A stretch of DNA of 34,059 nt. Origin: a virus. Each line of letters starts with the position of its first letter. Positions within the stretch are counted from its first letter, which is position 1. The translations under genes and the position numbers were made by a program. Under the pieces are notes generated by a model that saw only the letters and a program-made list of their open reading frames with translations, made no database searches and was not told the DNA's origin. The stretch lies in the IMG/VR virus record IMGVR_UViG_3300042294_001354, positions 1-34,059 of that record; one strand, 5' to 3'. Below, one piece after another: positions 1 through 34,059 of the stretch.

Positions 1-1
1 G

Positions 2-1555
2 GCAGGAGGAACAGACTCGGGCAAGTCCTACGGAATGGCGGCGTTTGCTTTGGTTAATTGGTTCTGCGACCCGATCAATACGATGTGCATTGTGGTGTCT
101 ACGAGTAAGATCGACGCCAAACAGCGTATCTGGGCCGCGCTAGTCAAGATGTATCGCGAAGCCCGAAACCTCGGAATCGCATCGGGACGGCTCATTGAAT
201 CCATGGATATCATCAAGCTATCTGAAGAAGAGGGAGCTATCATCGATCCTAAGACGGGTGTGAGCGATGCATCCTCCATCATGCTACTGGCGGCTGGTGA
301 TGAATACAAAGATGACGCTCAAAAACGCCTTCAAGGTAAGAAGAATCGTCGTATTGTGTTGATTGTGGACGAGTTGCAAGACTGCGCGGCCTCTGTAATT
401 AACCAAGCAATCTGGGGATTTAAGGGAGCACAAGAACTCTACGTTGTCGGAGCGGGCAACCCCGCATCCATCTTCGACCCCCATGGGAAGTTCTGCGAAC
501 CGATTAAGGGGTGGATGAGCGTGGATGAGGAGATGCCGAATTGGAGGATCAGGGTGGCGGGTATTGAAGGGATATGCATCCGCTTTGACTCCGAAAAGGA
601 CAACCCTAACCAACAAGCCTTTGAACAGGGTAAGGGGCTTCGCTACCCATTTCTACCAAAACCCAATGATGTGGCTTTGGCCAAAAAAGAACTAGGAGAA
701 CTCAACCCCCAGTTCTGGCGCAAGTTTAGAGGCTTCTGGCCACCCGCAGATGCTGATGACTCTACGATTGTCTCGGATATACTTCTGGCTCGCCACGGGG
801 CTCTGGATAAGCCGATCTGGGACGGAACCCCGAAAGATATTGCTGGAGTCGATCCTAGCTACACAGAAGGCGGAGACCGCTTCGTCTTCACCCACCTTAA
901 ATACGGGAAGCTGATCTCAGGCAAGTGGGCCATCGCTGTAGAGAAACAGTATGTCCTCAACCGAAGGGCGGGTTCGCAGGAGGACTTCCAATACGAGATG
1001 ATTCAACAAATTAGCGATCTATCCATCAAGTTGGGAATCCCGAATCAATGGATAGGAGTAGACGCCTCGGCTGGTGGTATTTTTTGGTCTATCGGAGAGA
1101 GGGAACTTCTCAAAGGATGGCATGCAGTAAGTTTCGCGGGAGCGGCATCCGACCTCCCTGTGAGCGCCCAATACGCCATGAGGAACGAAGTCACAGGAAA
1201 ACCACAGGTTGGTAAGGAATTGTTCCACAACATGGCCAGCGAACTTTGTTTCGCAGCCCGCTATTTCTTGGAATGCGAACAACTCAAGGGGATTACACCT
1301 GATTTGGCTTGGGAGATGACTCAGAGAAAATATGCCCGTAGAACTAGAAAAATTATCATTGAGTCAAAGACCGACATGAAAAAGCGCATCGGAAAGTCCC
1401 CCGACTTATTCGACTCGTTTGCTGTTGGGCTATTTGTTGTCCGCAAGGTATTTGGAGCCATGGCTGGAAGTGAGGCGATTGAGGAAAAGAAACGGCTCAA
1501 TAAAGAGACATTCAAGAAACTCAAACAGTCCTTGACTTTGCGAAGGCAATGGTAG
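2..1555 (+). CDS. terL: Terminase large subunit (5'-truncated)
   Basis: This is the ATP-driven motor and nuclease that packages phage DNA into the prohead. The reading frame is already open at base 2, and the first codons read GGTDSGKS, a Walker A (P-loop) motif. The true start and a short N-terminus therefore lie left of the window, and the ATG at 35 is not the start. A Walker B follows (IVLIVDELQD, near base 365). The RNase H-like nuclease half shows GVDPSY near 850, VDAS near 1060 and a late acidic motif (SPDLFDSFAVG near 1400). About 517 residues are visible, close to a full-length terminase. The stop is TAG. The next gene is a tail adaptor rather than the portal, which is an unusual order. 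The ATPase and nuclease motifs are seen directly; the role follows from the family. Confidence 0.95.
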   Translation, partial: AGGTDSGKSYGMAAFALVNWFCDPINTMCIVVSTSKIDAKQRIWAALVKMYREARNLGIASGRLIESMDIIKLSEEEGAIIDPKTGVSDASSIMLLAAGDEYKDDAQKRLQGKKNRRIVLIVDELQDCAASVINQAIWGFKGAQELYVVGAGNPASIFDPHGKFCEPIKGWMSVDEEMPNWRIRVAGIEGICIRFDSEKDNPNQQAFEQGKGLRYPFLPKPNDVALAKKELGELNPQFWRKFRGFWPPADADDSTIVSDILLARHGALDKPIWDGTPKDIAGVDPSYTEGGDRFVFTHLKYGKLISGKWAIAVEKQYVLNRRAGSQEDFQYEMIQQISDLSIKLGIPNQWIGVDASAGGIFWSIGERELLKGWHAVSFAGAASDLPVSAQYAMRNEVTGKPQVGKELFHNMASELCFAARYFLECEQLKGITPDLAWEMTQRKYARRTRKIIIESKTDMKKRIGKSPDLFDSFAVGLFVVRKVFGAMAGSEAIEEKKRLNKETFKKLKQSLTLRRQW

Positions 1556-1558
1556 ACT
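1532..1558 (+). promoter_or_regulatory. Possible weak promoter at the end of terL
   Basis: TTGACT (1532-1537), a 15-base spacer, then TAGACT (1553-1558) that includes the terminase stop codon. The spacing matches the other promoter candidates in the window, and the next ATG is 45 bases from the first T. The second hexamer fits poorly, so this is the weakest of the set. Confidence 0.2.
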
Positions 1559-1576
1559 CTACGCTGGATTTTTTCT

Positions 1577-1939
1577 ATGGCGCAACTACCTATTGCTGAA
1601 GCTGACATTTGTATCTTTCAGGGAGCGACTTTCAACCAGACGCTTTTCTATGAGACTGGCGAGCCATCGGCTCCTGTCAATTTGTCTGGGTTTACCGCCA
1701 AGATGCACATCCGCTCAAAGCCCGAATCTAAAGCTCTAATCCTTGAATTATCTACAACCAATGGTAGAATTATTCTAAATGAGTCTACGGGATCTATTCG
1801 TTTATTTATTTCGGCTACTGACACGGCGCTTCTCTCGGTCTGTGATAAAGCCGTATATGACCTTGAGCTATACAACGGGGCCGTCACAACTCGCATTCTT
1901 CAAGGTAACGTAATCATTTCTCCAGAGGTAACCCGATAA
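1577..1939 (+). CDS. BppU-N-like tail adaptor/baseplate protein, copy 1
   Basis: A 120-residue all-beta-looking protein. It carries the pattern FQGATF near the N-terminus, PVNLSGFTAKMHIR in the middle, and a late YDLELYNG, which recall the N-terminal domain of phage baseplate upper proteins (BppU_N type) that anchor receptor-binding proteins. A clear paralogue lies at 5267-5635 and shares QGxTW/F, PVNLSG, IxATxxxxL and the ELYxG segment. It starts at an ATG with no Shine-Dalgarno sequence, 21 bases after the terminase stop, and its TAA overlaps the next ATG (TAATG). The adaptor role is inferred from fold-type resemblance and from its position upstream of a fibre gene. Confidence 0.6.
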   Translation: MAQLPIAEADICIFQGATFNQTLFYETGEPSAPVNLSGFTAKMHIRSKPESKALILELSTTNGRIILNESTGSIRLFISATDTALLSVCDKAVYDLELYNGAVTTRILQGNVIISPEVTR

Positions 1940-2262
1940 TGAGCAAGATCTGCATCCCCATCCCAAGTTCCAGTGTTATCGGAGTTAGCTCAACTCCGAT
2001 TGCAACCCCCAGCGTCAACATCCTTCGTGTAGAGCCATCGCTTACTGGATTGACTGGAGGAGCATCCACTGATCTTGATTCTCTAAATACGGTTAGTGGA
2101 ACCTACGCTGTAGGGATTGTGCTATTCTTGGTTATCGGTGGGGCTCCTGCCATTTATCAATTGACCAATGGAACGGACGCCGAAAACGATCCTTTTATTA
2201 TCAGGCCCAATGACTATGATAGTCAGACAGGAACCAAGCGCGTGTGGAAACGACTAATGTAA
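1939..2262 (+). CDS. Small virion-associated protein, unknown
   Basis: 107 residues, not recognised with confidence. The first half is rich in Ser, Thr and Pro. A hydrophobic stretch (about residues 55-70, YAVGIVLFLVIGGAPAIY) is followed by a polar C-terminus ending TGTKRVWKRLM. The C-terminal pattern (IIRPNDYD then a W-K/R ending) looks like short phage tail proteins that sit between an adaptor and a fibre. It is coupled on both sides by TAATG overlaps, so it belongs to the adaptor-fibre operon. A structural role is inferred from context only. Confidence 0.5.
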   Translation: MSKICIPIPSSSVIGVSSTPIATPSVNILRVEPSLTGLTGGASTDLDSLNTVSGTYAVGIVLFLVIGGAPAIYQLTNGTDAENDPFIIRPNDYDSQTGTKRVWKRLM

Positions 2263-5200
2263 TGAAAACAATTCTCTCTCTTATTATTTCAGCAGTCTTG
2301 GTTGTTTCAAGCTTCGGACAAACCCGCAACGTGTTAGTGGGAACAAATAATGTGGTGGTTCAACCCACCAACTTTTGGAGCGCGGACGTTACTAATGCCC
2401 GTTCTGGATTGGGATTGGGCAGTGCCGCAACAAACGCCGCATCCGCCTTCCAGCCCGCATCTTCCGTTCTCAGTAATTTGGTTTCTGGCGGAGCATTAAC
2501 GTTCAGCAACATTACTATTGGAATCACCAATGTCACTGGTTTGCAAACGTCTTTGGACGGGAAGCTCGGAACCAATCCGACCTTGCTTATTGCCAACATT
2601 AGCAATCTCCAAACCACACTTGACGGAAAACTCGGAACCAATCCAACGCTTCAAATCTCCAATATTGCTGCACTGCAAACAGCTTTGGATGGAAAGCTTT
2701 CTGGTTCATTTCCAATTGCCATTAGCAATGTTAGCGGACTGCAAACTTCGTTAGACGGAAAGTTGGCAACCAATCCAACGCTGGCAATTGCAAATATTAC
2801 AGGACTGCAAACCAATCTTGATTCCAAGCTTTCACTGACTGGCAATGCGGTAAATCTAACAAATTTCCCATCATCCCTTCTTCGCACGGATGGCAGTGCT
2901 GCCTCTCTTACTAATTTTCCATCAAGTCTCCTTAGAACAACTGGAGATGCCAGCGGCCTAACCAACTTTCCGACACTTAACCAAAATACCACGGGAACAG
3001 CATCTAACGTCACTGGAATTGTCGCCATCACCAACGGTGGCAGTGGCGCAAATACCGCATCTGGAGCCAGAACCGCGCTCGGCTTGGGAACGGCAGCGAC
3101 AAACCCCGCATCCGCATTCCAGCCCTCCTCTTCTGTGCTAACTAATCTCGCAGCAAGCAATGGAGGGGGCCTGACTAATATCAACGCATCTAATGTCACT
3201 GGAACCATTGCTATCAGTAATGGTGGAAGTGGGGCCACCACGGCTGGTGGGGCAAGAACTAATTTGGGCCTCATCCTGCCCGCGCTTACTAACACAAACG
3301 TCACGAATTTCCGCACAGCGATTGAGTTGGGGGCGACGAATAGTGTTACTTTTAATTCGGTACAATTTGGAAATGATACAACAAATGATGTTGTTACTGT
3401 CGTAGACAAACAAGGCCTTTTTTTAGAGTCAGACCAAACGAACACTGGAACAGCAGCTATAAATTTTCAGGGCGATGCTTCTTCAAAAATGGCCGCTAAT
3501 ACCCGCGCCAACCTCGGCTTGGGCTGGACGGCCTTAACTAATAGCAACGCAGGCACTGGCCTTGTTTCGGTCAACACCAACGGAGAAGTGGTAAGTCCGA
3601 CTAATTTTTGGCAAGTCGCACCTATATCTACCACGGTTCAATATCAAACCAATGTTGTATCAACTTCGACCAACGCCGCAACAAATAGCCGAAACTTGTT
3701 TTTGTATAGTTTGGCAACTTCTGTTTCTGAAATTACAAATACCATCACTCTTCCGACTAACCCCGCAACCACATTTGAAGGAGACAGGGCTACCATTATT
3801 CACGGCGCATCAACAACTAATGCGGTCACGGCGGTTAGACAGCTTGGAGCGGCCACAAACATTATCACTCTTAACCAATATGAAGAGGCGGTTTTGTTTA
3901 TCTATCGATCTGGAGCTTGGGGCTTGGTTGATAATATTTCTTATGTTGAGCCTATTTATTTTTCTGGCACCAATGCAGCAGCCAATGCGGCGACAAGCAG
4001 AACAAATTTGGGACTCGGAGCCACTTGGCTCACCAACACCAATGTCACAAACTTTCGTTCTGACATCGGCTTGCCACTCACCGCGTTAACTAACACGGAC
4101 AATGTAAACTTTCGTTCCGACATTGGTTTGCCACTCGCCGCGTTGACCAACACGAACAATGCAAACTTTCGTTCCAGTATTGGCCTCGGCTGGTCTGCAC
4201 TCACCAACACTAATGCCGCAACATCGTTGCTTGGCTACACAACCAACGGCCAAGTGGTCGCCAACACGGGGACGAATGTGCTGACTTTTACCAATCCAAT
4301 TTTGTTCAGCGGCACGGCAAATTTAACAGGCCAAGGCGGAGCTACTACCGTGGACTTCCTTACATTTAGAGGCGCAAATTTTGAGGTTATTAATGCAGGA
4401 GCTACCACGAATAAAATATTCAATGGGACTTACGATGGCACTAATTACTTGCTGACCATACAGGCGGTAGGAACAAACGTGGCTGTTTTTCGTCCTGCTG
4501 CAACGGAACTACTTGTTCCACTTCAATTTAACAACACTACCAACGCAGCCACCACCCGCACCAACCTCGGCCTAGGAGCTACATGGCTCACCAACACCAA
4601 CTTAACAAATTTCCGCACGGCTATTGACCTTGGTTGGGCGGCTCTCACAAACACAAATTCCAGCGTGGGTCTTATTGGTTTTACCACAAACGGAGGGATT
4701 GTGATTGCGAATACGAATACCAACGCAATCACAATAACCAATCCCATTGTTTTGAGCGGTGCTGCGGACATAACCAGTCCCATTTCCCGAGGCGCTACTC
4801 TTGGATATTTTTCTATGAGTGGCAACACCAACACAAATACATGGGCATTATCCTATGACGGAAACAACTATTTTTCAGCTTTTTCGCACAACGGCAGCCA
4901 GCTAATTAGGCTGACTTCTTCAAACATAAATTATTCTGTCCCTGTTAGTTTTGCCACAAATACTGCTTCTGAAGCTACCCGCACCAACCTCGGCCTCGGT
5001 CTCCCCGCCCTCACCAACACCAACAATGCCAATTTCCGCAATGCCATAGAACTCGGAGCCACTAACAACGTCTCCTTCTCCAATGTCACGGCATCTGGAA
5101 CTCTGACAGCTACTGGCACTGTGACGGCAACCACCAATCTTGTGGTTAATGGGTTTGTAGACTTCTCCACCAACCACACCAACTCAAACCCCGCAACCAA

Positions 5201-5270
5201 CAACCAGATCAATGACTTCATTGAAATTCGTGTTGGAACCAATCAATTCTGGCTACCAGTTTATAAATGA
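2262..5270 (+). CDS. Long repetitive tail fibre with an N-terminal signal-peptide-like segment
   Basis: About 1002 residues, very rich in Asn, Thr and Ser, built of repeats typical of trimeric phage fibres. Five 22-residue repeats around LQTxLDGKL occupy residues 94-203. Later come many copies of TRTNLGLG, WLTNTN and NFRxxIGL, including three adjacent 19-residue units at 4051-4221. I chose the ATG at 2262 because it overlaps the upstream TAA (TAATG) like its neighbours; an in-frame GTG at 2244 is possible. From 2262 the protein starts MKTILSLIISAVLVVSSFGQ, which looks like a Sec signal peptide and is odd for a cytoplasmically assembled fibre. No Cys lipobox is present. The stop overlaps the next start (ATGA). 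The receptor-binding role is inferred. Confidence 0.8.
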   Translation: MKTILSLIISAVLVVSSFGQTRNVLVGTNNVVVQPTNFWSADVTNARSGLGLGSAATNAASAFQPASSVLSNLVSGGALTFSNITIGITNVTGLQTSLDGKLGTNPTLLIANISNLQTTLDGKLGTNPTLQISNIAALQTALDGKLSGSFPIAISNVSGLQTSLDGKLATNPTLAIANITGLQTNLDSKLSLTGNAVNLTNFPSSLLRTDGSAASLTNFPSSLLRTTGDASGLTNFPTLNQNTTGTASNVTGIVAITNGGSGANTASGARTALGLGTAATNPASAFQPSSSVLTNLAASNGGGLTNINASNVTGTIAISNGGSGATTAGGARTNLGLILPALTNTNVTNFRTAIELGATNSVTFNSVQFGNDTTNDVVTVVDKQGLFLESDQTNTGTAAINFQGDASSKMAANTRANLGLGWTALTNSNAGTGLVSVNTNGEVVSPTNFWQVAPISTTVQYQTNVVSTSTNAATNSRNLFLYSLATSVSEITNTITLPTNPATTFEGDRATIIHGASTTNAVTAVRQLGAATNIITLNQYEEAVLFIYRSGAWGLVDNISYVEPIYFSGTNAAANAATSRTNLGLGATWLTNTNVTNFRSDIGLPLTALTNTDNVNFRSDIGLPLAALTNTNNANFRSSIGLGWSALTNTNAATSLLGYTTNGQVVANTGTNVLTFTNPILFSGTANLTGQGGATTVDFLTFRGANFEVINAGATTNKIFNGTYDGTNYLLTIQAVGTNVAVFRPAATELLVPLQFNNTTNAATTRTNLGLGATWLTNTNLTNFRTAIDLGWAALTNTNSSVGLIGFTTNGGIVIANTNTNAITITNPIVLSGAADITSPISRGATLGYFSMSGNTNTNTWALSYDGNNYFSAFSHNGSQLIRLTSSNINYSVPVSFATNTASEATRTNLGLGLPALTNTNNANFRNAIELGATNNVSFSNVTASGTLTATGTVTATTNLVVNGFVDFSTNHTNSNPATNNQINDFIEIRVGTNQFWLPVYK
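2541..2870 (+). repeat. Five tandem 66-bp coding repeats in the fibre gene
   Basis: Units begin at 2541, 2607, 2673, 2739 and 2805, each opening with a Leu-Gln-Thr codon group and encoding 22 residues around LQTxLDGKL followed by NPTLxIxNI. The period is exact and in frame. The units are diverged at DNA level, so this is an old protein-level repeat. Confidence 0.8.
4051..4221 (+). repeat. Three tandem 57-bp coding repeats in the fibre gene
   Basis: Units start at 4051, 4108 and 4165, each opening with ACTTTCGTTC and encoding 19 residues around NFRSxIGLxxxALTNT. The first two units are nearly identical at DNA level, suggesting recent duplication or gene conversion. Confidence 0.8.
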
Positions 5271-5635
5271 CCAACTACTGGAGACTTGAAAGAGATATTG
5301 AAATCGTCCAAGGAAAGACATGGACGGCGAAGTTTCGTTATCTGACAAAGTCCTGCAAGGGAAAGTCCAATGTCCCAGTCAATCTTTCGGGCTACGGGGC
5401 TAATATGGTCATCCGTGAATGCGCCAAGGATAGCGCTACTTTGCTCACATTGACCTCTGGAAGCGGGATTACGCTCGGCGGGAGCGCGGGCACCATCGAA
5501 ATCGAAATCACCGCCACACAGGCCGCAAACCTCACAGCAGGCGACAACGTCTACGAAATCGAACTCTACCTCGGCTACACCTACATTGCATTTGCCACTG
5601 GCAAAGCCAAGGTCTATCAGGAGATTGCCCGATGA
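5267..5635 (+). CDS. BppU-N-like tail adaptor/baseplate protein, copy 2
   Basis: 122 residues, paralogous to the protein at 1577-1939. Shared marks are QGKTW near residue 16, [15 protein letters not shown] in the middle, ITATQAANL, and a late YEIELYLG. It begins with an ATG that overlaps the upstream fibre stop (ATGA), and its own stop overlaps the next fibre start in the same way, so it is sandwiched between two fibres in one coupled operon. Known members of this fold attach receptor-binding proteins to the tail; that this copy serves the second fibre is inferred from gene order. Confidence 0.6.
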
Positions 5636-8622
5636 GCCAAGAGGTCATTGAGATCACAGAGAGGGAGATTGAGATCATTGAGGTTGTGGAGCGCGGCCCC
5701 GCTGGGCCGACTGGCCCGCAAGCCAACATCAATTATACAGTAGTCTCTAGTCCGCAAACTCTATCCAATTCCCAAAATGTCGCAGCAGATACTTCTGGTG
5801 GAGCATTTACTCTTACGCTACCCGCAAGCCCAAATGCTGGCGACTCTATCGATATCTTCGACTATTCGGAAACATTTGATACAAATCCTCTGACCATCGC
5901 CCGAAACGGACAAAGAATCGAAAGTCTAGAAGAAAACCTTATCTGCAACGTCGAAGGAGCCTACTTCACGATGATCTATACGGGGGTAACCCGTGGATGG
6001 CAGATTCTACCTCGCTATGGAACTTCTGGAGGTGGAGGAGAATCTATCCTAACGAATCAAGGTGATACCCTCTATCGCGGGGCACTAGTCAATGAGAGGC
6101 TCCCTATCGGAACAGCAGGCCAAGTCCTAAAAGTAAATAGCGGAGCCACGGCACCCGAATGGGGAACTATCTCTACAGCGCCCAGTGGCCCAGCAGGCGG
6201 AGACCTTACTGGAACCTACCCCAATCCAACCTTGGCTGCTTCGGGTGCGAGCGCGGGCACCTATACAAAAGTCACGGTCGATACCAAAGGACGGGTAACC
6301 ACTGGAACATCGGCTACCAAATCGGATGTCGGGCTTTCCAATGTGGATAACACAAGTGATGCCGCAAAAGCAATTAGCACAGCAACCCAGACCGCGCTAA
6401 ATCTAAAAGCCAACCTTGAATCCCCCGCCCTTACTGGAACACCGACAGCACCTACTGCTGCTGCTGGAACTGATACTACCCAGATTGCCACTACGGCGTT
6501 TACGTTGGCCAATCGCGGAGACCGCTATCTAACCACTTCTACAAGCTCCCATTCCCTAACCACTGGTTCTAAGACGTTTATTGTGCAGTCGGGACTTAGC
6601 TATACTCCAACACAGGACGTTACGATTGTTTATGATGCAAGCCGTCATATGCATGCTATTGTTACAAGCTATTCTGGAACAACATTGGTGGTTAATGTCG
6701 ATACCGTAGAAGGCAGTGGTGGGCCATTCACAGCTTGGACGATCAATGTGGGCGGGCTTTTGACGGCGCAAGGCGCGCTTCTAGAGGTCAACAATCTCAG
6801 TGATGTCAGCAACCCCGCAACTGCATTAACTAATATCGGAGGTGTGCCGACAAGCAGAACTATCAGTGCTGGAACTGGGCTTACGGGTGGAGGAGATCTT
6901 ACAGCCAATAGAACGCTCACGGTTAGCTACGGAACCACCTCTGGAACTGCCTGTCAGGGGAATGATGCTCGTCTAAGTGACGCTCGCACGCCCAACTCGC
7001 ACGCATCGACCCATCACACGGGCGGCACGGATGCTATCGAACTCGCCGCGCTTGCCGCCACGGGCGCGGGGGCCGATGACATTTTAGCAAGCGATGGCGA
7101 TGGCACGGCATCGTGGCGCACCCTTTCGACTTTTATTGGCGAAAATGTTGCCCCCGCAGACATTGGCGCAGCGCAAGCCTCCCACACCCACACCCTTTCC
7201 GCCATTACTGACGCAGGCACCGCCGCCGCCGTCGATGCAGACCAAGACCTTAACACGACAAGCAATGTCACGTTTGACGTTGTAAACGCAAATAGTGAGT
7301 TGATTGCGGCCTCCATAAAGGCCACCTCACAGATTGCAATCGAGGACAACAACTCCTATCTGGCAACGCTTTCGGTCGGCCAAGACATTCTTACAGCTAA
7401 CCGCAACTACCAGCTACCCAACGCCAGCGGAACCGTCGCCCTTACCTCCGACTTCGCCGCCCCGCCAGCAATCGGCTCCACCACGCCCGCCGCAGGCACC
7501 TTCACCACGCTTGCGGCCAACAACGGCACGCTCACGGCGTCCGCGCCTGTGCTGGATTTGGCGCAGACTTGGAACAATGCGGCAGTCGCTTTTACTGGAT
7601 TGCGATTTAACGTCACCAACACCGCAAGTCTTGGCAGTGGGATTAATTCAAGGCTGTTTGAAATCAATCTCGATGGTAGTCCGATTTACAGATTTCAAAG
7701 AAGTAGCAGCACTCCATGTTTGTTTTTTGGCGCAAGCGACTCAGGCATTGGGACGGCAAGCACATTTGTGTCAATTTTTGCAAACGGAGGCGCAATGGCT
7801 CAATTTAACTCTGGGTCTGGTGGCATCCAGATTCGTAGTGATGCTACTTATGCTTGGTCGAACAGCACTACTGTAAGTAACGCAACAGATTTAGTATTAG
7901 CAAGGGACGCCGCCGACACGCTCGCCCAACGCCGCACCACCAACCCCCAAACCTTCAACATCTACAACACCTTCACCAGCAGCACGAACCACGAACGCGG
8001 CTTCCTGCGCTGGTCGAGCAACGTGTTTCAGATCGGAACGGAGAAGGGATCTGGCGGAGGGACGGCGAGGGAACTTGAGCTTCAAAGTGACGGTATCACA
8101 AGAATGCGGATTACCACAACTTCGAGAGTATTTGGCGGACTAATAAATTACGCGGGCAGTATTACAGGTGCGGCCACCATCGGAATTGGTACGTTTGGGT
8201 ATCTTTCTGGGACAGCAGGAAATTCTGGAGGAATTGCGTTTTATAACGGAAACGGTGGCGCTATTGGCGCGCGGCTTGGCACTGAAGATGATTATGTGTT
8301 GGCTATGCGGAATGCAGGAAATAGCCATACCCTTCGGATTTATAATACGCACACAAGCACGACAAGCTGGGAAAGACTAAATCTCCGCTGGGCGAGCAAT
8401 GAATTCATTCTAGACGCCGAAGCAGGAAGTGGCGGCGGAACCCTTCGCGGCATCAAAATTGGCAGCGCGACATCCTCGCTGCTTGGCTTCTACGGCGCAA
8501 CGCCAGTGGATCGTCCTGCGACAGTGACCGATCCTACGGGCGGCGGCACCATCGACACCGAAGCCCGCACCGCCATCAACGACATCATCGACCGCCTCCA
8601 AGAACTCGGCCTCATTGCCTAA
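5632..8622 (+). CDS. Second long tail fibre with a short collagen-like motif
   Basis: 996 residues. The N-terminus is highly charged ([15 protein letters not shown]), followed by a short collagen-like GPAGPTGPQ. The middle has classic fibre segments: [49 protein letters not shown] and [13 protein letters not shown]. Two similar C-terminal sections (around 7890-8060 and 8330-8450) share the pattern [21 protein letters not shown] / [21 protein letters not shown]. The last 20 residues, with [19 protein letters not shown], resemble the helical trimerising end of many phage fibres. GC is high toward the 3' end. The start overlaps the previous stop (ATGA), with GGAG 9 bases upstream. Likely receptor-binding fibre; the receptor is unknown. 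Confidence 0.8.
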
Positions 8623-8628
8623 AACTCT

Positions 8629-8937
8629 ATGCTAACCAACCCTAATCCCATCGAAACGCCCGCCGTAGCCGCCAAGGTCTACGACAGGCTCCACGTTTAC
8701 ACTCTGTCTGCGATCCAGCCGACCACCGACAGCGGCAGCATCACCGTGGAGCTTCTGCCCGCCACCGCAGACGGCGAACTGGCCAACGGAAGCCTCGTCC
8801 AAAAGATGACCGCGCCGTTGACGCCCGAAATTATGGCAGCGGTTCCCGAACTCGCCGCCGCGTTCGCCGCAGTCCTCGCCGCGATTCCTGCGACCCAAGC
8901 CTACTTGGCCAGCCAGCAGGAGCAGCCCAATGAATAA
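8629..8937 (+). CDS. Small fibre-associated protein, unknown
   Basis: 102 residues with an Ala/Pro-rich second half (PELAAAFAAVLAAIPATQAYLA). It follows the second fibre by 6 bases and overlaps the next small gene by 8 bases. Position and size suggest a fibre chaperone, cap or connector, but no domain is recognised. High GC matches the end of the upstream fibre gene, so the two probably travelled together. Confidence 0.55.
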   Translation: MLTNPNPIETPAVAAKVYDRLHVYTLSAIQPTTDSGSITVELLPATADGELANGSLVQKMTAPLTPEIMAAVPELAAAFAAVLAAIPATQAYLASQQEQPNE

Positions 8938-9085
8938 GCAAGTCACACTCACCGAGGCCGAGGCCAAGGTTGTCATGCAGTGCTTGGATCTAGCTTGTAA
9001 GCAGGGAGGGCTAAACGCCGCATCCCAATTACTCCCCATTGCTACAAATATAGAGAAGCAGTTGACGGCAAACCCCGAAACATAA
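8930..9085 (+). CDS. Short helical protein downstream of the fibre
   Basis: 51 residues, MNKQVTLTEAEAKVVMQCL at the N-terminus, then LACKQGGLNAAS. It resembles the short conserved proteins with a D-x-A-x-K-x-GGL core seen after tail fibre genes in phages and prophages, whose function I do not know. The ATG overlaps the preceding gene by 8 bases. No Shine-Dalgarno sequence is obvious beyond CAGGAG about 11 bases upstream. The double stop TAATAG closes it. Confidence 0.6.
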   Translation: MNKQVTLTEAEAKVVMQCLDLACKQGGLNAASQLLPIATNIEKQLTANPET

Positions 9086-9125
9086 TAGTCGCCTAGAACC
9101 CCGAATCCAGATATACTAAATAGAA

Positions 9126-10286
9126 ATGGCCTCCCTCTCTGCATATTACCCATTACCAGTAGTAGCTGGCACTACCGCAGGCACCTATGCGGAAGGAGAT
9201 GACCCAAGGTTTGGAGACGGTCTCACCGAAGCCCCAGAAGACGGAATCATATACGGCAGGAAAGATGCCGACTGGGTTGATATTACAGAGCCTGCTAATC
9301 TTCAGGTTCGGCGCGGCACCGCAACAGAAGTAGCAGCCATCACCCCCTTGGAGGGGGAGCCAGTTTGGGAGACCGACACCAAAAAACTAAAAGTTGGAGA
9401 CGGAATTGTTGCTGGTGGATTCCCCGCTTCAAAATTTCCTCTTGACGGAACTCTGATGACATTTCCCACAGGGCCAAATTCAAGGGGCGCGGGTTCTGTG
9501 TTTATAGGTGGCGATGTAGAGGCCATTGGTGGCATATTTGTTGGTGGCCCGTTTGTTTCTGGTAATGCCAGAGGTAGATCGGCTGTAGATTTGCAGGGTG
9601 AAAGAACAGCGGCAACTCAGGTTGCTTCTGGCCAGTATTCCCTTATTGCTGGCTCTTCAAGATGCACGGCAAGCGCAAACAATTCGTGTATTATAGGCTC
9701 TTTAACTTCCACTGTTAGTGGATTTTCATCTTGTTTAATTTCTGGAGCTAGTGGTACTACAGTTAGCGGCTCTGGTTCTTTTGCATTTCGCTCAAACATT
9801 ACTTCTAATGAGTCGGTTGCCTTTACAGGTATGGCAGATCGACGAAACATGCTTGCCCATGGATCAAGTGGCACGTTAGCAAATTTTAATTTTTCAGAGA
9901 GGGCACAAGCTGTTCAGTTTATTCTTAAGGGTAGGACAACAAACTCCACTCCAACCGAATTAATCATCCACACTGAAACTTATCTCACCATACCAACGGA
10001 TGTTGCATTATTCGGTCAGGTTGAGATTTGTGCTATTGAGGAGGCCACGGCCACAGAAGCAGCGCACTATATCCGCAAGTTTGCCATCCAAAATTTAGGA
10101 GGAACTACCTCATTAATCGGATCAGTGACAACTGTCGGAACAGACCATGAATCTCAGGCTGGATATGATGCTTCTATTACCGCTGATAATACTTCGGATT
10201 ACTTGAAGATTTCTGTAACTGGGGATAGTTCTAAAACTCTTCGCTGGCTTGCCGTTGTGCGCGGCTGCGAGATGGACATTGCATAG
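9126..10286 (+). CDS. Third tail fibre: Mtd-N-like domain plus YadA-head-like repeats
   Basis: 386 residues. Residues 57-95 (QVRRGTATEVAAITP, then ETDTKKLKVGDG) match the beta-prism found at the N-terminus of major tropism determinant-type proteins. Residues about 160-230 have alternating S-G-x-x-S and G-x-x-S/N repeats (SGQYSLIAGSS, NNSCIIGS) as in YadA-type trimeric adhesin heads. The C-terminus (GYDASITADNTSDYLKISVTG, then RWLAVVRG) is the beta-rich ending shared by many phage tail proteins. No reverse transcriptase or variable repeat is nearby, so there is no sign of a diversity-generating element. The start ATG lies in ACTAAATAGAAATG context with no Shine-Dalgarno sequence. Composition becomes AT-rich toward the 3' end. 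Confidence 0.75.
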   Translation: MASLSAYYPLPVVAGTTAGTYAEGDDPRFGDGLTEAPEDGIIYGRKDADWVDITEPANLQVRRGTATEVAAITPLEGEPVWETDTKKLKVGDGIVAGGFPASKFPLDGTLMTFPTGPNSRGAGSVFIGGDVEAIGGIFVGGPFVSGNARGRSAVDLQGERTAATQVASGQYSLIAGSSRCTASANNSCIIGSLTSTVSGFSSCLISGASGTTVSGSGSFAFRSNITSNESVAFTGMADRRNMLAHGSSGTLANFNFSERAQAVQFILKGRTTNSTPTELIIHTETYLTIPTDVALFGQVEICAIEEATATEAAHYIRKFAIQNLGGTTSLIGSVTTVGTDHESQAGYDASITADNTSDYLKISVTGDSSKTLRWLAVVRGCEMDIA

Positions 10287-10288
10287 CC

Positions 10289-11623
10289 ATGGCTATTGAG
10301 CCAGCTATTAACTGTCCTATTGATTGTGGGGTTGCCACAACTCCTACTTTTGCTAGGCAATTCTCCAAGCAGACCGTTGCAGACAGAACGGTAGACCTTG
10401 ATCTTGTTATAGAATACACGCCATTATCATCTGGATCATCTCAATCTGATGTGTTGGGGGATGTTAATCTTATCAGAGACACATATCCAACATCAGCAAC
10501 TAATGTGAGGGCTATTGTTAATTTTCGACCAGAAAAGTTTGGCTTTGTTGAGTCTTATTCCAGTGAAAACACATCAATTCTTTCAAATTCATCAGAAGAA
10601 TCAAACCTCTTTGAATATGAATCCACTGGGACTACATCGTTAACTGTAACGCTTGGCACTAATGAAAAAATAACAAAAGCTGTAACAACTTCCACATTAT
10701 CAGAATCATCGACAAAAGAAGTTTTTCAAAGTTTTGTTTCTGGATCTCTTGGGCGTCATATCTATGACCAGATAAGACAATACGCCGATGGATCAACTTC
10801 TCCTCCAAATCATTATCCACTATATTCAACATTTGACTATACGAATAATATTTATGTTAGAAATACAGGAAGCTGGACTTATCCATTAGATTTTTCTGGT
10901 TTAACAGTCAATAAATCTGGTAGCGGAGGAGTTACAAATGTAACGGCAATAACACCATATCATGCGATTGGTGCTGGTCACTATCCCCCAGAAGTTGGTG
11001 ATACGTTATATTTTTGCGATACAAACAATCAACTCGTTTCAAGGACGGTTGAAAGCAGGATTCTTTCTATGGATTTTGATGGGGTGGTGGTTAAATTTTC
11101 AGAACCTCTCCCGTCAACTGTAAAAAAATACAAAACCCTACCATCAAATTTTGAAAATTATCTACCAATCAATAGGAATATTTATCGAACTGACGGAACC
11201 ATTAGGTCACTAAGATCTTCTGGTATTCCAATAGTCGTTTGTAGCCATTACCGATGGGATGCTGAATGGCCCCTACAGAAACCCAACAGATATGCTTATT
11301 TTTATGAAACTGGTGAAATCATAAATGCTTTAATTGGATCAGACATAATTTATTATATTTCAGCGAATGTTATAGCGTATGCAAATAATTCTCCAAATTA
11401 TAACGGAGATCCATCAAATATTCGTGGGGGGGACAGTGGAAGTCCTTGTTTTTTTATTATTAATAATGATTTAGTCCTTGTTAGCCATCATGCCACTGGA
11501 AATGCTGGGCCATTTCATTCCTACTATCTTTCATCTATTCAAAGCATGATCAATACACTTGGCCCAAGTGGGCAAGCTTATGAAACCGTAGATCTTTCGG
11601 GATTTACTAATTTTTCTTCCTAG
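10289..11623 (+). CDS. Trypsin-like serine protease-domain virion protein
   Basis: 444 residues. The C-terminal half has the marks of a chymotrypsin/trypsin fold: AIGAGHY with likely catalytic His231 (His225 just before), FDGVVVKF with likely Asp264 (equivalent to D-I-A-L-L), and GGDSGSP with Ser383, the exact family signature. Order and spacing (His, Asp, Ser) are as expected for an active enzyme. The N-terminal ~200 residues are unrecognised, polar and beta-like. The gene follows the third fibre by 2 bases and is far more AT-rich than the portal gene after it (18 G/C in the line at 10561 against 34 at 13141). It may be a virion peptidase that degrades a host surface protein or matures a fibre. 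The triad is seen; the substrate is unknown. Confidence 0.75.
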   Translation: MAIEPAINCPIDCGVATTPTFARQFSKQTVADRTVDLDLVIEYTPLSSGSSQSDVLGDVNLIRDTYPTSATNVRAIVNFRPEKFGFVESYSSENTSILSNSSEESNLFEYESTGTTSLTVTLGTNEKITKAVTTSTLSESSTKEVFQSFVSGSLGRHIYDQIRQYADGSTSPPNHYPLYSTFDYTNNIYVRNTGSWTYPLDFSGLTVNKSGSGGVTNVTAITPYHAIGAGHYPPEVGDTLYFCDTNNQLVSRTVESRILSMDFDGVVVKFSEPLPSTVKKYKTLPSNFENYLPINRNIYRTDGTIRSLRSSGIPIVVCSHYRWDAEWPLQKPNRYAYFYETGEIINALIGSDIIYYISANVIAYANNSPNYNGDPSNIRGGDSGSPCFFIINNDLVLVSHHATGNAGPFHSYYLSSIQSMINTLGPSGQAYETVDLSGFTNFSS

Positions 11624-11650
11624 TTGACTTTATCTAACAATCAACCTAAA
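11624..11650 (+). promoter_or_regulatory. Promoter candidate for the head operon
   Basis: TTGACT (11624-11629), a 15-base spacer, then CCTAAA (11645-11650), placed directly after the protease stop. The first T is 38 bases before the portal ATG, the same geometry as the candidates at 13951, 25509, 28862 and (minus) 25379. The predicted leader is only a few bases. Confidence 0.45.
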
Positions 11651-11661
11651 CTTATACTTTA

Positions 11662-13932
11662 ATGGCTTCTCAAGGTAACGCAGAACTGGAAAACTTACCA
11701 GAAAGTGGTAGTCCACCAAAAAAACGCATCAAATCATCCGATAGCCTTGTGGCAATCGCCAACAAGTATATCGAACAGGATGAGGATGCGGCATATCTTC
11801 GGGCGCGGGCGCAAGCCTTGGTCAACGGCGAAGCCCCCTATGATGCCGAAGAACTGAAAAGCAAGGGGTTAACCCATGTGGTCAACGCCAACTTTGGGGA
11901 AGCCAATGCCATAATGGAAGCCGCCTTGGCTCCGTACATCGAACTCCAGAACGGAGTACCCCGCATCGCCAACGTCATTATGAATTCCTATGATGGGGAT
12001 TCTAACGAGGACTCTGAAATTATCTCTGAAGAGTTTGACTGGATGCTAAAGGAGTGGAGTGACCATGCCTATAACATGCAGCTTCTTTCACGCGAGTTTG
12101 TGGGTGACGGAGTTGGCGTTGCCATGTGGCCCGACGAACGCTCTATTTTTTGGGAGCCCTGTGGGCTCAAAGATTTCAAGGTAGCCCGCGATACAAAAGT
12201 ATCAGATGAGGCTATCGAGGTAGCCATCGTCCAACGCTCCATGAGCGTAAGCGAGCTTTACAATTACATCCGCAATCCTAAAGCTGCCAAAGCCTTGGGA
12301 TGGAATCTCAATGCGGTTAAACAGGCTATCTGGAAAGCTTCGACCAAGCGGGATCAGTGGAAGAACTACACCGCCCACTGGGAAGACTTTGAACGCGAAA
12401 TCAAGGAAAACGACCTCTATGCTGGAGAATCGGCCTATCACCGCGCCCAGCTAATCTATGGCTACAACCGCGAATTCGATGGCAAGTTCACCCAACTTAT
12501 CGGTTCTCGCGATTCTTCGGACTTCCTCTACGAACGTTATTCCCGCTACGGAAACGTGAATCAGTGCTTTGTCATCTTCACCTATGGAGTCGGTCAGGGC
12601 ACCTTCCATACGATTCGTGGACTGAAGCAGAAGATCTACAACCAGATCCAAATTTCAAACAGGGTTCTGTGCCAAGCCGCCCAAGCCGCCATCACCTCTG
12701 GACTTATCCAGTTGCAGGGTGACGCCGAAGCCATCCAAGACTTTCAATACATTGAGGTCGGGCCTTATACGTTCATCCCTAGTGGGCTGACCCCGATCCA
12801 ACTTCAGCCTCCCGCTGTGGCAACTCAGGGTCTTCCCGTCTACAACTTGATGAGCCAAGTGTTGCAGAACAACACGGGTAGCTATCGTTCGCGTCAAGCT
12901 ACTCCAGACGGCCAAGCCCGTTCTGCCACGGAAGTTGTCCAGCAAGCCCGTCAAGAGTCCACGCTCAACGCCGCAGCACTTGAGCTTTTCTACACTCCTT
13001 ACAACAAGCTTTTGACCGAGCAATACCGCAGGGCTGTTAATCCATTGCTTACAGCCAATGACAAGGGAGGGAAACTTGCTCTTGAGTTTCGCCGCCGTTG
13101 TGCGCGTCGAGGAGTCTCCATTGAGCGTATGCGCCAATTCCTTAAGGTCACGGCATTCCGCGCCATGGGTGATGGAAGTCCCGTTATGACCGAAATGGCG
13201 AGCAAGCAACTCATGGAGCTTTATTCCTTGATGGACGAGAAGGGCAAAGAAAACACCCTGCGTTCCGTCATTGCTGGCATCTCTGGTGTGGGTTGGCAGA
13301 AGGTTAACCTCTTTGTTTCCGATAAAGGCCCGCGCCGTGTGGTGGACTTTGATATTGCTAACCTTGAGAATGGCAACCTCCGTCAGGGCATTCCGCAGAT
13401 GGTTCACGATAGCCAGAACCACGCTGTGCATATTGAGGCCCATATCCCGATGATTGCCGAAATCATTGAGGCCCATCGCCAACAACAAATTCCTGACGAG
13501 CAGGCAATGCAGATCTTGCGCCCTGCCGCAGATCATGTGACCGAACACCTCGTCTTCTTCTCTAATAACAGCTATCGGGCGCAGGAAGTCCGCGAACTCA
13601 AACGCCAACTCCAAAACCTCACCGCTTATATCGATGAGCTAGAGCAACAGGTGATCAACCGCATGATGGCCCAACAGAGCCAAGCTCAAGAACAGGCCGC
13701 ACAGGCTACGCAAGGACAGATCGATCCCCGCTCCGAAATGGAACTCCAGAAAGCCCAACTAAAACTGGCAGAAATGCAGGAAAAACGCATGATGAACCAA
13801 GAAACCCATCAACAGAAGATGGAGACTATTCGTCAGCAGATGGCCCTTAATGATCTTAAAACCCGCAGTTCTATTCTTGAGAAAACAGCAAGGCCCGCAG
13901 GCCGACCCCCGATGGCCGCACAAACAGCTTAA
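11662..13932 (+). CDS. Portal protein
   Basis: 756 residues, the size of portals of short-tailed phages with large connector rings. The portal dodecamer is the DNA gate at one head vertex and docks the terminase. Visible support: an N-terminal helical region, a central FTYGVGQGTFHTIRGLKQKI segment like the portal stem/wing region, SRQATPDGQARSATEV (a conserved T-A-T-E-V-type loop), then a long Gln-rich coiled coil (about residues 640-735) and a basic Pro-rich end. It is followed by a small head gene, a scaffold and the capsid gene, a standard head order. There is no Shine-Dalgarno sequence. Length, composition and position support the call; no single catalytic motif exists to prove it. Confidence 0.85.
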   Translation: MASQGNAELENLPESGSPPKKRIKSSDSLVAIANKYIEQDEDAAYLRARAQALVNGEAPYDAEELKSKGLTHVVNANFGEANAIMEAALAPYIELQNGVPRIANVIMNSYDGDSNEDSEIISEEFDWMLKEWSDHAYNMQLLSREFVGDGVGVAMWPDERSIFWEPCGLKDFKVARDTKVSDEAIEVAIVQRSMSVSELYNYIRNPKAAKALGWNLNAVKQAIWKASTKRDQWKNYTAHWEDFEREIKENDLYAGESAYHRAQLIYGYNREFDGKFTQLIGSRDSSDFLYERYSRYGNVNQCFVIFTYGVGQGTFHTIRGLKQKIYNQIQISNRVLCQAAQAAITSGLIQLQGDAEAIQDFQYIEVGPYTFIPSGLTPIQLQPPAVATQGLPVYNLMSQVLQNNTGSYRSRQATPDGQARSATEVVQQARQESTLNAAALELFYTPYNKLLTEQYRRAVNPLLTANDKGGKLALEFRRRCARRGVSIERMRQFLKVTAFRAMGDGSPVMTEMASKQLMELYSLMDEKGKENTLRSVIAGISGVGWQKVNLFVSDKGPRRVVDFDIANLENGNLRQGIPQMVHDSQNHAVHIEAHIPMIAEIIEAHRQQQIPDEQAMQILRPAADHVTEHLVFFSNNSYRAQEVRELKRQLQNLTAYIDELEQQVINRMMAQQSQAQEQAAQATQGQIDPRSEMELQKAQLKLAEMQEKRMMNQETHQQKMETIRQQMALNDLKTRSSILEKTARPAGRPPMAAQTA

Positions 13933-13950
13933 TTTTTAAGATATTTATAC

Positions 13951-13977
13951 TAGACAAAGTCAGAATCTGCGTATAGT
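13951..13977 (+). promoter_or_regulatory. Promoter candidate upstream of the small head gene
   Basis: TAGACA (13951-13956), a 15-base spacer, then TATAGT (13972-13977), in the 57-base gap after the portal gene. The first base is 39 bases before the ATG at 13990. The gap also holds a TATACT at 13946. Confidence 0.45.
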
Positions 13978-13989
13978 TAGACCTTATTA

Positions 13990-14277
13990 ATGGATTGGAC
14001 AGATCAGGATTCGCGTGAGTGGAGCAAAACTTGGGCTATGCCCCATATGCAAAAGGGGCTTAAGTTTATCTCCAAACGGGTTCGCCCGAAGCGGAGCAGT
14101 AGTCCTGTGGCACAGGGTTTTGATCTGTCGCCAGTGTTCATTAAGAGCGCGGGTTTTTATGAGGGCAGTCAAGAGGTTCTGGATCTCATTGATACCTTGG
14201 GTCAGGGACAGGTAAATAAACCTAAATTTGACTTGCCAGAACCCTTCTCTCATATAATTTCAGAAGAAACCAACTAA
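13990..14277 (+). CDS. Small head-region protein, unknown
   Basis: 95 residues, MDWTDQDSREWSKTWAMP at the start, with a basic patch (FISKRVRPKRSSS) and an acidic C-terminus. It lies between portal and scaffold, where many phages carry a short morphogenesis or accessory gene. I preferred this frame over an overlapping one starting at 14015 because it has its own promoter candidate and ends 8 bases before the scaffold start. No domain is recognised. Confidence 0.65.
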   Translation: MDWTDQDSREWSKTWAMPHMQKGLKFISKRVRPKRSSSPVAQGFDLSPVFIKSAGFYEGSQEVLDLIDTLGQGQVNKPKFDLPEPFSHIISEETN

Positions 14278-14285
14278 TATAACTT

Positions 14286-15611
14286 ATGGCTAATATACTC
14301 AATTCCGCCCTTACGGGTGAAGCAGACTTCGCTGGAACCATTTTTGGAGGGGCCAACGCCGAACCAACTCCTGAAGCTCAACCCAATGAAGCGCCTGCAA
14401 CCGAAACCCCGAAAGAGCAACCTGTTGCCGAAACCCCGAAAGAAGAAGCTCCCAAGGCGGAGAAAAAAGCTCCCGTTAAAGCGGAGCCCAAGGCCAAGGC
14501 AACCAAGGAAGAGACGGAGAAAGTAGTTGCCGATATTACCAAAAGCGCCTCGTTCAAGGAGACTGGAGAACAATCAAATGAAAATACTTCAGATGACGAT
14601 CTCCCGCTAAATCCCCACTTTGCCGATAAGCCCGTTTCTGACAAACCCGAAGGTGATGATTCTGAGAAGGGCGTCTCAAGCTGGAAGGAGATCAAAAGCG
14701 AAATGAAAAAGGCCCGTGAGGAGCGGGATCGCTTGAAAGCCGAATTGGACGCCACCAAAGAGAAGGTGGGCAAATATGAGGGCGAAACAGTCAAAAGCCT
14801 TCAGGAAGAACTGGAAGGCTACAAAACCCGCATGGCGGAGCTTAATCGCGAGCTAAAGGCGGCGAACTTTGAGCGAAGCCCCGAATACGTCGAAACCATC
14901 AAAAAGCCCCTCAGTGGCCTTCAGGGCGACTTGAAAGCCATTGCAGAAGCCAATGACGCAGATTTCTCTAAACTCTGGCAAGCCATTACTGAACCCGATG
15001 CCCGCAAACGTATCGACTCCTTGGAAGACCTAACCAGCGACTTTAAGCGCATGGAACAGTTGTCCATTGTCAAAATGGCTGATAAATACCATGAACTGGC
15101 TCAGTACCATGAACGCTTCCAGAGTGAGGCCGAATCCCTTGCCGAGGCCGAAAACGCCCGTAAGGCCCAATCTGAACAGGAGTTTATTGAGAACGACCAA
15201 CGACTCCAGAAGGCATTCACGGCCAAGACTTGGACAAATTTGGAAGATCGCTACAATTTCCTTCGGGAAATCGACGGACAGGATGAGTGGAATGGCAGTA
15301 TTCGCAGTGCAAAAAAGAATGCCGCAGAGACCAATCTGGATCGCTTGAGCGTCGAAGACCGAAGCGCCATCCTCGCACGGGCGGCTGTTGTCCCCTTCCT
15401 TGAAAGTGCCATCAACCACTATACCTCACAGGTAGAACGGATGAGCGCCGAAAAAGATGCGAAGATCAAAGAACTCCAGACCCAGCTAGATGGCTTGGTT
15501 GGAGCCACCCCATCCCTTGGAAAGGCGACTGAAACCGAATCAGATTCTAGCGATGACGAAGACGCTGATAGCCTGATGAACTTCGGTAAAACGCTTTTGG
15601 GGCGGCGGTAA
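14286..15611 (+). CDS. Scaffold-like capsid assembly protein
   Basis: 441 residues. The first ~100 are low-complexity Pro/Glu/Lys/Ala (ETPKEQPVAETPKEEAPK), then long heptad-rich helices (about residues 135-205, KKAREERDRLKAELDATKEK) and a second coiled coil around 375-400. The protein is acidic overall and ends with a short basic tail (GKTLLGRR). This architecture, immediately upstream of the capsid gene, is typical of internal scaffolds that template prohead assembly and then leave or are degraded; a basic C-terminus often binds capsid subunits. No protease motif is seen in it. Confidence 0.8.
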   Translation: MANILNSALTGEADFAGTIFGGANAEPTPEAQPNEAPATETPKEQPVAETPKEEAPKAEKKAPVKAEPKAKATKEETEKVVADITKSASFKETGEQSNENTSDDDLPLNPHFADKPVSDKPEGDDSEKGVSSWKEIKSEMKKAREERDRLKAELDATKEKVGKYEGETVKSLQEELEGYKTRMAELNRELKAANFERSPEYVETIKKPLSGLQGDLKAIAEANDADFSKLWQAITEPDARKRIDSLEDLTSDFKRMEQLSIVKMADKYHELAQYHERFQSEAESLAEAENARKAQSEQEFIENDQRLQKAFTAKTWTNLEDRYNFLREIDGQDEWNGSIRSAKKNAAETNLDRLSVEDRSAILARAAVVPFLESAINHYTSQVERMSAEKDAKIKELQTQLDGLVGATPSLGKATETESDSSDDEDADSLMNFGKTLLGRR

Positions 15612-15622
15612 ATTTTTCCCTC

Positions 15623-15649
15623 TTGACAATATAAGGGAAATGTAATAAC
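15623..15649 (+). promoter_or_regulatory. Strong promoter candidate for the major capsid gene
   Basis: A consensus TTGACA (15623-15628), a 15-base spacer, then AATAAC (15644-15649) followed by G. The pair is nearly the same as TTGACA-N15-TATAACG at 25509. Here the capsid ATG is about 170 bases downstream, leaving a long leader, unlike the other sites. Confidence 0.55.
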
Positions 15650-15655
15650 GTCCCG

Positions 15656-15821
15656 CCAAGACTTAGATCCGAGTTGGTCGCGGATACCTCGCTGGCTGGT
15701 TAGCCTTCAAAATTTGTAGCCGTAAATCTCTGGTCGCGGCCCAGAAACTTAACCGATAGACGGGCATTCTGTGCCTTGATATCAAACCTAACCCTTAAAC
15801 TAAATAGAAAGAAATAATATT
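15656..15821 (+). promoter_or_regulatory. Structured 5' leader of the capsid mRNA
   Basis: A gene-free stretch of about 165 bases between the promoter and the capsid ATG. Four short hairpins follow one another: ATCCG/CGGAT (15667-15685, 9-base loop), GGCT/AGCC with a GGTT loop (15694-15705), TCTGG/CCAGA (15729-15745) and GGGCA/TGCCT (15762-15776). TGGTCGCGG occurs twice (about 15675 and 15731). GGTTA (15698-15702) could also pair with TAACC (15750-15754), a possible pseudoknot or switch. A 10-base palindrome TTGATATCAA lies at 15776-15785. The last 40 bases are AT-rich and unpaired with only a weak GAAAG before the ATG. Likely role: mRNA stability or translation control of the most abundant protein. 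Structure is by eye only. Confidence 0.45.
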
Positions 15822-17057
15822 ATGTCAGCACCTGTTGCTACTTCGTGCGAAAGCATTTCTGATCAGTTTCAACGCGAGACTGGACGTATTGCTCTTGGCA
15901 CTCATCGCTTGGGTCTTTATAAAGATCCCTACCTCCGTTTCGTGACCCAGTCGGCTTTCCCCGACAATATGGGCGCGATTGTCAAAAACACCATCGCCCA
16001 GCGCACTGTTGCCGTTGGCAGCGGATGGGAAGATATCGGCGTCACTGGCGTCTCTGGCGAGCTTAACTCCTGCTTGGCTCCCGTCAAGACCGTCAGCTAT
16101 GCCTTCGACCAGAAGGAATTCAAACTCCGCCATCAGGCCATCGAATCCGATTGGATCTGCTTGGAAGACGTTCGTACTTCGGCTTTCCCGATTGATGATG
16201 TCAACAACTACATCAAGATCCTTGCCGATAACGTCAACAAAGAGTGGATCGAGCGTTATGACAATGACTACCTCGCCTTCTCGACGAAAGTCTCTGTGGA
16301 ACCTGGCCTCTCTGAGTCCACTTCGACCAGCGGCTTCACCAGCGCACTGCCCGCTCCCACCTCCGTTATGACGTTGGGCGTTCTGCGTGAAATCTATGAT
16401 CGTCTCTATCAGGACAACGCTGGTGATGACGGTGATGCGGTGACCGATGACGGCTCGCCTGTTTTCAACGTGTTCGCTGAACGCGCCACGATTGAGAACT
16501 TGATCAAGCTCAACAACGAAGTCCGTGAGGACATCCGTTGGAGTGATCGTGTCAACGATCTGCTTGGTGCCAACGGCTCCTCGCTCCTGCCCCGTAAGTC
16601 CTATGGTGGATTCGTGTTCCATAGCCGTCCGTTCCCGAAGCGTTTCAACGACAACGGTTCTGGTGGTTTCACCGAAGTTCCTCCGTATGTTTCGGGCGGT
16701 GCGTCCGTCAACGGAAAGAGCAAGTACATCATCAACCCCGCCTACAAGGCTGCGAAGTACACCACCACGGTTGTGTTCCACCCGAAGGCGATGGAGTGGC
16801 TTGTTCCGAACCCGAACCTCAAAGTCGGCAAACTGGTCTATGATGCTCAGAACTATCGCGGAGACTTCCGCTGGATCAACGAGTACGATAAGAACTGTAA
16901 CCCCGACAAAAATAGCGGTTACTGGCGCGCCAAGATGGCTTGCGCGGTGAAGCAGATCTTCCCTCAGTGGGGATACTACATCTTGCATCTCCGTTGCAAC
17001 CTCGCCAGCGATCTGGTTACTTGCCCCACGGGCAGTGGCTACGGTTACCTCGCGTAA
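15822..17057 (+). CDS. Major capsid protein
   Basis: 411 residues, no signal peptide or membrane segment, mixed alpha/beta. It has the length of an unprocessed HK97-fold capsid protein. It follows the scaffold gene, has its own promoter candidate with a long leader, and uses a codon set strongly biased to C-ending codons, as expected for the most abundant virion protein. Recognisable local features are an N-terminal helix (SISDQFQRETGRIALGTHRL), an extended-loop region around residues 40-100, and a C-terminal segment ending TCPTGSGYGYLA. Assignment rests on position, size, expression signals and general look; I cannot show the fold from sequence alone. Confidence 0.85.
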   Translation: MSAPVATSCESISDQFQRETGRIALGTHRLGLYKDPYLRFVTQSAFPDNMGAIVKNTIAQRTVAVGSGWEDIGVTGVSGELNSCLAPVKTVSYAFDQKEFKLRHQAIESDWICLEDVRTSAFPIDDVNNYIKILADNVNKEWIERYDNDYLAFSTKVSVEPGLSESTSTSGFTSALPAPTSVMTLGVLREIYDRLYQDNAGDDGDAVTDDGSPVFNVFAERATIENLIKLNNEVREDIRWSDRVNDLLGANGSSLLPRKSYGGFVFHSRPFPKRFNDNGSGGFTEVPPYVSGGASVNGKSKYIINPAYKAAKYTTTVVFHPKAMEWLVPNPNLKVGKLVYDAQNYRGDFRWINEYDKNCNPDKNSGYWRAKMACAVKQIFPQWGYYILHLRCNLASDLVTCPTGSGYGYLA

Positions 17058-17080
17058 TTAGTTAGTCTCTATTCATCAAG

Positions 17081-17110
17081 GCTTGCCTTGGAGTAAAATC
17101 TAAGGCAAGC
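17081..17110 (+). promoter_or_regulatory. Perfect 9-bp hairpin after the capsid gene
   Basis: GCTTGCCTT (17081-17089) and AAGGCAAGC (17102-17110) are exact reverse complements around a 12-base loop. No T-run follows, so this is not a standard intrinsic terminator. It more likely protects the 3' end of the capsid mRNA, acts as a processing site, or causes partial attenuation before the downstream genes. Confidence 0.6.
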
Positions 17111-17115
17111 TCTAT

Positions 17116-17123
17116 GAGGAGAG
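17116..17123 (+). promoter_or_regulatory. Strong Shine-Dalgarno for the acidic head gene
   Basis: GAGGAGAG lies 10-18 bases before the ATG at 17134. It is one of very few good Shine-Dalgarno sequences in the window, so this gene is initiated differently from its neighbours. Confidence 0.55.
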
Positions 17124-17133
17124 AATAACAATT

Positions 17134-17379
17134 ATGAAACTAACTATACCGACTGATTATACCCTGCCTGAAGATGTTGCTGATGGCGACACCTTTGAAG
17201 AGCTTGTGACCTTCCGTGTTGACGGAGATTCGCTGGTTCCCACCATGTTGGCTGGCGTCGAGATTGCGGCTGAAGAGGCCGAAGACGAAGACGAGATGGA
17301 GGACGAGGCCGCTGACGAAATGGAAGCGGGCGTGTCCCCTATGGCTGGCATGGGCGAGCGTATCATGGGCATGGCTTAA
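17134..17379 (+). CDS. Small acidic head-region protein
   Basis: 81 residues. Residues 1-45 look like a compact beta domain (MKLTIPTDYTLPEDVADGD, then FRVDGDSLVPTM). Residues 46-65 are almost all Glu, Asp, Met and Ala (AEEAEDEDEMEDEAADEMEA). The tail is Gly/Met-rich. It sits directly after the capsid gene behind a hairpin and a strong Shine-Dalgarno, where phages often keep a head decoration or assembly factor. That role is inferred from position only; no family is recognised. Confidence 0.6.
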   Translation: MKLTIPTDYTLPEDVADGDTFEELVTFRVDGDSLVPTMLAGVEIAAEEAEDEDEMEDEAADEMEAGVSPMAGMGERIMGMA

Positions 17380-17398
17380 AGGACGGAGACCATAGGCT

Positions 17399-17797
17399 AT
17401 GGCTCTCCCCACTTTAGATGCGGTGTTTGCTTCGGCGGCGGATCAGCCCCGAAGATACATGCTTTCCCAATGGTTGATTCTTGCTATTGGCAGTGGCAGT
17501 ATCGCTGATTACGTTACTCTCCCAGAACGTTATCTATGGGCAAAAATTGCTTTAGTTTCAGGCGCGCCCAAGACCGAAGCAGATTACATTAGCCTTCCAA
17601 AGAACTATGTCTGGAAGGCCATTTATGATGGCGTTTCGGGATCGAGCGCGGGCACTACGGACTGGAGTGAAAAGCAGGCTTTGGGGCATATTGCCGCCGC
17701 CTATCGCGGAGACACAGGCAACCCAGCAAACCTAGCCACATATATTGACTGGCCTTGGCGCTATCAAGTGGCTTCCATTATTGATTATCTTTCTTAA
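17399..17797 (+). CDS. Head-region protein with a three-fold internal repeat
   Basis: 132 residues. Three copies of a motif Y-[VI]-x-[LW]-P-x-x-Y are visible: DYVTLPERYLWAKI (near residue 38), DYISLPKNYVWKAI (near 63) and TYIDWPWRYQVASI (near 113), each followed by a short hydrophobic helix. The start ATG has GGACGGAG about 13 bases upstream. It follows the acidic head gene by 19 bases and precedes the lysis cassette. No known family comes to mind; a structural or adaptor protein is the likely class. Confidence 0.6.
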   Translation: MALPTLDAVFASAADQPRRYMLSQWLILAIGSGSIADYVTLPERYLWAKIALVSGAPKTEADYISLPKNYVWKAIYDGVSGSSAGTTDWSEKQALGHIAAAYRGDTGNPANLATYIDWPWRYQVASIIDYLS

Positions 17798-17811
17798 TAT
17801 AATGTAGCACT

Positions 17812-18096
17812 ATGAGCGTAGAAGACATACCAAGACGTAGGGGGATGGAACGGGGAGTGAAGCTTACCATGAGCGAGTTGATTGCGGGCATTGCCCTAAT
17901 GGTTACTTTGTTTTCGGCGCTTAATGGGTGGGTTGTCTTGCCCGAACAAATGCGGTCTATCCAAGCCAATGATGCTAAACAGGATGCGCGGATTGAAATG
18001 ATCAATAAGGAGAACCAAGAGAGATCTGAGACCCTAGCCCGCATTGACGAGCGCACAAAAAGAATCGAAGATTACTTGAAATCCCAAGGATTCTGA
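17812..18096 (+). CDS. Lysis-cassette membrane protein (one TM plus coiled coil)
   Basis: 94 residues. A basic N-terminus (IPRRRGMERGVK) is followed by one transmembrane segment (about 21-43) and then a long charged coiled coil (46-90, SIQANDAKQDARIEMINKEN). The topology, N-in with a periplasmic coil, resembles inner-membrane spanin subunits or small phage holin accessories. It is the first gene of a cassette with two holin-like genes and an endolysin. No outer-membrane spanin lipoprotein is seen nearby, so spanin is not proven. A TATAAT hexamer lies 9 bases before the ATG. Confidence 0.6.
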   Translation: MSVEDIPRRRGMERGVKLTMSELIAGIALMVTLFSALNGWVVLPEQMRSIQANDAKQDARIEMINKENQERSETLARIDERTKRIEDYLKSQGF

Positions 18097-18112
18097 TCTA
18101 GCTTTTAATCCT

Positions 18113-18397
18113 ATGAAACAACTATTCGCAAAAATCTGGGGAATCACATCCTCCGTCTTTAACTTCTTCCTTCCCATTCTTAAGGAAGTTGCATCCTCTT
18201 CGGTTGCCGCGCTTCTTCCGATTGCCTTGGAGATTGTCGAGTCTCTGGCCTATACCGATAAAACTGGGTCTCAAAAGCGAGAAGCCGCAGTCAAAAAGCT
18301 TACCCTTACAGCCAAAAAACAGGGCATCAGCGCCTCTGAATCTTTGATTCGTTTTGCTGTTGAATCTGCCGTGCAACGCTATAAACTGGATCTATGA
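18113..18397 (+). CDS. LLH-family-like holin
   Basis: 94 residues with a hydrophobic N-terminal half (about residues 8-48, including VFNFFLPILKEVASSSVAALL) and a basic, amphipathic C-terminal half with QKREAAVKKL and ESLIRFAVESAVQRYK. The K-R-E-A-A-V and I-x-x-x-x-E-x-A-V patterns are those of LLH-type phage holins. It is followed with a 4-base overlap (ATGA) by another holin-like gene. Holins form the inner-membrane holes that release endolysin and time lysis. Confidence 0.65.
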   Translation: MKQLFAKIWGITSSVFNFFLPILKEVASSSVAALLPIALEIVESLAYTDKTGSQKREAAVKKLTLTAKKQGISASESLIRFAVESAVQRYKLDL

Positions 18398-18726
18398 AAG
18401 ATAAACTTCTCGCATTTCTAGTATCCAAGATGGGCGGTATTATCACGCCCCTCATTGCTATGGTTGTAGCGGCTATTGTGTCCCGTCTCGCCATGGTTGA
18501 TCCCAAGTTGGCAGAGTCCGTCGATCAGGTTAGCCTGACTGGATTCATTGTGGCTCTCCTTATTTCTATCGTCAACTACGTTACAAACGAAGTAAACGTC
18601 AAGGGCATCAAGAAGATCCAAGCCTTGGTCAATACTGACGAGGATGGAGTGGCTGGGCCTATCACCTACACCGAAGTTCGCAGGGCTATCGCTATCAAGA
18701 AGCCCGTTCGCCGCAAGAAGAAATGA
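18394..18726 (+). CDS. Two-TM holin-like protein with a peptidoglycan-binding-like tail
   Basis: 110 residues. TM1 is about 15-33 and TM2 about 48-64. Residues 72-99 (IKKIQALVNTDEDGVAGPIT, then YTEVRRAI) match the core of the PG_binding_1 motif (I-Q-x-x-L-N-x-x-x-D-G-x-x-G-P-x-T), but only as a half-size element. The end is strongly basic (KKPVRRKKK). Two TMs with a charged tail is class II holin topology. The gene overlaps both neighbours by 4 bases. A wall-anchored holin or a pacing factor for the endolysin are both possible. Confidence 0.6.
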   Translation: MKDKLLAFLVSKMGGIITPLIAMVVAAIVSRLAMVDPKLAESVDQVSLTGFIVALLISIVNYVTNEVNVKGIKKIQALVNTDEDGVAGPITYTEVRRAIAIKKPVRRKKK

Positions 18727-18899
18727 GGCTATCCCATGAAACCCTTAAAGCAATACTCGTCAAAGTCCCGCCCGAAGAAGATCGCAGAAGTTTCCTTGTC
18801 CGTCTATTCAGTTCCCTCAAAGTTGGAATCCAAATCAAGCGGGGCCATGATGGAAAGGTTGCCAAGTCCTACCGAATCGGAGGTAGAGCGGATTTCTAG
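18723..18899 (+). CDS. Small protein in the lysis cassette, unknown
   Basis: 58 residues, starting MRLSHETLKAILVKVPPEED and ending SYRIGGRADF. The ATG overlaps the preceding TGA (ATGA), as in most genes of this block. I preferred it over an overlapping frame from 18736, which lacks this coupling and looks low-complexity. It is in the same frame as the endolysin, separated by one TAG and 10 codons. It is basic with an amphipathic helix. No family is recognised. Confidence 0.6.
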   Translation: MRLSHETLKAILVKVPPEEDRRSFLVRLFSSLKVGIQIKRGHDGKVAKSYRIGGRADF

Positions 18900-18929
18900 G
18901 AATTGGGATATCGGCCAGAGACAGTGCAA

Positions 18930-19448
18930 ATGGTAAATAAACTTGCAGACATTGCGCTTTCGCAAGTCGGAGTTAAAGAAATTGGTGGGAACAATCGCGG
19001 CAAGAAAATCCGCGAGTATCAAGCTGCAACTAACTTAGCACCAGCAGCTTGGCCATGGTGCGCTGCGTTTGTTGATTGGTGTGTGGCTCAGTGGCTCAAC
19101 GACAAGGAAGTTGTTTCTTGGCTTGGTCTGAAGACCATGACTCCTAGTAAGTGGCGTCCAAGGACTGCCGCCGCTTTCGGACTGATTGAATGGGCCAAGA
19201 AGCGCCCGAACACTACCCAAGTCATCTACAACACCAAGGCTCCCAAGGTTGGGGACATTGCGGTCTTTGACTTCTCCCATACGGGAATTGTGGTGGCTAC
19301 AAGCAAAACAATGTTTGACTGTGTTGAGGGTAATACAAACCAGCGCGGAACCAGAGACAGTGATTCGGGTGATGGCGTTTGGCTCAAGAGCAGAAACCAT
19401 TCTTTGGCAAGGTGTTACATCAGAATCAATCAGTCGAAAGTTAAATGA
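18930..19448 (+). CDS. CHAP-type endolysin
   Basis: 172 residues from the ATG at 18930; a TTG at 18903 would add 9 residues. It is a cysteine peptidase/amidase-fold lysin that cuts peptidoglycan at the end of infection. WPWCAAFVDWC gives catalytic Cys44, FSHTGIV gives His117, and DCVEGN gives Glu133/Asn135, the usual CHAP set in the usual order. KVGDIAVF just before the His is a typical CHAP strand. There is no cell-wall-binding domain and no signal peptide, so export depends on the upstream holins. Its stop overlaps the next gene by 4 bases. Confidence 0.85.
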   Translation: MVNKLADIALSQVGVKEIGGNNRGKKIREYQAATNLAPAAWPWCAAFVDWCVAQWLNDKEVVSWLGLKTMTPSKWRPRTAAAFGLIEWAKKRPNTTQVIYNTKAPKVGDIAVFDFSHTGIVVATSKTMFDCVEGNTNQRGTRDSDSGDGVWLKSRNHSLARCYIRINQSKVK

Positions 19449-19600
19449 AAGAGCAGCCCAGTCCCCGAAAGAAAAAGACCTACCGCAAGCCCGAATTCAG
19501 AGAATGCCCCTATTGCGGCTCAAAAAATATTGAACAAACCGTGATCAAGCATGTCGGAGTAATCAAGACATGCAAGAACTGCCGCGAACAAATCGACTAA
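19445..19600 (+). CDS. Small zinc-ribbon protein
   Basis: 51 residues, basic N-terminus (PRKKKTYRKPEFRE), then CPYC and CKNC separated by 18 residues, a four-Cys zinc ribbon. ATGA overlap with the endolysin stop supports the start. Such ribbons bind nucleic acid or protein; transcriptional regulation is possible but not shown. It is short and easily missed by gene callers. Confidence 0.65.
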   Translation: MKEQPSPRKKKTYRKPEFRECPYCGSKNIEQTVIKHVGVIKTCKNCREQID

Positions 19601-19604
19601 ACTC

Positions 19605-19868
19605 ATGGCTTCCCATGACAAAAGACTGCAAGAAGTCTTGGACAAATTGGCCAAGGATCTTGTTGAATACTTTGATTCAGGCTTTGTCGTTGCTACTTTT
19701 CAGGACGGGGCCGAAACCAAAAACGCTTTCCTCAAGTTCGGTAATGATTACGCCATCGAAGGCATTGTATCCAATATCCATGACATCCTCTACGGGCAAG
19801 AAGAGGACGAGGGCGGGGATGACGATTTAGATGACGGGGATTTGAAGAAGATCATCAAGGACTCTTAA
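19605..19868 (+). CDS. Small acidic protein, unknown
   Basis: 87 residues. An N-terminal helical/beta part (DKRLQEVLDKLAKDLVEYF, then VVATFQDGAETKNAF) is followed by a very acidic stretch (EEDEGGDDDLDDGD) and a basic end (KKIIKDS). The ATG is 4 bases after the zinc-ribbon stop. The start frame was chosen over an overlapping frame from 19570. The acidic run could mimic DNA, but this is only an idea. Confidence 0.55.
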   Translation: MASHDKRLQEVLDKLAKDLVEYFDSGFVVATFQDGAETKNAFLKFGNDYAIEGIVSNIHDILYGQEEDEGGDDDLDDGDLKKIIKDS

Positions 19869-19872
19869 TACA

Positions 19873-20094
19873 ATGGCCAATGGAACCCTATCTTTCTCCC
19901 TTCCAGAAGAGCGACAAGAGTTTGAAGATGCTTGCAAAGCAGGAGATTTTCGCGCTGTTCTTGACAATTTTGATAATGAGTTACGCTCTCATCTTCGCCA
20001 TAATTCTCATCCCGATTGGGATAGTGCAACTGTTGAAAAAGTCAGGAAAACTCTTTACGATCTAATTGCCGACTACGGCATCCAAATCCACTAA
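19873..20094 (+). CDS. Conserved small phage protein
   Basis: 73 residues, LSFSLPEERQEFEDACKAGD then VLDNFDNELRSHL. The pattern (F-x-L-P-E-E-x-x-E-F near the start, then L-x-x-F-D-x-x-L-R) is familiar from short, conserved, functionally unknown phage proteins near replication or nucleotide genes. It starts 4 bases after the previous stop. Confidence 0.6.
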   Translation: MANGTLSFSLPEERQEFEDACKAGDFRAVLDNFDNELRSHLRHNSHPDWDSATVEKVRKTLYDLIADYGIQIH

Positions 20095-20109
20095 CCACAA
20101 CACACACCT

Positions 20110-20712
20110 ATGACTACAGTATACATCTGTGGCCCAATGAGGTCACATCCCAACCTTAATCATCCAGCCTTCTTTGAGGCCGAAGAAACCCTACTGAAGG
20201 CAGGGCATAAGGTCATCAACCCTGCAAGGATGGATCAAGAGCTAGGGTTAGATCCCCACAACTCCCAAATGGACAGCAAGTTTATCGAGGACTGTGCCCG
20301 AAGGGACATTGATGCGGTTTTTGAATGCGACGAGTTGGTTCTTCTTCCCAAGTGGGAGAAGTCCAATGGAGCCAGAGCGGAGGTCACCGTAGCCCAATGG
20401 CTGGAAAAACCCTTGCGCCTCTACCCTTCTATGGTTAGGTTGGACAAAGAAGATGTGTGCGATATTGCCAAGCGTCTTACTTCCTATGATCGCCAAACTG
20501 ACTACGGAAGCCCTATTGAAGACTTTACCAAACAGGCCAAGATGTGGGGAGCTATTCTTGGAACCAATGTAACCCCGCAACAAATTGCCATGTGCATGAT
20601 CGCGGTCAAGCTTTCCAGACTCACCAACTCACCTCGTCATCGCGACAGCGTGGCCGATATTTGCGGCTATGCGCGGTGTTTAGATCTTTGCAACCAAGCA
20701 ACCTCTCTATGA
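20110..20712 (+). CDS. DUF4406-DUF6378 fusion (deoxyribosyltransferase-like)
   Basis: 200 residues in two parts. Residues 1-115 are a nucleoside 2-deoxyribosyltransferase-like (DUF4406) domain: VYICGPMR at the start, a CxRRDIDAV-type helix, and NGARAEVTVAQWL with Glu in the place of the nucleophile. Residues about 130-200 match a phage domain (DUF6378 as I recall it): DYGSPIEDFTKQAKMWGAIL, then KLSRL and a His-x-Asp-Ser (HRDS) motif with D-I-C-G-Y. The two are usually separate proteins. Likely role is nucleotide or modified-base metabolism; the reaction is not established. The stop overlaps the next start (ATGA). Confidence 0.7.
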   Translation: MTTVYICGPMRSHPNLNHPAFFEAEETLLKAGHKVINPARMDQELGLDPHNSQMDSKFIEDCARRDIDAVFECDELVLLPKWEKSNGARAEVTVAQWLEKPLRLYPSMVRLDKEDVCDIAKRLTSYDRQTDYGSPIEDFTKQAKMWGAILGTNVTPQQIAMCMIAVKLSRLTNSPRHRDSVADICGYARCLDLCNQATSL

Positions 20713-21497
20713 GCAAAAAAATAGCAGTCCTCTCGGACTTCCACTGTGGCCACAAAGTAGGGTTAACCCCGAAAGGCTACCTCCCAGAAGAACCAGCCGA
20801 AGAGCGGTCACGTTGGGTTAATGCCAACAAAGCCTACTACAACTGGTATAGCCAGAACATCCGTAAAAATGGCCCCTACGATATCATCTTTATCAATGGA
20901 GATCTTGTGGATGGAACAGGCAAGAAGTCGGGCGGAACCGAACAGATCACTACCGACATGGAAGAGCAATGTGATATGGCGGTTAAGATCATCCGCGAAA
21001 TCCCGAAAACCAAAAACTGCAAGATTGTTATCACTAGGGGAACACCGTACCATACAGGCGACTCGGAAGACTGGGAGAACATCATTGCAGAGCGCGTAGA
21101 CGCCACAATTGGAGAACATGAGTGGGTGGACGTAGAAGGGGTTGTCTTTGACCTTAAACACCACCCAGCGGGCTCTAGCGGCATTCCCCATGGTCGGCAT
21201 AGCGGAGTGGCCAGAGATCGCCTCTGGAACCTCATATGGTCTGAGAAAGAGCTACAGCCCAAGGGAGATGTCTTTATCCGTTCCCACGTTCATTATCACA
21301 ATTTCGCAGGAGGCCCAGATTGGCTGGCTATCACTACCCCAGCCCTTCAGGGTTTTGGCTCCCGTTTCGGGGCTAGACGATGCACTGGTATCGTGGACTT
21401 CGGATTCTTGATCTTTACAGTCAACAAAGGAACATACACATGGCAACCCATTATAGCAAAACTAGAGGAGCAAAAAGCTCCAATGATAAAATTGTAG
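20709..21497 (+). CDS. Calcineurin-like metallophosphoesterase
   Basis: 262 residues from the ATG overlapping the upstream TGA. Motifs for the two-metal centre are in order: SDFHCGH (Asp10, His12), INGDLVDG (Asp65), TRGTPYHTG (an atypical form of G-N-H, with Thr for Asn and His115), HH near 151 and SHVHYH (His193/195/197). Upstream in-frame codons back to 20544 are shadow of the previous gene. It could be a phosphatase or a nuclease of the SbcD/Mre11 type. The replaced Asn may change activity. The last 58 bases overlap the next gene. Confidence 0.75.
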   Translation: MSKKIAVLSDFHCGHKVGLTPKGYLPEEPAEERSRWVNANKAYYNWYSQNIRKNGPYDIIFINGDLVDGTGKKSGGTEQITTDMEEQCDMAVKIIREIPKTKNCKIVITRGTPYHTGDSEDWENIIAERVDATIGEHEWVDVEGVVFDLKHHPAGSSGIPHGRHSGVARDRLWNLIWSEKELQPKGDVFIRSHVHYHNFAGGPDWLAITTPALQGFGSRFGARRCTGIVDFGFLIFTVNKGTYTWQPIIAKLEEQKAPMIKL

Positions 21498-21730
21498 TCC
21501 CGTCTTGGGATAGCATGTGGGAGTCGTTTGACACCCACAATCAAAAGACTACCATTGAGGCCATGAACGCCGAAGGATGGAGGACAATTGATCAGGTCAC
21601 ACAAAAGACAGGTTTATCAAGTCCGCGAATCTATAATATGGTTCGTGAGGGAAAATTTGAGTCTATCAAAAAGAAAGTGTTTTACGCTGGAAAAACCAGA
21701 GATATTAAGTTTGTTAGACCAAAGCGTTAA
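21440..21730 (+). CDS. Helix-turn-helix DNA-binding protein
   Basis: 96 residues from ATG 21440. WRTIDQVTQKTGLSSPRIYN then MVREGKFESIKKK is a winged-HTH/MerR-excisionase-like pattern: helix, turn, recognition helix, then a basic wing. It overlaps the phosphoesterase gene by 58 bases in another frame; starting at the ATG at 21515 would remove the overlap and still keep the HTH. Its TAA shares 4 bases with the stop of the convergent minus-strand gene, so no terminator lies between them. It may regulate the neighbouring cassettes. Confidence 0.6.
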   Translation: MATHYSKTRGAKSSNDKIVVPSWDSMWESFDTHNQKTTIEAMNAEGWRTIDQVTQKTGLSSPRIYNMVREGKFESIKKKVFYAGKTRDIKFVRPKR

Positions 21731-22542
21731 GCGTAACGCTCTTCTGGGTCTGCCGCTGTCACGGTAATTGTCATTGACCCGCTGGTTATGTTGTTTCCTG
21801 CTGTTGTTCTGACCTGTGTAGAACCCCAAGGTGTAATTATGTCAGCCATAACAAATTCTTTTGTTATCGGATTTAAATATTGATTAACACCAAACGGACT
21901 TAAATAGATCCCATCTGGATTGCTTGTTAGTCCAGAAAATTCAAAAAAAAAGGAAAATGGAGCGTATATTTCAATTGGTGAATTAATGTCTTCTGGTTTA
22001 TAGATATGTGGTCTTGGATTGATTACCATTGTTTGCACGGTATAGTACGGAGTGTTAAATATTCCAACCGTGCCGCGCAGTGTTCTTTGTCTAAAGACGG
22101 TGTGGCTCCGTGGTGGTGTAAATGGAGGTTTGGGTTCAAGTTTATTTTCCGAGTTGATGTGGCAAAGCATTGCTTTTGCCGTTAACACTTCATCTCTAAG
22201 GTTTGTTACAGATGGGAATGTCTCATCATTGTAGCTTCCCCATTTTATTGTATACGTTCCAGAAGCCGATATTGTGCCAAATGGAGAATTTGTTGTAATG
22301 CTTGAATTCATTGTTATGGTTTTGGCTTCCCAGAAAATTTTCATAGCCAATTCAAGTGGAAAGTCACCTTGATAACCAGATGGTTGGTTATCTGGCTTCG
22401 GCTCCAACAATGGATTCCAAAACTTCCTAATATTCATATATGGAAGTTGTGATGGAATGAAGCCCTGTGGCGGAACAAATCTCGTTGCTGGTGTATAGCA
22501 CTCTGAACCAAACCAACCAATGGTTCTAAAATTAGTCGCCAT
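21727..22542 (-). CDS. Inverted cassette protein 3, unknown (probably virion)
   Basis: 271 residues, aromatic- and Pro-rich (FVPPQGFIPSQLPY, then NPRPHIY, APFSFFFEF), with many beta-prone stretches and no membrane segment after the N-terminus. The C-terminus contains MADIITPWGSTQVRTT. It is the last gene of the minus-strand operon, 11 bases after the previous gene. No family is recognised. Beta-rich composition, size and its partners suggest a tail or head-surface protein; this is an inference. It is AT-rich. Confidence 0.6.
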   Translation of the reverse strand: MATNFRTIGWFGSECYTPATRFVPPQGFIPSQLPYMNIRKFWNPLLEPKPDNQPSGYQGDFPLELAMKIFWEAKTITMNSSITTNSPFGTISASGTYTIKWGSYNDETFPSVTNLRDEVLTAKAMLCHINSENKLEPKPPFTPPRSHTVFRQRTLRGTVGIFNTPYYTVQTMVINPRPHIYKPEDINSPIEIYAPFSFFFEFSGLTSNPDGIYLSPFGVNQYLNPITKEFVMADIITPWGSTQVRTTAGNNITSGSMTITVTAADPEERYA

Positions 22543-22553
22543 TGTTTTAAAAA

Positions 22554-23273
22554 TTAAACAGAGATTTCAACTGGAAGCTCGCTTGCAACAAGCATGTAAT
22601 CAACTGCTGGAAGACCATTTTCACAAATGTTGTAGCGCCTAACAATTACATCGCCCAACAAGTTTTGACTGTCGATTTTGTAAGATTCTCCAACAAGTTC
22701 AACAATTCCTATTAAAATATAAAGATTGATCTCTGTTGTTTCTGGAAGTTCTGTATTATTTTCAATTCTGATTGATTCTATTTCGCCAGATTCTGTGTAT
22801 TTAATATTAATATAAACAAATCCACCAGCCTCTGGATCTAGAAGGCTGTCTATGTTTTCTGGTTCAAGCTTGTTTACGTTTCCAGTTGTTACTCCGATTC
22901 TTGTCTCTGGAGGAATTGTGTCTGTGGTTGTAAGAAACAGCTTGAACGCATGGGTTCCGCTGGCAAATTCAATAAAACTTTCAGATAAAATCTCATCCGA
23001 AAGCTCACCTTCCTCTTCTTCAGAAATTACTTGTCCAGTTAATGAAAACTTTTTTCGCTCCCCTTTATATGTTCCTTCAGTTATATAGTTTAGATCTTGC
23101 GTTCTGGGTGCTTCTAGAATCGACCTAATCTGCGTGGTAACAATCTCTGGTTTGGGAACCTTCTGCGCTGCCCTTATCGATGAGTTCCCGCCCGCATCCA
23201 CCTCTCTTTTTTTAGAAAAAAGAAGAGATCTTAATTCCTGCTGAATTATTTGCTTGATTTGCGACTCGTTCAT
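22554..23273 (-). CDS. Inverted cassette protein 2, unknown (probably virion)
   Basis: 239 residues. A basic N-terminal helix (SQIKQIIQQELRSLLFSKKR) is followed by an acidic, beta-rich body (ISEEEEGELSDEIL, TGNVNKLEPENID, YINIKYTESGEIESIRIEN). The ATG overlaps the upstream TAA by one base, so it is coupled to the 688-residue gene. An N-terminal helix then a beta domain is an adaptor-like layout. No family is recognised. Confidence 0.6.
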   Translation of the reverse strand: MNESQIKQIIQQELRSLLFSKKREVDAGGNSSIRAAQKVPKPEIVTTQIRSILEAPRTQDLNYITEGTYKGERKKFSLTGQVISEEEEGELSDEILSESFIEFASGTHAFKLFLTTTDTIPPETRIGVTTGNVNKLEPENIDSLLDPEAGGFVYINIKYTESGEIESIRIENNTELPETTEINLYILIGIVELVGESYKIDSQNLLGDVIVRRYNICENGLPAVDYMLVASELPVEISV

Positions 23274-25339
23274 TAAACCATTTCTGAGGTCACATCTACA
23301 ACAGTAGCCTCAACCCTGACAAGGCCAAACTTGAATGGACTGGTTGATAGTCTGTAAATATAACGGCCAATAGGAAATGATGGCGGATTGGTTGCCCCAA
23401 TTGATCCTTCAACGAAACCAGCACTTGCGTTCGCTGTATATTCATAAAGTGCCAATGTTCCATCGGGTGGGGCAGTAAAACTACCAGAAACAGTTCTAGA
23501 GTCACTTCCAACAATATTTCTAAATACTGTAAATCCTTGGTGCAATGTTGGTGGTATTTGAAATGTTGCCAGCGTTCTTGCCTTGTCGAAACTGCTTGAT
23601 TGCGTAAGGTTGTTTGGAAGTGAAGCAGAATATTGAGCAGTAATTTTATTTGAAATAGATGTGACTAATATTTTTTCATTTTGTGGTCGTATAATTGGCC
23701 AAGACTGGGCACCAAGTCTGGCCTCTATTTCGTTACTTGTGCAAAGATCTTTACGCATAAAGAACAAGTAATTGGTTGCTGTCACTGGGCCAGAAAATCC
23801 GTCCTTAATTTCAAAGAACAGTTCATATGCCACACCAACGGAAACACTGGCACCAAATACAAAAGTAGATCCCCGCTGGTTTGTAGTCGAAGAATCGCTA
23901 TCGTAATAAACGTAAAGAACCGCCCCAAGTAATTGGTCTGGGAGGCTTATCTGCTCAATAACTGGAGTAGCATATTCAACGGCAAGCAATCGGTCTCTGG
24001 ATTCTTCATAATCAAACTTTGTAACTTCACTATGTAGTGTGTCTCGCGGATTAATATTAACCGAATCATCTGGAAGCTCCGTTCCAGCTTCTACAAATTG
24101 CCTTGTAAACGGAATGGTTACATCAAGTGTTTCATCATAATTTTGACCCTTTAATTCTGGAAGCGAATCAAGATCGATTTGAGTCGTTACAAATTGATTG
24201 TTACCAAGATTTTCTTTTGTTGCACTAACGGTTCCTGTGGTTGGGCTAATTGTTGGGTTGCTCCCATAAGACTCCGTTACGGTAGCGATTCCCCCTCCAA
24301 GATCTGATGTATAAACCTGACCTTCAAGCGTTCTTGATGCAACATCATCGCGAAGCGTGGTTGATGAGCGTCTTGTGAATTTCGTAATTTGCTGATCTGT
24401 TTTAGCTATTTCATTACCACCCAAAGATGGCATCCCAGCAATTCCCTCAAATGTTTCTTGAGTTGTTCGTGTGGGCACGGCAACTCGGAACTTTTGAGGA
24501 ACAGGATCTGGCCGCTCAATAGAAAATGAGCTATTGGCAAAAACTTCGGGCGTATCAACAATCCGCTCAATTAAGGATTCGGCATCCTCCCGTGAAACCT
24601 CTACAGTTTTGGTAGCTGTGGGATTTGGGGGCACATATCCCAAGAATCCCTTGCGTTGTGCGGTAACAGTAACAAGCTGCCCCTCGTTGTTTGTTGCATT
24701 ACCAACAAGCTGTGGCCCATCAACCTTATAGGTCTGGATAATCTTGACCGAAAGAAATTCATTGTAAGGTTCGTAAGAGGTCTGGGTAATAACTCCATTA
24801 ACATTCTCAAGAGTCCCTTCTTCATCGCCTGTTGGAACAAAAAGTTGGCGGCGTTCTTGGACGGCTCCGCGAGAAGCATCGTAAAAATCCCGATCACGAA
24901 TAGGAAAAAGAGAATTGCCATCATCGTCAGTGGCAACAGACCAAGCTTCCTCAATCTCGGTATAGACAATGGCAGAGCCTTCGCGGGCTTCGTAAGTAAC
25001 TCGTTTGTCGGAAGCAAGGCTGGCTACCTGTCCCTCGTTTTTGACAGAGCGGCGTCTACCCTGAATCGGGCCTAGATCGTCATCATAACGTGTGAACGGA
25101 ACGTAGGGGGCGGGCAGGATCTCATAGATGTGGGTGACAATCTGGTCTCCGCTCGCTGGTTGTGCCCCCGTGAACACATGGTTTGGATAGCGTTTACTGT
25201 CGGGGTGGGGGCTGAGATCTTCTGGAACCTTGTAGCCAGCAGTCCTTGGATCAAGGCGTATTGCAACCACGGGGTAATCGCGGTCATTGGCGGCATACGA
25301 GGCAACGTAAAAACGTGAGAGCGGAGGATAATCGGCCAT
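23273..25339 (-). CDS. Inverted cassette protein 1, large, unknown (probably virion)
   Basis: 688 residues, largely beta-prone with short charged loops, no signal peptide or TM segment. Notable parts are YASYAANDRDY-like and DPRTAGYKVP near the N-terminus, YVPFTRYDDDLGPIQGRRR (about 78-96) and a Ser/Thr-rich C-terminal half. Composition changes inside the gene: the 5' part is about half G/C (32 of 60 at 25081) and the 3' part AT-rich (15 of 60 at 23641), with the shift around 24.1-24.3 kb. This suggests a mosaic gene, a conserved head module joined to a swapped body. It is the first gene of the minus-strand operon. Likely a tail/neck structural protein, by inference. Confidence 0.65.
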   Translation of the reverse strand: MADYPPLSRFYVASYAANDRDYPVVAIRLDPRTAGYKVPEDLSPHPDSKRYPNHVFTGAQPASGDQIVTHIYEILPAPYVPFTRYDDDLGPIQGRRRSVKNEGQVASLASDKRVTYEAREGSAIVYTEIEEAWSVATDDDGNSLFPIRDRDFYDASRGAVQERRQLFVPTGDEEGTLENVNGVITQTSYEPYNEFLSVKIIQTYKVDGPQLVGNATNNEGQLVTVTAQRKGFLGYVPPNPTATKTVEVSREDAESLIERIVDTPEVFANSSFSIERPDPVPQKFRVAVPTRTTQETFEGIAGMPSLGGNEIAKTDQQITKFTRRSSTTLRDDVASRTLEGQVYTSDLGGGIATVTESYGSNPTISPTTGTVSATKENLGNNQFVTTQIDLDSLPELKGQNYDETLDVTIPFTRQFVEAGTELPDDSVNINPRDTLHSEVTKFDYEESRDRLLAVEYATPVIEQISLPDQLLGAVLYVYYDSDSSTTNQRGSTFVFGASVSVGVAYELFFEIKDGFSGPVTATNYLFFMRKDLCTSNEIEARLGAQSWPIIRPQNEKILVTSISNKITAQYSASLPNNLTQSSSFDKARTLATFQIPPTLHQGFTVFRNIVGSDSRTVSGSFTAPPDGTLALYEYTANASAGFVEGSIGATNPPSFPIGRYIYRLSTSPFKFGLVRVEATVVDVTSEMV

Positions 25340-25352
25340 GGAATCCCGAAAA

Positions 25353-25379
25353 CTTACTCTAAAAAAGGATGGGCGGCAA
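25353..25379 (-). promoter_or_regulatory. Promoter candidate for the inverted cassette
   Basis: On the minus strand: TTGCCG (25379-25374), a 15-base spacer, then AGTAAG (25358-25353). The first T is 40 bases before the ATG of the 688-residue gene, the same geometry as the plus-strand sites. The match is weaker than at 25509, so the call leans on spacing. Confidence 0.35.
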
Positions 25380-25465
25380 GATGATTTTCCGCTTGCAATG
25401 GTTAATGATCATGCTAGATTCCAGATTGGAAGGCATTCGTCTTCCTGTTTTCATGTGTGTGTGGG

Positions 25466-25502
25466 GCGGGGTCGGGCCAAAAACTCGGCCCCGCTTTTTT
25501 TT
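25466..25502 (+). terminator. Strong intrinsic terminator, plus strand
   Basis: GCGGGG plus TCGGG (25466-25476) pairs with CTCGG plus CCCCGC (25484-25494), an 11-bp stem with two G-T wobbles and a 7-base loop, followed by 8 T (25495-25502). It is oriented for plus-strand transcripts although no plus-strand gene lies within 3.7 kb upstream. It would stop read-through that crosses the inverted cassette and insulate the promoter 6 bases downstream. The rest of the 210-base gap holds the two promoter candidates and a small GGAAG/CTTCC hairpin (25428-25445). Confidence 0.85.
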
Positions 25503-25508
25503 GAACGC

Positions 25509-25535
25509 TTGACAAGCTGGGTTGTCGGATATAAC
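25509..25535 (+). promoter_or_regulatory. Promoter for the recombination module
   Basis: TTGACA (25509-25514), a 15-base spacer, then TATAAC (25530-25535). It is 6 bases after a terminator and 41 bases from the ATG at 25550, so the transcript would start only about 8 bases before the start codon. Confidence 0.6.
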
Positions 25536-25549
25536 GAACATCTACCTAT

Positions 25550-26173
25550 ATGGCATATCAATCCAACCAACCTAAAGCACCAGTCCTCTCACATTATACG
25601 CTCGCGAAAAACGGGCCAAAGCTAGTATCCGTTAAATCTCCCCCCAAATGGGTCAAGCAAAATAGCCTATGCGTTATCGAATTGATTGTTGATGGCGTGG
25701 CCCATGTGTATTTCACTGAGAATAAGGACATTGCGTCGAAGTTCCAGCAGTATGTGGGTAAATCAGTAGTGCTTATTGCTTCTGGCAACTCCAAGCAGAA
25801 GACCGACTCCATGGAGATCCAGCCTGCTGGGGTTCCCGCTTCCAGTCTGCCCGCCGCCCAGAGTGCCCCGCAATCGCCCCAGAAGCCCGTAGAAAAGGTC
25901 ATTACGGCTCCATCCCATCCAGACAAGGATGCCAAGCAATTCCTCTGTCAGGCGGCTAATCTGATGCGTCTGTGCGTTAAGAAGGCCAATGACATTTCTG
26001 TGGAGTTGGGGCTTCCCGACCAGCATCGTCAGGGAATCGCAACCACGATGTTTATCCAAGCGGATAGACAGGGCTTCATTCAAGCCATGCCAATCACGGC
26101 TTACACCCCCGAACAATTGGGCTTCGGGGCAAGCAAGGCCGAATCCCTGAACAGTCCACAAGCGAATGACTAA
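25550..26173 (+). CDS. Possible ssDNA-binding/recombination accessory protein
   Basis: 207 residues. The N-terminal ~80 residues (LVSVKSPPKWVKQNSLCVIE, then FQQYVGKSVVLIASG) look like a small beta-barrel and could be an OB-type domain. A Pro/Ser/Gln linker (about 90-120) follows. The C-terminal helical part (QFLCQAANLMRLCVKKAND, then DQHRQGIATTMFIQADRQGF) is well formed. There is no acidic DDDIPF-type tail. An SSB-like role is suggested by a barrel-linker-helical plan and by the downstream SWIM and nuclease genes, but no motif proves it. First gene after a strong promoter; overlaps the next gene by 8 bases. Confidence 0.55.
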   Translation: MAYQSNQPKAPVLSHYTLAKNGPKLVSVKSPPKWVKQNSLCVIELIVDGVAHVYFTENKDIASKFQQYVGKSVVLIASGNSKQKTDSMEIQPAGVPASSLPAAQSAPQSPQKPVEKVITAPSHPDKDAKQFLCQAANLMRLCVKKANDISVELGLPDQHRQGIATTMFIQADRQGFIQAMPITAYTPEQLGFGASKAESLNSPQAND

Positions 26174-26423
26174 CTATGGAGGATGCGGCATCGAAATTCT
26201 GTCGCATGATAAGGGATCATTCCTCGTACAAAGTCGGTCTCATCGCGAAGACTACTACATGGTGGAATTCACTACCGATGAAATCGGGGATATCACAGGG
26301 TGTTCCTGCACTTGTTCAGGCTATCAATTCCGCAAAGAATGCTTCCACATCCGATACCTCTGTAAACTCTTGGGCGTCCAAACGCCGAAACCAACAAACA
26401 ACCAACTAGAAAGAGCAGCATAA
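26166..26423 (+). CDS. SWIM zinc-finger protein
   Basis: 85 residues. Cys46, Cys48 and Cys50 followed by Cys59-x-His61 form a SWIM motif (C-x-C-x(n)-C-x-H), a zinc fold that binds DNA or protein and often occurs with recombination factors. The N-terminal 45 residues form a beta sheet (VQSRSHREDYYMVEFTTDEI). The start ATG overlaps the previous gene by 8 bases. Free-standing SWIM proteins of this size are known in phages; partner and target are unknown. Confidence 0.75.
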   Translation: MTNYGGCGIEILSHDKGSFLVQSRSHREDYYMVEFTTDEIGDITGCSCTCSGYQFRKECFHIRYLCKLLGVQTPKPTNNQLERAA

Positions 26424-26424
26424 T

Positions 26425-26577
26425 ATGAAAGGCAAAAAGAAAGTAGCAAAAGTCATGGGAGAATACGGCAAGGGCAAACTTAAAAGTAGCTCTGGCAAGA
26501 AAGTCACAAGCCAGAAACAGGCCGTGGCCATCGCACTCAGCGAGGCTGGCATGAGCAAGAAGAAAAAGAAACGCTAG
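26425..26577 (+). CDS. DUF6496-like small basic protein
   Basis: 50 residues with Lys-rich ends. KVMGEYGKGKLKSSSGKKV then SQKQAVAIALSEAG matches a small phage and bacterial family I know as DUF6496 (K-V-M-x-E-x-x-x-G-x-L-x-S-S-S-G-K-K-V, then K-Q-A-x-A-I-A-L-S-E-A). It is probably nucleic-acid binding given its charge. TAG overlaps the GTG start of the nuclease gene by one base. Confidence 0.75.
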   Translation: MKGKKKVAKVMGEYGKGKLKSSSGKKVTSQKQAVAIALSEAGMSKKKKKR

Positions 26578-27446
26578 TGACTGTCACTAATACATTCAAT
26601 CTCCCCCAGCCGTTCGTTGATCTCGTTAGCGAGTCTTCGTATTCGGCGGGGGAGGCTGATATTACTACCACCAGCCTATTCCAACCCCCGAAAATTCGGG
26701 AGTTGATGCGGCGTCATGCTGACAAAGTTACCGAAGACGCTTCGGATCGGGTATGGACAATGTTGGGGACAGCTAACCACTACGTTCTGGAACAAATCGC
26801 CAAGCGCAATCCCGAACGCTACGTCTGCGAGGAAAGGTTCTATATGGATGTTGACGGGGTGAAACTTGGTGGGCAAATCGACCTCTATGACAAGCAGGAG
26901 AAAGTCCTTTATGACTATAAGGTAAGTAGCGTCTACAAGGCTATGAGCGATGATCGCTTTGAGTGGACAGCACAGGCGGCGGTCAACCGACTTCTACTGG
27001 AACACAATGGCTATCCAGTGAAACGCGCAGCCATCATCTTAGTAATGAAGGATTGGAGGATGCGGGATTCTAAAATCAAGGCCGACTATCCAAAGTGTGC
27101 GATTGTGGAAATCAAACTGGATGCATGGAAGCCCGAAGAAACGTTTGCATATATCAAAAGCCGCATTACACTCCACCAACAAGCAAAAGAACTTTCCGAT
27201 GACCAGATCCCGATCTGCACACCAGAAGAGCGGTGGGAAAAACCCACCATCTATGCCGTCCTCCCGAAAGAAGGAGCGAAACGTGCCGTTAATGGAGGGT
27301 TGTACGAATCTGAATCTGAGGCTAAAGAACACGCAAAAAGAATTTCTGGTGCCGTCGAGAGACGGGACGGGAGTTGTGCGCGGTGTATGGACTACTGTCG
27401 AGTGCGCCAGTTCTGCCAATTCGGAAGAAACCTAAAAACCAACTAA
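26577..27446 (+). CDS. PD-(D/E)XK nuclease with a C-terminal Cys cluster
   Basis: 289 residues from a GTG start that overlaps the previous TAG. The RecB/Cas4-type nuclease motifs are seen in order: GTANHYVLE (His68), GGQIDLYD (Asp102), LYDYKVSS (Asp113, Lys115) and WTAQAAVNRL (Gln133). The C-terminus has C267-x2-C270-x3-C274-x5-C280, and Cys84 lies near motif I, a set that in AddB and Cas4 relatives holds an iron-sulfur cluster. The enzyme is therefore likely a 5'-3' exonuclease used in phage recombination or end processing. Neighbours (SSB-like candidate, SWIM) fit. Cas4 itself is unlikely because there is no CRISPR context. Confidence 0.8.
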   Translation: MTVTNTFNLPQPFVDLVSESSYSAGEADITTTSLFQPPKIRELMRRHADKVTEDASDRVWTMLGTANHYVLEQIAKRNPERYVCEERFYMDVDGVKLGGQIDLYDKQEKVLYDYKVSSVYKAMSDDRFEWTAQAAVNRLLLEHNGYPVKRAAIILVMKDWRMRDSKIKADYPKCAIVEIKLDAWKPEETFAYIKSRITLHQQAKELSDDQIPICTPEERWEKPTIYAVLPKEGAKRAVNGGLYESESEAKEHAKRISGAVERRDGSCARCMDYCRVRQFCQFGRNLKTN

Positions 27447-27451
27447 TAAAT

Positions 27452-27709
27452 ATGAGCATAGAATACAGAGGAGAAAAGTTCAGTGGCTATAACAAGCCAA
27501 AACGCACGGCCAACGGCCCTAAAAAATTCGCCGTCCTTGCCAAGCAGGGAGATGAAGTAAAACTAGTTCGCTTCGGTGACCCCACGATGTCGATTAAGAA
27601 AGACCAGCCAGCCCGAAAGAAAAGCTACTGTGCGCGTTCTGGCGGCATCAAGGGAACAAGTAACAAACTGTCGGCCAATTACTGGTCGCGCAAAAAATGG
27701 GAGTGCTAA
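27452..27709 (+). CDS. Small conserved phage protein (CARSGG type)
   Basis: 85 residues from ATG 27452, which sits in AACTAATAAATATG with no Shine-Dalgarno. KFSGYNKPKRTANGPKKF, then VKLVRFGDPTMSIKKD and YCARSGGIKG with a KxSANYWSRKKW end form a pattern I associate with small basic phage proteins of unknown function. It may bind nucleic acid or be packaged. A longer open frame reaching back to 27374 is shadow of the nuclease gene. Confidence 0.65.
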   Translation: MSIEYRGEKFSGYNKPKRTANGPKKFAVLAKQGDEVKLVRFGDPTMSIKKDQPARKKSYCARSGGIKGTSNKLSANYWSRKKWEC

Positions 27710-27713
27710 TACT

Positions 27714-27851
27714 ATGAAAAAACGAGGACTATACGACAATATTAACGCAAGAAAGAAGTCTGGCACTAGCCGCCCGAAATCCAAATCTACTATTGACCCC
27801 AAGGTCTACAAGAAGATGAAGAGCAAAAAGGGTGGGTTCAAAGAGAAATGA
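27714..27851 (+). CDS. Small basic phage protein (KRGLYxNI type)
   Basis: 45 residues, about a third Lys/Arg, MKKRGLYDNINARKKSGTSR at the start, then KSKSTIDPKVYKKMK. Short proteins with this opening are widespread in phages, often beside the preceding type, and their function is unknown. The stop overlaps the next ATG by 4 bases. Confidence 0.7.
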   Translation: MKKRGLYDNINARKKSGTSRPKSKSTIDPKVYKKMKSKKGGFKEK

Positions 27852-28072
27852 AACCACACCCAGACGATAGTATCTTCAAGGTCAAAGACTTCATCAACGA
27901 ACTCTCGCGGGTTCAAGACTCTTACTTTGAGTCTCTGTGCTTTGAGCTTGGATTGGGTGATGGAGAACTTAAAGACCACCTGTTTGACTACGTTTACAAC
28001 GAACAGAAGATGGTGACCTTTGGAGAATATCTAGACGAGCTTGGTCAGGGAGATCTTTGGAACGGGCTGTGA
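27848..28072 (+). CDS. Small acidic protein, unknown
   Basis: 74 residues, predicted all-helical, with many acidic residues (LGLGDGELKDHLFDYVYN). ATGA overlap upstream and GTGA overlap downstream place it in a coupled run between a basic small protein and the glycosyltransferase. No family is recognised. Confidence 0.6.
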   Translation: MKPHPDDSIFKVKDFINELSRVQDSYFESLCFELGLGDGELKDHLFDYVYNEQKMVTFGEYLDELGQGDLWNGL

Positions 28073-28854
28073 CCCTCAATATCTTTACTATTGTTCTTGA
28101 TGGTTCTCCGTGGATCGGGGCGCAGTTTGCCGAACTATGCCGATTGAGAGACGTTGATTGGCACTGGTCAATTGTTGAGGGAGCGGCGATGCCCCAGAAG
28201 GATACGGCTTGGATGGGTAACCAGACTGGGAAGGTTTCCCATGATGGCACCCATCAGTTCCTACAAGCCCTAGCGACTCATCCCCGAATCACAGTTAATA
28301 GCAAATCGGAATGGGGTGGTAAGACGGAGATGATTAATGCGGCGTTGACGGCATTTAAGAAAGACGGCGTCTTACTTCAAATGGATAGTGATGAGTTGTG
28401 GACTGAGGAACAAATGCGGAGATTGGTCGAGCTATTCGCCGCAAACCCCGAAGCAAATACCGCTCAGTTTGAAATGGATTATATGCTTGGCCCTAACGTA
28501 AAGTCCACATCTACAGATGGTTATGGCAATAGAAAGAGTGAGTGGATTCGGGCTTGGCGGTATAGTGTTGGGCTTTGGATGGAGCGCCATGAGCCTCCCG
28601 TGTTTAATGGGAATAGGGGGAATCTAGTAGATCGCGGCAAAACCTCGATGACAGTTGGCAAGATCCTTCACATGGCATGGGTAACCCCGCAACAGGTAGC
28701 CCAGAAGCAACGTATATACAAGGGTGGATACGAAAATGCCTGCGAGGATTGGGAGAGACTACAAAATAATACGGAGTGGCCCGTAAAAGATCTTAAACAG
28801 TTTTTACCATGGGTGGGAATTGGGGCTTCTGCTGATTTACTTTTCAAGGAATAA
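28069..28854 (+). CDS. Glycosyltransferase, family-2-like (GT-A)
   Basis: 261 residues from a GTG that overlaps the previous TGA. NIFTIVLDGSPWI opens a Rossmann-type strand. GVLLQMDSDELW gives the Asp-x-Asp sugar-nucleotide/metal site (Asp106, Asp108, then Glu109), as in GT2-type enzymes. The C-terminal part is helical with many Trp. Phage enzymes of this class glycosylate virion proteins, modified bases or host surface sugars; the target here is not shown. No TM segment is seen, so lipid-linked donors are less likely. Followed by a promoter. Confidence 0.7.
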   Translation: MTLNIFTIVLDGSPWIGAQFAELCRLRDVDWHWSIVEGAAMPQKDTAWMGNQTGKVSHDGTHQFLQALATHPRITVNSKSEWGGKTEMINAALTAFKKDGVLLQMDSDELWTEEQMRRLVELFAANPEANTAQFEMDYMLGPNVKSTSTDGYGNRKSEWIRAWRYSVGLWMERHEPPVFNGNRGNLVDRGKTSMTVGKILHMAWVTPQQVAQKQRIYKGGYENACEDWERLQNNTEWPVKDLKQFLPWVGIGASADLLFKE

Positions 28855-28861
28855 TCTGCTA

Positions 28862-28888
28862 TTGACCTTGTAGAGAGAGCGTGGTAAC
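28862..28888 (+). promoter_or_regulatory. Promoter candidate for the late virion genes
   Basis: TTGACC (28862-28867), a 15-base spacer, then GGTAAC (28883-28888). The first T is 39 bases before the ATG at 28901. It lies in the only gap (46 bases) between the glycosyltransferase and the structural genes that follow. Confidence 0.5.
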
Positions 28889-28900
28889 TTCGCGGGCAAA

Positions 28901-29875
28901 ATGTCCTCATTAAGTCTAGGTCTCGCTTGCGAGAGAATCCCCACATCAGTAAAACCAGTTGCCGATCCTCCTGATCTGGCGGGTTTTGATGCAGAGGCAG
29001 AACTCCGCAACAACATCAACCGATTCTGCGAAAGGGTAATCGGAGAAGGGAAATGGGTCGGCACATTGGTTCAGGCCATGATCACGGCCTACGAGGACGC
29101 CAATGATAACAGGTTCATTACCCTTCCTCGCCATCTGGAAACCTGTATTCGGGCTGGTAAGGCGGGATATAAGACTTCAGCAGTCCAGAGTGAGTGGTAT
29201 CAGTATCTTCCTCAAGGGCGCGGCATCCGTAAGGCTGACGAGAAATACTATGGCCCGATTCAGGATATGGGTGAGGGGTTTGTAACCTTTCGGGACATTG
29301 AGACGCCGTCCCAACTTACCCTATCTAGCAGCGAAACAGAGTGTGCAGGAAGCTACATCTGGATTCGCGGAAAGGATTCAAATGGGAATAAAATTTATTC
29401 TACAGTGGATGGAGAACGAGTGGAGGGAATTCGTCTTGACCTTGGAGGCGGAACCCAAACCACAACCCAGACATTTGCGGAGATCTATTCTGTCGAGAAA
29501 ACCCCTACCACGGGCGTTATCTCCCTATCGGCTGGGGCGACCACCTTGGCGAAGTATGAGGCAGGCGAGCGGGTTATAAGCTACCGCCGCTATCTGGTAG
29601 ATCGCAATTGGGATGCCGTCCAAGGTATCTTCAAGCGCAAGCATTGCTGGGCGATTAGCGACAACGACCCGCTTTATCCCGACTCACTGGAAGCTATTAA
29701 GTTAGGTCTGATGGCTTTGAACGCCGAAGAAAAAGCCGATGTCGAGCGCGGACAATATTATATGGACAGAGCTATTTTACTTCTCAACGCCGAATTAAAA
29801 GAGTATAACGCAGGGCAAGAAGGGGTTATGCAAATCGCTCCTTGGCTTACCCGCCGACTTGTTAATATGACTTAA
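28901..29875 (+). CDS. Virion structural protein, likely tail/connector
   Basis: 324 residues. The N-terminal ~90 residues are helical (LRNNINRFCERVIGEGKWVG). The middle is beta-rich (SQLTLSSSETECAGSYIWIR, GVISLSAGATTLAKYEAGER) and the last 80 are helical (DPLYPDSLEAIKLGLMALNA, then RAILLLNAELKEYNAG). A helix-beta-helix layout with a conserved LNAELKEY-type helix occurs in neck and tail proteins of short-tailed phages. The specific role (connector, nozzle or stopper) cannot be told. Confidence 0.6.
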   Translation: MSSLSLGLACERIPTSVKPVADPPDLAGFDAEAELRNNINRFCERVIGEGKWVGTLVQAMITAYEDANDNRFITLPRHLETCIRAGKAGYKTSAVQSEWYQYLPQGRGIRKADEKYYGPIQDMGEGFVTFRDIETPSQLTLSSSETECAGSYIWIRGKDSNGNKIYSTVDGERVEGIRLDLGGGTQTTTQTFAEIYSVEKTPTTGVISLSAGATTLAKYEAGERVISYRRYLVDRNWDAVQGIFKRKHCWAISDNDPLYPDSLEAIKLGLMALNAEEKADVERGQYYMDRAILLLNAELKEYNAGQEGVMQIAPWLTRRLVNMT

Positions 29876-29879
29876 TACC

Positions 29880-30395
29880 ATGATATACAATCAATTTTCC
29901 AGCAATCCGCTCTTAGGACAACAACTCCCAACATCTTATATGAGTGGGCCTAGTGGCACACAATATGGTTTCGGGACAACGGGATTTAGGCAGAATTATG
30001 GTGTTGGCCAAAGCCGTGTTTCACCGCTCTCAATGCAGGATATCGCAGCATCACAAAAATCTGAATTTGAAAGATTGGGAGGACTGCAAAATCTACAAAT
30101 GGGGCAACTACAACAACAGACAGCAGGGCTTCAATTTCGCGAATCACAAATGCAGCTTGCTGATCTTGAAGAAGAGCGAAGGATTCGCGACATCATAAAT
30201 AAAGGCCCATCACAGATGAGTGGGCCAACTGGACAGCGTGACATTGAGTACCAGAATGCATTAAGAACTCCATTCGGCCAAAAGTATCAACTTGAAAAAG
30301 AAAAGACCCAGTACGAGCTTGATATGCTTCGCAAAATGCAACAGGGCGGTTGGGGCGGAAGCTTCTCTGTTCCTTCGTTTCCCTCAATGAGGTAA
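29880..30395 (+). CDS. Gln-rich coiled-coil virion protein, probably internal
   Basis: 171 residues. A Gly/Ser/Phe-rich low-complexity N-terminus (SGPSGTQYGFGTTGFRQ) precedes a coiled coil (about 50-110, with LQNLQMGQLQQQTAGLQFRE). The ATG follows the previous stop by 4 bases with no Shine-Dalgarno. Small, Gln-rich, helical proteins just before a very large internal protein often form the ejected core of podovirus heads. Inference from context. Confidence 0.55.
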   Translation: MIYNQFSSNPLLGQQLPTSYMSGPSGTQYGFGTTGFRQNYGVGQSRVSPLSMQDIAASQKSEFERLGGLQNLQMGQLQQQTAGLQFRESQMQLADLEEERRIRDIINKGPSQMSGPTGQRDIEYQNALRTPFGQKYQLEKEKTQYELDMLRKMQQGGWGGSFSVPSFPSMR

Positions 30396-30403
30396 TTATT
30401 GTA

Positions 30404-31021
30404 ATGAACTACACAGGATTCGGAACAGATCCCAATTTGATTTATTCCTTCCGTGGCGGAGTGGCTACTGGGCCAGCCATGGGGTCTGGTCAATATGCGG
30501 ATCGTTTTTCTGGATTAAGGAATTCACCAGCATATAAACAGGCTGATGCTCGCGGAAGGCAAAGGATGGAACAAGCCGTGGAGATGGGGCTTCCAGCACA
30601 AACCGATATCAGTAGGGCTCGTCGCACGGGAACAGTTACAATGGATCGGCGTCCTGAATATTTTGCTACTCGTCCTCAGTCTTGGGGAACATGGGGGGCT
30701 GTTGGGCCACAAGAAGAGCTTCCAGTTTCAATTCCAAACATTCCTAGAATTTCTAAAAAAGGAGAAGCGCCCAAAGAGGATGCTCCAGAAGGATATCTTA
30801 GAAATCGCTACGGATATCTAGAAAAAGATTACAGCAAGGATGGCTACACTAGAAATCGTTTCGGTTATTGGCAAAAAACTGGAAGCGGTAAATCATCTGA
30901 AAAACAATCGCAATCTTCAGAGCCCATCTCAATGCCAACACAAGACAACTCTTGGAGAATGAGTCTTTTGGGTAATGGGCCAACTCTTGGATTTCCTCAA
31001 CAAACATTTTCATATCTTTAA
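30404..31021 (+). CDS. Low-complexity virion protein, probably internal
   Basis: 205 residues from ATG 30404; the open frame back to 30350 is shadow. Basic and disordered-looking, with an imperfect duplication: YLRNRYGYLEK and YTRNRFGYWQK about 17 residues apart (near residues 147-170). It is rich in Arg, Gly, Pro and Ser. No family is recognised. It forms a run with the coiled-coil proteins around it. Confidence 0.55.
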   Translation: MNYTGFGTDPNLIYSFRGGVATGPAMGSGQYADRFSGLRNSPAYKQADARGRQRMEQAVEMGLPAQTDISRARRTGTVTMDRRPEYFATRPQSWGTWGAVGPQEELPVSIPNIPRISKKGEAPKEDAPEGYLRNRYGYLEKDYSKDGYTRNRFGYWQKTGSGKSSEKQSQSSEPISMPTQDNSWRMSLLGNGPTLGFPQQTFSYL

Positions 31022-31024
31022 TTT

Positions 31025-32101
31025 ATGGCAACGCCAGAAGAACAAGCATTGAATAGAGCGGCCCGTGATCCTCGCCGTCAATTTGGATGGGGTGTATCCG
31101 AAATGGCAAGCCCCGAAGAAAAACGCGCTTGGGAAGCTCAACAAACTATGGGGGCCATTCAGCGAGGCGAGGCGAGCGTTGCTGATCTTCCTGAACAATA
31201 TGGAGGTCGCCCGCAAGGACAATCCCGTAGAGCTATTCGGATGCAACAGGCTTGGGACGAGGGATATAACAGACAGTTGGAGCAGCAAAAAGCAATCCAA
31301 CAAATGGAGATGGAGCAAAGGCGATTCGGATTGCAAATGATGGGAGAACAAAGAATGCAAAGAGAGCAGGATTTGCGCCTTAAAGAATTTGAATTGGAAG
31401 AAGACCGCAATGGCAGGATTCAAAGTGAAGCTGGTGCGATTATTGATGGTATTCGCGGAGCAAGGCTTCCAGACGGAACGGTTGTTAATCCCATTCGACC
31501 AGAAGATGACAACGCTCTGGAGCGTCTTGAAAATCTTGGAAGGCTTAATTTCGGAATGAAGGACGAATCCGCCCAAAGAATGTGGAATACCCTTTATAAT
31601 GATGCATTGGAATACCGCCAAAATGCACTAACGGCGCAAGCAAGAGATCTAGCAAAAGAAGCCGAAGCGAAAGTTGGGCTTGTAAAAGAATTGGCTGTTG
31701 CTGGAAAAAGTATTGCCGACTTTACCAAAGAAGATGGAAGGATTGATTTTGAGGCCGCAAACGCCGCTATTGGGGAGGCGATTAGAACTGGCGAAGAGCA
31801 GAAGATTATTCGCGGCGAAGAGCGAGAAGAAAAAAGAAATATTAATTCTCAGATTTCAAAGCTTGAAACAGATCTTACCAAGATTCGCGGAGAAGTTGGT
31901 CGTTATCAAAAACTTCTTGAAGCCAGAAAGAATAGTGAAACACAAAGGGCGCTTGATGGCGCTTTGGTGGAACAGAGCATTTTAGAAGACGAAGTTAATC
32001 GCCTAAACCGACTTCGCGGTGGAGAAGTTGCCCCCCAACCCCAACAAGGAACGACTGGACAAAGACCTCCTTTGAGTGATATCTTTGGCGGAAGTCGATA
32101 A
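31025..32101 (+). CDS. Coiled-coil internal virion protein
   Basis: 358 residues, nearly all helical and charged, with long Gln/Glu/Arg coils (about residues 75-135 and 260-335; QQKAIQQMEMEQRRFGLQMM, then ISKLETDLTKIRGEVG). The C-terminus is Pro/Gln-rich and ends DIFGGSR. It starts 3 bases after the upstream stop. The layout resembles the core or ejection proteins of short-tailed phages; enzymatic motifs are absent. Confidence 0.6.
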   Translation: MATPEEQALNRAARDPRRQFGWGVSEMASPEEKRAWEAQQTMGAIQRGEASVADLPEQYGGRPQGQSRRAIRMQQAWDEGYNRQLEQQKAIQQMEMEQRRFGLQMMGEQRMQREQDLRLKEFELEEDRNGRIQSEAGAIIDGIRGARLPDGTVVNPIRPEDDNALERLENLGRLNFGMKDESAQRMWNTLYNDALEYRQNALTAQARDLAKEAEAKVGLVKELAVAGKSIADFTKEDGRIDFEAANAAIGEAIRTGEEQKIIRGEEREEKRNINSQISKLETDLTKIRGEVGRYQKLLEARKNSETQRALDGALVEQSILEDEVNRLNRLRGGEVAPQPQQGTTGQRPPLSDIFGGSR

Positions 32102-32113
32102 ACCTGTTGGGCA

Positions 32114-34059
32114 ATGAATTTTACCGCCACTAAACTTAAGCAAGCGCGGGATGCTGGCTACTCAGATGATGAGATCTGGGGATTTGTAGCCGAGCAAGAT
32201 GATAGGTTTACTCAAGCCAAGGATTCGGGATATTCATTGGATGAGGTTTCGGGATTTTTGTCTGAACAACGGCCCCAACAAGAGCCAACTCCCGCGCAAC
32301 CAGAGCAGCCGCAACTCCCAGTTGGCACCTCATTTTTTGAAGAAGTAGCCGCCATTCCTCAAGCCATTAGGCAAGCTGTTGACCAACCCACCCAAGCAAT
32401 GGGAGAAACGGCAACAGTATTGGGCATGCCCGCATTGGGCGAAACGCTGCGTGGCGCAGTTGAGGCTCCCGAAGGTTATGTTCCTGCTGCACAAAGATTT
32501 ATGGAACCACAAGAGGGTGAGTTCCAGATTGGTGGATTTGCTCCTCAGTTTCTTCCTCGCGCCATTGTTGAACAAGCTGGACAGATTGCTGGAGCTATTG
32601 CAACACGGGCCGCTGGTATGGCTGTTGGCGGTCTTGCTGGTTCTGCCCTTGGCCCAAAGGGAACGGTTGCTGGTTCGGTAGCTGGAGCATTCCTTGGCCC
32701 TGCTCTATTTGAAATGAGTCAGATTGTTGGCCCTGTGGCGCGGGAACGTGCAGCCAATCAGGGGCGCGAAGAACCCACTACCGATGATTTGGCTTGGGCT
32801 TGGGGAACCGCTGGAGCCAGTGGTGCGCTTAATGCAATTGGTGCCAAGTATTTGCCTAATGGAGATAAGTTGGTTGGCGGGCTTGCAAACAGGATTGCTA
32901 CTGCTGTTGCTGGTGAGGGCACAACTGAGGGCTTGCAGAATGTGGTGCAACAGACTGGTCAAACCTTCCTCACTGAAAGCGGATTCAAGCTAGAACCCAA
33001 GGAGACTATTGGCGAAGCCATAATTGGTGGCGGAGCCGCTGGTGGTGCCGTGATTGCCGCCGCGCCGTTCACGCCAACTCCAGAAGCCAAGGCTTCCGCC
33101 GCCGCCGACACTAAGATTGCCGCAGAGCAGGCCGCTTCAGTGGCCCCAGAAACCGCGCAAGTTGTTAGCGAGCAAGCAAACCAAATCATTGCCGAGGCCC
33201 AAGCGGAAGAGACCGCCGAAACCCCCGAACAGCGAGTAGCCCGTCTCCAAGAAGAAGCTGCCGCAGCAGCAGGAATAGAACTAGAAGAGGGGGGAGTCGG
33301 GGTTGAACCGACAGTTCCCGTCACCCCGCCTGTAGCACCCACTCCCGAGGGCGCAGTAGCCCCTGTAGAGCCAGTTGTTCCCGAAGTAGTAGTGGAGCCG
33401 CCAGAGGGCGTTGGAATCGTTCCTCCGCCGCCCAGACAAGAATTCACAGACCTAATCAATGAGGGTGAAACATCCGATAATGCCTATCAAAGATATCAAT
33501 CCCAGATTGACGAAATTGAGGACAGGCTTGAAGCCGAGGGTGTAGACATTGTTAAGCTAGTAGACCCCACATTGGCTGGGGCGCGGAATCTAATCGGTCA
33601 AGAAGGATACGTTGAAATGCCGCCAGATCTTGTGGAGGCATATGCTAGACGCGAAGCGGTGGGGGCTGGCCAGTTGGCTCAATCTGTTGGCGAGCTAACT
33701 GAGGTTCTTAAAAATCAAAACATTTCAGAACAAGACATTAAGCGGGTGTTGGACACATACGCCATTGATGTCGGTAAGGTTGATGCATTCGCTCAATATA
33801 AAGCAAATGAATATACCAAGGCCAAGGTTGATGCCCCGCCCATAACACAGCTTGAAAGGGTTGCCATAGCACTTGCCGCAGAACGTGGAGAGATGTTTGA
33901 TGCGGTAGAGGACATCAGCAAAGAAACACTCCTTGATGCTGGCCGATCCGTAAAAGCAATTCAGGATTATTTCGGGGTTCGTCCCACGGAGCAACAGAGG
34001 AATGAGTTTTCTCGCATTTCTGGAGTTGAGTTTGCCGCGCTTCCTCCCGCCCCAGAAGC
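32114..34059 (+). CDS. Large internal/ejection protein with glycine zippers (3'-truncated)
   Basis: The frame stays open from ATG 32114 to the window edge, 648 codons and still going. Residues 9-52 contain two copies of a short motif (ARDAGYSDDEIWGFVAEQ and AKDSGYSLDEVSGFLSEQ), as found at the start of giant phage internal proteins. Residues about 158-205 (IAGAIATRAAGMAVGGLAGS, then LGPKGTVAGSVAGAFLGP) and about 300-315 are glycine-zipper segments able to insert in membranes. A Pro/Glu/Val-rich linker (about 395-445) and helical segments follow. Proteins of this kind leave the capsid with the DNA and build a channel through the host envelope. Any enzymatic domain would lie beyond the window. 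Confidence 0.7.
   Translation, partial: MNFTATKLKQARDAGYSDDEIWGFVAEQDDRFTQAKDSGYSLDEVSGFLSEQRPQQEPTPAQPEQPQLPVGTSFFEEVAAIPQAIRQAVDQPTQAMGETATVLGMPALGETLRGAVEAPEGYVPAAQRFMEPQEGEFQIGGFAPQFLPRAIVEQAGQIAGAIATRAAGMAVGGLAGSALGPKGTVAGSVAGAFLGPALFEMSQIVGPVARERAANQGREEPTTDDLAWAWGTAGASGALNAIGAKYLPNGDKLVGGLANRIATAVAGEGTTEGLQNVVQQTGQTFLTESGFKLEPKETIGEAIIGGGAAGGAVIAAAPFTPTPEAKASAAADTKIAAEQAASVAPETAQVVSEQANQIIAEAQAEETAETPEQRVARLQEEAAAAAGIELEEGGVGVEPTVPVTPPVAPTPEGAVAPVEPVVPEVVVEPPEGVGIVPPPPRQEFTDLINEGETSDNAYQRYQSQIDEIEDRLEAEGVDIVKLVDPTLAGARNLIGQEGYVEMPPDLVEAYARREAVGAGQLAQSVGELTEVLKNQNISEQDIKRVLDTYAIDVGKVDAFAQYKANEYTKAKVDAPPITQLERVAIALAAERGEMFDAVEDISKETLLDAGRSVKAIQDYFGVRPTEQQRNEFSRISGVEFAALPPAPE

Follow-up and report, generated by a model that had tools for sequence, protein, structure and literature searches.

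The virus record analysed here, a 34,059-base stretch referred to as the window, carries an untranslated leader ahead of a putative major capsid gene which, judged by comparison of sequences, is a real structured RNA and new to Rfam. Its predicted fold consists of three pseudoknots in a row, then a hairpin and last an AU-rich, unpaired stretch that runs to the ATG, and five of its helices vary in concert among relatives. The leader probably serves in protecting or controlling the mRNA of a very abundant viral protein. A first-pass annotation had already proposed a structured leader RNA element at this place, and rightly so; its version of the fold was only half right and partly wrong in detail, and it overlooked three co-varying pseudoknots, the promoter and a second conserved structure 3' of the gene. 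The features are as follows.

15623-15651, + strand: promoter, with the -35 box TTGACA at 15623-15628, a 17-nt spacer and the -10 box TAACGT at 15646-15651
15658-15821, + strand: structured 5' leader, beginning at the predicted transcription start
15660-15685, + strand: pseudoknot 1, GACU 15660-15663 with GGUC 15676-15679 and AUCCG 15667-15671 with CGGAU 15681-15685
15686-15705, + strand: pseudoknot 2, ACC 15686-15688 with GGU 15698-15700 and GGC 15694-15696 with GCC 15703-15705
15719-15745, + strand: pseudoknot 3, GCCG 15719-15722 with CGGC 15737-15740 and UCUGG 15729-15733 with CCAGA 15741-15745
15755-15783, + strand: hairpin 4, GAUA...GGCAU-UCU-GUGCC...UAUC
15784-15821, + strand: AU-rich unpaired segment CUUAAACUAAAUAGAAAGAAAUAAUAUU, reaching the start codon, without a Shine-Dalgarno sequence
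15822-17057, + strand: open reading frame of 411 aa, putative major capsid gene, conserved in relatives
17060-17131, + strand: long hairpin after the putative capsid gene, about -35 kcal/mol, almost fully paired

Fold of the leader

The proposed untranslated leader of about 165 bases was borne out: it lies between the TTGACA-N17-TAACGT promoter at 15623-15651 and the ATG at 15822, with transcription predicted from the promoter position to start at about 15658. The pattern TTGACW-N16-18-TAnnnT fits the promoters of 36 of the 42 distinct relatives (one of the 36 has AAnnnT), and the distance from the -10 box to the GACU of pseudoknot 1 is 8 nt in 27 promoters and 6-10 nt in all fitting ones. Column identity among relatives is at its minimum in the promoter spacer (0.52), reaches 0.73-0.90 from the predicted start onward and goes down again over hairpin 4 (0.57-0.70). 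The leaders of relatives differ by insertions of 1-2 nt, so the leader is non-coding and a leader peptide was rejected.

The four short hairpins of the first-pass annotation (15667-15685, 15694-15705, 15729-15745 and 15755-15783) are all conserved. In pseudoknot 1, the loop UUGGUC at 15674-15679 is invariant, while the second stem (H1) occurs in 10 arm combinations, among them AUCCG/CGGAU, GUCUG/CAGAC, GCUUG/CAAGC and GUUCG/CGAAC, with about 35 inferred double changes. The arms of the first stem of pseudoknot 2 are ACC/GGU, GCC/GGU, ACU/AGU, GCC/GGC, GCU/AGC or GUU/AGC, and those of its second stem GGC/GCC, AGC/GCU or GGU/GCC. The two 3' strands of pseudoknot 3 adjoin with zero nucleotides between them; its first stem is formed by GCCG/CGGC, GCUG/CAGC, UCCG/CGGA or UCCG/CGGG, and its second stem by eight arm combinations, all paired, which include UCUGG/CCAGA, UCUGC/GCAGA, UCUAG/CUAGA, UCCAU/GUGGA, CCUCAU/GUGAGG and CCCAU/GUGGG. 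Hairpin 4 can be drawn at the same place in the relatives read, its sequence being swapped wholesale (e.g., GAUCUAGGGGUCAAAAUCCCGAAAUC). The linker UUC is conserved, as are the words UUAA and UAGAAA in the AU-rich segment. Neither a U-tract terminator inside the leader nor a conserved helix reaching the start codon was found in the leaders.

Other details of the earlier fold did not hold. The suggested pseudoknot between GGTTA and TAACC has no covariation, because GGT changes to AGT or GGC without a matching change in the 3' TAACC; the partner of the GGU in GGUUA is the upstream ACC, as seen in the combinations ACC/GGU, ACU/AGU, GCC/GGC and GCU/AGC. The repeat TGGTCGCGG does exist in two copies, at 15675-15683 and 15731-15739, but is not conserved as such. 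It was rejected as a functional repeat, its copies lying in different helices and structural contexts and the second varying among relatives, and the nine-base match looks coincidental. The 10-base palindrome TTGATATCAA (about 15776-15785) is likewise present and lacks conservation.

Comparative support for the fold

Folded alone, the leader reaches -31.2 kcal/mol against a mean of -33.7 for dinucleotide shuffles (z +0.65), and 144 of 200 shuffles fold as well as the leader, so that the structure is evident from comparison only. Conservation and covariation among relatives, which the first-pass annotation had named as the check on its proposal, were both found. In alignment A3, where the count covers H1, the second stem of pseudoknot 2 and both stems of pseudoknot 3, 94.7% of the cells are paired, 12 of the 17 pairs have double changes, and the covariation score is 0.343 compared with 0.167 for shuffles and at most 0.157 after sliding. 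Two of the stems, H1 and the first of pseudoknot 3, also come out of RNAalifold independently, the latter with compensatory changes. On the tree of the downstream gene, about 95 inferred double changes preserve pairing versus 8 changes to a broken pair; since leaders recombine between phages, these double changes are not all independent events. Complementarity served in part to locate the arms of pseudoknots 2 and 3, though the spacing of pseudoknot 2 is fixed in 63 of the 65 leaders. G-U cells exceed A-C cells in the helices by 16:1, which indicates that it is the mRNA that pairs.

On the automatic model alignment, covariation was also tested over all pairs against a substitution-preserving null, and a single pair reached E<0.05. 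Such a test has little power when relatives are close, and this alignment mis-registers pseudoknots 2 and 3; we therefore relied on the arm tables, later-found sequences and tree counts. The later-found sequences bear on the GACU/GGUC stem, which is invariant in 65 leaders and whose pairing was initially recorded as untestable. The leader of L393 (the same contig as L413), found later via the downstream hairpin, was matched at E 9e-11 by a model built without it, and has GAUC/GAUC at this stem, which keeps all four pairs, with C-G replaced by U-A, U.G by C-G and the other two the same. L414 likewise has GAUC/GAUC, with CCUAC/GUAGG in pseudoknot 3 where L393 has CCUAC/GUGGG. The predicted first stem of pseudoknot 1 is thus confirmed by a compensatory swap in leaders found afterwards, a swap that is one evolutionary event and was unused in deriving the pairing. 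Pseudoknot 2 is weak in the L393 clade, with one mismatch in each stem.

Distribution of the leader

Relatives of the downstream protein, 71-100% identical, were found in about 120 IMG/VR contigs; there were none among 50,697 phage records, and the peptide patterns used found none in 84,980 prokaryote genomes. The leader is present between promoter and start codon in each of the 65 distinct relatives whose upstream sequence is long enough. A covariance model of the leader, built from 36 representatives, gave one match in each of 98 sources, and each of the 26 whole contigs (23-73 kb) has exactly one strong copy, always ahead of the same gene. No strong second copy was found in these contigs; G017 and G025 have weak matches of 45 nt (E 0.02-0.36).

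The whole window had zero matches to Rfam 15 at the gathering threshold, the only match near the leader at a permissive threshold was at chance level (E 4.5), and no tRNA or tmRNA was found. No published description of such a leader was found in the part of the literature that was covered. The earlier suggestion of an undescribed phage RNA element has therefore stood up: the element is conserved, co-varying, mRNA-sense and without an Rfam match.

Downstream gene and transcription unit

The downstream gene was assigned as a probable major capsid gene from its place after a charged, coiled-coil-like (scaffold-like) open reading frame, its size and its conservation. Its protein had no match among Pfam, PHROG families and PDB sequences, and AlphaFold models from shallow alignments of 19 and 38 sequences had pLDDT of 30 and 32, unusable for capsid identity. 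Most of the window proteins tested, among them the ones encoded ahead of the putative capsid gene, had no PHROG or Pfam match; the matches comprise tail fibre pieces, a Mtd_N domain, a holin (18113-18397), a weak metallophosphatase and an exonuclease (26577-27446), and such a small number points to a little-known phage lineage.

The hairpin at 17060-17131 covers the Shine-Dalgarno sequence GAGGAG of the next gene, has a mean column identity of 90% among relatives and occurs once per contig, always immediately 3' of the putative capsid gene. Its place is taken by terminator-like hairpins in six relatives (L069, L080, L023, L061, L225 and L281) and by other strong hairpins in four (L010, L032, L058 and L067). 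Followed by either an intrinsic terminator or the conserved long hairpin, the gene looks like its own transcription unit. The hairpin is possibly a processing site, a 3' barrier or a control of the 81-aa gene at 17134. Elsewhere in the window, a strong intrinsic-terminator-like hairpin of 14 pairs followed by a T run is located at 25463-25497 on the + strand.

Function of the leader

Phages make hundreds of copies of capsid protein per virion, and promoters and ribosome sites are mostly given the credit for this excess over neighbouring genes. A multi-pseudoknot leader backed by covariation and serving a single gene throughout a group of uncultured phages (about 100 relatives) would be a concrete RNA device for capsid output, and a new RNA family for Rfam.

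The explanation that we tentatively favour, while rating it at somewhat under an even chance, is that burial of the 5' end, together with an insulated and open AU-rich start region, would yield a long-lived, well-translated mRNA. The leader would act in cis as the structured 5' untranslated region of the mRNA of one phage structural gene, its first ~130 nt forming the three tandem pseudoknots and the hairpin, and the unpaired AU-rich segment after them receiving the ribosome. Because the 5' strand of pseudoknot 1 lies 1-3 nt from the predicted start, the 5' end would be hidden and hard to reach for decay that depends on it (RppH/RNase E or RNase J). The compact domain and hairpin 4 may insulate the always-open start region from the remaining message, and the leader combined with the 3' hairpin or terminator could give a long-lived, essentially one-gene mRNA, which would suit a structural protein required in great quantity. 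Stability and insulation are more likely than timing, given the single copy, its place at the 5' end and the hairpin or terminator 3' of the gene.

Bacterial mRNAs are stabilised by 5' secondary structure, as both RppH and RNase E require a 5' end that is single-stranded (PMC3997798), and RNase J1 can be stopped by pseudoknotted viral RNA (PMC5760640). The leader shares with bacterial 5' stabilising leaders (5' hairpins, ermC-type) a 5'-terminal structure near the start and a likely effect on decay; those leaders, however, are simple hairpins or depend on stalled ribosomes and are not conserved multi-pseudoknot domains. With flaviviral xrRNAs it shares, in its predicted fold, the character of a compact pseudoknotted viral RNA that might stop a 5'-3' exonuclease. 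The xrRNAs form a ring around the 5' end from a three-way junction (PMC5760640) and are located in 3' UTRs, whereas the leader has three successive two-stem pseudoknots and no such ring is predicted in it. If 5'-end decay were blocked, exonuclease-resistant viral RNAs would extend to bacteriophages; that the tandem pseudoknots are a 5' "cap substitute" which, with the dedicated 3' hairpin, mechanically blocks host 5'-end decay as a phage counterpart of these RNAs strikes us as improbable. Two points speak against protection from decay in general: a plain hairpin would serve equally well to shield a 5' end, and the loop UUGGUC and the linker UUC are conserved beyond the needs of a roadblock, which suggests a recognised surface.

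The same invariant loop is the reason why a translational operator stays a strong rival, although we consider it rather unlikely. The pseudoknots would bind a phage protein, either the product of the gene itself or a different one, which would cover the AU-rich start and shut off translation. In the T4 gene 32 leader, likewise part of a phage mRNA, a 5'-terminal pseudoknot is followed by a less structured U/A-rich start-site segment with UUAAA/UAAA words (PMC535899), and the same layout is predicted here, with pseudoknot 1 near the predicted 5' terminus and CUUAAACUAAAUAGAAA in the start segment. The single copy per genome ahead of one gene fits an operator as well. The T4 element is a single pseudoknot of ~28 nt before the gene for a single-stranded DNA-binding protein (SSB), an autogenous operator bound by gp32, whereas the window has ~130 nt with three pseudoknots in tandem and a hairpin before a probable capsid gene. 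Nothing marks the downstream gene as coding for an SSB, feedback is less obviously needed for a capsid protein produced in bulk, and UUAAA-like words are expected in AU-rich sequence; CUUAAACUAAAUAGAAA is present and unpaired in the window, and words of the UUAAA/UAAA type vary among relatives. Compact pseudoknots with invariant loops also resemble aptamers, and the leader could bind a small molecule or ion to time synthesis. We give little credence to such a riboswitch-like sensor, as an expression platform was not found (there is no terminator and no alternative pairing with the start region), Rfam gave zero matches even permissively, and the leader occurs only ahead of one phage gene.

A single conserved copy per genome would also suit a packaging or replication signal in the DNA, or a leader fragment working in trans as a small RNA. 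Both are quite improbable given the large excess of G-U over A-C pairs, the beginning of conservation at the predicted transcription start and the lack of a terminator after the leader for release of a small RNA. The least credible reading, to which we assign only a slight chance, is an antitermination RNA that modifies RNA polymerase as it enters a late operon. Like putL of phage HK022, the leader is encoded directly behind a promoter, but put elements are ~70 nt long, consist of two stem-loops and occur in two copies per genome (PMC9378689), in early operons, whereas the leader has pseudoknots instead of two stem-loops and is present once, ahead of one gene with a 3' terminator or hairpin. 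A strong terminator stands immediately 3' of this gene in several relatives, and in the window no sense-strand terminator was found within the downstream gene cluster before its end near 21730; there would thus be little to read through.

Variation among promoters and leaders

About 15 of the 42 distinct promoters contain an inverted repeat centred near -13.5 and overlapping the -10 box. Its arms differ (GGGAAA/TTTCCC, CGCAAA/TTTGCG, GTGCAAA/TTTGCAC and ATAGGAA/TTCCTAT), and the equivalent in the window, at 15629-15655, is imperfect. The repeat looks like an operator whose specificity changes among relatives. In the clade of L058, L061 and L393, an AGGAG Shine-Dalgarno sequence stands ahead of the start codon, where most relatives have only UAGAAAGAAAUAA; this perhaps reflects a different host. 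L072 (4840-5000) and L074 (4836-5000) have clearly different leaders, while their proteins are seemingly identical in alignment A2, which indicates that recombination swaps the leader separately from the gene.
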